DNA of 56,081 nucleotides from an uncultured Saprospiraceae bacterium (GTDB lineage Bacteria; Bacteroidota; Bacteroidia; Chitinophagales; Saprospiraceae), in contig CALFBH010000025.1 in NCBI GenBank assembly GCA_937951615.1, positions 1-56,081 on the forward strand, given 5' to 3'. This document shows, piece by piece, positions 1 to 56,081 of this stretch. Made by a program: the position numbers and the translations under genes. The notes beneath the pieces were generated by a model. The model was given only the letters and a program-made list of their open reading frames with translations. It was not told the origin of the DNA and made no database searches. Numbering within the stretch: position 1 is the first letter of the stretch; each line of letters starts with the position of its first letter.

Positions 1-107
1 ACCATCGACCATCGACCATCGACCATCGACCATCGACCATCGACCATCGACCATCGACCATCGACCATCGACCATCGACCATCGACCATCGACCATCGAC
101 CATCGAC
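1..107. repeat. Heptanucleotide tandem array (ATCGACC unit)
   Basis: About 15 perfect copies of a 7-bp unit (ATCGACC, or GGTCGAT on the other strand) run from the window edge to the stop codon of the DJ-1-like gene without a spacer. The same unit fills the other edge of the window (55962-56081) and occurs in degenerate form at 25004-25101, 36442-36599 and 53533-53588. Reading frames through it give a meaningless SMVDGRW repeat and are not genes. Confidence 0.97.
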
Positions 108-854
108 TCACTCCACAATCACAGCCGGCACATCATTTACATTCCAGTTGATGACCATGCCTTTGGCGACACCATCGGCAGCTTTTTTACCGTATAATAA
201 TTCGACCAGATACAAAGCGGCTTCAAAAGACTTCGCACCGCCTGCTGAGGTAATGAATTTTTTATCATGAACAAACAAAACGTCTTCATGTACTTTTAAA
301 GTAGGAAACATTTTCTTGTAGGGTTTTATGTCACCGGGAAAGGTAGTCGAGGCATAGCCATCCAGCAAACCAGCTTTTGCCAGTACAAATGCGCCATCGC
401 AATGCGAAGTCACATACATGGCTTTTTCGCCTGTCGTTCGCACAAAATCAATCATTGCTTTATCTTCCAAATCGGTGTCCAGATGATGTTCGGCACTCGG
501 CACGACCAGCACATCTATAGGTGGCACATCACCATCAGTATAGCCATAGTCTGGCCTAATGACCAGCCCTTCAAAGCTGGTCAGCGGAGCTTTTGTCTTG
601 GCTACCGTGAATACTTTCATCCCTAGCTTAGCATGGTATATCGTATGCTGAAAAATATCCATTGGCGCAGTCAGCTCCGTATTATACACCCCTTCCATGA
701 TGAGTAAACCGACATTCAGCGTTTTGTCGGGCTTAGGCACATCGGGGATATTGTGGGAATAATTTTTTGTGCTTTCTGGCTCTTTGTTGTTTTGTGCAGA
801 CGGTGCGCAGGTGACAAAGAGGAGGGGAAGAAGCAGTAGGTAGATGGATTTCAT
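108..854 (-). CDS. DJ-1/PfpI family lipoprotein
   Basis: 248 aa. An N-terminal hydrophobic stretch ending in FVTC (Cys16) reads as a lipoprotein signal with a slightly unusual Thr before the Cys, so the protein is probably membrane anchored. The rest (about residues 42-240) is a DJ-1/PfpI class I glutamine-amidotransferase-like domain. The nucleophile elbow is SHCDGAF with Cys152, followed by a typical SAGGAKSFEAALYLVELL helix. Secreted relatives include the ligand-binding half of AraC-like regulators, glyoxalases and chaperones; the exact activity cannot be read here. A -7 box TACTTTTG lies on the minus strand at 880-887, about 25 nt upstream of the ATG, supporting this start. The stop codon touches the heptad array at the window edge. 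Confidence 0.85.
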   Translation of the reverse strand: MKSIYLLLLPLLFVTCAPSAQNNKEPESTKNYSHNIPDVPKPDKTLNVGLLIMEGVYNTELTAPMDIFQHTIYHAKLGMKVFTVAKTKAPLTSFEGLVIRPDYGYTDGDVPPIDVLVVPSAEHHLDTDLEDKAMIDFVRTTGEKAMYVTSHCDGAFVLAKAGLLDGYASTTFPGDIKPYKKMFPTLKVHEDVLFVHDKKFITSAGGAKSFEAALYLVELLYGKKAADGVAKGMVINWNVNDVPAVIVE

Positions 855-879
855 TTTTTACATTTAATTAGACTGGATT

Positions 880-887
880 CAAAAGTA
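880..887 (-). promoter_or_regulatory. -7 promoter box of the DJ-1-like gene
   Basis: TACTTTTG on the minus strand is an exact match to the Bacteroidota TAnnTTTG consensus. It would start transcription near 874, about 20 nt before the ATG at 854. No clear -33 TTG at the usual spacing was found. Confidence 0.5.
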
Positions 888-983
888 CAAAAGAAATGCT
901 ATTTTTATATGCCCTAAATCTAAATGCTTCAGGCTTTTTGTTCATGAACCTTTTTGTTTTGGTGAAACGTGCATTACTGAAAT

Positions 984-1070
984 AGCAAAACTTTCTTAAA
1001 TTACATTAAAATTGGAAAAGAGGAAAATGTGGCGCAGTTAGCTAGTCATCCTTTTTTTAATAGAAAATTT
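984..1070 (+). pseudogene. 3' remnant of tyrosine recombinase (copy 1)
   Basis: The plus strand encodes FLNYIKIGKEENVAQLASHPFF here. This is nearly identical to the C-terminal end of the second remnant at 2494-2691, which carries recognisable integrase motifs. No upstream part of the gene is present (an in-frame stop lies at 978-980), and the original stop has been lost. The remnant ends about 10 nt before the perfect palindrome that precedes the first YhcG gene, the same arrangement as at copy 2. Confidence 0.7.
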
Positions 1071-1079
1071 AATCAACTG

Positions 1080-1106
1080 AATTGGTCAGACACTGTCTGA
1101 CCAATT
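1080..1106. repeat. Perfect palindrome P1 upstream of yhcG-like gene 1
   Basis: Two perfect 13-nt arms (AATTGGTCAGACA and its complement) flank a single central C at 1093. It lies 19 nt before the ATG at 1126. A second hairpin, TTTATGC-catta-GCATAAA (1105-1123), fills the gap and ends 2 nt before the start codon. The core GGTCAGACAcTGTCTGACC recurs at 2251-2269 in front of the deleted YhcG copy (one arm base differs there). Confidence 0.9.
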
Positions 1107-1125
1107 TATGCCATTAGCATAAAAC

Positions 1126-2139
1126 ATGAAAAACATCGTAAAAGATAAAGGTTATAAGGAACTACTGAGCAAGATCGGCAAGACTTATGAGCAAGGGAAG
1201 CAAAGTGCAGTATTAGCTGTCAATACCCACTTAGTAAATACTTATTGGCTAATTGGACAATATATTGTGGAATATGAGCAGCAAGGGAAAGAACGTGCAG
1301 AGTATGGTAAAGGACTCATAAATAGACTAGCAAAAGACCTGTCTAAGCTAATAGGAAAAGGATTTAGTCGCAGTAACCTAATTTATATGCGCCTTTTTTA
1401 TCTTGAATATCCAAAAGGTGAGAAGCCTTCTCACTTATTGAGCTGGTCACATTATGTCGAATTGCTCAAAATTCCAGATAAGCTGGAAAGGAACTTTTAT
1501 CTTCAACAAACAATTCTCGAAAAGTGGTCTATCCCTGAATTAAAACGTCAAAAGAAAGCATCCCTTTTCCTAAGACTGGCAGCTTCAAAGGACAAAGAAG
1601 GGATTTTACAATTATCCAAAGAAGGGCAAAAAATAGAAAAGCCCGAAGACCTCATAAGAGAACCTTATGTGCTGGACTTCCTGAAAATTCCAGAGCCTTA
1701 TCATATCAGTGAATCCGAATTAGAAAGCCGTATTATTGCCCACTTGCAACAATTCTTACTGGAGCTAGGCAAAGGCTTTGCTTTTATCGGAAGGCAATAC
1801 CGTATCACTCTTGGCAATCGCCACCATTATGTTGATTTAGTTTTCTATCACCGCATTTTGAAGTGTTTTGTGTTGATAGACCTAAAAAGAGAAGAAGCAG
1901 ATTATCAGGATGTTGGTCAGATGAATATGTATCTGGGGTATTTTGAAAATGAAGAAAATACAGAAGGGGATCATCCTCCCATCGGCATTGTCCTAGCTAG
2001 AGAAAAAGATGATATTTTGATTCAGTATGCCTTGCATAATATATCGTCTCAACTTTTTGTGAATAAGTATCAACTATATTTACCCAATAGTGAAGAGCTT
2101 AAACAATTAGTTGAGCGGCAATTACGGACAGATGAATGA
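1126..2139 (+). CDS. YhcG/DUF1016 family PD-(D/E)XK nuclease domain protein 1
   Basis: 337 aa. The N-terminal half (about residues 10-170) is the helical DUF1016 N domain, with the typical VNTHLVNTYWLIGQYIVEYEQ and RAEYGK.LI..L..DLSK stretches and the LSWSHYVELLKI motif. The C-terminal half is the YhcG-type PD-(D/E)XK fold, with HHYVDLVFYHR and FVLIDLKRE providing the Asp and the D/E-x-K residues, followed by DVGQMNMYL. The family is predicted to be DNA nucleases and is common in mobile or defence islands; the substrate is unknown. The gene stands alone between palindromes P1 and P2, directly after a recombinase remnant, and its closest local relative is the deleted copy at 2296-2491. Confidence 0.9.
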   Translation: MKNIVKDKGYKELLSKIGKTYEQGKQSAVLAVNTHLVNTYWLIGQYIVEYEQQGKERAEYGKGLINRLAKDLSKLIGKGFSRSNLIYMRLFYLEYPKGEKPSHLLSWSHYVELLKIPDKLERNFYLQQTILEKWSIPELKRQKKASLFLRLAASKDKEGILQLSKEGQKIEKPEDLIREPYVLDFLKIPEPYHISESELESRIIAHLQQFLLELGKGFAFIGRQYRITLGNRHHYVDLVFYHRILKCFVLIDLKREEADYQDVGQMNMYLGYFENEENTEGDHPPIGIVLAREKDDILIQYALHNISSQLFVNKYQLYLPNSEELKQLVERQLRTDE

Positions 2140-2157
2140 TGAAAATTTTTCATTAAC

Positions 2158-2187
2158 TGAATTGTGGTGACACGTCACCACAATTCA
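2158..2187. repeat. Perfect palindrome P2 downstream of yhcG-like gene 1
   Basis: Perfect 14-nt arms (TGAATTGTGGTGAC and complement) flank a 2-nt spacer AC. It starts 19 nt after the stop codon. It shares the outer TGAATT and the central ACAC/GT pattern with P1, P3 and P4, but its stem sequence is different and fully compensated. Confidence 0.9.
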
Positions 2188-2240
2188 AATACCCCATTTT
2201 GTTGATGTTTTACAGTAAAATACGGATTAAAATAAAGTAT

Positions 2241-2279
2241 AAATCGAATTGGTCAGACACTGTCTGACTAATTCGGTTT
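2241..2279. repeat. Palindrome P3 upstream of deleted yhcG copy
   Basis: Arms of 19 nt around a central C at 2260 pair throughout except for two G/T wobbles. The core is nearly identical to that of P1. It lies 16 nt before the ATG of the truncated YhcG copy. Confidence 0.85.
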
Positions 2280-2295
2280 ATTAAAATAAAAATAT

Positions 2296-2491
2296 ATGAA
2301 ATCAGTCATCCAAAAGGATAAATCCTATAAGGATCATACTCACAACTGATAAAGATGAAATACTGGTAGAGTACGCTACAGGAGGGATTACCAATCAATT
2401 ATTCGTTTCAAAATATCAGATATATTTGCCGGATAAGGCTTTACTGGAAAGTCAAGTAAGGGCAATTTTGGAAAGTAGAAAAGAAGAATAG
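2296..2491 (+). pseudogene. Internally deleted YhcG/DUF1016 gene
   Basis: An ATG at 2296 opens MKSVIQKDKSYKDH, matching the N-terminus of the 1126-2139 protein (MKNIVKDKGYKELL). The frame stops at 2347-2349. In another frame the sequence continues with EILVEYATGGITNQLF and VSKYQIYLPD up to a stop at 2489-2491, which matches the extreme C-terminus of the same protein (ILIQYALHNISSQLFVNKYQLYLP). About 270 codons are missing between the two ends, including the whole nuclease core. The copy is therefore dead, but it kept its upstream palindrome. Confidence 0.85.
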
Positions 2492-2493
2492 CC

Positions 2494-2691
2494 TGGTTTA
2501 TAAAATACAGCCTGATTACTTCACACACTGCCCGACGGTCTTTTGCGACTAATGCCTACAAAAATGAAGTACCGATTATTGCTATTATGAAAATTACAAG
2601 GCATCGGTCTGTCAAAAATTTTTTAAATTACATCAAAATTGGGAAAGAGGAAAATGCGGAGCAACTTGCTAATCATCCATTTTTTAAATAA
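2494..2691 (+). pseudogene. 3' remnant of tyrosine recombinase (copy 2)
   Basis: The reading frame encodes TSHTARRSFATNAYKNEVP, then IIAIMKITRHRSVKNFLNYI and KIGKEENAEQLANHPFFK before a stop at 2689-2691. TSHTARRSFAT is the HxxR box of phage-integrase-type tyrosine recombinases, and MKITRHRS corresponds to the usual MKITGHR box with Gly changed to Arg. The catalytic Tyr position is occupied by NYI/K, as in many Bacteroidota integrases. Only about the last 60 residues survive. The stop lies 11 nt before palindrome P4. Confidence 0.85.
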
Positions 2692-2702
2692 TTGTTTTTC
2701 TG

Positions 2703-2743
2703 TTAATTGAATTATGCCAACACTGTTGGCATAATTCAATTAA
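2703..2743. repeat. Perfect 41-nt palindrome P4 upstream of yhcG-like gene 2
   Basis: Perfect 20-nt arms (TTAATTGAATTATGCCAACA and complement) surround a single C at 2723. It ends 40 nt before the ATG at 2784. The outer GAATT and the centre ACACTGT are shared with P1 and P3; the inner stem (TGCCAA/TTGGCA) is specific to this copy. Confidence 0.93.
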
Positions 2744-2783
2744 TAGAATTGTTTAATGTGTTTAAGTCAAAAGAATAAATTAA

Positions 2784-3791
2784 ATGAGCAAATTAAAACC
2801 AATAGACAAGGACTTACTTAATGAACTCGTACAAGTCGTTGAAGAAGGTAAAGATCAAGTCGTTTATCAAGTCAATAGCACCTTAAATTTAGTGTATTGG
2901 CAGGTAGGACACAAGATAAATGAACACATCGTAAAAAACGATAGAGCAGAATATGGAAAGCAAGTTTTTGAAAATCTATCCACAGAGATGAGTAAACGCT
3001 TCGGACGAAGTTTTAGTAAAAGAAATTTACATAGAATGTCGCGTTTTGCTGAAATTTTTCCTGATTTTGAAACCGTCGTCACTCTTTCCCCTCGTCTTAC
3101 ATGGTCGCATTTTATTACGATATTACCCGTAAAAGACCCCGAAGCACGTTTATTCTACGCCCAAAAAATAGCTGATGAAATGTGGAGTGTACGCCATACC
3201 AGAAAGCAGATAGAAAACAAAATTTATGAACGCACTCAAATAGCTGCTATACAAATTGCCCCTCAAAATCCTGAACAAAATACCATCTTTAAAGATCCGT
3301 ATTTCTTAGATTTTCTAGGTTTGAAAGAGAGCTATCTTGAAAATGACTTGGAAGCTGCTATTTTGAAAGAATTAGAATTGTTCTTGCTTGAACTTGGTGC
3401 AGGCTTTACGTTTGTGGAACGTCAGAAAAGAATGATTATTGATGGTGATGACTATAACCTGGACTTGTTGTTTTATCATAGAAAGTTAAAGCGTTTGGTT
3501 GCCATTGATTTGAAAATAGGTAAATTCAAAGCCGCCTATAAAGGACAAATGGAACTTTATCTCAAATGGCTCAACCGTCACGATAAGCAGGAAGGCGAAG
3601 AAAACCCCATCGGACTTATTTTATGTACTGAGGCAGGTCGGGAGCAATTAGAATTACTTGAAATGCACAAAGACGGTATCATGGTTGCGGAATACTGGAC
3701 GGATTTACCTCCGAAAGAAGAACTTCAGGAAAAAATACATTTAGCATTGGAGGAGGCAAGGGAGCGTATTGCAAGGCGAAAGTTAGAGTGA
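2784..3791 (+). CDS. YhcG/DUF1016 family PD-(D/E)XK nuclease domain protein 2
   Basis: 335 aa. Same two-domain plan as the first copy. The N-terminal DUF1016 region has VNSTLNLVYWQVGHKI, RAEYGKQVFENLS and a LTWSHFITILPV motif. The C-terminal PD-(D/E)XK region has DDYNLDLLFYHRKLK and LVAIDLKIGKFKAAYKGQMELY. The sequence is far from copy 1, so it is a different subfamily and not a recent duplicate. It ends 5 bp before the convergent gene at 3797-4069. The C-terminal tail is rich in Glu and Arg. Predicted DNA nuclease; no partner such as a methylase is adjacent. Confidence 0.92.
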   Translation: MSKLKPIDKDLLNELVQVVEEGKDQVVYQVNSTLNLVYWQVGHKINEHIVKNDRAEYGKQVFENLSTEMSKRFGRSFSKRNLHRMSRFAEIFPDFETVVTLSPRLTWSHFITILPVKDPEARLFYAQKIADEMWSVRHTRKQIENKIYERTQIAAIQIAPQNPEQNTIFKDPYFLDFLGLKESYLENDLEAAILKELELFLLELGAGFTFVERQKRMIIDGDDYNLDLLFYHRKLKRLVAIDLKIGKFKAAYKGQMELYLKWLNRHDKQEGEENPIGLILCTEAGREQLELLEMHKDGIMVAEYWTDLPPKEELQEKIHLALEEARERIARRKLE

Positions 3792-3796
3792 TATAT

Positions 3797-4069
3797 TTAA
3801 AGTGGCGTCTGCTCAAAACCCGTCACGCCCTGCTGCTCCGTTGGCAAAAACTGCGTCAGGACTTGCAATACCCCATACTTGGCATCCTCTCCAATGGCTG
3901 AACAATCTTTGTTTTTAAACTCCATAAAAAAGGCTGTTATTCGTCTTGGTAAGTTGGCAAGGTCGGTGGTATCAATATCGTCGGTAATAATCGCAATACG
4001 TCCATCAGGCAAGACCTGGACGCCTTTAACATCCTTTATTTGGATTATTTTTTCTTCTTTGGTAGCCAT
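3797..4069 (-). CDS. Small hypothetical protein (90 aa)
   Basis: 90 aa, no signal peptide or membrane segment, mixed alpha/beta character. The sequence QVLPDGRIAIITDDIDTTDLA is intact and hydrophilic, and a reading frame on the other strand over the same bases looks less protein-like. I do not recognise the family. It converges with the second YhcG gene, with only 5 bp between the stops. The upstream region has no clear -7 box. Confidence 0.55.
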   Translation of the reverse strand: MATKEEKIIQIKDVKGVQVLPDGRIAIITDDIDTTDLANLPRRITAFFMEFKNKDCSAIGEDAKYGVLQVLTQFLPTEQQGVTGFEQTPL

Positions 4070-4237
4070 ATTTTTAGATTGTGCATGAGATATTTCCGGT
4101 ACACATAGTTTTTGTTGAAATAGTTTTTACAAATATACCATGCCTTATTTGCAAATGCAAATATTGTATGTTCTTTTCTCAACAAACATTTATTATAGCC
4201 CCGGACTTAGTGTTATTTTGATGAAAATTTCGACACA

Positions 4238-4474
4238 ATGAGCCGGACATATAAGGAAAGAAAAAAAGCCAATAAGCAGTACGTTTTACTGGCTGACTGC
4301 GAAGTGCTGGGCGTATGGGGCAATCTGAAAAAGCTGTGTGAAGATATGAAAGTCAAAGACGGTGATTTTTTGAGTTATAGTAGTTTGAGCAAAAAGAAGA
4401 AGCACGAAAACCCTATTATATTTAAGAATGATGACGGAGTGACTTATAAGGTTTATGTGGAGGTGGTTAAGTAA
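4238..4474 (+). CDS. Small basic hypothetical protein (78 aa)
   Basis: 78 aa, strongly basic at the N-terminus (MSRTYKERKKANKQY) with a LADCEVLGVWGNLKKLCEDM core and a C-terminal YKVYVEVVK strand. No domain recognised. It could be a small DNA-binding or antitoxin-like protein, but nothing in the sequence proves this. It is a single gene with about 165 bp of AT-rich DNA upstream. Confidence 0.5.
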   Translation: MSRTYKERKKANKQYVLLADCEVLGVWGNLKKLCEDMKVKDGDFLSYSSLSKKKKHENPIIFKNDDGVTYKVYVEVVK

Positions 4475-4779
4475 ATTTGCAGGGGAAGCGGAACTACTAA
4501 TTAAACATTATAAAACGAGTACGTTTTAAGTATGACTATATGTGTTAAAGTTTTAGGAGGAACTTGCCCATAAAGCATACAATCGACGAACAGATAGAAT
4601 ATTTGCACGAAATACTTTTGTGGCGCATATTGACTTCGTTAAATCATTGGAAAGGTGTGTTGTGTTGGTTTACAGGAACTTAAAAAGAAAAGGTGTGTAA
4701 AAAAAGGTGGATTTTTTTGAAGATTTTTTTTCGGTCGGCAAAGATAATTTTTTATTCGACTTTTTTCCAGTGTTTTTTG
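4475..4779. other. Gene-poor AT-rich stretch with a possible ORF remnant
   Basis: No convincing gene. On the plus strand the codons from about 4565 to 4682 read NLPIKHTIDEQIEYLHEILL and then WRILTSLNHWKGVLCWFTGT before a stop, preceded by an AGGAGG and a possible TTG start. This may be a degraded or very small gene. The segment 4690-4780 is dominated by runs of 6-10 T (or A) and contains no stable stem that I could find. Confidence 0.35.
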
Positions 4780-5061
4780 TCAAATAGGCATTTTTTTTTT
4801 GGCTGGGTGTATTATTTCAAGAAGATTTAGCAGCGAATCGGTAATCTGATTAAGTTCAATCTCTGAATTTTCACGGCTAATTATGCGACGTATTTCTTGA
4901 GATAAAAGGCGATTATATCGGCAAGACAAAGAGTAAATTTCATTGGTGAAGTCGGAAAAACGATTTTTCTTTTTTACCAATAGATTCATAGCGTCACCAA
5001 CCCTACCTTTAAGAATGAAGGATTTGACTGAATCTATGATATTTAAATTTGATTTACTCAC
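4780..5061 (-). CDS. Stand-alone effector-associated domain (EAD11-like) protein
   Basis: About 93 aa. The pattern IIDSVKSFILKGRVGDAMNL, then FTNEIYSLSCRYNRL, then EIELNQITDSLLNLLEII is the all-helical signature of effector-associated domain 11: a short helix, an LSxRYxxL stretch, and ELNxIxxxLLxLL. In other bacteria these death-like adaptor domains recruit CHAT/caspase, TIR or similar effectors in conflict systems. Here the domain is alone, with no effector fused. The obvious upstream TTG at 5070 overlaps a perfect -7 box (5068-5075), so I place the start at the GTG at 5061, which would make the mRNA leaderless or nearly so. The assignment rests on pattern recognition, not a profile search. 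Confidence 0.7.
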   Translation of the reverse strand: MSKSNLNIIDSVKSFILKGRVGDAMNLLVKKKNRFSDFTNEIYSLSCRYNRLLSQEIRRIISRENSEIELNQITDSLLNLLEIIHPAKKKMPI

Positions 5062-5067
5062 GACTGA

Positions 5068-5075
5068 CAAATATA
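5068..5075 (-). promoter_or_regulatory. -7 box TATATTTG of the EAD protein
   Basis: On the minus strand TATATTTG matches TAnnTTTG exactly, with a TTG about 20 nt further upstream as a plausible -33 element. The predicted transcription start (about 5062-5063) falls on or next to the GTG codon at 5061. Confidence 0.6.
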
Positions 5076-5191
5076 CAAATGATATACAATTAAATCAAGT
5101 TTTACACTCCAACAAAAATAAAGTAAGGTAAAATTTAACTTATTTTTCGTTACTTTGACTTTGATTAACAACAAACTCAAACATGGACGGA

Positions 5192-5241
5192 AAATCACTA
5201 AATAATTATATACAACCCTCATCATCAAATCACTAAATAAT
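5192..5241. repeat. 15-bp direct repeat ahead of the HEPN-like gene
   Basis: AAATCACTAAATAAT occurs at 5192-5206 and again at 5227-5241, the second copy directly touching the ATG at 5242. A 17-codon reading frame (MDGKSLNNYIQPSSSNH) starts at 5183 and ends in the second copy. It could be a duplication scar of the gene's 5' end or an operator. Confidence 0.6.
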
Positions 5242-5868
5242 ATGGATGAAAAAACGGAACGATTAATTAAAATTATTGAGGAGGTTAAAGCAGAGAGTGC
5301 AGAAAATAATTTTGCCTTTATTGTACCTCATTTTATGGCTAAATCATTTACATCTTATTGTTCAATGCGAGAAGATTTAATTTTGATTAAAGAATATATA
5401 GCCTGCTTAGAGAGAGAAGATAACAGAGTAATTAATTCCGCATTAACATATTCAACAATTTCTCTGTATGGGAAATGCTTTACTGATGCGACGAAAAGCA
5501 AAGCACCAAAGTTAGAACCAAGCCATCTATTTAAAGAAAAAGCTGAATTGAAAGAAACTCACGACTACCTCATGAATTTAAGGCATCACTTTATAGCTCA
5601 TAGAGGAGATACTGAAAGCGAAGTTGAAGGAGCTTTCTTGTTGATCCCCAAAGAAGAAAAGGACCCTCAAATGAGATTTTTAGGATTAAAGCGAATGACT
5701 TTTAGTCAAGAAAAAAAGAAAAAAATTATAGTTTTAATAGATTTTCTACTTGATGAAGTAATGAAAAAAATTGAGAGAGCAGGTCAAAAGATGTATAGTG
5801 CATATTTAAAGAATTTTACTCCTGAAGAAATGGGAATTATGAGGATAGATAATGTGGAAGAAGAATAA
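5242..5868 (+). CDS. HEPN-like / AbiU2-type helical protein
   Basis: 208 aa, nearly all helical, soluble. Residues near 112-120 read NLRHHFIAHRGD, an Rx5H arrangement (RHHFIAH) like the RNase motif of HEPN domains, preceded by the long helices typical of AbiU2-like HEPN proteins. HEPN proteins often act as RNA-cleaving toxins in abortive infection. The following gene starts 58 nt downstream on the same strand and is probably co-transcribed. The neighbouring EAD protein is divergent. The function is inferred from the motif only, because this motif is short and also occurs in non-nuclease HEPN proteins. Confidence 0.55.
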   Translation: MDEKTERLIKIIEEVKAESAENNFAFIVPHFMAKSFTSYCSMREDLILIKEYIACLEREDNRVINSALTYSTISLYGKCFTDATKSKAPKLEPSHLFKEKAELKETHDYLMNLRHHFIAHRGDTESEVEGAFLLIPKEEKDPQMRFLGLKRMTFSQEKKKKIIVLIDFLLDEVMKKIERAGQKMYSAYLKNFTPEEMGIMRIDNVEEE

Positions 5869-5926
5869 AAATCATATATGAAAACTACATTAACGGAACT
5901 GAAAAGAATAAATAAAACTCGAAAGA

Positions 5927-6541
5927 ATGAAAAAACCAGATATTGTCTTAGTATATCCAAATTATTTTCCAGAGCATTTTGGTGATTCAATCACCACAGA
6001 TATTTTAAATGAGAAATTAAATCTGTTACTCGAAAGAGAAGAACCAAAAATCTGGGCAAGTATAGAATGGGCTATCCCCGGAATAATAATGGCATATATT
6101 TTAAAGCCTTATTTTGAATCCTTTTTAAAAGAGGCTGGTAAAGATCATTACAATCTGTTAAAAAAATTTCTAAATCGCTTACTCAAAATTGGCAAAACTA
6201 TCCCTGTCAAAACAGTAACATCAAGTACATCGCCCTTAAAATTGGACAAATCAAATACTCAATCGAAAGCTTTGTCGATACATTTTGAATTGAAAGATGG
6301 ACAGAGGCTAAAACTATTATTCGATAATGAATTAGAACTGAACGACTGGATAAATGCTTTGTCTTCGTTATTAGACATAGTGCAAGAGCATTATTCAAGC
6401 TACCCTAACGACCAATTAACACTTGAATTAGAACCTTTAGAAAAAAAATCTGCTTTTGAAATTATAGCTACTATAAATCAGGAAACAAAGGAATGGGAAT
6501 TTCACGATTATAAAGCAGTAATCGAAAAGGCTCGAAAATAA
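5927..6541 (+). CDS. Hypothetical protein with possible membrane segment
   Basis: 204 aa. Residues about 45-65 (WASIEWAIPGIIMAYILKPY) are hydrophobic enough for one membrane-associated helix. The remainder is alpha/beta with a charged C-terminus (EFHDYKAVIEKARK). No family recognised. Its position directly after the HEPN-like gene, in the same orientation and with similarly low GC content, suggests a two-gene accessory operon. A short AT-rich region and the tRNA-Leu gene follow. Confidence 0.6.
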   Translation: MKKPDIVLVYPNYFPEHFGDSITTDILNEKLNLLLEREEPKIWASIEWAIPGIIMAYILKPYFESFLKEAGKDHYNLLKKFLNRLLKIGKTIPVKTVTSSTSPLKLDKSNTQSKALSIHFELKDGQRLKLLFDNELELNDWINALSSLLDIVQEHYSSYPNDQLTLELEPLEKKSAFEIIATINQETKEWEFHDYKAVIEKARK

Positions 6542-6667
6542 CTTGTCAAATAATCTAACAATGAATAAAAACGGACAACTAACCCCAGAATAGCGACTGA
6601 AAATATCTATATAAACTAAAAAAGCCTCCAAAATATCGAAAAATCAATATTCTGAAGACTTTAACAG

Positions 6668-6753
6668 TACCCACGACTGGAGTCGAACCAGCACGTCCAT
6701 AATCGGACACTAGGCCCTCAACCTAGCACGTCTACCAATTCCGTCACGTGGGT
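6668..6753 (-). tRNA. tRNA-Leu (anticodon GAG)
   Basis: The minus strand folds as a class II tRNA: acceptor ACCCACG pairs with CGTGGGT, discriminator A73, anticodon stem CTAGG/CCTAG with loop TTGAGGG (anticodon GAG), an extra-long variable arm, and a TTCGACTCC T-arm loop. The length is 86 nt. CCA is not encoded. Confidence 0.95.
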
Positions 6754-8996
<2,243 letters not shown>

Positions 8997-9291
8997 TTGA
9001 GTTGCGAGTTGAACGAGTTGCGGGTTGTTGGGTGAACAAAGAAAACTAGGTTGTCGGCATAGCCCAACAGCCGCAGGTGATTTTTTACCTCACCCCAACC
9101 CTCTCCTAATTGCATTTAGGAGAGGGAGTTATCCGTTTTTTTAGAAGTCCAGCGAGTTCGCGCAGCAGAACAAGCGCAGGCTAAGTCCCTCTCCGCCGCA
9201 GGATGGAGAGGCTAGGTGAGGCAAATTGGTTGTTGGGTTGTGAGTTCTGGGTTGAACGAGTTGTGAGTTGTAAAAATCACTTCGACATTCG
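8997..9291. repeat. Intergenic GAGTTG-type array and GC-rich stem
   Basis: Degenerate units of GAGTTG/GGGTTG occur at 8999-9034 and 9228-9270. Between them lies a perfect stem CCCTCTCCTAA (9099-9109) / TTAGGAGAGGG (9116-9126), followed by a related GTCCCTCTCC...GGAGAGG pair (9203-9214 region) with CCTCACC/GGTGAGG at the outside. It resembles the REP-like CTCACCCCAACCCTCTCC repeats seen in many bacteria. No gene. Confidence 0.65.
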
Positions 9292-11976
9292 TTATTCCTT
9301 TCTTTTTTGCTTTCGCCAAAAGTAAATGCTAAGGAGCAAAAGTAAAATAGCGATTGCCCAGAGCCAGCAACAGCAGCTACTTTCGAGGCTGGCTACATTT
9401 CCAGTATGCACCAAGGCTGCCCAATAGTATGGATTGCAATAAACGGCATCATCTATGTAATTTAACTGTGCCTTTCGCAGAGCTTTGTCAGCCGTCATAG
9501 CATTTTGCAAAGCTTTGTGATAAGCCGTTGTGATTTTGGTCGTTGAGGCTTCATATACTTCCCATTGCGTCATGGTAATACTTGGTACGCCTTTATACGC
9601 AAAGCTCCAACCTAGACTCAAAATACCTTCTCCTGAATTGACTTCGCCAACTGCCGTTTCGCAGGCACTAAAAATCAGTCGATAAACGTCAACAGGCATA
9701 TTGTCAATTTCATCCTGTGTTAAAGCGGCGTCGCTGAAAATGATTTGTCCATCTCGTCCGTCAAAAACTGCGTGTGTGCCGAGGTGGACGGTCTGATAAC
9801 CAGTTTGAAAAGCTGTTATAGCTGCTTTTTTTGTAGCTTGTTTGCCTTCCAGTGTTTCTGCATTATTTTTATAAATATTGGCTAATTGTTTGACTTGCTG
9901 ACCAGCTTCTTTCAATGGAGTCCATTTGCCAAAATTATATTCGACTGGTGCAATCCCCATGAACTCTTTGGCAGTAGAGAAGCGTTTAGTGTCCTGTTGC
10001 AACTCTAGAAATGAATTGCAGGAATACAGGTAATTGGTCGTATAGTCTTTAATTAGAAACGGATAATCAGCATTGAAATTTTCATCGGTCTGCTTAGTTG
10101 CCAGTGCTGCAAAAGGCAAAGTACCGATTTCCTTATCGGGAATAATGACGAGTCGGTCAATCTTTGTGTTTGATCGTATGTTTTCAGGAATAAGTTGTTG
10201 GTATAATTTGTAAGCCAGTCCATTATACTCGTCTTGCAAACTGCCTTTCTCACTAATGGTTTTGACCAGATTTTTAATGTTAGCAGCTAAGTCATCATTG
10301 AGTTTTGTGATGACCTGCAAGTCCTTTTTTGTAATGGTGAAAATGTAGAGGCTATCATCGGTCAGATAATATTCCAGCAAAGCCGTTTTTTTATCTACGA
10401 TCTTGTCTTGAATATCCTGAATGGCTACATCCTGTGTCTGATATTTCCGTTTTTTGTATTCTGGATATTTCAGTTCAAAGCCCTGCTCCAACTGTTCCTG
10501 CTGTCTTTCCAATTCCTGCAATTTGTTGATGTCCACCTCCCCGTTTCTGTATTGCTGATCTGCCTGTAGAATTTCTAAGAGCAGGTTTTCTCTTTTTTCA
10601 ATATCGTTTTTATCTGTGATGTAATTTTGGGCAGCTTGCTGTAATAAGTTTTGCGAAAGCAGCACCGCATGAGCTTTTTCGGCGTATTGAAAGGCTTTTT
10701 CTTTGTCGCCTTTTTCTAGTGCAACTGTTATGGCATTGCCATAAGTTTTATGTGCCTCGGCTATCCATTGCAGTTTAGATTCATTGGTGCTGAGGTCTTT
10801 GTAAAATTCGTTGATCCAGTCATCTATGTCCTGATAGGTTTGATAGGCTAAGTTTATTTTGCCTGATTTTTTGGCGGCTTGTGCTTTTAGATTGAGGACA
10901 CGGAGGAGGTCGGGTTTATTGTAGATGTAGTGTCCGTTCTTTACTTTTGGGTTTTGGTGAATGTCTTCTTCAGTCCAAGAACTGTCGGTTAGGTTGATTA
11001 AGGCTAGTTGGTAGTGTTTTAGAGCGGTGTCTAATTGTCCTAAGCCTTCGTGGTTTTCGGCTAGGTTTTCGTGGTTGGCGGCGTAGGTGTATTGGTATTG
11101 AGCAGAGTTGTAATATTGTTGTTTGAGTTGTAGGGATTTGTTTAGGGTATCTATGGCTGCTTTGTGTTTTTTGGGAACGTATAATTCTGTACCAATGTTG
11201 TTGAGTGTTTTTGCGGAATTAAGTATATCATTTTCCTTATAATGAATTTCGAGTGCCTGTTCATATACATGTATAGCTTCCTGGTGCTGCCCGTTCCAGC
11301 CCAATGCCATAGCTTTGTTATTATAAACCTGAGCAATTTTTTTTTCATCTGAATACAGTTGAATAGACTTATTGGCATAACGAATAGCCTGCTCTAAATT
11401 GTTAGGTGTTTTTGTATTTGCTAATATTGATGAAAAGACATTATATGCCGCTGCTAATTTATCTTTTTCTGCATTTACTTGTATTGCTTTTTGGGCGTAT
11501 TCTATAGCTTTTTCAGTATCACCGATTTTGGCATAATCTTGTGCCAAGGATCTTAACATATTAATAGAATCTTTCGACCTCTTAACACCTTGAAGAGTAA
11601 TTCCTTCGGATATATGCGCTATGGATTTATCCCTATAATCTAATTTACGATATGCAATGCCAAGACCATAATAAGACTTCCATACAAAATCTTTGTCGTA
11701 CTGCTTACGAAGCTTTAAATTCTTTTCATGATGTTCAATGGCTTTAAAATAATTTCCTTTTATGTGGTAAGCAACTCCAATCTGGTGATGATAACAGGTG
11801 AGATAAACTTTATTTCTAATGGTATCAATAGCACGCAAGGCTGACTCTATGGAAAATCCGTCGCTTTTCTCACACAAACACGCTTTTTCATCCTCACAAT
11901 TGAACTTAACAATATGCTGAGCAGAGGGTTTTAAACTGATAAAAACAGCGCAAATAAAAAACAGGAGGAAACGCAT
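9292..11976 (-). CDS. Signal peptide-TPR-CHAT protease with C-terminal membrane anchor
   Basis: 894 aa. A signal peptide (MRFLLFFICAVFISLKPSAQ) is followed by at least eight tetratricopeptide repeats (about residues 55-450; YHIKGNYFKAIEHHEKNLKL and similar), a helical linker (about 450-550) and a C-terminal CHAT domain (about 590-865). The caspase-like dyad is visible: His735 in HLGTHAVFD and Cys772 in FSACETAVG. A membrane helix (CCCWLWAIAILLLLLSIYFW) and a basic tail (RKQKRKE) end the protein, so the TPR-CHAT body should face the periplasm. CHAT proteins are caspase/separase-related proteases used in bacterial conflict and cell-death systems. A -7 box TAATTTTG (12017-12024) supports the start. 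The LRR-subtilisin gene lies 87 bp upstream on the same strand. Confidence 0.9.
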   Translation of the reverse strand: MRFLLFFICAVFISLKPSAQHIVKFNCEDEKACLCEKSDGFSIESALRAIDTIRNKVYLTCYHHQIGVAYHIKGNYFKAIEHHEKNLKLRKQYDKDFVWKSYYGLGIAYRKLDYRDKSIAHISEGITLQGVKRSKDSINMLRSLAQDYAKIGDTEKAIEYAQKAIQVNAEKDKLAAAYNVFSSILANTKTPNNLEQAIRYANKSIQLYSDEKKIAQVYNNKAMALGWNGQHQEAIHVYEQALEIHYKENDILNSAKTLNNIGTELYVPKKHKAAIDTLNKSLQLKQQYYNSAQYQYTYAANHENLAENHEGLGQLDTALKHYQLALINLTDSSWTEEDIHQNPKVKNGHYIYNKPDLLRVLNLKAQAAKKSGKINLAYQTYQDIDDWINEFYKDLSTNESKLQWIAEAHKTYGNAITVALEKGDKEKAFQYAEKAHAVLLSQNLLQQAAQNYITDKNDIEKRENLLLEILQADQQYRNGEVDINKLQELERQQEQLEQGFELKYPEYKKRKYQTQDVAIQDIQDKIVDKKTALLEYYLTDDSLYIFTITKKDLQVITKLNDDLAANIKNLVKTISEKGSLQDEYNGLAYKLYQQLIPENIRSNTKIDRLVIIPDKEIGTLPFAALATKQTDENFNADYPFLIKDYTTNYLYSCNSFLELQQDTKRFSTAKEFMGIAPVEYNFGKWTPLKEAGQQVKQLANIYKNNAETLEGKQATKKAAITAFQTGYQTVHLGTHAVFDGRDGQIIFSDAALTQDEIDNMPVDVYRLIFSACETAVGEVNSGEGILSLGWSFAYKGVPSITMTQWEVYEASTTKITTAYHKALQNAMTADKALRKAQLNYIDDAVYCNPYYWAALVHTGNVASLESSCCCWLWAIAILLLLLSIYFWRKQKRKE

Positions 11977-12016
11977 ATTCTGAAATATTTAGTTGTGACA
12001 AAGCAACTTTCATATC

Positions 12017-12024
12017 CAAAATTA
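12017..12024 (-). promoter_or_regulatory. -7 box TAATTTTG of the CHAT gene
   Basis: Exact TAnnTTTG match on the minus strand about 40 nt upstream of the ATG at 11976. The CHAT gene can thus be transcribed separately from the upstream LRR-subtilisin gene. No -33 element was recognised. Confidence 0.45.
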
Positions 12025-12063
12025 AACTTTTTAAAGCGTTTCTTCCTGTTTTATGCTTAATTG

Positions 12064-15000
12064 TTAATTACCGTCATCATCACATGGTCCTATTTCTCCT
12101 GTAAAAGTTGCTCCTTCTCTTATTTCAGCCCCAGATTCTAAGATGATATTTTCTCCTGCTTTAAAATTAACATTATTTCCTTCGGAAATAATCCCACTAA
12201 ACTTTACACTACAGCCAGCCTGGTAAGCACCTTCAGTAATGTTACCACTCAATATGCGTATAGGATCACATATGTAAAATAATTCAATGTCAAGTTGTTT
12301 TCCGGTACGTGTAGAATCTACGGTAAATGGACTCGGAACCAAACTTGAATTCTCAAAATTTGACCATATTGTCTCATAATCTAAATTTTTATTCTTTGCA
12401 ATTTCTACAGCAAGTTCATGGGTTACATAAAAAGTAGCAATAGAAGTCCCACTACTAATTACCTCCACCCCTCCAATTCCATAACCTGTCATATCTTCGC
12501 CATAAGCAGATAATGTAGCAGACTTTACACCATAGTTAGAAAAGTCAGAAAGTGTACTGTCCGCATTAATGGAAGCTACAGATATAACATTATCATAATG
12601 AATAGTATCGCCATCTACTGTTTCGTAAAAATCTCCTGCATAATAAGCCGGATATTGAGGAAAACTATCAATATTAACGCCCTCATTTCCTACTGCTGTT
12701 ACGATAAAGACTCCCTTTTCCTGTGCCAGTTGAATTGCACCTTCAAGAATAGAAGAAGGTTGTCCGCTATACCCTGCACTTATATTAATAATATCAGCAT
12801 CATGGTCTATAGCATGATATAAAGCACAAACAAATTTAAATAGTGTGCCTTCTCCTTTTTCATCAAAGACTTTCAAAGGAACAACTTTTAAATCCATGTA
12901 GTCATTTAAATCTTCTATAACCGCACGAAAACCAAAAGTTCCATGCCCAAGTGAATCAATATAATTTGTATCAAAATTGCCCAAGGTATCCGTATAATTG
13001 TAACCTGATGCTGCCATGGTATAACAACTATCCAACGGTGCAGTATTCATTAGATATGGGCTGGAATCCCAGCCACCTGAATCCATGCCTGAATCCATGA
13101 TATACACCAATACAGAATCTGGATATATGTCTGTATAAGTACCTTCCCAATCCCAGCCTATACCACACATACTAGATTCAACAAGCGTAAAAATGCTATT
13201 AGGCCCACCGTCTATTTCAGCATCTTCCGTCTGTTCTTCTTTTTTTGTATTAATATCTAATAATACCTGAAGGGCAATCGTATCATTGGGGAATTGCCAG
13301 AGATATAATAATCTATTGCAACTACAGCTATCTCCAACCCAACCAGATGCTTCATATAAATATTCTTCTTCATAGAACTCCTTATCAGCCCAATCATCAA
13401 ATTCTACTATAATCTGACTGTATTCTACTTTCTGCCCATACAAATCATAACCTATAGCCATTACATATATTGGCTTAGAGATAATTTCCAAATCAGGTAC
13501 ACGACTGGCATCTGTCATGTGTAGGGTGTATTTACCAAGATTATTAAGTTGAAGATTAATAACGCCATAGATTGAGTCTTCAGCATTATTGATTTCTATG
13601 TCATTTTTTTGCCATTCGTAATCGACATTTTGATTATTATTCCCTGATAATGGATGAGACAAGCCTATAGTAAGTGTGTCTCCTTCCTCGACTATGTAAG
13701 ATTGGACTTCTCCGTGGTACTGGGGAGAATATTCGAAACTGTTAATTAAGATGTTACGGTTAAAGTTTATGTCCATGTCTTCAAAAGAGAATTGATTATT
13801 TACTATTTCTACCCGATTTATTAAAGGCAGAAATGTGAAATCTGGTATTATACCACTTAGCTCATTGCCCTGAACCTCTATAGTTTTCAAATTGGTAAGT
13901 GTAGCGAAGTCAGGAATTACGCCCGTTAGTTTATTGTTATCTAAGTAGAGCCGTTCAAGACTATACAGGTTGGCAAAATCAGGAATACTACCGGTTAATT
14001 TACCACTACTAAGGCTGAGAACTTCTAGTTTAGGTAAGTTCGTAAAGTTTGTGATTCCTCCTGTAAAATCATTACCTTCGAGATAAAGGTCTTCTAAATT
14101 TGGTAGCCCTGTAAAATTTGGAATTGTGTCTGTTAAGTTGTTTCCACTTACATTGAAATAGGTTAAGTCAGATAAATTCATAAGGTTTGGCATCACACCA
14201 TTTAATTGGTTTCCACGAAGATTGAGACGTTCTAGATTTGGTAACTGTGTAAAATCCATAACCACTCCAGTCAACTCATTATCACCTAATTCTAAGTCAA
14301 TTAACAGGGGGGTATATAAAAAGTTAGGAATTATGCCATTTAGTTGATTATTATCAAGTTCAAGGTTCGTCAATAAGGGCATACCCGAAAAATTAGGTAT
14401 AGTACCTGTCAGTTGATTGTCTTTTAAGTCAAGACTTATCAGGTTAGGTAGATTAAAGTCAGGAATATTGCCCGTAAGTTGATTCCTGAGAAGTTGCATA
14501 TATTCTAAATTATTCAATCCTGTAAAATTTGGAACTTCTCCGCTTAGTTGGCAAGAAGCTGCCTGAAAAGTCCTGAGATTTGGTAATCCACTAAAATTTG
14601 GAATAGTACCGCCTAACCCCTCATTACTACTAAGTAGTAACCATTCCAAGTTATTTAGTCCTGAAAAGTCAGGTATTCCGCCAGTCAATTGACAGTTTCG
14701 TAAATAAAGATCTTTAAGATTTGGCAGATAAAAATCTGGTATTTGACCGCTTAGTTGATTGTAGCCAAGATTAAGATACTCCAAATTAAGTAGATTATCA
14801 AAGCTTGGAATTTCACCAGATAACTGATTTTGTGTAGCAGAAAAAGTTTTGAGGTTTGGCATATATGCAAAATTAGGAATTTCTCCGGCAAAATCATTGT
14901 CATCAAGAATAAGTACAATCAAGTTTGGCAAACCTGTAAAATTTGGGATTTCACCACTCAACATATTATTATTAAAGACAAATATATTTTGTATCCCGCC

Positions 15001-17379
15001 AACCGAAAATACAGACAAATTAGGTAGTCCTGAAAAATCAGGTAAAGTGCCTGTCAAGTAATTATCACGAAGATCTAACTGAATTAGCTCTGATAAATCA
15101 ATATCTGGAATAGTGCCATTGAGTTCTTTCTGACTTAGATTAATTTCAGAAACACGTCCATTGCTTAAAGAAATTCCTTCCCATGTACTTACTGGGGCAT
15201 TTCGATTCCAGTACAGCGGACATCCTATACAAGTAGTATCGTAAAAACTTATCAGTTCTAAAGAATCACTTATTGATACAGGTTCATATACAAAACAGCT
15301 ACCTGCGCCATTCAGGCAAAACGCCTCGAAGTCACCATTATTTGGTAAGCCTGGATTATTTACAAAGTTATAATAAACGGAAGATAAACTACAAAATCGA
15401 TTAAGAGAGGTTGGAAAGCATCCTGATAGTTGATTATTATTTAAATACAAAAACAGTAAGTTAGGGAGATTATCAAAATCCGGAATACTACCTGTCAGGT
15501 AATTATAACTAAGCTGAAGAAATACTAGATTAGGTAAACCAGTAAAAACAGGAATACTTGCATTAAGCTGGTTACCACCTAATGCAAGTATTTTTAAACT
15601 ACACAAACTTGAAAAGTCAGGTATAGTACCAGACAACACATTGTAAGCGAGATATAGACTAGTAAGACTTGGTAAATTGTTAAAATCTGGAATGCTACCA
15701 CTCAACTGATTTCCAGATAGCCTAAGAGTCCTTAAATATGGAAGATTTAAATTAGGAATGTTACCTGACAACCCCATATTATCCAAATGAAGTTCTACAA
15801 CTTTATTATTTGATGTAATCACACCATTCCACGAATTGACTGGTGTGCTAAAATCCCAATTTAAAATACAATTGGAATTGCAAGTTGTCAAATAAAAATC
15901 AACCAATTCTAAGGAGTCTATATCTGGACAAACTCCAGAGCTATTTATACAAAAGTCATAAAAATCTCCATTATTGGGTAGATTTGGGTTATATCTAAAG
16001 TCATAGTCAATAGCACAAAGATTAATTAAAGATGGTGAGAAACAGCCACAAAGTTCATTATTGGTCAAATCAATTTCTTCTAAGTCACCTAAGCTAGCAA
16101 AGTCAGGAATCATTCCTGTTAATTGATTATTCTCAAGATTAAGCAGTTCTAAATCAGGGAGATTAAAACTCGGAATAGTTCCTGTCAGTTGATTATAGCC
16201 AAGATTCAATTCTCTTAAAGCCGGTAAATTAAAATTAGGGATGGTATCAACTAATTGATTATTGTCAAGATAAAGTTCTCTAAGTCCCGATTGAGCAAAA
16301 TTTGGAATCGTTCCAGACAACTGATTTCCATCAAGGTGCAGATGTATAAGATCCTCTAAATAAGAAAAATTGGGGATATTCCCTTCCAGAGAATCATTAC
16401 CCCCTAAATAAAGTCTCTGGAGATTCAATAACTCAATAAAATCCGGTATTGTTCCTGTAAGATTATTCCTTTCCAGATTTAAATCTTCTAAATTGGTTAG
16501 GTTACTAAAATTTGGAATCATACCTGACAAATCATTCCGCCCAATATTCAGATATTCCAAATACACCAGATTCTCATATTGAGGTATAACACCTGTTAAA
16601 TTGTTACTACCAATGTTCAATTCTGTCAGATTTAATAAGTTAGTAAAATTAGGAACTGTTCCTGTTAGCTCATTCCCGAATAAATCAAGTGATATGAGAT
16701 TTATAAGATTATCGAAGTCGGGAATATCACCTGTCAAGTCGTTATAGCTAAGGTCTAAGTATCTTAAATTTGAAAGATTGAAATCTGGAATTACTCCTTC
16801 CAAAGAATAATTCCGATGTAGGTATAATTTTTCTAAATTTACTAAATTTGTAAAGGCTGGTATATTACCTTCCAAGTCATTATAACTGAGGTCAAGTTCT
16901 AATAGGTTAGGTAAGTGAAAGTCAGGTATAGAGCCAGCTAAGCTATTACCATCCAAGTCTAATTTCCTTAGGTTATTTAAGCTATCAAAACTTGGAGCAT
17001 TTCCACTAAATGAATTATCATTAAGGTATAATATTCTTAAATTTACCAAATATGTGAAATTGGGTATTGTATCATCTAAATTATTTCCGTTAAGATTTAA
17101 GTATTCCAAATATGGTAGATTCAAGTTTGGAAGGCTCCCCAATAGGCCAACATCTTCCAAATCTAAACTATCTATTCGCCCATTTGATAAACCTATTCCC
17201 TCCCAAGTATCAATTGGTTGATTCAAACCCCAATCTAAAACGCAGCTATTTGTATTACAAACAGCGTTATAGAAATTCGCCAATTCCAAAGAATCACTAA
17301 AATTAGTTTGCCCAATACCCAGCGTAGGACATAAAAAAAACAAAAAAGCAACAAGAAGTAATGTGGTTAAACGTTTCAT
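12064..17379 (-). CDS. Giant secreted LRR protein with C-terminal subtilisin domain
   Basis: 1771 aa with a signal peptide (MKRLTTLLLVAFLFFLCPTLGIGQ). About 45 leucine-rich repeats of the plant-like type (LxGxIPxFxxLxNLxxLxLxxN, about 22 aa) fill residues 60-1230. They are split into three blocks, each opened by a cap of the type SLELxxFYxxxCNxxCxLxW...PVxxWxGIxLSNGRV (near residues 30, 490 and 710). Then comes a family S8 subtilisin domain (about 1400-1690) with Asp1429 (YIMDSG), His1479 (GHGTFG), Asn1565 (VGNEG) and Ser1646 (SSGTSIAT), so the catalytic residues are complete. The tail VNFKAGENIILESGAEIREG is a 3-coathanger-stack-like end module. Probably exported and surface-bound; no standard T9SS type A tail. 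The LRRs may bind a ligand or target. Confidence 0.9.
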   Translation of the reverse strand: MKRLTTLLLVAFLFFLCPTLGIGQTNFSDSLELANFYNAVCNTNSCVLDWGLNQPIDTWEGIGLSNGRIDSLDLEDVGLLGSLPNLNLPYLEYLNLNGNNLDDTIPNFTYLVNLRILYLNDNSFSGNAPSFDSLNNLRKLDLDGNSLAGSIPDFHLPNLLELDLSYNDLEGNIPAFTNLVNLEKLYLHRNYSLEGVIPDFNLSNLRYLDLSYNDLTGDIPDFDNLINLISLDLFGNELTGTVPNFTNLLNLTELNIGSNNLTGVIPQYENLVYLEYLNIGRNDLSGMIPNFSNLTNLEDLNLERNNLTGTIPDFIELLNLQRLYLGGNDSLEGNIPNFSYLEDLIHLHLDGNQLSGTIPNFAQSGLRELYLDNNQLVDTIPNFNLPALRELNLGYNQLTGTIPSFNLPDLELLNLENNQLTGMIPDFASLGDLEEIDLTNNELCGCFSPSLINLCAIDYDFRYNPNLPNNGDFYDFCINSSGVCPDIDSLELVDFYLTTCNSNCILNWDFSTPVNSWNGVITSNNKVVELHLDNMGLSGNIPNLNLPYLRTLRLSGNQLSGSIPDFNNLPSLTSLYLAYNVLSGTIPDFSSLCSLKILALGGNQLNASIPVFTGLPNLVFLQLSYNYLTGSIPDFDNLPNLLFLYLNNNQLSGCFPTSLNRFCSLSSVYYNFVNNPGLPNNGDFEAFCLNGAGSCFVYEPVSISDSLELISFYDTTCIGCPLYWNRNAPVSTWEGISLSNGRVSEINLSQKELNGTIPDIDLSELIQLDLRDNYLTGTLPDFSGLPNLSVFSVGGIQNIFVFNNNMLSGEIPNFTGLPNLIVLILDDNDFAGEIPNFAYMPNLKTFSATQNQLSGEIPSFDNLLNLEYLNLGYNQLSGQIPDFYLPNLKDLYLRNCQLTGGIPDFSGLNNLEWLLLSSNEGLGGTIPNFSGLPNLRTFQAASCQLSGEVPNFTGLNNLEYMQLLRNQLTGNIPDFNLPNLISLDLKDNQLTGTIPNFSGMPLLTNLELDNNQLNGIIPNFLYTPLLIDLELGDNELTGVVMDFTQLPNLERLNLRGNQLNGVMPNLMNLSDLTYFNVSGNNLTDTIPNFTGLPNLEDLYLEGNDFTGGITNFTNLPKLEVLSLSSGKLTGSIPDFANLYSLERLYLDNNKLTGVIPDFATLTNLKTIEVQGNELSGIIPDFTFLPLINRVEIVNNQFSFEDMDINFNRNILINSFEYSPQYHGEVQSYIVEEGDTLTIGLSHPLSGNNNQNVDYEWQKNDIEINNAEDSIYGVINLQLNNLGKYTLHMTDASRVPDLEIISKPIYVMAIGYDLYGQKVEYSQIIVEFDDWADKEFYEEEYLYEASGWVGDSCSCNRLLYLWQFPNDTIALQVLLDINTKKEEQTEDAEIDGGPNSIFTLVESSMCGIGWDWEGTYTDIYPDSVLVYIMDSGMDSGGWDSSPYLMNTAPLDSCYTMAASGYNYTDTLGNFDTNYIDSLGHGTFGFRAVIEDLNDYMDLKVVPLKVFDEKGEGTLFKFVCALYHAIDHDADIINISAGYSGQPSSILEGAIQLAQEKGVFIVTAVGNEGVNIDSFPQYPAYYAGDFYETVDGDTIHYDNVISVASINADSTLSDFSNYGVKSATLSAYGEDMTGYGIGGVEVISSGTSIATFYVTHELAVEIAKNKNLDYETIWSNFENSSLVPSPFTVDSTRTGKQLDIELFYICDPIRILSGNITEGAYQAGCSVKFSGIISEGNNVNFKAGENIILESGAEIREGATFTGEIGPCDDDGN

Positions 17380-17496
17380 GGTAATTTTTTTAGTAGTGAA
17401 TTAAAATTAATAATATTTATTGATATGTGGTGTCGTTTTTAAATTTATCTCTCTGCATTTTACTATAGATTCTGTAAATTGCTGAATAGATTAAGG

Positions 17497-17530
17497 AGTA
17501 TCCCGAATACTCACTCGTATTCAGGATACT
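17497..17530. terminator. Hairpin between two large secreted protease genes
   Basis: AGTATCC (17497-17503) pairs with GGATACT (17524-17530), and GAATAC (17505-17510) with GTATTC (17517-17522), around the loop TCACTC. It sits next to a second, U-rich hairpin at 17539-17565. Together they probably terminate the transcript of the M43 protease gene. Confidence 0.5.
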
Positions 17531-17538
17531 TGCCTGAG

Positions 17539-17565
17539 AAAAAAGCATGTTTTTCATGCTTTTTT
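17539..17565. terminator. Rho-independent terminator (bidirectional form)
   Basis: AAAAAAGCATG and CATGCTTTTTT form a perfect 11-bp stem around TTTTT. It lies 21 bp after the stop of the minus-strand metalloprotease gene, and its T-run works for that strand. Confidence 0.8.
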
Positions 17566-17585
17566 GTGATAACCACATCACATTT

Positions 17586-20500
17586 TTATCGTGTTATCAC
17601 GATTTTAAAAATTTTAGAAAAATGATTGTTAATATGAGTCAATCTGACTAGATAAGTTCCTTGGGCTAAATGCTCCATGCTAAAAGATCTCCCTTCTCCA
17701 GCTAGTACATCTACTTGTTTTGTAGTTGTGACTTCTCTACCTAATACATCAAGTACTTGAAAGGAATATGAACCGTCCATTCCAAAAGCGATATTAAACA
17801 CGCCATTATTGGGATTGGGATAAAGCATGAAGTTTGCTTCCGGTAATTCTTCATTGTTTGTAATACTTTCAACTTCTATCTGCTCAACTACCGTGCAGCC
17901 ATTTGCATCTATTGTCGTCACGCTATATGTGCCCGGCGAAAGGTCGGTTATTATTTGTGTGGTTTGTCCATTGCTCCACTGATAAGTAAATGGAGGCGTT
18001 CCACCGTTTACATTCAGACTAATTGAACCGTTATTGCCTGCAGAAGGAGTAGAGGAAATAATCAGTGACATTGGATTTGGCTCATTTACTGAAACCGTAA
18101 TCACGGCAATACAACCATAGGCGTCTGTCACTAAGGCGGTATAATATCCCACAGGTAGTCCACTGATATCTTCATTAATACTGCCATTATCCCACGAGTA
18201 AGTCAAGGGAGGAACGCCACCCTGAACAATTAAGTTAATGGAACCGTCGCTTTCACCATAACAAGAAATATCCTGTTTTTCCTGATATAAAACGGGAGGG
18301 TTAGCCGGGCTATTTATATTTATGCTGGCAATATCTGTACAATTATTCTGATCAGTTACTGTGACGGTATAATTACCATTTGAAAGGTCATTGATTACGG
18401 AAGTTGTTGCTCCATTGCTCCATGAGTAACTATATCCACCTATTCCGCCAGATATAGATACCTCTGCCGAAGAACCATTTAAAGAACATAAATTTTCCTC
18501 TGAATCGACACTGACAACAAGTGGGGATGGCTCCATAATCTCAACATTTTCAACATCGCTACAGTTGCCTTCTGTTACAGTTACAGTGTAAGTTCCTGCG
18601 GCCAGATTTTCAATTGTCTGGGTGGTTTGACCAGTATTCCATAGATACGAATAATTTCCTGATGTAGTAATGCTTGCGAGACCGTCATTTTCTCCATAAC
18701 AGCTTATATCTGAAGCGACTGCTTCTACATTTACTGGAGGTGTACTTTCTATTTCGAGACTTGCAGTTGCTTCACAACTATTGGCATCGCTTGCCGTTAC
18801 GGTATAGTTTCCAGGTGGTAAGGAAATGCTATTTCCTGTTTGTCCATTACTCCATAGGTAATTTACAGTACCTGAGAAACCTGTTGCACTTATAGTAGCA
18901 GTTCCGGTCGATGCGCCACACGCTGCAACGGTAGAACTGACAGTAAGTTCAAGATTATTTTCTGTGATTACAACTACCGTTTCGGTGCTTGCGCAACCAT
19001 TGCTATCTGTTATAACAACCTCATAAGTACCAGAATAAAGGTTTATAGCAGTAGCGGTAGTTTGGGCGTCAGCATCATTCCATAAGTAAGTAAATGGAGA
19101 ATTTCCCTGTGCCAGAACAGTTGCTTCACCATCACCTGCCTGACAAGTTGCCGGTAGGCTACTAGATGTTATTGCAGGTGCAGAGCCGATATTCGAAATA
19201 GGAATATTTTCTACTGATTCGCAGCCGTCGGCATCTGTGACGACTACAGTATAAGTTCCTTCAGACAGTCCGGTTGCTGTTGCCGTCGTTTGGTTATTAT
19301 TGTCATTCCATAGATAATTGAATGGTGCGTTTCCTTGTGCAGTTATTGTTGCTTGTCCATTGCTTTCATCGCAAGTTGTTGGCTGGACACTACTTGTCAA
19401 TTGTGGTGCGCTGCCTGTATTTCCGATTATAATGGAAACAGAAGCTGTACAACCATCTGCGTCAGTAACTTCACAGGAGTAAGTACCCGCTGATAGACCA
19501 GTTCTTATTGCATCCTGAAAATTATCATTCCACATATAATTGTAGGGAGGTGCGCCTCCTTCACCTGATACTTCAAGCATTCCATTACTCTGTCCACATT
19601 GTTCTGGTGATTGTTGGACAATGGTGATGTCTAAGTCGGTGTTCTCACAAGGAATTTCCTGGCATGGCACAAAGAGTGAGACAGGGGCAGAGGGAGCTGA
19701 TTCTACGCCATCACAAATTACAGAGACGGTTACAGATATTTCTCCTCCACAGGGAAGGCTTTCACTATCATCCTCGTCAGATGAAAGATCATCATCGTCA
19801 TACACGCCATCTACATACCATGTAAAACGATAGTCATCTGCACCACTAACGGGGTTGCAAGTAGCCTCCATAGACACACTACCATTAGAGTTATAAGACT
19901 GAAATTCTAGCTGTAAATTATCAGGCGTATCACATCCTGAAGGAGGAGAACTCTCTCCTACGACACAAATTCCAAAGGTAGTGGTTAGAGGTGGAGTGTA
20001 GTCAGAAGAAAAGTCATAGACCCTGATATAATAAGTTTGTCCCGGCGTCAATCCTGTCAAATTTAAATCTTCATAAAACCCTTGTCCACCTCCATTGTCT
20101 GTACAGTCAATCAATGAGGAAGGAGAACAAGTCTCCATAACGAATACTGCGGGATCATATCCCCAGCTTGGTTCAACATAGATGTCCACCTCGCCATCAG
20201 AAGGGGCTGTGAAAGAAAAGAAGACATCCTGAACAATCGTTGATATATATGTATCACAGGTTGATGGGGGATAAGATTGTGTTGCACTTGCCATATCAAA
20301 ATAATCATAAGAGCAGGTGGACAGTACATCAAGTGCTACAGCGTTACTGCATTCATCATTGGTAACCGAAGGCGGTGGTGTAGTACAATTTAAGTTAGCC
20401 CGTAGTGGTCCGGAGGCTATATTTTCCATTTCCTGAATTTGATCTGGGGTAAAAAACTGACGGCAGTTAGAGCGAGAATAAGACATCACATTATCCGTCA

Positions 20501-21317
20501 GCGGATTAAATGGCTGCCCATTTGCATCAACTTGATTCCCAGTATATTGGCAGTTTGTATTAACCAAGTAGAATTGCTGTAAAAGTTGTGGGTCGGCAGG
20601 GGTGTCACAAAAGCCATCTCCTGCAAACAGACAGTTAGTCCCATTAACAAGTTCATTAGTCAATATATCGTTTACAGGTCCATGTGTATGGATTAGATTT
20701 AAGTAATGTCCGATTTCATGAGCGGGTGTGCTATGTCCGTCAGTTGCCTGACTTTTTATCACAAAAATAAAATCATAACTTGAAGTGCCTGGATAATAAG
20801 CATAACCACCGGCACTATTCCCGTTACTTGTTGTTAATGAGTTGGTAATATAAATATTGACCACATCAGTTGTATATGCGACATTGACCAGCGCATTTTC
20901 CTGTGACTGATTGAAGTCATAAAAAGTTGAATTATTAATGATGTTAGGTGCGCCACATTCAAAGAAGCTGATATTGGTGTCTGCAAAATAATTGTTTAGC
21001 GTTGGTATGATAGCATCAATATCATATTGTGATAATGCCCCACTACCATTGCTCATTCTAACATCATGTATCTGGATAGGGATAGCTGTGCTGACGGATG
21101 ATTTTAAGGTATTCTTCCTTTTTCTCCGTTCTTTTAAAATCTTTTTCGCTTTCCTTTTTGATATATGTGTGCCACAACTCATGTAGGGAGTTACAGGGAC
21201 TTCAAGCGACACATCCCTTTCTTCAATATTTATTTGCGCTTCAGTTATGTATAGTGAAGTTAGACATAACAAAAGAACTATAAATAGCTTAGAAATTATT
21301 TTTGTAGATTTTTCCAT
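17586..21317 (-). CDS. Secreted M43 (pappalysin-type) metalloprotease with SprB repeats and T9SS tail
   Basis: 1243 aa. A signal peptide is followed by an M43-like zinc protease domain (about residues 60-310) with HEIGHYLNLIH (His200, Glu201, His204, His210), CDTPADP and the Met-turn VMSYSRSNCRQFFTPDQ. A pre-peptidase C-like domain (about 320-450) and a fibronectin-like stretch with an acidic DDDDLSSDEDD loop come next. Eight SprB repeats of about 70 aa (PFNYLWNDN...GLSEGTYTVVVTDADGC) fill about 590-1150. The end (LYPNPNNGVFNI ... GTYLVRLTHINNHFSKIFKI) is a type A T9SS sorting domain. It is therefore exported across the outer membrane and anchored or released there. The upstream neighbours on the same strand encode two small membrane proteins. 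Confidence 0.93.
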   Translation of the reverse strand: MEKSTKIISKLFIVLLLCLTSLYITEAQINIEERDVSLEVPVTPYMSCGTHISKRKAKKILKERRKRKNTLKSSVSTAIPIQIHDVRMSNGSGALSQYDIDAIIPTLNNYFADTNISFFECGAPNIINNSTFYDFNQSQENALVNVAYTTDVVNIYITNSLTTSNGNSAGGYAYYPGTSSYDFIFVIKSQATDGHSTPAHEIGHYLNLIHTHGPVNDILTNELVNGTNCLFAGDGFCDTPADPQLLQQFYLVNTNCQYTGNQVDANGQPFNPLTDNVMSYSRSNCRQFFTPDQIQEMENIASGPLRANLNCTTPPPSVTNDECSNAVALDVLSTCSYDYFDMASATQSYPPSTCDTYISTIVQDVFFSFTAPSDGEVDIYVEPSWGYDPAVFVMETCSPSSLIDCTDNGGGQGFYEDLNLTGLTPGQTYYIRVYDFSSDYTPPLTTTFGICVVGESSPPSGCDTPDNLQLEFQSYNSNGSVSMEATCNPVSGADDYRFTWYVDGVYDDDDLSSDEDDSESLPCGGEISVTVSVICDGVESAPSAPVSLFVPCQEIPCENTDLDITIVQQSPEQCGQSNGMLEVSGEGGAPPYNYMWNDNFQDAIRTGLSAGTYSCEVTDADGCTASVSIIIGNTGSAPQLTSSVQPTTCDESNGQATITAQGNAPFNYLWNDNNNQTTATATGLSEGTYTVVVTDADGCESVENIPISNIGSAPAITSSSLPATCQAGDGEATVLAQGNSPFTYLWNDADAQTTATAINLYSGTYEVVITDSNGCASTETVVVITENNLELTVSSTVAACGASTGTATISATGFSGTVNYLWSNGQTGNSISLPPGNYTVTASDANSCEATASLEIESTPPVNVEAVASDISCYGENDGLASITTSGNYSYLWNTGQTTQTIENLAAGTYTVTVTEGNCSDVENVEIMEPSPLVVSVDSEENLCSLNGSSAEVSISGGIGGYSYSWSNGATTSVINDLSNGNYTVTVTDQNNCTDIASININSPANPPVLYQEKQDISCYGESDGSINLIVQGGVPPLTYSWDNGSINEDISGLPVGYYTALVTDAYGCIAVITVSVNEPNPMSLIISSTPSAGNNGSISLNVNGGTPPFTYQWSNGQTTQIITDLSPGTYSVTTIDANGCTVVEQIEVESITNNEELPEANFMLYPNPNNGVFNIAFGMDGSYSFQVLDVLGREVTTTKQVDVLAGEGRSFSMEHLAQGTYLVRLTHINNHFSKIFKIVITR

Positions 21318-21402
21318 AATAGCTGTTTTTTGAAATGAGTGCCGTAATAATTTGTCTTGTTTTTAATTCTCCAGCTTAAGCGAGATTGAGAGTTATAAAG
21401 AG

Positions 21403-21446
21403 AAAATGCTACATAGACTTTTATCATGCTATCTATGTAGCATTTT
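21403..21446 (-). terminator. Terminator hairpin after the glycine-rich membrane protein gene
   Basis: AAAATGCTACATAGA (21403-21417) and TCTATGTAGCATTTT (21432-21446) form a perfect 15-bp stem, ending in a U-run on the minus strand, 25 bp after the stop of the 21472-21933 gene. It separates the two small genes from the metalloprotease gene, which therefore probably has its own promoter. Confidence 0.8.
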
Positions 21447-21471
21447 CAACTTATTATTTGGTTGTTTTGGC

Positions 21472-21933
21472 TTAAAACCACCCCTTCTGTCGGTAGTGCT
21501 CACTTACTTGATTAAGGTGGTAATTGTGCTTTTTCTTCTTCTTACTGGCTTGGATAAGCGCGTAAATTCCCCCGCCAACTAGGGCTGCTCCTAATATGTA
21601 ACTTCCCGCCCCACTATTTCCAGTCAGACCAGAATAAGAACTTTGAGTTGCCCCAAGAGCAATAAAACTTATCCCTCCTCCTATTCCACCGCCTCCAAGG
21701 TAATTGTACAAGTTTCTTTTACCCAGATTAGAGATGGTTTCGTTGATATGGCAATTCACATCGGGAGTCTTCCAATCGTATTTATTCAAGTTTATTCCGA
21801 TTTGCTGAAACACTGCTGTTTTTGTCAGTAGGTCGGTTCTTTTTGTTTTATCTCCATTACAGGTTTCAATAGTTTGAGCAAAAGAGATTACTGTGATGGC
21901 AGAGAATGCCATAAGGAAAAATAATTTTTTCAT
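21472..21933 (-). CDS. Small exported glycine-rich membrane protein
   Basis: 153 aa. Signal peptide MKKLFFLMAFSAITVISFAQ, a Cys-containing polar region (ETCNGDKTKRTD; DVNCHIN), then two hydrophobic glycine-rich segments (YLGGGGIGGGISFIALGA; GSYILGAALVGGGIYALIQA) and a basic tail (SKKKKKHNYHLNQ). The glycine zippers suggest an inner- or outer-membrane association. No family recognised. It lies 33 bp downstream of the 21967-22425 gene and is probably in the same operon. Confidence 0.75.
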   Translation of the reverse strand: MKKLFFLMAFSAITVISFAQTIETCNGDKTKRTDLLTKTAVFQQIGINLNKYDWKTPDVNCHINETISNLGKRNLYNYLGGGGIGGGISFIALGATQSSYSGLTGNSGAGSYILGAALVGGGIYALIQASKKKKKHNYHLNQVSEHYRQKGWF

Positions 21934-21966
21934 AATAAAATGGATTAAATAATTTGATAAAATGAA

Positions 21967-22425
21967 TTAAAAAGTCAGCGTAAGTCCGGGAAGCCATTTA
22001 CCATCTTGGTGATTGGCATAGAATTCCAGTTTTTTATCTTTTTTAAAGCTAAATCCCTTTTCCTGATTCAGCTTTTTAGATTTGATTGGTGCCTGAATGA
22101 TAGAAACAAGATAGAGGACGCCACCTGCTGCATAACAACCTGTTCTTATTCTCTTTGCTTTTTTCCAGTCTTCAAATTCTATAATACGATTCATATTAGT
22201 CGCAAAGCCAAAGATGGCGACCTCGCCCAGAAAGAGTCCAAGTCCAAGTCCTACATCTCCGTTATACATTTGTCCTGCGCCTGGTACGACAAAAGATGAC
22301 AAAAAAGCTGCACCTGGGTTTTTCGGTTTTTCAACCATCATTTTCTGTACACCCTGAGGCTGCCCAAACAGACTGGTACTGAAAATGAAAATGCAGAGTA
22401 GTAGATTGGTAAATAGTGTTTTCAT
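21967..22425 (-). CDS. DUF5683-like small membrane protein
   Basis: 152 aa. After a signal-like N-terminus comes the segment NPGAAFLSSFVVPGAGQMYNG, typical of DUF5683/TM2-like proteins (A.LSA..PG.GQ.YNG), with two to three hydrophobic helices, one of them CYAAGGVLYLVSIIQAPI. The role of this family is unknown; members are membrane proteins often encoded next to surface-protein genes. It starts a minus-strand operon and is divergent from the sigma factor gene, sharing a 219-bp control region with it. Confidence 0.7.
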   Translation of the reverse strand: MKTLFTNLLLCIFIFSTSLFGQPQGVQKMMVEKPKNPGAAFLSSFVVPGAGQMYNGDVGLGLGLFLGEVAIFGFATNMNRIIEFEDWKKAKRIRTGCYAAGGVLYLVSIIQAPIKSKKLNQEKGFSFKKDKKLEFYANHQDGKWLPGLTLTF

Positions 22426-22644
22426 ATTTTGATTTTTGGTTAAACAACAAGTGCATCTATCCCTATATGTGGACTAATGCAAGAAAACGTTAATGCCAGT
22501 TTATATTTTTTTCAAATATTATAATTGAGCGGATTAGCTTATCTTTATACAGCGAGCAATAGAGATTAGAAAAAAACGTCTGCAATCATTAACCTTTTTG
22601 GATACTCACAGACATATACCAGTGAGAACCAAAACCACATCACA

Positions 22645-23250
22645 ATGGAAGACAGAAAAATAATTGAGCTGTTAAAGTCAGTGCATACTAATGGAGTTAA
22701 TACAGCCATTAGGTATATTATACAACAGTATCAAAGCCGTATTATCACTAAGTTGAGAATTCCTTCGGACGTACAGATTGAACAAATGTTTGGTTATGCT
22801 TTAGGCGAGCTTTGGAAAAAAGCCAATAAAGAAGGTTTTGCTGGAAAAATGGAAGATGTTTTCATTGAACACTACTTACTTGGTGTCTGTGCCTATTATA
22901 TCAAGTTCAATTTGAAAGAAAAGGACTATAAGAGGTTCAAAAAAGAAATCAGTACAGCATCCGATGAAATGATAAAATATTCGGGTACGACAATTTTATC
23001 TTTTGCCAGCGATGAAAGTCGAATGCAATTATGTAAGTTATTTGGCAAACTTGGAAAAGGATGTCAGGAATTACTAGAACGCAGATTTTACGAAGGGATG
23101 ACTTACAAAGAAATTGTGGAAAATACAGAATACACAAATGAAGAAACAGCAAGGGCAAGGGCGTCACAATGCCTTAAAAAGCTGAAAGAATGGATAGATG
23201 ACGATCCTGATTTGGGAAACTTTATTAGAGGATTATTAAACAACTACTAA
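22645..23250 (+). CDS. ECF-like sigma-70 family RNA polymerase sigma factor
   Basis: 201 aa. The N-terminal half is helical (region 2-like; AIRYIIQQYQSRIITKLRIP, MFGYALGELWKKA). The C-terminal region 4 helix-turn-helix is clear: LGKGCQELLERRFYEGMTYK followed by EIVENTEYTNEETARARASQCLKKL. The region 2 half is divergent from classical ECF factors. The gene lies 9 bp before a membrane protein with an anti-sigma-like N-terminus, and divergent from the protease/membrane protein operon, which it may control. A near-consensus -7 box TATCTTTA lies at about 22544-22551. Confidence 0.85.
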   Translation: MEDRKIIELLKSVHTNGVNTAIRYIIQQYQSRIITKLRIPSDVQIEQMFGYALGELWKKANKEGFAGKMEDVFIEHYLLGVCAYYIKFNLKEKDYKRFKKEISTASDEMIKYSGTTILSFASDESRMQLCKLFGKLGKGCQELLERRFYEGMTYKEIVENTEYTNEETARARASQCLKKLKEWIDDDPDLGNFIRGLLNNY

Positions 23251-23259
23251 AGACAAGCC

Positions 23260-24051
23260 ATGAAATACGATACAGATCAAATAGAAAAATACATAGCCGG
23301 AAAATTATCAGGAGCAGAAGTCAAAGCCTTCGAGCAACGCTTAAAAGAAGACAAAGACTTCGCCTACGAAGTCCGACTACATCAGACGGCGATAGAAACG
23401 GTACAGTACGCAAGCTTTATGAAGCGGGTAGAAAAAGTGCGGGAAGATATTGCCGAAGAAGAAACACCTGTAATCCCAATCCAGTCCAATCGCCGAAAAA
23501 ATATGCGTTGGATATTAGCCATAGCTGCTTCACTACTCATCATTCCATTACTCTATTTTTTAATTATAGGTAAAGGAGGAGATACCAACCAGTTGATGGC
23601 AGATATAGAAAAAGAACTCAGCCCTTTCAAAACAACCATGGGCGAAAGCAATCCAGATGAAACATTAGAAATCATAGCAAAGAAACTCTATATTCCTGTA
23701 AAACCTATCGATTCATTACTAATCGCTTTTCCAACAAATACCAAACCCAATGCCATTTTAGAACAACTTGCACAGGAAAAGAGAAATCTGGACATTGTAG
23801 CCGCGTACAAACAAGGTGTCTATCATTTTGAACGAAAAAAGTATGAAAAAGCACATTATTATTTCGACTTACTGATTGCGAATGGCAAAAGAAAACGACC
23901 AGAAGCGACTTTTTATAAAGCATACAGTTATTTTAAAGAAAACAAAATAGAAGAAGCCAAGCAGCAATTTCAAAAAATACTGACAGACGACCAGGCAACA
24001 ACAGGACTGAAGAAGAGAGTTCGGGAAATCTTAGCCTCAATGAATTCATAA
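23260..24051 (+). CDS. Anti-sigma-like membrane protein with periplasmic TPRs
   Basis: 263 aa. The N-terminus IEKYIAGKLSGAEVKAFEQR resembles the cytoplasmic anti-sigma domain found in Bacteroidota ECF operons, without the zinc ligands. One membrane helix follows at about residues 84-102 (MRWILAIAASLLIIPLLYFL). The C-terminal part has tetratricopeptide-like helices (AAYKQGVYHFERKKYEKAHY; AYSYFKENKIEEAKQQFQ). The ATG is 9 bp after the sigma factor stop, so the two are co-transcribed and probably a signalling pair. It could sense the periplasmic TPR-CHAT protein or its targets, but this is inference. Confidence 0.8.
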   Translation: MKYDTDQIEKYIAGKLSGAEVKAFEQRLKEDKDFAYEVRLHQTAIETVQYASFMKRVEKVREDIAEEETPVIPIQSNRRKNMRWILAIAASLLIIPLLYFLIIGKGGDTNQLMADIEKELSPFKTTMGESNPDETLEIIAKKLYIPVKPIDSLLIAFPTNTKPNAILEQLAQEKRNLDIVAAYKQGVYHFERKKYEKAHYYFDLLIANGKRKRPEATFYKAYSYFKENKIEEAKQQFQKILTDDQATTGLKKRVREILASMNS

Positions 24052-24062
24052 ATGATAAAATG

Positions 24063-24117
24063 GTGTGATTGTGAAATGGCATGATTGCGACACAATTTTA
24101 CAATTTCACAATCACAC
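24063..24117. terminator. Bidirectional terminator-like inverted repeat
   Basis: GTGTGATTGTGAAAT (24063-24077) and ATTTCACAATCACAC (24103-24117) are perfect 15-nt arms around a 25-nt loop. It lies between the convergent anti-sigma-like and EamA genes. The arm contains GATTGTGAAAT, nearly the octamer unit (TGAAATTG) of the array at 27161-27320. Confidence 0.6.
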
Positions 24118-24125
24118 AGTTCTCT

Positions 24126-24992
24126 TCACTCTCTTGAAAGGTACACCCCAACCAAAATAAGTCCCATGGCAAAGAAATGCCAGAAGCTAATCAACTCACC
24201 ATCCAGTGTGCCGAGCAGGAGGGCAACGATGGGCGTGAGGTAGGAAACGGAAGAAGCAAAGACGGCATTGGTCAGTTGCACCAGCCAGAAAAAGACGACC
24301 GAGGCAAAGAAAGTACCCGCAAGAGAAAGACCTGCAAGGTAGCCAAGTGAAGTCCAGGCTTCAGGGTGACTTTGCATGGTACTCGGAACATCGGTGAACC
24401 AAAAACCAAAGAGCGCGAAAGGCAGCAACATCGCAAAAGCTGCGGAACTCAGCGTGAGCGCATTCATATTTTGCAGATGTCTTTTTACAGTATTGGCACT
24501 CAGTCCATAAAACACACAGCCGAATACAATCCATAAGCCATACCAGTTGTTGCCACTACCAAAAGCAGATTTGCCGAAAACAATGAGACCAGCTGCACCA
24601 AGAAAACCGATGGCAATACCAATCATATTGCGTCTGGCGACAGTCATACCAAACATGAGGACAGCAAGGACTAAAGTAAACAAAGGCGTCAGCGAACTCA
24701 ATACTCCTGCCAACGAACTGCTAATCTCAGTCTGCGCAATGGGAAACAGAAAGGATGGAATACCCGAACCCAGCAAGCCAACAACCGCCAGAAATTTCCA
24801 CTCTTGTTTTTGTATGTTTTTTAATTTGAATAGAAAAAAAGGCAGGAAAGCCAGTGCAGCAATACCAATCCGCAAGGAAGCGACCTGAAATGGATTAAAA
24901 GCAATCAGAGACTTTTTGATTAGCCAGTAAGAGCTTCCCCAAATCACGGCGAGCAGGAGTAGAATCAACCAGCTTTTTAGCGTTTTACTCAT
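24126..24992 (-). CDS. EamA/DMT family transporter
   Basis: 288 aa with ten predicted membrane helices in two homologous halves (WLILLLLAVIWGSSYWLIKK begins the first EamA unit; NWYGLWIVFGCVFYGLSANT the second). This is the drug/metabolite transporter fold; substrates of the family range from amino acids to unknown metabolites, so none is assigned. The next minus-strand gene is obgE, 115 bp upstream across a heptad inverted repeat, so they are probably separate units. Confidence 0.88.
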   Translation of the reverse strand: MSKTLKSWLILLLLAVIWGSSYWLIKKSLIAFNPFQVASLRIGIAALAFLPFFLFKLKNIQKQEWKFLAVVGLLGSGIPSFLFPIAQTEISSSLAGVLSSLTPLFTLVLAVLMFGMTVARRNMIGIAIGFLGAAGLIVFGKSAFGSGNNWYGLWIVFGCVFYGLSANTVKRHLQNMNALTLSSAAFAMLLPFALFGFWFTDVPSTMQSHPEAWTSLGYLAGLSLAGTFFASVVFFWLVQLTNAVFASSVSYLTPIVALLLGTLDGELISFWHFFAMGLILVGVYLSRE

Positions 24993-25003
24993 TGTTTATT
25001 TTT

Positions 25004-25101
25004 GGTCGATAGTCGATAGTCCACGGTCGATAGCTGTCTTTTAGTATTCAGATTATGCCATATTTTTACTAAATTTCATCTATGGACTATCGACTATGGA
25101 C
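25004..25101. repeat. Heptad-unit inverted repeat
   Basis: Units of the RGTCSAT type (GGTCGAT, AGTCGAT, AGTCCAC, GGTCGAT, AGCTG) at 25004-25036 are mirrored by CTATGGACTATCGACTATGG at 25081-25100. The left and right arrays would form an imperfect stem with a loop of about 40 nt. Same family as the arrays at both window ends. Confidence 0.75.
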
Positions 25102-25107
25102 GGGATG

Positions 25108-26115
25108 CTAATCCCCTATTACAGACTCATTAATCGTTTTCCAAAGCAAATCTTTCAGTTCCACCAAACCTTGCTGGGCAACTGCCGAAATGAATAAATA
25201 AGGCACATCGGGTGGCAATTCGGGGATCAACATTTCTTTCAGTTCTTCGTCCACCAAGTCGGATTTGCTGATGGCTAAAATGCGAGGTTTATCCAGCAAT
25301 TCTGGATTATATTGTTTGAGCTCATTGAGTAGAATGTCGTATTCTTTTTGAATATTATCTGTATCCGATGGGATGAGGAAGAGTAGGGTAGCGTTCCGCT
25401 CAATATGCCGCAAAAATCGAATTCCTAAGCCTTTTCCTTGATGCGCATTTTCTATGATACCAGGAATATCAGCAATAATAAATGACCGGTGGTCACGATA
25501 TCTCACAATTCCCAAGTTTGGGACTAAGGTCGTAAATTCATAATTGGCGATTTTGGGCTTAGCTGCTGTGACGACAGATAATAAAGTCGATTTGCCCGCA
25601 TTGGGGAAACCCACTAAACCCACATCTGCCAGCACTTTGAGTTCCAGTATTTTCCAGGACTCCTGACCAGGAATACCGGGTTGTGCATAACGAGGAATCT
25701 GGTTCGTCGATGATTTGAAATGGACGTTGCCGCGTCCGCCCATACCCCCCGACAGGAGGACGACTGTTTGTCCGTCTTCTGTGATTTCTGCTTCTATTTC
25801 TCCGGTTTCTGCGTCTTTTGCTATTGTTCCCAAAGGCACTTCCAAAAAAACATCTGCACCATTCGCACCAGAAGAAGTCCCGCCACTTCCCACGCCTCCC
25901 CCGTCTGCAATAACGTGTTTGCGATACTTGAGGTGCAGCAAAGTCCAGAGTTGTGCATTGCCTCTCAGTATGATGTGTCCACCACGTCCTCCATCGCCAC
26001 CATCGGGTCCGCCTTTGGCATTGAGCCGGTCGCGAAAGAAATGGGCAGAGCCAGCACCTCCTGCACCTGAGCGGCAGCAGATTCTGACATAATCTATAAA
26101 GTTCTTTTCAGACAT
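25108..26115 (-). CDS. obgE: GTPase ObgE/CgtA
   Basis: 335 aa. The N-terminal glycine-rich Obg fold is complete ([30 protein letters not shown]). The GTPase domain has G1 GFPNAGKST, the [17 protein letters not shown]3 region, a SKSD G4 motif and a C-terminal SAVAQ G5. The length matches Obg proteins without the long C-terminal extension. It is a ribosome-associated, essential GTPase in 50S maturation and stress response. A promoter with TTG (26250-26252) and TACTTTCG (26222-26229) separated by 20 nt lies about 107 nt upstream. The 5' leader carries a dispersed repeat ending next to the start codon. Confidence 0.97.
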
Positions 26116-26360
26116 GTGTCATTTATCAGGGAACATTTATCATTGCTAACATGACATGTTCTTATTCGTAATTCGTAATTAACTAATTCGTAATTAAATG
26201 ATTCACTCATTTTACGAGCCACGAAAGTAGGTCTTTTTCTGTTGGGAAACAACCCCGCGCTTTTTCTTTTTTAGAGATTTAAAAATACTCAAAAACATAA
26301 TTGATTAATTTGATTGTTAGTTGATTAGCTAGTATAAAACATACTTTTAAAAGTCTGTTT
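26116..26360. repeat. obgE leader: dispersed TTTATCATTG-type repeat and AATTCGT heptads
   Basis: 26116-26154 is a reverse-complement copy of the element at 33469-33502 (AGCAATGATAAATGTTCCCT followed by GA..AATGA). 26164-26200 contains four AATTCGT/AATTAAC heptads; the same unit on the other strand (ACGAATT) is found at 53474-53490. 26230-26370 is AT-rich with no gene. Confidence 0.65.
26222..26252 (-). promoter_or_regulatory. obgE promoter
   Basis: On the minus strand a TTG (26252-26250) precedes TACTTTCG (26229-26222) by 20 nt. The -7 element matches TAnnTTTG at 7 of 8 positions; the same octamer is found upstream of the flippase gene (54589-54596). Confidence 0.5.
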
Positions 26361-26374
26361 TTGGCAAGATATGG

Positions 26375-26407
26375 TTTGCGATCGCAATGTATTATTGTGT
26401 ATGTTTG
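26375..26407 (+). promoter_or_regulatory. Promoter of the 26433 gene
   Basis: TTTG (26375-26378), a 21-nt spacer and TATGTTTG (26400-26407) form a full Bacteroidota promoter. Transcription would begin near 26413, which rules out the in-frame upstream start at 26361 and supports ATG 26433. Confidence 0.65.
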
Positions 26408-26432
26408 CAATAGAAATCATAAAAATACAATT

Positions 26433-27179
26433 ATGTTATCCAACCAACTCATTCTTATTAGTCAGCTTTCCGATCCGCAACGTGCAAGAATGTACGACTT
26501 ATTTGCGGCCAACTATGATAAAATATCTGAACAACAATTTTTCGATGATTTGTCGAATAAACAATTCATTCTGTTGCTCACAGATGAGGCTGATGTCATG
26601 CAGGGTTTTTCTACTGTAAGTGTCAATCCAAAAGGCTGTGGCACGAAGGAGTATAATATTTTGTTTTCTGGCGATACGATTATTTCGCCAGAGCATTGGG
26701 GAACACAGGAATTGGCAAAGGGTTTCACAGAAACGGTAGGAAAATTAGTGGCTTCTGATACAGAAAAAGATTGGTATTGGTTTTTGATGTCTAAGGGGCA
26801 TCGAACATACATGTATCTCGCTATCTTTTTTGAAGAATATTATCCACATATCAAAAACGATCATCCAAAATTAAAGCAAATATTAGACAAAGTAGCCTTC
26901 ATCTTATTTGCTAATGACTGGAAACCAGCAGCCGATTTGATTGTCTTTCCCGAAAGTATGGGAGAGTTGTCACCTGAGCTGGCCCAAGGCACTTTTGACA
27001 AACAAAAAAATAAACACGTTGCTTTTTTCCTTGAAAAAAATCCACGTTTTTATCAGGGAGAAGAGTTGGCTTGCATCACGCCTTTGCACCTTGAAAATTT
27101 TCATCCGCGTATGCGAAAATATTGGGAACAGGGATATAATGAGGGATTGCCGGAATTGAGTGAAATTGTGAAATTGTGA
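26433..27179 (+). CDS. Hypothetical GNAT-like protein
   Basis: 248 aa from the chosen start (MLSNQLILISQLSDPQRARM). An in-frame ATG at 26361 lies upstream of a strong promoter and is rejected. The fold pattern suggests a GNAT-like acyltransferase: a RARMYDLFAANYD helix, a central FSTVSVN strand and WYWFLMSKGHRTYMYLAIFF. The acetyl-CoA loop is not convincing. The final residues SEIVKL and the stop are encoded inside the first units of the octamer array that follows, so the C-terminus has been rewritten by repeat growth. Soluble; function unknown. Confidence 0.65.
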   Translation: MLSNQLILISQLSDPQRARMYDLFAANYDKISEQQFFDDLSNKQFILLLTDEADVMQGFSTVSVNPKGCGTKEYNILFSGDTIISPEHWGTQELAKGFTETVGKLVASDTEKDWYWFLMSKGHRTYMYLAIFFEEYYPHIKNDHPKLKQILDKVAFILFANDWKPAADLIVFPESMGELSPELAQGTFDKQKNKHVAFFLEKNPRFYQGEELACITPLHLENFHPRMRKYWEQGYNEGLPELSEIVKL

Positions 27180-27320
27180 AATTGTGAAATTGTGAAATTG
27201 TGAAATTGTGAAATTGGGAAATTGTGAAATTGGGAAATTGGGAAATTGGGAAATTGGGAAATTGTGAAATTGTGAAATTGTGAAATTGGGAAATTGGGAA
27301 ATTGGGAAATTGGGAAATTG
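27161..27320. repeat. Octanucleotide array of 20 units (KGAAATTG)
   Basis: Exactly 20 contiguous 8-bp units, differing only in the first base. The first base reads T x7, G, T, G x4, T x3, G x4. The first two units and part of the third encode the last codons and stop of the upstream gene. A perfect TATTTTGC-tac-GCAAAATA hairpin (27321-27339) directly follows. Confidence 0.97.
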
Positions 27321-27339
27321 TATTTTGCTACGCAAAATA
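27321..27339. repeat. Array-end hairpin TATTTTGC-tac-GCAAAATA
   Basis: Perfect 8-bp stem with a 3-nt loop. The same core TTTTGC-NNN-GCAAAA is seen beside two other arrays, at 36506-36524 (loop TTT) and 48995-49011 (loop TTC). Confidence 0.8.
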
Positions 27340-27466
27340 ACTCAATAAGTAATTGAACAGGATTATTTATAATTTAAATTTTGAAGAAAAAACTAATTGT
27401 CAGCGTTTTAAACTTAATCTTGTACTTAAACTTAAACTTACTTTAAAAACCGGATAGCTTGGACAA

Positions 27467-27515
27467 GTGTCACAGACACGATTCAGTCTGGTAGCCAATG
27501 AATTTATTCATGGGC
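27467..27515. repeat. Two-hairpin dispersed element, copy 1
   Basis: GTGTC-aca-GACAC (27467-27479), then GGTAG, then GCCaATGAA-TTTA-TTCATgGGC (27494-27515). It aligns with 35206-35253: the same spacing (26-27 nt between stem starts), the same loops (AYA and TTTA) and the same GGTAGC joint, but different stem bases that remain paired. Confidence 0.75.
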
Positions 27516-27570
27516 GAAAAGATTCAATCAACACAATTTCGCAATCATGCAATTCCAGACAATAATAGAC

Positions 27571-28167
27571 ATGAAAATCATCGCCCTACTCATCATCTCT
27601 CTCATGGCAGCCATCGGTTTTTACTATAAAAAAAGACTGGCAGATGGGCGATCAATGGGGGGTGCAATTTCGAATGCGAAGCTTTTTTGGTTATGTTTTG
27701 CCATGCTGATTTACTTTGTGTTCAATCCGATTTTTGGCTTTGTAGTGTCTGCACCGGATATTATGCGAAAGGGTTTACAAATACTTGTTTGCCTAATGAT
27801 CGGCAGGGCAGTATTGCAGTCGATTGGGATGTATGGAATTAAAAAGTGGTCGCCTAAAATAGGGGTTGCTTTGAATGTATTGGGATTTATTATAGCGGTA
27901 TATTGGCTGGTGAAAAGTCAGGACACGGCAAATAATTTATGGCAACAGCCTACTTATATTTTACTGCTTATCAATGCAGTCTGCTTCGCGCTAGATGCCT
28001 GTTATGCCTGGTGGTTTGATGTCTTGGTCGGCAGGGAAACAGAAGGCGATACACCCATCTGGTATGCAAGTGCCGATGACCCAAAATTCAGGGCAGTGAA
28101 TCGGCTTACTTTTTATTCTAATATACTGTTGAGCATAATGTTCTTTTACTTATTTAGTACTTTATGA
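27571..28167 (+). CDS. Hypothetical integral membrane protein
   Basis: 198 aa with about five or six hydrophobic helices (MKIIALLIISLMAAIGFYY; FWLCFAMLIYFVFNPIFGFV; LQILVCLMIGRAVLQSI; VALNVLGFIIAVYWLV; YILLLINAVCFALDACYAWW; ILLSIMFFYLF). An in-frame ATG 24 nt upstream (27547) would add a polar octapeptide before the first helix and is less likely. No family recognised. It precedes a repeat hairpin and the RnfD/FG-GAP gene on the same strand. Confidence 0.7.
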   Translation: MKIIALLIISLMAAIGFYYKKRLADGRSMGGAISNAKLFWLCFAMLIYFVFNPIFGFVVSAPDIMRKGLQILVCLMIGRAVLQSIGMYGIKKWSPKIGVALNVLGFIIAVYWLVKSQDTANNLWQQPTYILLLINAVCFALDACYAWWFDVLVGRETEGDTPIWYASADDPKFRAVNRLTFYSNILLSIMFFYLFSTL

Positions 28168-28200
28168 GGGGAGAAGGGATACATGAAAGATCTCCGTACC

Positions 28201-28251
28201 GACGACTTTAGCCGTCGCAAAGCGGAAGGCCTCTTGACGGCTAAAGTCGTC
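28201..28251. repeat. Strong inverted repeat before the RnfD/FG-GAP gene
   Basis: GACGACTTTAGCCGTC (28201-28216) and GACGGCTAAAGTCGTC (28236-28251) are perfect 16-nt arms around a 19-nt loop, flanked by GTAC/AGTAC. It could act as a terminator for the membrane protein gene, although no T-run follows. It also looks like a miniature mobile palindrome. Confidence 0.8.
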
Positions 28252-28276
28252 AGTACTGTTACTAAAACTTAATACG

Positions 28277-31222
28277 ATGAAAACACTATTCTTACACCCA
28301 CTCCGTGAATGGACAGGCAGTTTCACACCGCCGTCGAAAAGCGATATTCGCTGGAAAGTTGCGGCACTGCTGACCTTCTATCTTGTGCTTGGTGTTACCT
28401 TTCTGGGCTTCAGCCGAAATCCCTGGCAGATGTTGATGGTTGTGGGCTTGGGCATGGTGCTGGATGTGCTGTTTACCGGCTTTTTCAAAGGCGTGAAAAT
28501 CTTTCCTTTATCGGCAATGATTTCCTGCCTGTCTTTATCTATTTTACTCAATTATACGCTGGGTTTTCAGTGGATTTGGATACCGGTTTTTGTGACGATT
28601 GGCGCGAAGCATCTGCTCATTTATAAAGGCAGGCATATTTATAATCCGTCTTTATTTGGCATCTGTTTTTGCCTGTTATTTGGCGGAACTTATATCACCT
28701 TGTCACCGAGTTATCAGTGGTATGGCGCGGCTGAAAGTGCTTATGCGGCAGGCTTCTTTATCATCACGGGTGCTTTGTTTTTGTTTGCGTTTAAGATTCG
28801 TCGCAACTGGCTGATTTTTTCTTTTCTGTTCTTTTTTATGTTGCAAACTTTGTTTCGGGCAATCATTTTACAACACGTTATTCCGCCCTCGACCTTGTTT
28901 CTGAGTTCGCTGGTCACCCCTTCTTTTTACCTCTTTACCTTCTATATGATTACGGACCCCGGCACAAGTCCGAAAGGTAAATGGGAACAGATCGGCATTG
29001 GTTTTCTGATTGCTTTGTTTGATTTGTATTTGCACACCAAATTTAATTTATTCACTTTTTTCTATGCAGGGATTATGGCAGCTACGCTGCGCTTTTTATA
29101 CATTTTTAGCAAAGATGCCCTTTCGGGAAATAATTCTTTTTTCAGAGCATGTTGGGAGTTTGTTTTTGGAGCGAACGACTCGAAATTTTCTTCTGAACAA
29201 GGCGCGATGAGGGAATATAGCCTTAGCTACACGACCGAAGAGCAACGCAGTGCAGGAGGAAATTTCGCAAGTGCAGCCCAAAGGACAAACTCCCAACATG
29301 CTCCATACGATTTGAAACTGACTTTCAGTCGATTGCCTTTTATTCTGCTTGCCGCAATTCCGTTTTTTCTTTGCTTCACTTATCCCAAGCTATCACCCAA
29401 TGCTGCGGAAGATTATAATTTTACTTTAGAACAAATACCTGCCAGTCATTCTGGTTTGGATTACGCGAAAAGCGATATTTTTGAACAATTAGATCCACGC
29501 CTTCAGCATGTCGGCAAATGGATATTAAGTGTTGGAGATGCTGTAGCTTCGGCGGATGTAGATTTGGATGGAGATCAGGATTTGTTTTTGACGCAACCTC
29601 TGAAAAGCGTAGAATGGAGAGCAAAACTCTACCTCAATGAAGGGGATTTTACTTTTACAAAAACACCTATTCCCGACTTGGAACAATACCTCAATAATCC
29701 AAAAGAAAACGGACTGAATGCTTTTAGCTTTTTTCTCGATTATGATAATGATGGTGACAAAGACCTGTTTACTGGATTTGGATTTGGCGAAAGCCACCTA
29801 TTTGAAAATAGAATCATCCCTGACGGGCAATTGTCTTTTATAGAAAAAGAAGTGCCTTTCCTGAAGGACAATCACACGGTTTGTCTTGGTGCTGCCGCAA
29901 TGGATATTGACGGAGATAACCAACTTGATATTTTGCTTTGTAATGCGCTGATGACCCATCTCGAAGACTACGAAGAACCGACTCCACTCAATGTTTTTGA
30001 CCTGCCGCAACCTGCCTACGAAGACGACCGACGCATGTTTCGCTTCATGCACGCTTCCTGGCATAATGCCAATAATGGAGGGATGAACTACCTAATGATG
30101 AACAAAGGCGCAGGCAATTTTGAAGGTATGCAAGGCACAGAAATGGGGATGCCCGAAACCCGCTGGTCACTCGCTGCCAGTACTGCCGACCTCAATGATG
30201 ATGGTTTCACCGACTTGTATATTGCCAATGATTTTGGTCGGGACGATTGTTATCTCAATGTAGAAGGCAAGCGTTTTGAACGACAGGAAGGCGTGTTTTT
30301 TGGCGACATTGGACTGGACACTTACAAGGGCATGAATTCCAGTTTTGGTGATTTGGATGGCAATTTGAAAGACGATGCCTATATCAGTAATGTCCACCAC
30401 GAATTGCAGGCAGAAGGTTCTTTGCTTTGGCTAAATCATACAGAAAAAGGCAGCTCAAGTGTACAATTGCAAGAGTCTGCCAATAAAATGAATCTGCTAA
30501 ATATCAACCGCTTTGGCTGGGGAGGGGAGATAGGCGACATCAATTTAGACGGCTTTCCAGATGTGGTGCAAACCAATGGAATGGTCGGCGATGACTGGGA
30601 TAAAATCTACGATAAGCGAATGGATTACTGGTATTTTCAGGCACAGATTGCCCGCACCGGACCGAATGTACACAGCTATGCCGACAATTGGGCGGATATA
30701 CGCGGGATGAGTATTTATGAAAATGAACGCGACCGCATTTCCCTGAATTTAAACCATGAAAAATTCATAGACGTTGCTGATGTGGTCGGACTGGATCACG
30801 AAGCCAATACACGAGGCATTGCGCTTTCCGATTTGGATAATGACGGCGACCTCGACTTGATTTTTACCGATCAATTTGGCGCACCAAAATTATATAAAAA
30901 TAATATCGCCAAAGCCCATTGGATTGGTTTCCAACTAGAAGGCGATGGCAAAGAAGCTTCTGCGGATGCAGTCGGGACAAAATTGTATTTACATTATAAA
31001 AAAGAAAACAAAGCGCACACGCAATACCGGGAAATCAGATTGGTCAATGGTTTTATGTCGCAGTCAGATGCCCGCGAAGTGTTTGGTCTGGGCGAAGGCG
31101 CGACTGATCTCCAACTGGAAGTAAAATGGATGTCGGGCAAAACAGAGGTGTTTGATAAGATAGAAGAAGGCGCGTATTATACTGTTCAGCCAGGTAGGCT
31201 AATGGTGAACGATGAACTATGA
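28277..31222 (+). CDS. RnfD-like membrane domain fused to FG-GAP/VCBS and ASPIC/UnbV domains
   Basis: 981 aa. Residues about 1-290 contain eight to ten membrane helices resembling the RnfD/NqrB quinone-redox subunit family (IYKGRHIYNPSLFGICF, MITDPGTSPKGKWEQ). Residues 290-343 are an in-frame palindromic insertion of low-complexity protein. After another membrane helix (LPFILLAAIPFFLCFTYP), residues about 400-860 hold repeated FG-GAP/VCBS calcium-binding motifs (ADVDLDGDQDLFLT; DYDNDGDKDLF; SDLDNDGDLDLIFT). The end (about 880-975; REIRLVNGFMSQSDAREVFG, LGEGATDLQLEVKWMSGKTE) is an ASPIC/UnbV module. A redox membrane domain carrying an external beta-propeller is unusual; RnfD-FG-GAP fusions may be a Bacteroidota speciality. 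Confidence 0.85.
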   Translation: MKTLFLHPLREWTGSFTPPSKSDIRWKVAALLTFYLVLGVTFLGFSRNPWQMLMVVGLGMVLDVLFTGFFKGVKIFPLSAMISCLSLSILLNYTLGFQWIWIPVFVTIGAKHLLIYKGRHIYNPSLFGICFCLLFGGTYITLSPSYQWYGAAESAYAAGFFIITGALFLFAFKIRRNWLIFSFLFFFMLQTLFRAIILQHVIPPSTLFLSSLVTPSFYLFTFYMITDPGTSPKGKWEQIGIGFLIALFDLYLHTKFNLFTFFYAGIMAATLRFLYIFSKDALSGNNSFFRACWEFVFGANDSKFSSEQGAMREYSLSYTTEEQRSAGGNFASAAQRTNSQHAPYDLKLTFSRLPFILLAAIPFFLCFTYPKLSPNAAEDYNFTLEQIPASHSGLDYAKSDIFEQLDPRLQHVGKWILSVGDAVASADVDLDGDQDLFLTQPLKSVEWRAKLYLNEGDFTFTKTPIPDLEQYLNNPKENGLNAFSFFLDYDNDGDKDLFTGFGFGESHLFENRIIPDGQLSFIEKEVPFLKDNHTVCLGAAAMDIDGDNQLDILLCNALMTHLEDYEEPTPLNVFDLPQPAYEDDRRMFRFMHASWHNANNGGMNYLMMNKGAGNFEGMQGTEMGMPETRWSLAASTADLNDDGFTDLYIANDFGRDDCYLNVEGKRFERQEGVFFGDIGLDTYKGMNSSFGDLDGNLKDDAYISNVHHELQAEGSLLWLNHTEKGSSSVQLQESANKMNLLNINRFGWGGEIGDINLDGFPDVVQTNGMVGDDWDKIYDKRMDYWYFQAQIARTGPNVHSYADNWADIRGMSIYENERDRISLNLNHEKFIDVADVVGLDHEANTRGIALSDLDNDGDLDLIFTDQFGAPKLYKNNIAKAHWIGFQLEGDGKEASADAVGTKLYLHYKKENKAHTQYREIRLVNGFMSQSDAREVFGLGEGATDLQLEVKWMSGKTEVFDKIEEGAYYTVQPGRLMVNDEL
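29145..29303. repeat. 159-bp palindromic element inside a coding sequence
   Basis: GAGCATGTTGGGAGTTTGT (29145-29163) and its exact complement (29285-29303) enclose 121 bp. Pairing continues imperfectly inward (CGAAATTTTC against GAAATTTCG). The length is 53 codons, so the RnfD/FG-GAP frame is kept and the encoded residues (about 290-343) are polar and unlike the flanking domains. Confidence 0.85.
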
Positions 31223-31400
31223 ATGATAAATGGGGGATGAATGAATGAGAGAATGAATGAATGAGAGAATGAGAAAATGAATGACAACTCTCCTTGCGGG
31301 TAGGGCTTCCTTTAGGATTGAGGCGCGTGCGAGCAATGAAAAACGAACCTCCTCGCGGGCAGACTTCCTTTAGGATAAGAGGCGCGTGCGAGCAATAATA
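31223..31400. repeat. GAATGA array and two copies of the GC-rich dispersed repeat
   Basis: 31234-31280 carries GAATGAATGAGA units. Two diverged copies of the CTCCTCGCGGGCAGGGCTTC...CCTTTAGGAT...GAGGCGCGTGCGAGCAAT repeat lie at about 31287-31338 and 31348-31396. Another copy is at 33512-33560, with degenerate ones at 6802-6840 and 36686-36733. Confidence 0.75.
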
Positions 31401-31410
31401 AAATGAGAAA

Positions 31411-32226
31411 ATGAAAAATAAGTACGACATATTCAGCCTGTTACTTGTGCTACTGCTGACCCTGTTTCGGGGTTGGTTAGTCGTGATGGGTGCGGCGTTT
31501 CACTGGCTATTTTTACTGCTGTGTCTGCTGGGCATTAGTAGTTTATGGTCCGTAAAACACAATCACCTTCACCTTCCGGTTTTTGTACATAAAAAATGGA
31601 ATCAGGTGTTTAGTAAACTTCTGACCTTGAATACCGGAACGTCTTGTATCACGACGACGATTGTTCATGTTGCGGTTCATCACCGGCATAATAATAATGA
31701 TGCGGACTGGACTTCAGTACATCATGCACAGCCGTTTCGGTGGAAGTTTTTAGAGTTGGTCACTTACCCGTTTGCTTTGTTACCAAAATTGATAAAAGGC
31801 AAAAAAGCCTATTTGGAAAAGGAAAGAAATACAGTTTTAAAGCCGAAAATCAGATTGGACAAAATATTGATTTGGACGATGCTTATACTGTCTTTCTGTT
31901 GGGCTGCTGAAGCTACTTTTTGGTACATCATACTGCCCGTTATTTTTGGTCAATGGTTTTTGATGGCGACCAATTACATGCAGCATCGGGATTGCGACCA
32001 TACTTCTGACTTGGATCATTCTATCAATTATACTGGAAGGATTTATAATGCACTATTTTTTAATGTGGGTTATCATACGGCTCATCATTGCTATCCGAAT
32101 GCACACTGGTCAGAATTGCGGCGACTACATGATGCAACGATTGCACCGAAAATGAATCCTGCACTCAATAAATCACGATTCTGGCAGAGTATGCTGATGG
32201 ATTATTTGTTTAAATTCCAAAAGTGA
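31411..32226 (+). CDS. Membrane fatty acid desaturase family protein
   Basis: 271 aa, four hydrophobic segments. Histidine clusters of the FA_desaturase di-iron fold are present: KHNHLHLP (first box), VAVHHRHNNN (second) and VGYHTAHHCYPNAHWSEL (third, HxxHH). A further QHRDCDH lies between the last helices. Enzymes of this fold desaturate or hydroxylate acyl chains, carotenoids and related lipids. It heads a co-directional set with a Rieske oxygenase, a GH3-type enzyme and a GNAT protein, so a role in modifying a lipid-like product is plausible. Confidence 0.88.
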   Translation: MKNKYDIFSLLLVLLLTLFRGWLVVMGAAFHWLFLLLCLLGISSLWSVKHNHLHLPVFVHKKWNQVFSKLLTLNTGTSCITTTIVHVAVHHRHNNNDADWTSVHHAQPFRWKFLELVTYPFALLPKLIKGKKAYLEKERNTVLKPKIRLDKILIWTMLILSFCWAAEATFWYIILPVIFGQWFLMATNYMQHRDCDHTSDLDHSINYTGRIYNALFFNVGYHTAHHCYPNAHWSELRRLHDATIAPKMNPALNKSRFWQSMLMDYLFKFQK

Positions 32227-32321
32227 AAATTCCAAATTCCAAAAAACAATACAATTAGGGCAAAGCCCTAATACTTCTTTTGGAATTTGGCTTTTTTCGT
32301 TTTGGTGCTTAAAAAAATATT

Positions 32322-33365
32322 ATGTACGAAAAACAAGGTTTACTAAAAAACGGCTGGTATGTCATTGACAAGGCATCCGAGATTAAAACCAATAAACTCA
32401 TTAGGCGGCAAATTATGGATATTCCACTGGTTTGCTGGCGCGATGATACTGGTGGAGTGCAGGTCTTGATTGATCGTTGTATCCATCGGAATGCACCCTT
32501 GAGTGAGGGGCGAATTGTGAATAATTGTCTGGTCTGTCCGTATCATGGCTGGACGTATAATGAAGAAGGTAGTTGTGTGAAAATTCCATCAGAAGGCCCG
32601 CATAGCGAACGGATTCCAACACAAAAAGTCGAGAAATTTCCAGCGAAGGAACGCTATGGATTAGCTTGGGTCTGGATGGGCAGAGACACGCCGCCCGACT
32701 GCGAGCCTTTTGAAATGCCGACGATGGCGGGCAAAAAGGGCTGGAAGCATTATTATATGGTGACGCCTTTTGATAATAACGTGACCGATTTGGTGGAGAA
32801 TTTTATGGATGTTCCGCATACAGTGTATGTTCATGAGGGCTGGTTTCGGGAGCGTAAACAGATGTGTATCAAAGCAGAAGTGGAACGCACAAAAGATAGT
32901 GTTTTGGTGACTTACGATCAGCCAAATGATTCTATTGGAGCTTTCGGAAAGTTGCTGAATCCGAAGGGATTGCCGATGACACACACAGACAATTTTTATA
33001 TGCCGAATGTCACGCGAGTGGATTATTCTTTTGGTGAAAAGTCTTTTATTATCACGAGTACCTGCACGCCTGTTGCGCCGTTTAAGTCGATGGTTTATAC
33101 CCTGATTTCATACAATTTTGGTTGGCTAAATCCGCTGGGGCGATTTTTTATGCCCTGGTACACAAAGAAGGTGATCAATCAGGATGTGTGGATCATGGAA
33201 AAGCAGGGGAATAATTTGAAGACTTTTGAAGGGGAGAAGGTATATCGGTCTTCGCAGGCGGATACGATGCACGTGTATATTGAGTCACTGCGGAATCATG
33301 CGATGGGAAATGAAGCGGGAAATGCGCCTAGTTTGTTGAAGAAGGAGATGGAGTTTTGGGTTTAA
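32322..33365 (+). CDS. Rieske-type aromatic/lipid ring-hydroxylating oxygenase
   Basis: 347 aa. The Rieske 2Fe-2S site is C53-x-H55-x16-C72-x2-H75 (RCIHRNAPLSEG; CPYHGW). The catalytic domain has the mononuclear iron motif DLVENFMDVPHTVYVH, with the Asn/Asp relay and two His. The length and layout fit the pheophorbide a oxygenase / vanillate demethylase / cholesterol-desaturase branch, which acts without a dedicated small subunit and takes electrons from a reductase encoded elsewhere. The gene follows the desaturase gene by 95 bp, a gap holding an inverted repeat of the AAATTCCAAAA type. Substrate unknown. Confidence 0.88.
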   Translation: MYEKQGLLKNGWYVIDKASEIKTNKLIRRQIMDIPLVCWRDDTGGVQVLIDRCIHRNAPLSEGRIVNNCLVCPYHGWTYNEEGSCVKIPSEGPHSERIPTQKVEKFPAKERYGLAWVWMGRDTPPDCEPFEMPTMAGKKGWKHYYMVTPFDNNVTDLVENFMDVPHTVYVHEGWFRERKQMCIKAEVERTKDSVLVTYDQPNDSIGAFGKLLNPKGLPMTHTDNFYMPNVTRVDYSFGEKSFIITSTCTPVAPFKSMVYTLISYNFGWLNPLGRFFMPWYTKKVINQDVWIMEKQGNNLKTFEGEKVYRSSQADTMHVYIESLRNHAMGNEAGNAPSLLKKEMEFWV

Positions 33366-33581
33366 CTTTTCATTTATCATTGAACATTTTTCATTTATCA
33401 TTGCGAATAGGTCGTATTCCTTAAATATATGCTATCTGATAAATGATGAATGAATGGACACGTTCTATTAGCAATGATAAATGTTCCCTGACAAATGATA
33501 AATGAAAAAAGAACCTCCTCGCGGGCAGGGCTTCCTTTAGGATCGAGGCGCGCGTGAGCAATGAAAAATGTTCCCTGACAA
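33366..33581. repeat. TTTATCATTG array with GC-rich core
   Basis: CATTTATCATTG units (33369-33403) are mirrored by CAATGATAAATG/AATGATAAATG units (33470-33502 and 33560-33581). Between the two right-hand copies lies the GC-rich dispersed repeat (33512-33560). The right copy runs straight into the ATG of the GH3 gene. The same unit is found in reverse orientation in the obgE leader. Confidence 0.75.
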
Positions 33582-35174
33582 ATGATAAATGTAAAAATTG
33601 CTAATCGAATTTGGTTGTTTACGCAGCGTAGGCAGTACCGATTATTTATTAAAAATAGTGGGGCGGTGGAGGTGTATCAGTTGGGGAAATTGAAGGCTTA
33701 TGTTGATAAAAATAAGGACACGGTATTTGGACGGGTGCATGATTTTGAGGGGATAAATACCTATGCTGATTTTGTGGCGAAAGTACCTGTGCAGGACTGG
33801 TCGGCTATTGAACCTTATGTAAGCCGTATTGCCGAAGGCGAAGAAAATATACTGACTGCGCAAAAAGTGATTCGATTTGAAGAGACTTCTGGTACGGCGA
33901 CGGCTTCTAAACTGATTCCTTATACAGATGCTTTATTGGCTGAATTTCAAAGCGCTATAGCCTGCTGGATGTGTAGCCTGCATGAACAACAACCACAAGT
34001 GTTTAAAGGGAAAGCTTACTGGTCGATTTCTCCGACGACGCGGCAACAGCGCAGGACGGCGGGCGGGATTCCAATTGGTGTGGCGGATGATACGGCTTAT
34101 TTCAATCCTTTTGTGAGTTTGTTGCTGAACAGCATTTTGGCAGTGCCGAGTGGAGTGGGGAAGTTGCAGGCGGAGGAATTTTATATGACTTCGCTGGCTT
34201 ATCTACTGGCAGATAAAAACCTGTCTTTTATGTCTGCCTGGAGTCCCGCTTTTTTGCTGGCTATGGATGAATTTCTTCAAAGAAACAGGTCGGAAATTTT
34301 GGCTTCTGATGTGCTTGCGAAACTGACAACCACTAAGAGAAGGGAGGACTTGAAGAAGGTTTTGGCAGGGGATTTTACCTGGGATGATTTGTGGAAAAAA
34401 CTTCCTGTAATTAGTTGCTGGACGGATGCGCAGGCTTATTTACAGAGCCAGCATTTGCAAGCTAGACTGGGAAGCATTTCTATACAAGGCAAAGGTTTAT
34501 TATCGACGGAATGTGTTTGTTCTATACCAATGGAAGAGGGACAATTTCCAACATTAAGTTATTTGTCGCATTTTTATGAATTTAGGGAAATAGATACTTC
34601 AAAAATCTACCTGGCACATCAACTTCGAGTAGGAGCGGTGTATGAAATTATTATAACAACAGGAGGTGGTTTATATCGCTATGCAAGTGCGGATTTAGTA
34701 GAAGTAACGAGTCATATCGCGCAAATTCCCTGCTTCAAATTTCTAGGTAGAAAAAACAGACAAAGCGATTTTGTAGGCGAAAAACTCTCTGAAATACAGG
34801 TCAATCGAGCGATTGAAACTGTATTTGCTGAGTATCGGAATAAAGTGGAATGGGTATTTCTTGCAGCTCAAAAATCGGATGCGACTTTTTATCATTATGT
34901 CCTGAATATTGAATTGAAATTAGACGAAAATTTGACGAATATAGAAAAACTGACTTGTCGTTTTGAACAAATACTATTTGAAAACCCATATTACAAAGAA
35001 GCGGTCAGCTTGGGACAATTGAAGCCTTTGCTGGTTCGCATTTTACCCATTGGGACACAAAAAAAATACCTGACACACATCAAACAAAATGGACAGGCAA
35101 AAGAAGCGGTGATCAAAAATGCAACATTGCTCACAGCCAATCAGTATTTGACAATCAAAGAACTAGTTTCTTAG
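33582..35174 (+). CDS. GH3-family acyl-adenylate/amido synthetase
   Basis: 530 aa. The N-terminal RRQYRLFIKNSGAVEVYQLG and the ATP-binding FEETSGTATASKLIPYTDAL (P-loop-like TSGT) are diagnostic of the GH3 family, as are the middle YASA.. equivalent (YRYASADLVEV) and LGRKNRQSDFVGEKLSE. GH3 enzymes activate carboxylates as adenylates and join them to amino acids or amines. Bacterial members occur in natural-product loci. The start codon lies inside a dispersed repeat, so a later start cannot be excluded. It lies between a Rieske oxygenase and a GNAT acyltransferase, both on the same strand. Confidence 0.88.
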   Translation: MINVKIANRIWLFTQRRQYRLFIKNSGAVEVYQLGKLKAYVDKNKDTVFGRVHDFEGINTYADFVAKVPVQDWSAIEPYVSRIAEGEENILTAQKVIRFEETSGTATASKLIPYTDALLAEFQSAIACWMCSLHEQQPQVFKGKAYWSISPTTRQQRRTAGGIPIGVADDTAYFNPFVSLLLNSILAVPSGVGKLQAEEFYMTSLAYLLADKNLSFMSAWSPAFLLAMDEFLQRNRSEILASDVLAKLTTTKRREDLKKVLAGDFTWDDLWKKLPVISCWTDAQAYLQSQHLQARLGSISIQGKGLLSTECVCSIPMEEGQFPTLSYLSHFYEFREIDTSKIYLAHQLRVGAVYEIIITTGGGLYRYASADLVEVTSHIAQIPCFKFLGRKNRQSDFVGEKLSEIQVNRAIETVFAEYRNKVEWVFLAAQKSDATFYHYVLNIELKLDENLTNIEKLTCRFEQILFENPYYKEAVSLGQLKPLLVRILPIGTQKKYLTHIKQNGQAKEAVIKNATLLTANQYLTIKELVS

Positions 35175-35205
35175 ACAAATTCTATGATTAGCCTTTCGCC
35201 AATGA

Positions 35206-35253
35206 GTCGCATAGCGACGGATTATTTGGTAGCGTGGGAATTTATTCCCACGC
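35206..35253. repeat. Two-hairpin dispersed element, copy 2
   Basis: GTCGC-ata-GCGAC (35206-35218), then GGTA, then GCGTGGGAA-TTTA-TTCCCACGC (35232-35253). Compared with copy 1 (27467-27515), both stems differ in sequence yet stay paired, which points to selection on structure. It lies between the GH3 and GNAT genes and may also stop transcription. Confidence 0.8.
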
Positions 35254-35303
35254 GTTAAAAGGCATTTTTCACGACACATGTCAAAGGGCTAAAAAACATA
35301 AGG

Positions 35304-36419
35304 ATGAAAAAATATACGCCAATACCAGCTACGTCAGAATATAATAAAGAAATCTGCGAACTATTCGCGCTTCCGATGCGAGGCATGATTAGCCTCTCGA
35401 AAGAGCGTTCGCCCGATTTTTTCAGCGGAGCAGGTATTCAGAATAGCTCGCCTGAAACCTATATATATAAAGATCCGGAAAATGGAGAACTTTGCGCCGT
35501 ATATAGCATAGGAAAACGTGAAGTCTATATCAACGGAGAACAACAAAAAATCCAATATCTGAGCGATTTGCGTATTCCGCCAAAGTATCGGGGCGGCGTG
35601 TTGAGTCCGCTGATTTGGGATGATATTCTTACCTCTGAACAACTGGGTAAACTGGTTCAGACGGCTATACTGACCGATAATGCAAATATGATCAGAAGCG
35701 TAGAAAAAATCAATGCACTGGGCAAAGAAAAGGGACTGCCTTATTATCATTTTATTGGAAAAATAGTCACCTGTATATTGTCATTGCCACGTCGTCAAAA
35801 AACATTTCAATCATCAGGAGATTATGAAATTCGCTATGCGAAAGAAAAGGATATTCCTGCCATGCAAGAGTTTTTCAACAAGGAAGCCCCCAAGCGACAA
35901 TTTTATCCACATTATGAATTTAGCGAACTAAAAACGAATGCCTATTATAGCGATCTTGCAATTGAAAATTACATACTAGTCTTGAAAAATGATGTCATTA
36001 TCGGCATGTCAGGTGTATGGAATCAAGACAATATCTGGCGAACCAAAATTGTGGCTTACGATAAAAAGATAGCCATATTAAGACCCTTTGTTAATTTGTA
36101 TAATTACTTGAAAGGTGGCATCCATTTGCCCAAAGCTGGCTCAAAACTCCGAAATATTTATCTGCATACTACTTTGATACAAGATGATAATGCGGCTGTT
36201 TTTGAATCTATTTTAAAATATATGCTGGATACGCTGCCACGCGAAAAATATGACCAACTCATTCTCGGTTTATCCGAATTTGCCCCTTGTGTAAAAGCCC
36301 TGGACGCATTTAAAAATAAGCGTATAATGGGTGGGAATTATTACCTAATCAGCAAATACCCAGACTTAGTCGAGCAGTTCCAAGGCAAGAATTTTTATAT
36401 GGAAGTAGCGAGAATTTAG
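35304..36419 (+). CDS. GNAT acyltransferase-like protein (two GNAT-like halves)
   Basis: 371 aa. The first half has a GNAT-type acyl-CoA loop, YLSDLRIPPKYRGGVLSPLI (the R/Q-x-x-G-x-G/A region), and a following NANMIRSVEKINALGKEKGL helix as in GNAT motif B. The second half (about residues 175-340) starts YEIRYAKEKDIPAMQEFFN, a typical beta1-alpha1 opening of another GNAT unit, but lacks a clear loop. It is the last gene of the desaturase-Rieske-GH3 run and could acylate the product or an intermediate. Soluble. Confidence 0.75.
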   Translation: MKKYTPIPATSEYNKEICELFALPMRGMISLSKERSPDFFSGAGIQNSSPETYIYKDPENGELCAVYSIGKREVYINGEQQKIQYLSDLRIPPKYRGGVLSPLIWDDILTSEQLGKLVQTAILTDNANMIRSVEKINALGKEKGLPYYHFIGKIVTCILSLPRRQKTFQSSGDYEIRYAKEKDIPAMQEFFNKEAPKRQFYPHYEFSELKTNAYYSDLAIENYILVLKNDVIIGMSGVWNQDNIWRTKIVAYDKKIAILRPFVNLYNYLKGGIHLPKAGSKLRNIYLHTTLIQDDNAAVFESILKYMLDTLPREKYDQLILGLSEFAPCVKALDAFKNKRIMGGNYYLISKYPDLVEQFQGKNFYMEVARI

Positions 36420-36763
36420 ATGTTTGGGTAGTAATGATTTAGGTCGATGGTCGATAGTCCATGGTCAATGGCTGTTTTCTAAATGTTCAGGTCATTTCAG
36501 TATTTCATTTTGCTTTGCAAAATGCGTATAAAACCTATAAAATCTATAAAACTGGAACGTTGCTAAATCACAGCTATGGACTATGGACCATCGACTATCT
36601 ACACCAATGATTTCTTTTGGCATTTTAATTGTAAAAAATATATCATCTATTCACACAAAACGGATGTACTCTACTTTTTCGTCATGCGGGCTGATTCTCT
36701 TTTAGGAGCTAGAGGCGACGCGCGAGGAAGACGAAAAAATGAAATGCACCGACAAAACCTTAG
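36420..36763. repeat. Intergenic heptad inverted repeat with central hairpin
   Basis: Left heptads GGTCGAT-GGTCGAT-AGTCCAT-GGTCAAT-GGCTG (36442-36474) are mirrored at 36571-36599 (CAGCTATGGACTATGGACCA...). Between them lies the hairpin CATTTTGC-ttt-GCAAAATG (36506-36524) and TATAAAACCTATAAAATCTA repeats. 36686-36733 is a degenerate copy of the GC-rich dispersed repeat. No gene. Confidence 0.75.
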
Positions 36764-37312
36764 ATGATGAAAAATGTAAAGCTATTATTTGCCGCATTCG
36801 GCATGATGACGCTTATGGCTTCCTGCGCGAGTCTGACTCCTTTTACAGAAGAACTGTATGAGGAAAATGGCTGGTCGGATGATGAGCTTCAGCGCATTCA
36901 ATTCTATTTGTCAAAAGAAATTGTCCTGTATCGACAAAAAAAAGAAGCAGACAGCAAAATTTCTGATGGTAAAATTCGCATGAAAGACGGACGCGAACTA
37001 GAAGAAATTATTATCAAAAAACGCACGCCAGGCGTCTTTGAATTTAAGAAAGACGACTCTGAATTATTTGTCGTCAGTTTTGATGTAGATGGACGGCATC
37101 TGACCTTTGGCTCGAACCCAAAAATGAATGGCAAATACACGCTACGGGCCAAAGAATGGGACAAAAGAAGCGGCAGAGGAAAAGTAACCTATGGCGAAGA
37201 CGAGTTCAATGTCGTGCCCGGCAGCGGATATGCCACCTTGATGGTCAATTTGAAGAAAATGCAGAAGGTGAATGTCAAGTCTCGTAAGGCTAAGGGGCGG
37301 ACGGTTAATTGA
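36764..37312 (+). CDS. Lipoprotein of unknown function
   Basis: 182 aa (or 181 aa from the second Met). A lipobox LMASC places Cys21 as the lipidated residue. The mature part is rich in Lys, Arg, Asp and Glu, with strands such as SDGKIRMKDGRELEEIIIKK and ELFVVSFDVDGRHLTFG. No enzyme motif. The last codons and stop (AKGRTVN) lie in a 27-bp sequence repeated after the next gene, so the AAA_14 cassette entered at the extreme 3' end of this gene without destroying it. Confidence 0.8.
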   Translation: MMKNVKLLFAAFGMMTLMASCASLTPFTEELYEENGWSDDELQRIQFYLSKEIVLYRQKKEADSKISDGKIRMKDGRELEEIIIKKRTPGVFEFKKDDSELFVVSFDVDGRHLTFGSNPKMNGKYTLRAKEWDKRSGRGKVTYGEDEFNVVPGSGYATLMVNLKKMQKVNVKSRKAKGRTVN

Positions 37313-37314
37313 GT
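37288..37314. repeat. Direct repeat DR1 flanking the AAA_14/DUF4143 cassette
   Basis: Begins GGCTAAGGGGCGGACGG and ends TTAATTGAGT. The second copy at 38621-38646 differs by one missing G and one G to A change. DR1 includes the lipoprotein stop codon. Confidence 0.85.
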
Positions 37315-37317
37315 TGG

Positions 37318-37392
37318 TTGGGATGTTAGGGTATTGGGATAATTGGGTATCAGTAATTGGTAATGTTCCTAATACCCCAATATACTAATACC
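37318..37392. repeat. Imperfect GGTATTGGGATAATT inverted repeat
   Basis: GGGTATTGGGATAATTGGGT (37329-37348) is mirrored by TAATACCCCAATATACTAAT plus ACC (37372-37392) with mismatches. It is another heptad-like array (GGTATTG/GGATAAT units), located inside the DR-bounded segment upstream of the ATPase gene. Confidence 0.6.
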
Positions 37393-37450
37393 CTTCATTC
37401 TCCACATTATTTCAGTAATTGAGGAAATTGACAGAAAATAAGTTGTTTAA

Positions 37451-37478
37451 TTGAGCTAATTAACGTAAATTAGCTCAA
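37451..37478. repeat. Palindrome P5 directly upstream of the AAA_14/DUF4143 gene
   Basis: TTGAGCTAATT (37451-37461) and AATTAGCTCAA (37468-37478) are perfect 11-nt arms around AACGTA. It ends 5 nt before the ATG at 37484, a placement like that of P1 and P4 in front of the YhcG genes. Confidence 0.88.
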
Positions 37479-37483
37479 AAAAC

Positions 37484-38620
37484 ATGAATTATCTTAAAAG
37501 AACCATCAAACCGCTTTTGCTGGAATATTTACTACCTAATAAAGTATTAGTATTACTTGGGCCGAGAAGAGTTGGAAAAACGGTACTCATCAATCAAATT
37601 CTGGCAGAAATTACAACGTCTTATCTGTTGTTAAATGGGGAAGATTTATCAACAAGAGAATTGTTTTCAAGAAGAAGCGTTGAAAATTTTCTTCAGTTAT
37701 TAGATGGTAAATTGCTTTTAGTTATTGATGAAGCCCAGAAAATACCAGACATCGGAAATTCATTGAAGTTAATGGTTGATGAAATTAAAGGTCTCAAGAT
37801 TTTGGTAACAGGATCATCTGCATTTGATGTTCAAAATTATACTGGAGAACCCTTAACCGGAAGAAAATACACATTCAATTTGTATGCCTTGTCGGAGCAG
37901 GAATATGAGCAGATTCACCCAGTGCAGGTAAGGAAAGATAAATTGAGGGAGCGTTTGATATATGGAAATTATCCTGAATTATTACAATTGGATACCAAAG
38001 CGAAAAAAAACAGATATTTGAATGACCTGGTCACCTCTTACTTATTGAAAGATATTCTGGCCTTTGAAAATATCAGAAACTCCGATAAAATTATCTCCTT
38101 ACTTCGGCTATTAGCTTACCAAGTCGGCAATTTGGTATCTACTTCAGAACTGGGCAGTCAACTGGGGATGAGTGGGAATACGGTCACAAAATATCTCGAT
38201 TTGTTATCAAAAGTTTTCATCATCCATAGATTAGGAGGTTTTAGCAGAAACCTTCGAAGAGAAATCGCAAAAAGTAACAAGTGGTATTTTTTTGATAATG
38301 GGATAAGAAATATCCTGACCGCTAATCTGAATCCCATAGAATTGAGAAATGATATTGGTCAGTTATGGGAAAACTACATCATTAGTGAACGGATAAAGTA
38401 CCAGCAATATACAGGTATGCTGGTCAATAACTACTTCTGGCGCACCTACGACCAGCAGGAAATAGACTGGATAGAAGACCGAGGCGGAAACTTGCATGCC
38501 TACGAATTCAAATGGAATCCAAAACGAAAAACAAGAATTCCAAAAGGCTGGCAAAATAATTATCCGGATGCTGAATTTGAGTTCATCAATACTGATAATT
38601 ATGCAAATTGGTTAAAGTGA
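37484..38620 (+). CDS. AAA_14 ATPase with DUF4143 C-terminal domain
   Basis: 378 aa. Walker A LLGPRRVGKT and Walker B LLLVIDEAQ, then a sensor-like LVTGSSAFD, place the first 180 residues in the AAA_14 family. The C-terminal part is DUF4143: a winged-helix segment (STSELGSQLGMSGNTVTKYL) and a PD-(D/E)XK-like core, YDQQEIDWIEDRG...LHAYEFKW. Such stand-alone proteins are common in Bacteroidota and archaea and are thought to act on DNA, but no function is established. The gene with its palindrome is enclosed by a 26-27 bp direct repeat, indicating insertion as a unit. Confidence 0.93.
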   Translation: MNYLKRTIKPLLLEYLLPNKVLVLLGPRRVGKTVLINQILAEITTSYLLLNGEDLSTRELFSRRSVENFLQLLDGKLLLVIDEAQKIPDIGNSLKLMVDEIKGLKILVTGSSAFDVQNYTGEPLTGRKYTFNLYALSEQEYEQIHPVQVRKDKLRERLIYGNYPELLQLDTKAKKNRYLNDLVTSYLLKDILAFENIRNSDKIISLLRLLAYQVGNLVSTSELGSQLGMSGNTVTKYLDLLSKVFIIHRLGGFSRNLRREIAKSNKWYFFDNGIRNILTANLNPIELRNDIGQLWENYIISERIKYQQYTGMLVNNYFWRTYDQQEIDWIEDRGGNLHAYEFKWNPKRKTRIPKGWQNNYPDAEFEFINTDNYANWLK

Positions 38621-38646
38621 GGCTAAGGGCGGACAGTTAATTGAGT
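38621..38646. repeat. Direct repeat DR2 flanking the AAA_14/DUF4143 cassette
   Basis: Begins GGCTAAGGGCGGACAG and ends TTAATTGAGT, starting one base after the ATPase stop codon. With DR1 it bounds a segment of about 1.33 kb. After it, 38647-38706 contains TTGAGTA-type heptads with an ATTGAG...CTCAAT pair. Confidence 0.85.
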
Positions 38647-38849
38647 ATATTAAGTGATTGAGTATGTACCTCAATTACTAATATCCAATTATTGCAATAC
38701 ACTAACTCCAACTTAATACACTTCATCTTTTTGTGTTTCGCTGTCGAACCAAAAAAATCTAAAAAACAAAACAAAATGTTTTGAAAAGTGTAAAAAAATA
38801 ACTAATTTAGCGGAGTAATTATATTATATAAACTTAAAAATTGTATAAA

Positions 38850-39218
38850 ATGACAACACAAGAGATTGCCAAAAAATGGGCAGAATATTGTACCTCTGGT
38901 CGATGGGATCAGGCACAAGCAGAACTCTATGACAATAATTGTGTAAGCCTGGAAATGGAAGGCGCACAAGGATTCCCACCCCGAGTAGAGGGACTGGAAG
39001 CTATTAAAGCCAAAGGAGAAAATTGGAATAAGATGGTTGAGGAGTTTCATGGCGTAGAAATAGACGGACCTATTGTTGCTGGTGACCATTTTTCAGCTAC
39101 CATGAAGATGGACATTACTATGAAAGGACAGCCTAGAAAAGTTGATGAAGAAATTGCTATATTTCGGGTAGCAAATGGCAAAATCATATCAGAGCAATTT
39201 TTCTATCCGGTAGGATAA
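38850..39218 (+). CDS. SnoaL/NTF2-like small protein
   Basis: 122 aa from the ATG at 38850; an in-frame TTG 9 nt upstream is less likely. The cone-shaped NTF2 pattern is clear: an N-terminal helix pair (IAKKWAEYCTSGRWDQAQAE), a LEGLEAIKAKGENW helix, and four strands ending in VDEEIAIFRVANGKIISEQFFYPVG. SnoaL-like proteins include cyclases, isomerases and binding proteins; no catalytic residue can be assigned. It is a single gene. Confidence 0.8.
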   Translation: MTTQEIAKKWAEYCTSGRWDQAQAELYDNNCVSLEMEGAQGFPPRVEGLEAIKAKGENWNKMVEEFHGVEIDGPIVAGDHFSATMKMDITMKGQPRKVDEEIAIFRVANGKIISEQFFYPVG

Positions 39219-39263
39219 AACCTAATGCTAGAAGATATTGCTTGACTTTAGCTATCAACTAAA

Positions 39264-39301
39264 GAGACTATACTGATGACTTTTGTCATTAGTATAGTCT
39301 C
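39264..39301. terminator. Hairpin terminator after the SnoaL-like gene
   Basis: GAGACTATACTGATGAC (39264-39280) and GTCATTAGTATAGTCTC (39285-39301) pair over 17 bp with one G-T wobble, loop TTTT. No long T-run follows, so it may be an attenuator or operator-like stem instead. Confidence 0.5.
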
Positions 39302-39337
39302 GTAGTTGGCTTAATTAAATCAATGCTGATAATTTAA

Positions 39338-39378
39338 TTTGTACGGAGTTTGTACGGAAAGAACTTGCATTATACGGA
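39338..39378. promoter_or_regulatory. Operator-like TACGGA repeats upstream of tacAT
   Basis: TTTGTACGGA occurs twice (39338-39347 and 39349-39358), 11 bp apart, and a third TACGGA lies at 39373-39378, 20 bp on. One- and two-turn helical spacing upstream of an antitoxin with a ribbon-helix-helix fold is typical of autoregulation. Confidence 0.6.
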
Positions 39379-39411
39379 GTAATGTCGTATTTTACTCTAA
39401 AACGATAAAAA

Positions 39412-39705
39412 ATGGAAAGTTCATTAAGTAAAAAAGGTAATAGTAGAATTGAATTCAGAGTTAGTGCTGAAGACAAACAACTATTTGAATACGCTAAAAC
39501 ATTGATGGGTTATACTTCTTTTTCAGAATTTGTTAGGCATGTTTTAACAAAAGAGTCTAAAGCAATAGTAGAAGAAAAAAATAAAATTCTGGTATCAAAA
39601 AGGGATAAGGAAATATTTTTCAATGCATTAATGGGAAAAGAAGAACCGCCCAATAAGGCATTATTAGGGGCAATAAAATATCATAAAAAAATAATAAATA
39701 AATAG
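39412..39705 (+). CDS. TacA-like (DUF1778) type II antitoxin
   Basis: 97 aa. RIEFRVSAEDKQLFEYAKTL followed by GYTSFSEFVRHVLTKES is the ribbon-helix-helix of DUF1778/TacA antitoxins. The C-terminal tail (VSKRDKEIFFNALMGKEEPP) matches the toxin-binding segment of the family (SxxDxxxFxxAL...PPxPN). The toxin gene starts 2 bp after the stop, so the two form an operon. The protein should repress its promoter through the TACGGA repeats. Confidence 0.92.
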   Translation: MESSLSKKGNSRIEFRVSAEDKQLFEYAKTLMGYTSFSEFVRHVLTKESKAIVEEKNKILVSKRDKEIFFNALMGKEEPPNKALLGAIKYHKKIINK

Positions 39706-39707
39706 GT

Positions 39708-40202
39708 TTGGAAATTATACCCTATAATCGTGAATTCAAAAGAGAAAATTTTGATTGCGGAAAAAAGCCTCTCAATAACTACATTCTAAGAAATGCTACT
39801 AAAGATGTTAAGTCAGGTGCATGCACTTGTTTTGTAATTCTATCTGATACAGATCAGGTAATAGGATATTACACCCTTTCTGCAGAAAGTATACCAAAGA
39901 AAGATGCTCCAGATAAATTGCAAAAGAAAATCAAATATGAATATATTCCTGTTATTCTTTTAGGTCGCTTAGCTATTGATAAAAATGAATTTGGGAATGG
40001 TTATGGAAAGCTTTTACTAATAGACTCCCTTAAAAAATGTTTAGAGGTGACCAAAAACCAAATAGGTGCAGTTGCTGTGATTGTCGATCCAATCGATGGA
40101 GAGGCAATCGCCTTTTATGCTAAATATGGATTCACAATGTTACCCACAAGTGGAAGAATGTTTATGTCAATGAACAAAATAGAATTAGCATTTAAAGAAT
40201 GA
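39708..40202 (+). CDS. TacT-like GNAT toxin
   Basis: 164 aa from a TTG start 2 bp after the antitoxin stop; no ATG occurs near enough to be used. It has the TacT features: FDCGKKPLNNYI near the N-terminus, GYYTLSAESIP, the acetyl-CoA loop VILLGRLAIDKNEFGNGYGK, and the C-terminal IAFYAKYGFTMLP with the conserved Tyr. TacT toxins acetylate aminoacyl-tRNA and stop translation. The gene has the same orientation and low GC content as its antitoxin. Confidence 0.9.
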   Translation: MEIIPYNREFKRENFDCGKKPLNNYILRNATKDVKSGACTCFVILSDTDQVIGYYTLSAESIPKKDAPDKLQKKIKYEYIPVILLGRLAIDKNEFGNGYGKLLLIDSLKKCLEVTKNQIGAVAVIVDPIDGEAIAFYAKYGFTMLPTSGRMFMSMNKIELAFKE

Positions 40203-40387
40203 TTTATTTCGCTTCCATGTAGTAAAATAATGTTTCTTCCGATAAAGACTATTGAGCAGTTGTTCAAGTAAAAAAATCCCTAACCAGCCAAAGCCAGTCA
40301 GAGATTTTTATATTTTGACTATTTGTCTTTCAACTGAATAATTGCAAATTGCTATTGCCACTGAAACTGTGACTGACATTGCCACTG
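40203..40387. terminator. Convergent intergenic region with a terminator-like stem
   Basis: AAAAATCCCT (40271-40280) and AGAGATTTTT (40297-40306) pair with one mismatch, with T/A runs on both sides, and probably serve both the toxin gene and the minus-strand amidohydrolase. Short ATTGCCACTG repeats lie at 40354-40390. Confidence 0.5.
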
Positions 40388-43300
40388 CTAATACCCCTCA
40401 TCCTCCACATCATCACAGTGATAATGCTTGTGGTCTTTCTTCTTAGGCTTCTGCGTATCGGCACCACCTTTTTTCTCAGCGATTAATTTCTGAATCAACC
40501 TGGCGCGTTCTGTGCGAATGGCTTCGCGTTTTTCCTGGTCGCTTTGTTTGTCATAGAACTTAATACCATCTACCAAAGTCATTTCTGCCCGAGCATAAAT
40601 GGACAATGGATTATCTGACCAAAGTACCAAGTCGGCATCTTTGCCCGTTTTGATACTCCCTACTTGGCTGTCAATACGGAGTAGTTTGGCTGGATTGAGC
40701 GTGACAAACTTCCAGGCATCTTCTTCGCTGAGTCCGCCATACATCACAGCTTTTGCGGCTTCCTGATTTAAGCGTCTGCCCATCTCGGCATCATCAGAAT
40801 TATAAGCTACGACAACATCCTGCTCGTGCATAATCGCGCCATTATAAGGAATCGCGTCAATCACTTCGTATTTATAGGCCCACCAATCGGAGAAAGTAGA
40901 GCCACCTGCACCATGATCGTGTAGCTTATCTGCAATTTTATAGCCTTCCAAAACGTGCGTAAACGTATTGATATTAAAACCAAAACGCTCTGCCGTTTTC
41001 ATCAGCATATTGATCTCGCTTTGTACATAAGAATGGCAGGTGATAAAACGCTGCTTGTTGATGATTTCCAATAAAGCTTCCAAGTCTAGATCGCGGCGGG
41101 TGATTTTACCTGATTTTCTGCCTTGCTCATACTCACGGGCGCGGGTAAAATAGCCTTCATAGACCTGCTCAACACCCATACGAGTTTGCGGAAAGCGGAC
41201 ATTATTATTGTCACCCCAATTGGATTGCTTGACATTTTCGCCCAGGGCAAATTTGATAAACTTAGGTGCGTTTTCAAACTTCATGTCTTCCGGCGCGTAG
41301 CCAAAACGCAGTTTAATAATTGCGGACTGGCCACCAATAGGATTGGCAGAACCGTGTAGCAATTGGGACATGGTGACACCACCCGCGAGTTGGCGATAGA
41401 TGTTTACATCTTCCGAATTGACCACATCGCCAATGCTGACCTCCGCGCTACTATTTTGTGTGCCTTCATTCACGCCTCGACTGATCGCAATGTGAGAATG
41501 TTCGTCAATGATGCCGCAGGTCAGGTGTTTGCCTGTACCGTCAATGACTGTGCAATTGCTTTGCGATAGGTTTTTACCAATATTAGAAATTTTGCCATTG
41601 CTGACCAGGACATCTGTGTTCTCTAAAATCCCATCACTTTCATTCGTCCAGACCGTTGCATTTTTTATCAAGAATGTTCCTTGCGTAGGCAGTGTCGTAT
41701 TGCCATAGGCAATAAAAGGATACATAATTTCGCTAGTCGTTTTTTCTTTTTTATCCTCGTCTTTATCCTTCATATCGGCTTCGCTCGATGCAGGCTTTTC
41801 TTCTTTTTCAAAAGGGCTGCTTTGAATGGCTTCCCAACTGACCCAGTTTCCTTCAGCATTTGTACCACCACCTTTCCAGTTTTTGTCTGTTGCCGTTCCC
41901 GTAAGGGTATAAAAACCACCATCTTCCTCCGGCTTGAAGACCAGATTTAGCTTATTTCCCGTAAGGGTATGACTGATGTCAATCTTATTGGAATCTGATT
42001 CTTCATAGACTATTTTGGCTTTGTCTTTTGTGCCTTTTACTTTTATGACGTAGCTTTTTTTGCCAATTTTTAATTCATAATTACCACGCAAATCCACGCT
42101 GGTTGGCTCCTCCAGTACAAAAGGCTGCCCCTGTACCCAATTATGATAAATGCTTGTTCCTTTATCAAAAATATTCCCAGAAGTGATGATGAAATTGGCG
42201 AGTTTGCCGCTTTCCAGGCTACCGATTTTGCTGTTCATGCCGAGCAGTTTGGCAGGCGTATAAGTGAGGGCTTTGAGGGCATCGGCTTCTGATAAACCAT
42301 GCTTTACTGCTTTACGCAAATTTTTCCAAAAGGCTTTTTTGTCTTTCAACAGACTAGTCGTCAGGGCAAATTCAATACCTGCATCGGCTAGTCTGCTAGG
42401 ATTGGAAGGCGCGAGTTCCCAGTGTTTCATATCGGCGAGACTCACTAGTCGCGCATCATACGGATCTTCTACATCATAGGCTTTCGGGAAGTTCAGCGAT
42501 ACAATAAGCGGCGAACCTGTTGCTTTGATTTCATTGATCCGCTGGTACTCATCGCCGGTTGCTCGCATGATATAATTGATGCCAAATTCTTTGCCCATTT
42601 TTGCCATACGCAGAATTTCCAGGCGGTCGCGTACTGCCATAATTTGCGGTAAGCTCGACAAGTCATTCCAGCGTTGGAGTTGAATATTTTTTTCTTCTTT
42701 ATAACCTTGTTTTTTATACCAGTCGGCATCCAGATAGGTTTGGCGCATCAGCGCGATCATACCCATTTGCGAACTCGGATAACCCTGTGTAGAAGTACCC
42801 TTACTGACCGATAATTGATGCGCAACGACTTCTTTCAGAATGGTGAGATGCTCGCGTTTGTCACCCAGAGAGACCAGTGTGGAACTGCCCCGTGAAATGC
42901 CATCTTCCCGAAGACTTTGGACGACACCAAAACCAAGTTTGCGAAATTCTTCGGCGGCTTTTTCATCATATGAAAAAGCTTCATGTGCTCTAAATTCGGT
43001 CTTTAAAGCCTGATTCCAGCTATACGCGCCCTCTTTTTTGGAAAATTCCTGCGGGCGGCGTCCTCTGCCACCTTCCGCTTTTTTAGCTTCCGGCATACCA
43101 TAACTAGTGAATAAATCAATAAAAGAAGGATAGATGTATTTGCCCGTCATATCAATCTCCACGGCATCGGCTGGAATGGAAATTCGTGTTCCGACGTTCA
43201 CCACTTTGCCTTTTTTTATAATCAGTGTACCATTGCTTATTTTGCTATCGTAATCGGTAAAAATCGTCGCATTGGTAAAAGCGTAATGCCCGTCGCGCTC

Positions 43301-43390
43301 GTCATATACCTCGTCTTGCGGAAAGGTTTTTTGAGCAAAGATGACGGTAGTCAGTAGACAGAGTAGGAGTGTGGTGAGTATATTTTTCAT
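40388..43390 (-). CDS. Secreted protein with two amidohydrolase domains
   Basis: 1000 aa from ATG 43390 (MKNILTTLLLCLLTTVIFAQ, a signal peptide). An upstream in-frame ATG at 43423 overlaps or precedes the -7 box TATATTTG (43413-43420) and is rejected. The N-terminal amidohydrolase domain (about 40-460) has lost the HxH metal motif (YPSFIDLFTSYG where PGxIDxHxH is expected), although late elements such as EADALKALTYTPAKLLGM and GKLANFIITSG remain. A beta-rich linker with a KEEKPASSEADMKDKDEDKK stretch follows. The C-terminal domain (about 570-970) keeps GIIDEHSHI and GKDADLVLWSDNP. Probably a hydrolase with only one active metal site. Tandem forms like this are common in Bacteroidota; substrate unknown. 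Confidence 0.88.
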   Translation of the reverse strand: MKNILTTLLLCLLTTVIFAQKTFPQDEVYDERDGHYAFTNATIFTDYDSKISNGTLIIKKGKVVNVGTRISIPADAVEIDMTGKYIYPSFIDLFTSYGMPEAKKAEGGRGRRPQEFSKKEGAYSWNQALKTEFRAHEAFSYDEKAAEEFRKLGFGVVQSLREDGISRGSSTLVSLGDKREHLTILKEVVAHQLSVSKGTSTQGYPSSQMGMIALMRQTYLDADWYKKQGYKEEKNIQLQRWNDLSSLPQIMAVRDRLEILRMAKMGKEFGINYIMRATGDEYQRINEIKATGSPLIVSLNFPKAYDVEDPYDARLVSLADMKHWELAPSNPSRLADAGIEFALTTSLLKDKKAFWKNLRKAVKHGLSEADALKALTYTPAKLLGMNSKIGSLESGKLANFIITSGNIFDKGTSIYHNWVQGQPFVLEEPTSVDLRGNYELKIGKKSYVIKVKGTKDKAKIVYEESDSNKIDISHTLTGNKLNLVFKPEEDGGFYTLTGTATDKNWKGGGTNAEGNWVSWEAIQSSPFEKEEKPASSEADMKDKDEDKKEKTTSEIMYPFIAYGNTTLPTQGTFLIKNATVWTNESDGILENTDVLVSNGKISNIGKNLSQSNCTVIDGTGKHLTCGIIDEHSHIAISRGVNEGTQNSSAEVSIGDVVNSEDVNIYRQLAGGVTMSQLLHGSANPIGGQSAIIKLRFGYAPEDMKFENAPKFIKFALGENVKQSNWGDNNNVRFPQTRMGVEQVYEGYFTRAREYEQGRKSGKITRRDLDLEALLEIINKQRFITCHSYVQSEINMLMKTAERFGFNINTFTHVLEGYKIADKLHDHGAGGSTFSDWWAYKYEVIDAIPYNGAIMHEQDVVVAYNSDDAEMGRRLNQEAAKAVMYGGLSEEDAWKFVTLNPAKLLRIDSQVGSIKTGKDADLVLWSDNPLSIYARAEMTLVDGIKFYDKQSDQEKREAIRTERARLIQKLIAEKKGGADTQKPKKKDHKHYHCDDVEDEGY

Positions 43391-43412
43391 AATTAGTTTT
43401 TCTATTCTCTGC

Positions 43413-43420
43413 AAATATAG
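43413..43420 (-). promoter_or_regulatory. -7 box TATATTTG of the amidohydrolase gene
   Basis: Exact TAnnTTTG match on the minus strand. It lies 22 nt upstream of ATG 43390 and decides the start against the longer reading frame. Confidence 0.6.
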
Positions 43421-43423
43421 CAA

Positions 43424-43829
43424 GTAATTTTGTGATTGGGGTTTAAGTAGTCATCAAGTGTGTATAACGAATTGCACAATTATGCGTCAGCGACGCTTGA
43501 TTTTACATCACAAAGTCTCTCTTCTCTCTTCTTGCAGCGAAGCGGTCTCTCTTCTTATTTCCTTATATGATTAAAAAAGTCCAGATGCAACCGATCACAT
43601 AACCTTTCAGTCTTATATTTAAGACACACCCACTACTCCATAAAAAAAAGACCTTCGTTTTCCACACCTATATTCAACCATAGCAGGTCATGCATCTTTC
43701 TGTTTTTTAGTTTTGAGCTTACCAATATGTTCAAAACTAAAAGATGCCACTCCTAATGTCTGAATCTTTCCGATATCATTCAATCATATTTTCTAATGCG
43801 GCGAATTTCTTTCATTCGTCATCAAAACA
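43424..43829. other. Intergenic region with hairpin and TCTCTCTTCT repeats
   Basis: No gene. GTCTCTCTTCT repeats flank a GCAGCGAAGC pair (43517-43560). A longer inverted repeat joins GCATCTTT...TTTTAGTTTTGA (43692-43716) with TCAAAACTAAAA..GATGC (43731-43748); it may be a terminator or structured leader for the surface protein gene. Confidence 0.55.
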
Positions 43830-45212
43830 ATGTTTATTATGAGAAGACTATTCTTATTTCTTTTCGCAAGCTGTCTTTTTTCTCTACCGACAGAAACTTA
43901 CGCACAAGTCATTACCACTTATGGCGATAATGCAGGTACACAAAGTAATTATTCGAGTTATTTCGGCAGGTTGTCCGGCACTATAAATACAGGCAATTAC
44001 AGCACTTTTATTGGCGATAATACAGGTAGAGACAATACTACAGGTATCTATAATACCTTTCTCGGTTCTCAGTCAGGGAGATATAATTCTACGGCAAAAG
44101 GCGGGACTTTTCTGGGATATGCTACTGGGAAAAATACGACAACGGGAGACTATAATACCTTTTTAGGCGGTGTTGCTGGTTATCTAAACACGACTGGGAA
44201 TAATAACGTTTTTCTCGGTTATGCCACAGGCTACGACAATACGATAGGACGGTATAATACGTTTTTGGGACGAGCTTCAGGACGAAAAAATACCACTGGA
44301 AATTACAATACCTTCATAGGTGGAATTGCAGGTTATAGCACGACTACAGGTATCAATAATGTGTATACTGGTTATGCAGCAGGTTATGAAAATACAAGTG
44401 GTACAAATAATGTTTTCACTGGACATAGTGCTGGGCGTAAAAATACAACAGGGCAGAAAAACACCTTTACAGGAGGCGCAGCCGGATACACAAATACGAC
44501 GGGCAGTTATAATGTTTATCAGGGCTATGCTACCGGATACAAAAGTACCACTGCCAATGAAAATACTTTTGTTGGTTATATTGCTGGTTATGATAACACG
44601 ACTGGCGGACGCAATACTTTTTTTGGAAGATCGGCCGGACGAAAAAACACGACGGGTTTAAATAATGTCTTCGTTGGTATGAATGCAGGACATGATAATT
44701 CAACAGGAAACCATAACGTACTCCTTGGTTACGAAGCGGGTAAAGCTGTGCAAGGTGATCGAAATGTATGTGTTGGATTCCGTGCAGGCATGAGTGAAAC
44801 GGGAGCAAATAAACTCTACATTGATAATTCTGGCACAACTGTCCCGCTCATTTATGGAGACTTTGACTCCAATCAACTGGGCATCAATACTAATGTCATT
44901 CCTTCTGAATACGCGCTGGCGGTCAAGGGGAAAATCATTGCTGAAGAAATGCGGGTACAGCTCAGAGGCTACTGGCCAGATTATGTTTTTGCGGAAGATT
45001 ATGACCTTTTACCTATTGAAGATTTAAAAACATTCATAGCAACAAAAAAACACCTTCCCGATGTGCCTTCCTCCGAAGAAGTGAACGAACAAGGTGGTAC
45101 AGATGTAGGAGAAATGAATCAAATTCTCCTGAAAAAAGTAGAAGAACTCACGCTTTACATTATTGAATTGCATGAGGAAATAAAAGAATTGAGTGAGCGA
45201 ATCGAAGAGTAA
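43830..45212 (+). CDS. Surface repeat protein with TTGxxNTFxGxxAG repeats
   Basis: 460 aa (457 if the second Met at 43839 is used, which gives a cleaner signal peptide, MRRLFLFLFASCLFSLPTET). About 14 repeats of roughly 21 aa (NTTGxYNTFLGxxAGxxN) fill residues 30-310 and should form a regular beta-structure, as in phage tail fibres and trimeric adhesins. The C-terminal region (GNKLYIDNSGTTVPLIYGDF ... YALAVKGKIIAEEMRVQ) and the final coiled coil (LLKKVEELTLYIIELHEEIK) resemble the chaperone-like tail of such proteins. No T9SS tail. Probably exported; function unknown. Confidence 0.8.
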   Translation: MFIMRRLFLFLFASCLFSLPTETYAQVITTYGDNAGTQSNYSSYFGRLSGTINTGNYSTFIGDNTGRDNTTGIYNTFLGSQSGRYNSTAKGGTFLGYATGKNTTTGDYNTFLGGVAGYLNTTGNNNVFLGYATGYDNTIGRYNTFLGRASGRKNTTGNYNTFIGGIAGYSTTTGINNVYTGYAAGYENTSGTNNVFTGHSAGRKNTTGQKNTFTGGAAGYTNTTGSYNVYQGYATGYKSTTANENTFVGYIAGYDNTTGGRNTFFGRSAGRKNTTGLNNVFVGMNAGHDNSTGNHNVLLGYEAGKAVQGDRNVCVGFRAGMSETGANKLYIDNSGTTVPLIYGDFDSNQLGINTNVIPSEYALAVKGKIIAEEMRVQLRGYWPDYVFAEDYDLLPIEDLKTFIATKKHLPDVPSSEEVNEQGGTDVGEMNQILLKKVEELTLYIIELHEEIKELSERIEE

Positions 45213-45258
45213 GGTTTGCAAATTCTATTAAAATTTATTTCACCTTAAACTTTAAATT

Positions 45259-46977
45259 ATGAGTGTTACCACAACATCCATGGCACAACGAACTGGTGTC
45301 CTTGGTATAAAATTGGCAGCATTTTTATTGAAAAGATCGTCGTTCAGATTCACCAAACCCCGTGTGGACGAACTTTCTACAATGACTGCCGCTCAAGCTG
45401 TTAATAATCTTTTTAATACCTCTCCTCCAAGCCCCTATATTCCTCGTCCGCTGGATTATAACATACACAGTTATAATGGCGGAGAATGGATAGATGATGA
45501 TGATGCCCCTACCAGTAATGAAACCAACAGAAGGCAATGGGTCACAGGCTGGTGGTTTAGAAATGCCTTATACGACCCATCCGCCACACACAAACTGGCC
45601 TTTTTTATCCATACTTTTTTTACTATTTCTCATGTAGGATTAGCACCACCTTCCGGACTCAACACCCATGTTGCCCGGTCGCTCTACGACCACTTAACTT
45701 TGCTCAACTGGCTAGCAGATAATAATGCGAGTTTGAAGACCATGGCTAAAAAGATGACACTGGATACGACAATGCTCTGTTATCTGAACAATAGGTCGAG
45801 CATTGCTGGCGATGAAAATGAAAATTACGCACGGGAGTTGCTAGAATTATTTACGATCGGACGCAGTGATCAAAATGGTGAGGATAATTACACAGAGGAA
45901 GACATTACTCAGGCAGCGCGCGTACTGACTGGTTTTACAACCTATAATGGCGGACGAACCAGTAATCCTAATTTTGATGATGATACAGACATACGCAGAG
46001 GAATTGCCGATACAGGGACACATGACAGCGGAAACAAAACTTTTTCCGACAAATTCGACGATACGATTATTGTTGGAAAAACGACTGCTACTGGCATGTT
46101 TGAAGAATTGGATGAATTGATAGAAATGATTTTCGCACAAGAGGCAACTGCCCGAAACTATGCCCGGAAAATGTATCGGTTTTATGTCGATCCTGTTATT
46201 AGTCCGGCTATAGAAAGTTCAGTCATCACAGCATTGAGTAACCACCTGATGAATTACGATTATGACCTTGTCCGGTCACTGAAATATTTATTGAGAAGTC
46301 AGCATTTTTATAGTATGTGTACTGGTGTTGAAGGAGGTGGTAATATCATCAAATCCCCAATAGAATTGATGACCGATGCGATGAGTTTCTTCAATTCCGA
46401 CCTGCCGCCTTTACCCAATTCACCTAGTGCAATAGATATTGAGCATCATTTTGATGATTTTGTTACCCATCATCTGTTCAACAGATATGGACAGAACACT
46501 GGCTTACTGCTCTTTGGACCGCCAAGCGTTGCAGGTTATCCAGCTTATTATCAGGAACCTTTGATGGACAAAAACTGGTATGGCGGACCCACCATCCCCA
46601 CACGCTATGATGTCGGTTCAGTCTTTGTAAAAAGATACGTTTCCAATAATATACACACCAGCATCGACACACTGGCTTTTGCTCATTATTTAAATGATGT
46701 AGAAGGCGTAGATGTCAGTAATGCTGATGCCCTACTTGATGCCATCTTAAATTATTTGTTTTCACAAACGCTGACAACAGACAGAAGGGATTTGATTAAA
46801 AATATATTTTTAGATGACCTTTCTGAAACGAATTGGGAATGTGAATGGGCATTATATAATGGCGGAAACTGTAATGGTACGCCCGTAACACCCGATGGAG
46901 ATGAAAACAGAGTCCGTCCACACTTGGACGCACTGGTTTGTGCTGTATTATCTGCACAGGAATTTCAATTAAAATAA
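45259..46977 (+). CDS. DUF1800 family protein
   Basis: 572 aa. The hallmark ENENYARELLELFTIG (near residues 190-205), the ITQAARVLTGFTTYNGGR segment, TGMFEELDELIEMIFAQEAT and NWYGGPTIPTRYD are typical of DUF1800. No clear signal peptide, although family members usually act in the periplasm or outside with a DUF1501 partner. The DUF1501 gene begins 5 bp after the stop, a conserved pairing in many bacteria. The biochemical role of the pair is not known. Confidence 0.9.
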   Translation: MSVTTTSMAQRTGVLGIKLAAFLLKRSSFRFTKPRVDELSTMTAAQAVNNLFNTSPPSPYIPRPLDYNIHSYNGGEWIDDDDAPTSNETNRRQWVTGWWFRNALYDPSATHKLAFFIHTFFTISHVGLAPPSGLNTHVARSLYDHLTLLNWLADNNASLKTMAKKMTLDTTMLCYLNNRSSIAGDENENYARELLELFTIGRSDQNGEDNYTEEDITQAARVLTGFTTYNGGRTSNPNFDDDTDIRRGIADTGTHDSGNKTFSDKFDDTIIVGKTTATGMFEELDELIEMIFAQEATARNYARKMYRFYVDPVISPAIESSVITALSNHLMNYDYDLVRSLKYLLRSQHFYSMCTGVEGGGNIIKSPIELMTDAMSFFNSDLPPLPNSPSAIDIEHHFDDFVTHHLFNRYGQNTGLLLFGPPSVAGYPAYYQEPLMDKNWYGGPTIPTRYDVGSVFVKRYVSNNIHTSIDTLAFAHYLNDVEGVDVSNADALLDAILNYLFSQTLTTDRRDLIKNIFLDDLSETNWECEWALYNGGNCNGTPVTPDGDENRVRPHLDALVCAVLSAQEFQLK

Positions 46978-46982
46978 AAAAC

Positions 46983-48953
46983 ATGAAACGTAGAGATTTC
47001 TTTAAACATACCGCCCCACTCATGACTGCTCCGATATTTTTGAATACCGGATTCGTCAGGGCATTCAACAGTCCAGAACTGTTCAACTCCCTCGCCTGCG
47101 ACAGTGTGCGAGAGCGATTTTTGATTGTCATTCAACTCAAAGGAGCCAATGACGGACTGAATACGATTATCAGACCAGAATATTATAATGGAGGCACGAA
47201 TCATTATCTTCAGCAAAGACCCGATTTGTATATTGATGAATCAGAATTACTGACCTCTTCCAATACTGATTTTAATGAAATAAAATTTCATCCTAATCTT
47301 GGGAAGATTAAAGAGCTGTGCGACAAAGGTTGCGTGAATATTATTCAATCTGTTGGTTATCCTTCGATGAGCAGGTCGCATTTCAAGGCAACTGATCTTT
47401 GGCTGACTGGCGGAGATGGCGCAGGTACTACAATTCCCTCAAGGGATGAATCCAGCTCCAGTATTAGCGAAGGTTGGATGGGCTTATACCTTGAACATAT
47501 TTTTCAAGGCTATAATGGCACACCCAATGCTTTCATGCCAGATCCACTGGGAATTCATTTAAAAAGTAAAAGTCAGTCCCTCGGTTTTCATACACATGGA
47601 GAACATCTTGCAGCGATCAACATGGGAACTAAAAAGAATGGATTTTATGCCTTACTTTCAGAACAGGGCATCAGTTCCGAATTTTTTGACGAAGCTTCCT
47701 GTGGGGATAAAGTAGATTATATAAAACTCATCGATCAGGAAACGCAGGTCTATGGTGAACGCATCAATCAGGTCTTCGACAGAGGTAATAACAGTACCGT
47801 AGATTATGGTACACATGACTTGGGTACGCAGCTTAAAACAGTGGCAAGATTAGTCAATGGCGGTTCAAAAACAAAAATCTTCCTGACGGAAATGACTGGA
47901 TTTGATACCCACGCCTACCAACTCAACAGGCATGGCGAACTCATGACGCAGCTATCTGAATCTGTTCATGCTTTTATGGACGATCTCGATAAAATGGGCA
48001 TGCTGGACAAATGTTTGGTCGTTACCTTCTCTGAATTTGGTAGAAAATTCATAGGAAATGGCAGCTTCGGAACAGATCATGGAACGCTCGCACCTATGTT
48101 TGTTTTTGGGCATCCCGAAAAAATCAATGGCGGACTGACTGGTCCAAAAATCGATGTAACCTTACTGGATACTCAGGGGGCACCGAATGAATTAACTAAT
48201 GATTATAAAGATTATCGAGATGTTTTTTCCAGCATATTAGGACAATGGCTTGGTGCAGAGCAAAGTGCTTTGAATACTGCTTTCTCCGCTTATGGAGATC
48301 CACAAACGCTGAACATTATCAAAACGGATAGTAATGCCTGGGGTACTGCGGGATGTTATGTTCCAGGACAGCATGATAATGAGCATATTGTCAATGTCAG
48401 TATTCCTACTGTTGATGACAGCGGCTATTCATCAGCAGGTATTAGTACTGGCGGTACGACAATAGAGCCATTACACGAAATTACTGCTTGCAATTATGTC
48501 GATTTATTACCCGGCTTTGTAGCCGAATGTGGTACCAATGTCATCGTTTATCCTTTTGCTTGTACACCTGGAGATCCACCGGCAGCACTCGCTATGGATG
48601 ATTCCGGCAATACAGAAGAGCAAGCCATTTACGTCAGACAACAACAAGTCGGCACAGAAAGTCAGCTCCTAGAAATTACACCAAATTTTGAGCGTATCAA
48701 AATCAAAATGTATCCTAATCCGACCAGCGATTTTGTTCACGTATCATTCAACGTAAGGGAAGGCGAGCAAAATATTCGACTGGAACTTTTAGATGCTAAA
48801 GGCAGTATTGTTCCTGTGAAAGTACCCGACTTATCCTCGCAAGGCTCGGAGATTAATGTAAAACTGGAAGTTTCTCATGTACCTGCCGGCTTGTATTATA
48901 TTCGCTATGCAAGTCGTGCTTTAATCGAAACTTTTAAGTTGGTGATTATTTAG
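46983..48953 (+). CDS. DUF1501 family protein with T9SS sorting domain
   Basis: 656 aa. The start MKRRDFFKHTAPLMTAPIFL is a Tat-type leader; a longer frame from 46938 overlaps the DUF1800 gene and has no signal, so it is rejected. The DUF1501 body has RFLIVIQLKGANDGLNTIIR, LTEMTGFDTHAYQL and VTFSEFGRKFIGNGSFGTDHG, the sulfatase-like alkaline-phosphatase-fold residues of the family. The end (YPNPTSDFVHVSFNV ... PAGLYYIRYASRALIETFK) is a type A T9SS sorting domain. So the protein goes through the inner membrane by Tat or Sec and then out by T9SS. Confidence 0.9.
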   Translation: MKRRDFFKHTAPLMTAPIFLNTGFVRAFNSPELFNSLACDSVRERFLIVIQLKGANDGLNTIIRPEYYNGGTNHYLQQRPDLYIDESELLTSSNTDFNEIKFHPNLGKIKELCDKGCVNIIQSVGYPSMSRSHFKATDLWLTGGDGAGTTIPSRDESSSSISEGWMGLYLEHIFQGYNGTPNAFMPDPLGIHLKSKSQSLGFHTHGEHLAAINMGTKKNGFYALLSEQGISSEFFDEASCGDKVDYIKLIDQETQVYGERINQVFDRGNNSTVDYGTHDLGTQLKTVARLVNGGSKTKIFLTEMTGFDTHAYQLNRHGELMTQLSESVHAFMDDLDKMGMLDKCLVVTFSEFGRKFIGNGSFGTDHGTLAPMFVFGHPEKINGGLTGPKIDVTLLDTQGAPNELTNDYKDYRDVFSSILGQWLGAEQSALNTAFSAYGDPQTLNIIKTDSNAWGTAGCYVPGQHDNEHIVNVSIPTVDDSGYSSAGISTGGTTIEPLHEITACNYVDLLPGFVAECGTNVIVYPFACTPGDPPAALAMDDSGNTEEQAIYVRQQQVGTESQLLEITPNFERIKIKMYPNPTSDFVHVSFNVREGEQNIRLELLDAKGSIVPVKVPDLSSQGSEINVKLEVSHVPAGLYYIRYASRALIETFKLVII

Positions 48954-49140
48954 GGGGGGCGTGTTGATGTGTTGTCGTGTTGATGTGTTGTCGTGTTTTG
49001 CTTCGCAAAACAAAATCACATCAACAGATGCGCACATCAACACATCAACACTTCAACACTTCAACACCTCAACACCTCAACACACTTTCGACACACTTTC
49101 GACAAACACACTAAATAACAAAGATTCACGGTGCGATTAT
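48954..49140. repeat. GTGTTGATGT/CACATCAACA array with central hairpin
   Basis: GTGTTGATGTGTTGTC is repeated twice (48961-48992), followed by the hairpin GTTTTGC-ttc-GCAAAAC (48995-49011), then CACATCAACA-type units, then ACTTCAAC x2, ACCTCAAC x2 and ACACTTTCG x2 up to about 49112. The left and right arrays are complementary, so a large stem could form. A short reading frame across it (48961-49185) is not a gene. Confidence 0.85.
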
Positions 49141-49175
49141 AAGCTGCGGCAGAACTTTTTCTGTTGCGGCTTTTT
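49141..49175 (+). terminator. Rho-independent terminator after the DUF1501 gene
   Basis: AAGCTGCGGCAGAA (49141-49154) pairs with TTCTGTTGCGGCTT (49159-49172), with G-U wobbles, followed by TTTTT. It is the likely end of the DUF1800-DUF1501 transcript. Confidence 0.65.
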
Positions 49176-49451
49176 CTTGCCTTAAACCGAAATAATCGTC
49201 ACGCTAAAACATAGTCACATATTCAAACATAAACATCTATTCTTGTGTAAATGACTATTTGTCAATAAATTAGTAGTGAATAAAAAACATCAAATATAAT
49301 TTATTCCTCCTATGTGGCGTGTATGGCGTCACATTTTACCCATTAAGCAGTAAGCAATGAGGGCTTGTGGTCAATACTTTTGGAAGTGAGATAGGGGAAG
49401 TTCCAGTCCCCGAAGTTATAAAACACATTATTTATCCAAAAGGCTACAACC
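49176..49451. other. Upstream region of the T9SS subtilisin gene
   Basis: AT-rich. It contains TGTGGCGTGTATGGCGTCAC repeats (49312-49331) and a GGGGAAGTTCCAGTCCCC stem (49394-49411) about 40 bp before the ATG. No gene and no clear TAnnTTTG box. Confidence 0.5.
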
Positions 49452-52400
49452 ATGAAATTAGCAATCAACTTAGTGTTGGGGGCTGTATTCGTGCTGGCAT
49501 CGCTATGCCTGTCCGCACAAAGCAGTAAGTATGAGGTACAATTAAAACATCAGACCTTTACCCCTGAAAAGTCCCCGTCGAGCTTGCTCGACCAACCTGA
49601 AACGTATAGCAAAACGCTGTTTCAGGATACTTATCAACTCATTGTCCAATTTGATGACATACCGGACAATGCTACACAAGAACAACTCAGCAATACAGGT
49701 ATCCAACTACAGACTTATGTAGGCGGACAAGCTTATATTGCTGCGGTTTCCAAGACTTTACGGTCAAGTGATGTAGAAGCTTTCAATATTCGGACGATTA
49801 CCGAAATACCGATTGAAAGTAAAATCTCTGATCGCCTACAGGTCGATTTTATGCCAGCATGGGCTTTAAATGCTCCAGGCAAAATAGACCTTGTTTTGTT
49901 ATTAAACACAGATAAAATAGCCGCTGTACAAACTATGTTACAGAATCAAGGCTATGAAGTACTCGGCAATTTATTGAACAATCCGCGCCACTTGGAGGTG
50001 CGAGCAGGATTGAATACCATCGAAAATCTGGCGGCGTTGCCATTTGTTTCTTTTATCGAACCGATCAAAGAAGCGGATGCAAAATTAAACCACTATGCAA
50101 TTCCAGCCATGCGTGTCGCTCCACTGACCGCAAATTTCCTCGGCAATTATCAATGTACAGGCGAAGGCGTTACCATTGGCGTAGGAGAGGGCGGACTGAT
50201 TCAGGGACATATTGACTTTCAGGATCGTGTGACCAATAACACCACCTTGAGTTTGTGGGGGGCACACACGTACCATGTCGCAGGCATTGCTTCTGGCACG
50301 GGCAACCGTGATCCCTGGAACAAAGGCATTGCTTATCGAGCTATGATGATCCTGGAGCTTACCAGCAACATACTCACACAAGCAGAAACACATTATGCAG
50401 AAGGAATGCTTGTAACCAACAACTCTTATGGGCCTTCTACATTCAACTGTGCCGATGTGGGTGCTTATACGGCTTCCAGCCAAAATGTCGATCAGCAAAT
50501 GAGAGACATGGAAGGGCTGATGCATATTATTGCTGGTGGCAATAGTGGAGCAGAGAGCTGTGCGGGTTATCCTGCTGGTTATCGCACCTTATTGAGGAAT
50601 TATGCCGCTAATAAAAATGCTGTGACTGTTGGAGCTACTTCACACAGAAGCAAGGAAATGGTTTTTAGTAGCAAAGGTCCAGTAATGGATGGTCGACTGA
50701 AACCCGATATCGTAGCACCAGGTTATGGCATCCGATCAGCAGGTCTTGATAATGACTACACCACCATCAGTGGATCAAGTATGGCAACACCAGGCATAAC
50801 AGGCATCTGGGCCTTACTGGTAGAAGATTATAGAAAAAGGTTCAACACAGATCCCAATGCAGCTTTACTGAAAGCTTATTTGCTCAATACCTCACAAGAC
50901 CTCGGCAATCCTGGTCCCGATTACTCTTTCGGCTGGGGCATGGTAGATGCTTCAAGAGCTGCTAAATCCATGCAAAATTCGGATTTCTTTACGGGCAGTA
51001 TTGAGCAAGGCACGACTGCGCAACATAGTATTATAGTACCAGAAGGCGCAGAAGAAGTGCGGATTATGTTGTATTGGCACGATGTCGCAGGCACACCAGC
51101 TACAGCAAAAGCATTGGTCAATGACCTCAATTTATTGGTCACCACACCTGCTGAAAATAATGTCAATCCCTGGGTGCTGGATCCTACGCCTGCAAATGTG
51201 GCGAATGATGCCATTAGAGGTGTTGATAATTTAAATAATGTAGAACAAGTCACCTTAAGGGCAGGTGCAGGTGAAGTGTACAGCGGCACACATACGATTC
51301 AGATTACAGGTAATGAAGTGCCTTTTGGCCCACAAGAATACTTTATTGTATATGAAGTCATCATGCCAGGTGTAGATTTGGTTTATCCAGTCGGTGGCGA
51401 AGCTTTTATAGCTGGCTCACGTGAGTTTATTCGTTGGAATGCTGTAGGCGAAGGAGCAGAAAATGTCAATGTTTATTACTCTATTAATGATGGCGTCACC
51501 TGGACAGAAATTCCGACCAATCCAGAACATATACCTTTTGGTTATGTAGATTTTACTTTCCCAGAAGGACTTCCTCCGACAACAGAGGGGCGTATAAAAG
51601 TAAGTATCAATGGTGGTGCAGTTTCTGATGTCAATGAATATCCATTTGTACTGATGAAAAGACCTGTTATCGACACAGAAACTTCCTGTGGTGGCAATGT
51701 GTATCTAAGTTGGAATGATATTCCAGGGGCAGTAGCTTATGAAGTTATGCATCTTGGTGATCGTTTTATGGAGCCACTGGCAATAACGGAAGCGACCACT
51801 TACATTGCAACAGGTCTTGCGCCTGGTACAGAACAATGGTATAGCGTTCGCCCCATTGCAGCAGATGACTCGCGCGGCTTTAGAGCCATTGCTGAAAAAG
51901 CAATTATGAGTACAACAATATGCGATGATTTTGCGGATGTACGCGCACGTTCTATTGTGTCTCCAATCAATACAACAGGGCGGCAATATACCAATAATTC
52001 TTTATCTCCCAATCAGGCAATCACAGTAGAACTGGAGAATATGGGTAATATTCCAGCTTCCAATTTTGATGTTATTTATGATGTAAATGGAACGACTATC
52101 ACAGACGTTTACCCAGGTATATTAGAACCAGGCGAAGTAGAATTATTTACATTTTCATTAAATAAAGATTTCTCCGTACCTGGCACGTACACCTTGCGGG
52201 CAAGGACAGCACTTGTTGGTGATATGGATGCAAATAATAATGAAGTCGTAGAATCCGTTGTAATGACCCAACTCCCCAATGCCCCTGTAACAGAGAGCAT
52301 TGATATTTATGAAAATTTCAACAGCATTACGCCCGAAGTTATACAAGGTGGCCAAATAGGTATCGGCAGTGGTGCTTTCGACTTTGTAACCAGTACACAG

Positions 52401-53453
52401 AATGGCGAATTGATCTTCGGTTCTGATTTTACCATTGAGCCAGCGGCTACTATCAATAATGTAGCATCAGGCGTAGAAACAATCAATCAACTGATATTGA
52501 CTAAAAATCTGTCCAATTTTAGCGTCTATAATGCTCCAGCAAGTACAGGCCCACAACCTGCCTTGTATCTGGCTTTTCGCTATATCAATCATGGACAGGC
52601 CAGCAATGCCAATAACCGCATATTTGTAAGAGGCAGTGATACACACCCCTGGATTGAAGTCTATGACTTGGATGCGAATGAAGCACGAGGAGTATTTGCA
52701 CAAGTCAATGCCTTTGATATTGCAGATAACCTGCGGGCTGCTGGTCAAGATTTGAGCAGTAGTTTCCAGATCAGTTTCAATCAATCAGGTACATCAAGTG
52801 CTGATGATCCTGTGGATAGCGACGGCTTTACTTTTGACGATATACAATTGCAGGAAAGCTTTGATCTGCCTATCGAGTTGATTTCATTTGAGGCTTATAA
52901 AGCCAATAATCAGACCGATGTCATTCTAAACTGGGCAACAGCTTCTGAAACGAATAATGACTATTTCATTATAGAATTGGCGACAGAAAGCAATGGTCAA
53001 ATTGGCGACTTTACCGAATTAACTCGGGTGAATGGTGCAGGCACAACGACCATCCAGCAATATTATGAATATGTAGATACAGAACCTGCGAAAAATACAA
53101 AACGGTATTACCGCTTAAAGCAAGTAGACTTTGATGGCGCATCAGCTTATAGTGATGTTCGTACTATAGATTTCAGCGATGAAAATCCAGATGTCATTCA
53201 GGTCTTTCCTGTTCCGTTCAAAGAAGGTTTTAATGTTGTTGTAAAAACCGAAGCTGGTTCAGAACTCTATATTCGAGTATCCGATGTAAATGGCAAGCTA
53301 GTCAAGGAACAACACGCTACGATAGCAACAGCGGGTACGCATCAAGAAACGATTCAACTAGGGAAAAATATTCCAGCAGGAACTTATTTCCTACAGGTAA
53401 AAGTGAACGATTATATACACAGTAGAAAAATTGTCAGGCATAGCGATGAATAG
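49452..53453 (+). CDS. Secreted S8 subtilisin-like peptidase with T9SS sorting domain
   Basis: 1333 aa. Signal peptide MKLAINLVLGAVFVLASLCL, an N-terminal prodomain-like region (about 30-220), then an S8 domain (about 230-520) with His275 in HTYHVAGIASGTG, the GGNSG oxyanion region and Ser443 in ISGSSMATPG. At the usual catalytic Asp position the sequence is GVGEGGLIQGHIDF, so Glu246 replaces Asp. Beta-sandwich modules follow (PVGGEAFIAGSREFIRW; CGGNVYLSWNDIPGAVAYEV fibronectin-like; CARDB-like about 830-930). The tail (VFPVPFKEGFNVVVK ... PAGTYFLQVKVNDYIHSRKI) is a type A T9SS sorting domain. Exported across the outer membrane. Confidence 0.92.
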   Translation: MKLAINLVLGAVFVLASLCLSAQSSKYEVQLKHQTFTPEKSPSSLLDQPETYSKTLFQDTYQLIVQFDDIPDNATQEQLSNTGIQLQTYVGGQAYIAAVSKTLRSSDVEAFNIRTITEIPIESKISDRLQVDFMPAWALNAPGKIDLVLLLNTDKIAAVQTMLQNQGYEVLGNLLNNPRHLEVRAGLNTIENLAALPFVSFIEPIKEADAKLNHYAIPAMRVAPLTANFLGNYQCTGEGVTIGVGEGGLIQGHIDFQDRVTNNTTLSLWGAHTYHVAGIASGTGNRDPWNKGIAYRAMMILELTSNILTQAETHYAEGMLVTNNSYGPSTFNCADVGAYTASSQNVDQQMRDMEGLMHIIAGGNSGAESCAGYPAGYRTLLRNYAANKNAVTVGATSHRSKEMVFSSKGPVMDGRLKPDIVAPGYGIRSAGLDNDYTTISGSSMATPGITGIWALLVEDYRKRFNTDPNAALLKAYLLNTSQDLGNPGPDYSFGWGMVDASRAAKSMQNSDFFTGSIEQGTTAQHSIIVPEGAEEVRIMLYWHDVAGTPATAKALVNDLNLLVTTPAENNVNPWVLDPTPANVANDAIRGVDNLNNVEQVTLRAGAGEVYSGTHTIQITGNEVPFGPQEYFIVYEVIMPGVDLVYPVGGEAFIAGSREFIRWNAVGEGAENVNVYYSINDGVTWTEIPTNPEHIPFGYVDFTFPEGLPPTTEGRIKVSINGGAVSDVNEYPFVLMKRPVIDTETSCGGNVYLSWNDIPGAVAYEVMHLGDRFMEPLAITEATTYIATGLAPGTEQWYSVRPIAADDSRGFRAIAEKAIMSTTICDDFADVRARSIVSPINTTGRQYTNNSLSPNQAITVELENMGNIPASNFDVIYDVNGTTITDVYPGILEPGEVELFTFSLNKDFSVPGTYTLRARTALVGDMDANNNEVVESVVMTQLPNAPVTESIDIYENFNSITPEVIQGGQIGIGSGAFDFVTSTQNGELIFGSDFTIEPAATINNVASGVETINQLILTKNLSNFSVYNAPASTGPQPALYLAFRYINHGQASNANNRIFVRGSDTHPWIEVYDLDANEARGVFAQVNAFDIADNLRAAGQDLSSSFQISFNQSGTSSADDPVDSDGFTFDDIQLQESFDLPIELISFEAYKANNQTDVILNWATASETNNDYFIIELATESNGQIGDFTELTRVNGAGTTTIQQYYEYVDTEPAKNTKRYYRLKQVDFDGASAYSDVRTIDFSDENPDVIQVFPVPFKEGFNVVVKTEAGSELYIRVSDVNGKLVKEQHATIATAGTHQETIQLGKNIPAGTYFLQVKVNDYIHSRKIVRHSDE

Positions 53454-53588
53454 TTTAATTGTGAATGAGCTAATTACGAATTACGAATGAGACAATCCAT
53501 TCATTAGAATTCATATTGTTATAAGTGTTTACGTCCATAGTCGATGGTCAATAGTCCATAGACAACCATTGACTATGGACCATCGACC
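53454..53588. repeat. ACGAATT heptads and heptad hairpin
   Basis: 53474-53490 has ACGAATT units. 53533-53588 is a compact hairpin of RGTCSAT heptads (GTCCATAGTCGATGGTCAAT, then its complement ATTGACTATGGACCATCGAC). Same family as the window-end arrays. Confidence 0.75.
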
Positions 53589-53688
53589 TAAAACTGTTAC
53601 ACTGACATTTCTACTGATTAAAACATACCAATCCCTAAAGCAGATTGGGGCATAGAATCCCGGTAAAATTTTCCGTATTCTTATGTGC

Positions 53689-53724
53689 AGGCGTTCTGAA
53701 CTTCGGTTTGGAGCGCCTTTTTTT
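53689..53724 (+). terminator. UUCG-tetraloop rho-independent terminator
   Basis: AGGCGTTCTGAAC (53689-53701), tetraloop TTCG, GTTTGGAGCGCCT (53706-53718) with G-U pairs, then seven T. It lies 236 bp after the subtilisin stop with no annotated gene between, so it either ends a long 3' UTR or a small RNA from about 53590 on. Confidence 0.75.
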
Positions 53725-53827
53725 AAATTAGCACAGTTTTTGTAAATAGTCTTTGACATCGTTAATTTAACAATATTTCATCACAAAACACAGCCGGGCA
53801 TTCCGGTTTATATAAAAACGATTCACA

Positions 53828-54481
53828 ATGAAACAATTCGCAAAATGGTTGAGTCTGTGCCTTATTGCTATGCTGGCTTTTACCGTCACAGCTTTTGCGC
53901 AGGACGAAGATACGACTGACGAAGAGCCTGTAGTAGTTTATGATCCAGACGATATTGAAGGCAGTAGAAACCTGACTTCTGGCAAACTGGTTATTGGAGG
54001 AAATGGTACTTTTGGAATTTCTGGTAATACCTTATTTTTTGAATTTTCTCCTTTTGTCGCTTACCGTCCTATAGATAAATTACTGGTAGGTGTAGGGATG
54101 AATTATAGTGGACAAACTGAAAGATATGCGACTGGTATAGGCACACCTGATAATGTATTCAAATATAGATATGTAGGCGGTCGGGTATTGTCTCGTTTCT
54201 TACTGTTTCATGTTGGTGATCCAGCAGGCATTTATGCCAGTACTGAATTTCAGTATAATAAGATCAGCTTCAATTTGGACGGGGAAAAAATACCTGTAGG
54301 TCAGTTAGGTTTTGAGGTAGATAAAAAATCATCTATGCTATTCGGACTAGGCTATAGTTCTAATTTTTATCAGGGTTTTGGTTACACGATTGACCTGATG
54401 TATGATGTACTCTGGGATGAAAATACTTCCTTTAATGAATGGCCAATTTTATACCGAGTTGGCTTCACTTATGGATTCTAA
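53828..54481 (+). CDS. Outer-membrane beta-barrel protein
   Basis: 217 aa. Signal peptide MKQFAKWLSLCLIAMLAFTV, an acidic linker (DEDTTDEEPVVVYDPDD), then alternating amphipathic strands with aromatic girdles (KLVIGGNGTFGISGNTLFFE; KLLVGVGMNYSGQTERYATG; ILYRVGFTYGF at the C-terminus ending in Phe). The layout is an eight- to ten-strand outer-membrane barrel of the OmpA/porin-like superfamily. It is a single gene between two strong terminators. Role unknown. Confidence 0.82.
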   Translation: MKQFAKWLSLCLIAMLAFTVTAFAQDEDTTDEEPVVVYDPDDIEGSRNLTSGKLVIGGNGTFGISGNTLFFEFSPFVAYRPIDKLLVGVGMNYSGQTERYATGIGTPDNVFKYRYVGGRVLSRFLLFHVGDPAGIYASTEFQYNKISFNLDGEKIPVGQLGFEVDKKSSMLFGLGYSSNFYQGFGYTIDLMYDVLWDENTSFNEWPILYRVGFTYGF

Positions 54482-54503
54482 AATACTTTAGTAAGATATA
54501 TAG

Positions 54504-54543
54504 AACAGCCTGTCGCACTCATCCGGTGACAGGCTGTTTTTAT
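54504..54543 (+). terminator. Rho-independent terminator after the barrel gene
   Basis: AACAGCCTGTC (54504-54514) and GACAGGCTGTT (54528-54538) form a perfect 11-bp stem followed by a T-run to 54543, 23 bp after the stop codon. Confidence 0.9.
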
Positions 54544-54588
54544 TTTGTTAAACCTTCGCTGTCTTTAAGCAAGCCCACACCTAATCCC

Positions 54589-54596
54589 TACTTTCG
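54589..54596 (+). promoter_or_regulatory. -7 box TACTTTCG of the flippase gene
   Basis: TACTTTCG matches TAnnTTTG at 7 of 8 positions and is identical to the obgE box. The ATG at 54606 lies 9 nt downstream, implying a very short or absent leader. Confidence 0.4.
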
Positions 54597-54605
54597 CAAG
54601 TATAG

Positions 54606-55862
54606 ATGAAATTACTTAAATCACTCTCTTTATACACCATTTCCGGCATCTCTAGTAAGGCGGCGGGTTTTGTATTATTGCCTATTGTTGCCAATACCGT
54701 TGGTACTGATAATCTGGGGCAATTGAGTTTGATTTTTGCCATTACGGGCGTCGTAGCGCCATTGATTTTGCTGAGTGCGCATGGCGCAATTAGTGTCGAG
54801 TATTTTCGGCGCGACCAGGGCGACGGTGCCTTCCCTGGATATGTGAGTTCTGCGCTCATGAATCCGCTGATTTCTTTTGGTATTTTTACCTTGTTGTTTT
54901 TATTCTTTGGAAAATACATAGCCGAAGCCATCAATCTTGATCCCAGGTGGGCTTCACTTGTTCCAGTGTATTGCCTGATGGGAATGATTCCAACGATTAC
55001 CTCCATTATTTATCAGGTGACCAATCAGCCCTTACGACATGTTCAGTACAACCTCGGCATGACCTTTCTTGAAATGGGACTCGCACTGCTGTTTGTAGTC
55101 GCGCTCAAATGGAATTATGACGGGCGGGTTTGGTCTATTTTGGGTAGTAAAATGATTTTCACAGGGATTGGTTTGTACATTCTCTATCGCGCTGGGCTAC
55201 TCACTCGAAAGCTGTCCAAAACCTATCGACTGGATGCACTGGCTTTCGCGCTTCCGCTCATTCCACATCATATCGCCGGGGCTGTGGTCAATTTGTCTGA
55301 CCGTATTTTTATCGGCGGCATGGTGAATATGGATGAACTCGGGATTTACGAAGCCGGATACAAAGTAGGGAGTGTGGTGCTGGTTTTGCAATCAGCTTTT
55401 GCTTTAGCCTGGATGCCGATGCTCTACGAATGGCTCAAACAAAATACGGAATATGCCAAGCGTAAAATTGTGCTATATACTTATGCAGGAATCGCTGGTT
55501 TTTTCCTTTGTGCGATTCTGGTCACGCTGCTCGCTCCAGTGGCTTTTTATTTATTTAATAAAGAATATCAAGGTGGGCTAGCTTATGTGTTTTGGGTCGC
55601 TTTGGGCTATAGTTTTTTTGGCTGGTACACGATGCGGGCAGGCGTTATTTTTTATTTTAAAAAGAATATCTATCTGACTTATCTGGCCTTTATTAAAATT
55701 TTCCTGAATCTAATTTTCAATTATTTCTTCATTAAGCATTTTGGCGTAGTCGGGGCTGCTTATGCAACGGCTCTTTCCTTTTTGCTTGAATTTATTCTTA
55801 TCGCCATTATTTCCAATCGTATTTATCCTTTGCCCTGGTTGTATTTTTGGGATAAGCCTTGA
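54606..55862 (+). CDS. Wzx-type oligosaccharide flippase / polysaccharide biosynthesis protein
   Basis: 418 aa with about 12 membrane helices. The N-terminal LLKSLSLYTISGISSKAAGF followed by VLLPIVANTVGTDNLGQLSL is typical of the polysaccharide transporter (PST/MATE-like) family. The segment RLDALAFALPLIPHHIAGAV and SDRIFIGGMVNMDELGIYEAGYK match the central conserved helices. It would flip lipid-linked O-unit or capsule oligosaccharides to the periplasm. No glycosyltransferases are seen nearby, so the linked pathway lies elsewhere or beyond the window. Confidence 0.9.
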   Translation: MKLLKSLSLYTISGISSKAAGFVLLPIVANTVGTDNLGQLSLIFAITGVVAPLILLSAHGAISVEYFRRDQGDGAFPGYVSSALMNPLISFGIFTLLFLFFGKYIAEAINLDPRWASLVPVYCLMGMIPTITSIIYQVTNQPLRHVQYNLGMTFLEMGLALLFVVALKWNYDGRVWSILGSKMIFTGIGLYILYRAGLLTRKLSKTYRLDALAFALPLIPHHIAGAVVNLSDRIFIGGMVNMDELGIYEAGYKVGSVVLVLQSAFALAWMPMLYEWLKQNTEYAKRKIVLYTYAGIAGFFLCAILVTLLAPVAFYLFNKEYQGGLAYVFWVALGYSFFGWYTMRAGVIFYFKKNIYLTYLAFIKIFLNLIFNYFFIKHFGVVGAAYATALSFLLEFILIAIISNRIYPLPWLYFWDKP

Positions 55863-55892
55863 TAGTTTATCCATTTTTGTTCAGGTGGCTGG

Positions 55893-56081
55893 ATCGATAG
55901 TCCGCAGTCGATAGTCCATAGGCAGGACATAGAGAGCATATAGTCGAGTGCCGCAAGGCACTCGACCATCGACCATCGACCATCGACCATCGACCATCGA
56001 CCATCGACCATCGACCATCGACCATCGACCATCGACCATCGACCATCGACCATCGACCATCGACCATCGACCATCGACCAT
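55893..56081. repeat. Degenerate heptads, GNRA hairpin and perfect heptad array
   Basis: CGATAGT-CCGCAGT-CGATAGT-CCATAGG (55894-55922) are degenerate units. GTCGAGTGCC-gcaa-GGCACTCGAC (55943-55966) is a perfect 10-bp hairpin with a GNRA-type loop. From 55962 the TCGACCA unit repeats perfectly about 17 times to the window edge. Long reading frames here are artefacts of the repeat. Confidence 0.95.

Follow-up and report, generated by a model that had tools for sequence, protein, structure and literature searches.

Many yhcG genes carry their own variable-stem palindrome, pointing to a predicted nuclease that acts on its own gene

The window, the whole stretch of 56,081 nucleotides analysed here, comes from an uncultured Saprospiraceae bacterium and contains two genes of the YhcG/DUF1016 family, a remnant of such a gene and four palindromes (P1–P4). 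The features are as follows, with positions counted along the window and no strand assigned to P1–P4.

1078–1108: palindrome P1, about 20 bp upstream of gene A
1126–2139, plus strand: YhcG/DUF1016 gene A, 337 amino acids, with DUF1016_N and the YhcG_C PD-(D/E)XK domain
1411–1440, plus strand: degraded in-gene palindrome of gene A, perfect core 1418–1434, centre 1426
2158–2187: palindrome P2, 18 bp downstream of the gene A stop codon
2238–2281: palindrome P3, upstream of the yhcG remnant, with a stem close to that of P1
2296–2491, plus strand: yhcG remnant, with a start like that of gene A (by eye), an internal deletion and a C-terminal piece
2587–2691, plus strand: small open reading frame (ORF) of 34 amino acids, upstream of P4
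2698–2748: palindrome P4, about 40 bp upstream of gene B
2784–3791, plus strand: YhcG/DUF1016 gene B, 335 amino acids, 33–34% identical to A
3071–3097, plus strand: place in gene B homologous to the in-gene palindrome, not palindromic

Genes A and B both contain the two YhcG/DUF1016 domains above the Pfam cut-offs (PF17761, 4.8e-42 and 4.5e-43; PF06250, 1.2e-57 and 3.2e-46, for A and B, respectively) and both match the PADLOC profile PDC-S02, a phage-defence candidate (5e-132 and 5.5e-127). An ORF of 63 amino acids at about 2300–2488 is a 3′ remnant that corresponds to profile positions 287–341 and scores 5.6e-7 against PF06250, under the family cut-off. The search for YhcG relatives of solved structure returned none that was convincing, only two weak matches to a mitochondrial ribosomal protein.

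P1 has perfect arms of 13 nt around a single central base (1080–1106), or arms of 15 nt with one mismatch at its full extent; P2 has perfect arms of 14 nt and a loop of 2 nt; P3 has one arm mismatch over 2247–2273 and two over 2238–2281; and P4 has perfect arms of 20 nt (2703–2743), with one mismatch when extended to 2698–2748. Thirty simulations under a first-order Markov model of the window, with loops of at most 4 allowed, give 0.53 palindromes with arms of 10 and 0.07 with arms of 11 per 56 kb; chance therefore does not account for the perfect arms of 13, 14 and 20 found within 1.7 kb. As single-stranded DNA, P1–P4 fold far more strongly than shuffled sequences (z from −5.6 to −11.4). The exact form AATTN6ACACTGTN6AATT has three matches in the 6.96-Mb genome to which the window belongs, at P1, P3 and P4 only. 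A sequence-only reading of this DNA had reported four palindromes near the yhcG genes, and all four are present, far beyond chance. It had also placed them next to yhcG genes; P1 and P4 lie before A and B, and P2 lies behind the gene A stop codon rather than directly before a gene. It had noted, too, that P1 and P3 share nearly the same core, before an intact and a deleted copy, and that P4 precedes a distant copy.

We surveyed 213 distinct yhcG genes, drawn from the window and from 239 loci that were the best or listed matches (273 ORFs matched, from which 56 partial ones and 4 duplicates were excluded); the sample is weighted to the phylum of the window (170 of 213) and to relatives of the window proteins, close relatives included. 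In 145 of these genes the coding sequence itself contains a palindrome, close to one fixed place. Fifteen palindromes occur elsewhere inside the 213 genes, and 68 genes, gene B among them, have no detectable in-gene palindrome. The typical centre is 18 nt before the W codon of an LSW(S/T)H motif within DUF1016_N. On the coding strand just before this motif, the palindromes span 19–35 bp, are perfect or near-perfect, and for the most part are centred on a sequence such as ACA-N-TGT or GCA-N-TGC, with AATT-like outer ends. Their reading phase is fixed: 151 of the 152 odd palindromes are centred on the first codon position. In some genes (L024, L031, L045, L054 and L250) two to four units follow one another in frame. 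The genes sampled are mostly from Bacteroidota, with Bacillota, Pseudomonadota and archaeal genome bins also represented; the archaeal records and several others come from metagenome binning, where a contig can be misplaced. When palindromes are not preselected, 7–8 of 8 stem positions are paired at this place in 127 of 212 genes. Synonymous recoding predicts 0.49 genes with at least 9 of 10 pairs and 70 are observed, which rules out a coincidence of coding alone; there is a constraint at the DNA level beyond that of the protein. These data show that many yhcG genes, including that of Escherichia coli K-12 and apparently archaeal ones, carry their own variable-stem palindrome. Our literature searches, which reached the sources in part, found no published report of a palindrome in yhcG.

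In gene A, the centre of the inner palindrome is at the usual place of the family, 18 nt before the W codon at 1444. Its left outer arm is as in the relative L042, and its centre and right arm are as in L178. Taken alone this copy is a weak one, with a fold z of −1.7 and 15 of 200 shuffled sequences folding equally well. The local protein length of gene B at the homologous place is the same as in the palindrome-bearing L062 and L056, and because gene B is equally long there, the palindrome in those two genes is not an added insert. The window has its flanking copies, while the inner one is degraded in A and absent from B.

Stems vary between genes: 139 genes yield 97 half-sites, in an analysis that, like the table of pairs, leaves aside the 6 even-centred palindromes among 158. 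Within palindromes selected for symmetry, all four pair types occur at stem positions 3–9, and 142–149 of 152 pairs are intact. Mismatches in 135 genes comprise 19 G.T, 30 A.C and 23 others, with no bias towards G.T; the central base is C in 74 cases, G in 62, T in 11 and A in 5, and both orientations are found across the family. The mismatch spectrum and the central base both show strand symmetry. Half-site similarity tracks protein similarity (Mantel r = 0.55; largest of 500 permutations, 0.09), a correlation that can be due to shared descent. The proposal that the palindrome follows the nuclease subfamily holds to that extent, but stems turn over quickly: a gene-B relative from another genome of the same genus (L065, 79% identical) has the 26-nt core of P2 as its upstream palindrome, and the upstream stem of L048 (78% identical to gene A) is the in-gene stem of L042 (87%). 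L042 itself has the P1 stem upstream, with the centre base flipped, and a stem related to that of P4 precedes a yhcG of genome G005 that is divided between two reading frames (L060). In 29 pairs of paralogs from the same genome there is no sign that they avoid one another's stems (0.401 observed against 0.381 expected), leaving private specificity of that kind unsupported. A recombination joint between the N- and C-terminal halves is likewise rejected, with no discordance found (N–C correlation 0.705, control 0.682).

Any palindrome within 150 bp upstream was found for 30 of 210 genes, some of them terminator-like, and one with a YhcG-like centre for 18 of 210. The sequence-only reading had each yhcG sitting behind a palindrome and had named the lack of one in most related genes as refuting this; because most do lack one, the claim falls, and the rule is the in-gene palindrome. 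With palindromes of more than two mismatches excluded, 9 of 24 flanking palindromes match the inner stem of their own gene in at least 8 of 9 positions, compared with a null mean of 0.40 and a maximum of 5 in 2000 draws; 15 of the 24 match poorly, several of these being terminator-like. The upstream site has the stem of the in-gene site in L047, L050, L052, L087 and L242. Across 19 genomes, the form AATTN7CANTGN7AATT has 38 palindromic matches, labelled by hand as inside, beside or away from yhcG, mostly from coordinates plus locus comparisons (coordinates alone for G285:C68 and G285:C120; relic L348 is a weak match, E 0.0019). Thirty are in or beside yhcG, with 24 inside the gene or a relic and 6 within about 200 bp. 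The eight elsewhere comprise six free copies outside recognisable yhcG in three genomes of one genus (G241, G285 and G340), one of which follows what we take to be the end of hsdM; a copy between genes in G005, some 1.6 kb away from a yhcG; and an AT-rich match in G250 that could be fortuitous. In one set of 19 loci retrieved, 17 lie within yhcG or its relics, although at one of these (L271) the sequence is no longer palindromic. That yhcG genes and such palindromes belong together is upheld by these counts, and a dispersed REP-like repeat is rejected, as the form is largely confined to yhcG.

The E. coli K-12 gene (b3220) has three in-gene palindromes and one behind the gene, and none in the 200 bp upstream. 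We compared K-12 with 13 other strains, a hand-picked spread from 60 listed rather than a random sample, in two of which the 5′ part of yhcG is missing; the strains differ in arm changes that are compensated, in the orientation of the centre and in a clean loss of 78 bp in frame. Two strains without yhcG retain one palindrome at the nanQ border, and its stem is that of the first in-gene unit in six of the strains compared. In ten strains with an uninterrupted gltD–yhcG stretch, a palindrome is present on the nanQ side and none on the gltD side, which makes the stretch unlike a simple palindrome-flanked transposon.

The in-gene and flanking copies point, at the level of sequence comparison, to a predicted nuclease acting on its own gene. 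We favour, tentatively and at somewhat less than an even chance, the reading that YhcG, a predicted resolvase-like nuclease, acts on its own palindrome. As a predicted PD-(D/E)XK enzyme, YhcG would bind and probably nick or resolve the palindrome, which would serve it as a dimer site or be extruded into a hairpin or cruciform. When this sequence is then repaired, or copied by templated synthesis, one arm would be copied onto the other, the centre flipped, units deleted or duplicated, and the palindrome copied between neighbouring sites. The outcome would be a nuclease–palindrome pair in which the palindrome is built into the reading frame of the nuclease itself. Kosinski et al. place YraN as the nearest group to YhcG and report low-scoring fold-recognition matches to archaeal Holliday-junction resolvases; the accessible part of their paper makes no mention of a palindrome (PMC1189080). 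In the partly accessible literature that we searched, we found neither a function for this widespread family nor a report of binding or cleavage by any YhcG. In favour of YhcG acting are the fixed place, the excess over recoding, the compensation, the phase, the strand symmetry, the stem matches inside and beside the gene, the association, the variation in E. coli and the predicted nuclease domain. Against it are the 68 of 213 genes without an inner palindrome, the weak copy of gene A, the paralogs that do not avoid each other's stems, the 15 of 24 flanking palindromes that match the inner stem poorly, the 8 of 38 sites elsewhere and the missing palindrome on the gltD side in E. coli. A stronger version, possible but on balance doubtful, is a self-addressed nuclease: the gene would be tagged by a private in-frame palindrome, and its product would act on the tag or its cruciform, rewriting, multiplying and spreading it. 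If so, gene and target would form a single evolving unit, selfish or defensive, in many lineages of bacteria and probably of archaea, with E. coli K-12 among the carriers.

Mutational upkeep alone, in which an ancient palindrome in a tolerant protein loop keeps its symmetry by template switching and YhcG is uninvolved, is a serious though rather unlikely alternative. Arm matching and centre flips are also expected from polymerase template switching without a nuclease: in the available text of a yeast study, coding inverted repeats undergo homogenisation of their arms and inversion of the spacer, with events found in 39 different genes (PMC8604942). Both signatures are present in E. coli yhcG and between L042 and P1, and centres of both orientations occur in the family. 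The yhcG palindromes, however, concern one homologous place in one family, and template switching gives no account of one place being palindromic in most sampled genes, with 15 palindromes elsewhere in 213; stem matches hundreds of bp apart are also unexplained unless intermolecular switching between copies is added. Autoregulation, with the palindromes as operators of a YhcG dimer and the upstream and in-gene sites working by looping or as a roadblock, we judge improbable. The positions of P1 and P4, some 20–40 bp before start codons, the five genes with matching upstream and in-gene stems, and the strand symmetry expected of a dimer site all fit an operator. Yet a promoter-region site is found in a minority of genes, K-12 yhcG has its palindrome behind the gene instead of upstream, an operator does not need a near-perfect 27-bp palindrome with private stems, and the palindrome stands at the locus in two E. 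coli strains without yhcG. Quite improbable is a mobile element that resembles the Rickettsia palindromic elements, inserts in frame into yhcG and is moved by an unrelated enzyme; the in-frame multiples (the five genes named above and the three units of E. coli), the clean loss of whole units in E. coli and the few free copies would suit it, but not the near-restriction to one gene family and one homologous position. Least probable is a hairpin acting in mRNA, in translation pausing or mRNA processing, for although each palindrome would, by its sequence, also form an RNA stem, the mismatch that RNA would tolerate, G.T read as G-U, is no more frequent than A.C (19 versus 30).

Among known systems, the REPtrons of REP and TnpA-REP (RAYT) likewise pair short palindromes with a nuclease-like enzyme, but TnpA-REP is an HuH tyrosine enzyme, whereas the window proteins next to the palindromes are PD-(D/E)XK. 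REPs are extragenic and usually exceed 100 copies per genome, according to the accessible part of one report (PMC2817692); by contrast, the yhcG palindrome is inside its own coding sequence and has few copies (three exact matches of the form in the genome of the window). Inspection by eye found no GTAG foot of REPs in or at P1–P4. The Rickettsia elements, of about 100–150 nt, enter intergenic regions, functional RNAs and coding sequences, the latter without disrupting the ORF, as described in the part of PMC4316617 available. The yhcG palindrome similarly keeps the frame. Unlike those elements, it is 19–35 bp long, has one main position in one nuclease family of several phyla, and is not spread over intergenic regions and unrelated genes, with 30 of 38 sites in or beside yhcG and 8 elsewhere. 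A gene-specific palindrome at a fixed place offers a concrete candidate substrate for a candidate anti-phage nuclease in a model organism, and is a strong natural case of DNA-level symmetry imposed on protein-coding sequence. The pairing is possibly a second, unrelated solution of the REP/RAYT kind.

In the vicinity of the yhcG genes, the three stretches inspected contain no TAnnTTTG, the Bacteroidota-type −7 box, before genes. The right-hand 90-amino-acid gene of the window was found in none of eight other genomes searched, and the left gene has matches of 60–63% in five of the eight, with no yhcG ORF in the loci around those copies. Of the 34-amino-acid ORF, 24 residues recur at 987–1058, upstream of P1 (83%), and pieces of it adjoin some relatives.

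Most sampled members of the YhcG nuclease family carry a fixed, in-frame, gene-specific and strand-symmetric palindrome, the usual place of which is inside the yhcG gene. Matches to yhcG occurred in 22 of 60 genomes of relatives in one set and 109 of 296 in another, a scan of species genomes found 580 relatives (80 loci kept), and 20 plus 80 further stretches were fetched; the final set comprises 213 distinct full-length genes, drawn from 239 loci plus the window. Under a criterion of an arm score of at least 9 and a loop of at most 4, a palindrome is centred at profile columns 90–106 in 145 of the 213 genes, and only 15 lie elsewhere inside these genes. The sequence-only reading had placed a palindrome in front of each yhcG gene, which does not hold in general: one lies within 150 bp upstream in only 30 of 210 genes and within 100 bp downstream in 15 of 213, some of these flanking palindromes being ordinary terminators. 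The inner palindrome is present in 112 of 170 Bacteroidota genes (93 of the 137 that came from genome searches or the window, and 19 of the 33 that came from the scan), in 14 of 18 genes from Bacillota, 6 of 7 from archaeal bins, 3 of 4 from Pseudomonadota and 10 of 14 from other bacteria, the scan entries in these counts being mostly metagenome bins. On viral contigs, 10 of 28 loci have a palindrome six codons before the W of the LSW(S/T)H motif, some of the 10 being near-identical. In 151 of the 152 odd palindromes the centre falls on codon position 1, and on the coding strand the central base is C in 74, G in 62, T in 11 and A in 5. In some yhcG genes (L037, L062 and the viral L294 and L305) a further palindrome or near-palindrome of this kind stands some 40 codons ahead of the usual site, and there the L037 and L062 proteins again resemble IVAxLxRQL.

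The symmetry was also scored without preselection in the 212 genes with an aligned motif column, counting pairs at distances 2–9 on either side of a centre placed 18 nt ahead of the W codon. At least seven of eight pairs form at that centre in 127 genes, compared with at most 8 genes at any other offset from −60 to +29, and the pair counts are two-peaked (7–8 pairs in 127 genes, 0–3 in 61). At least nine of ten pairs were observed in 70 genes, compared with 0.49 expected when the same peptides were recoded with each gene's codon usage; the DNA is therefore palindromic beyond the need of the protein. All four pair types are used at stem positions 3–9 among palindromes chosen for symmetry. Mismatches in the 135 genes with at least six of eight pairs (19 G·T, 30 A·C, 23 other) show no G–U preference, which disfavours a role at the RNA level and favours DNA.

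The left part of the contig holds two intact genes:

1126–2139: YhcG/DUF1016 gene A, intact
2784–3791: YhcG/DUF1016 gene B, intact

A 3′ yhcG remnant lies between them, and the four palindromes reported beside these genes are all present: P1 before gene A, P2 just behind it, P3 before the remnant and P4 before gene B. P1, P2 and P4 have perfect arms of 13, 14 and 20 nt and the P3 core has one mismatch; the arms are longer than a Markov model of the window yields, and folding is far above that of shuffled sequence. The exact pattern AATTN6ACACTGTN6AATT occurs in the 6.96 Mb genome at P1, P3 and P4 only. Judged by its bases, the inner copy of gene A (1411–1440) looks like a mix of two palindromes, the left outer arm resembling locus L042 and the centre and right arm locus L178. 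A 34-aa small ORF before P4 (2587–2691, ending KIGKEENAEQLANHPFFK) has a partial copy before P1 (987–1058) and similar pieces, some weakly matched, near yhcG in L042, L060, L065 and L040; it may be part of the yhcG module. A tandem array of the 7-bp unit ACCATCG occupies 1–107, the very end of the contig, and a 90-aa ORF at 3797–4069 has three further matches in its own genome (71–82% identity, one of them partial) and no match in eight related genomes.

Turnover of the stems is fast and compensated, and some yhcG genes have matching copies alongside. In line with the proposal from sequence, half-sites correlate with protein identity (r = 0.55); they nonetheless change fast, proteins of 94–95% identity having TCCGAGTC or TCCGAGAC as against TCCGCAAC, with both arms altered. 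Within the window's genus, L042 (an 87% relative of gene A) has the P1 stem upstream with its centre flipped and another stem inside, which is the upstream stem of L048 (a 78% relative); the upstream stem of L065 (a 79% relative of gene B) is that of P2. Beside genes with an inner palindrome, 9 of 24 flanking palindromes share the inner stem at 8–9 of 9 positions, compared with 0.40 expected from random pairing (maximum 5 in 2,000), and the remaining 15 agree at 2–7 positions. Matching loci include:

L050: stem match before, inside and behind the gene
L047, L087 and L230: flanking stem matching the inner stem
L242: flanking stem matching the inner stem, with 27 identical bases

A YhcG-like upstream palindrome accompanies 10 of 67 genes without an inner one versus 8 of 143 with one, a weak, post hoc difference (Fisher P = 0.034).

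An exact pattern search of 296 genomes of the window's phylum gave matches in 20; leaving the window's own genome aside, a single locus was taken from each of the other 19. Seventeen are inside yhcG or its relics, one of these (L271) being no longer palindromic, and the two outside are both non-palindromic. A looser pattern found 60 places in 19 genomes, mostly picked for several yhcG genes each: of 38 palindromic places, 24 fall in yhcG or one of its relics, 6 lie no more than about 200 bp away and 8 are elsewhere; of 22 non-palindromic places, 21 are elsewhere and 1 is in a relic. Free palindromes of the same form (L343–L346, from the yhcG-rich genomes G241, G285 and G340) lie outside recognisable yhcG, and one follows the apparent end of what is presumably hsdM.

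We infer that YhcG itself acts on the palindrome. Searches that included coding palindromes, with subscription journals mostly outside their reach, found no published account of a yhcG/DUF1016 or PDC-S02 palindrome. Holliday-junction resolvases act on four-way junctions, which an extruded palindrome would imitate. In Kosinski et al. 2005 (PMC1189080), YraN is the nearest group listed for the YhcG C-terminal domain, and fold recognition gave low-scoring hits to archaeal Holliday-junction resolvases. Template switching may be the repair step of the process in which YhcG would act on its palindrome. Even without YhcG, template switching (PMC8604942) accounts for the compensated arms and flipped centres, but alone it leaves unexplained both the one family-wide position and the stem matches between sites. 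The operator role suggested earlier is possible for upstream copies and is ruled out as a general function.

In Escherichia coli K-12, yhcG (b3220) contains three palindromes, all in frame, which begin near coding positions 303, 338 and 378; a fourth lies 15 bp behind the stop of the gene. Across 13 further strains this fourth palindrome reads CTGCAG...CTGCAG or, in three, CTCCAG...CTGGAG, with C or G at the centre, a compensated change between genes that are 96–98% identical (98.2% for L306 versus L309). Units two and three are gone together, in frame, from L307 and L312 (1,128 to 1,050 bp), and a similar loss in L315 comes with a frameshift. In two strains that lack yhcG (SCU-116 and an ST131 strain) the order is gltD–palindrome–nanQ; the palindrome at the nanQ border is common to them and to strains with yhcG, and in these two it has the same 27 bases as the first in-gene unit of six of the strains examined. 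None of ten strains with an uninterrupted gltD–yhcG stretch has a palindrome on the gltD side; in LR-71-1 a shorter one adjoins gltD, and beyond it come IS1 and a 3′ fragment of yhcG. A 31-bp query with the border palindrome matches 5,082 of 5,426 E. coli genomes, in-yhcG copies counted, versus 3,309 in which 80% or more of the yhcG query is present. The strain comparison and these counts together indicate that presence of yhcG varies at a palindrome, at which the gene may have been inserted or from which it may have been lost. The gene is often broken in E. coli: among the 60 matches listed, a transposase lies under 8 and 5 more have a partial gene, and IS629, IS1 or IS2 adjoins the broken gene in all four such loci examined.
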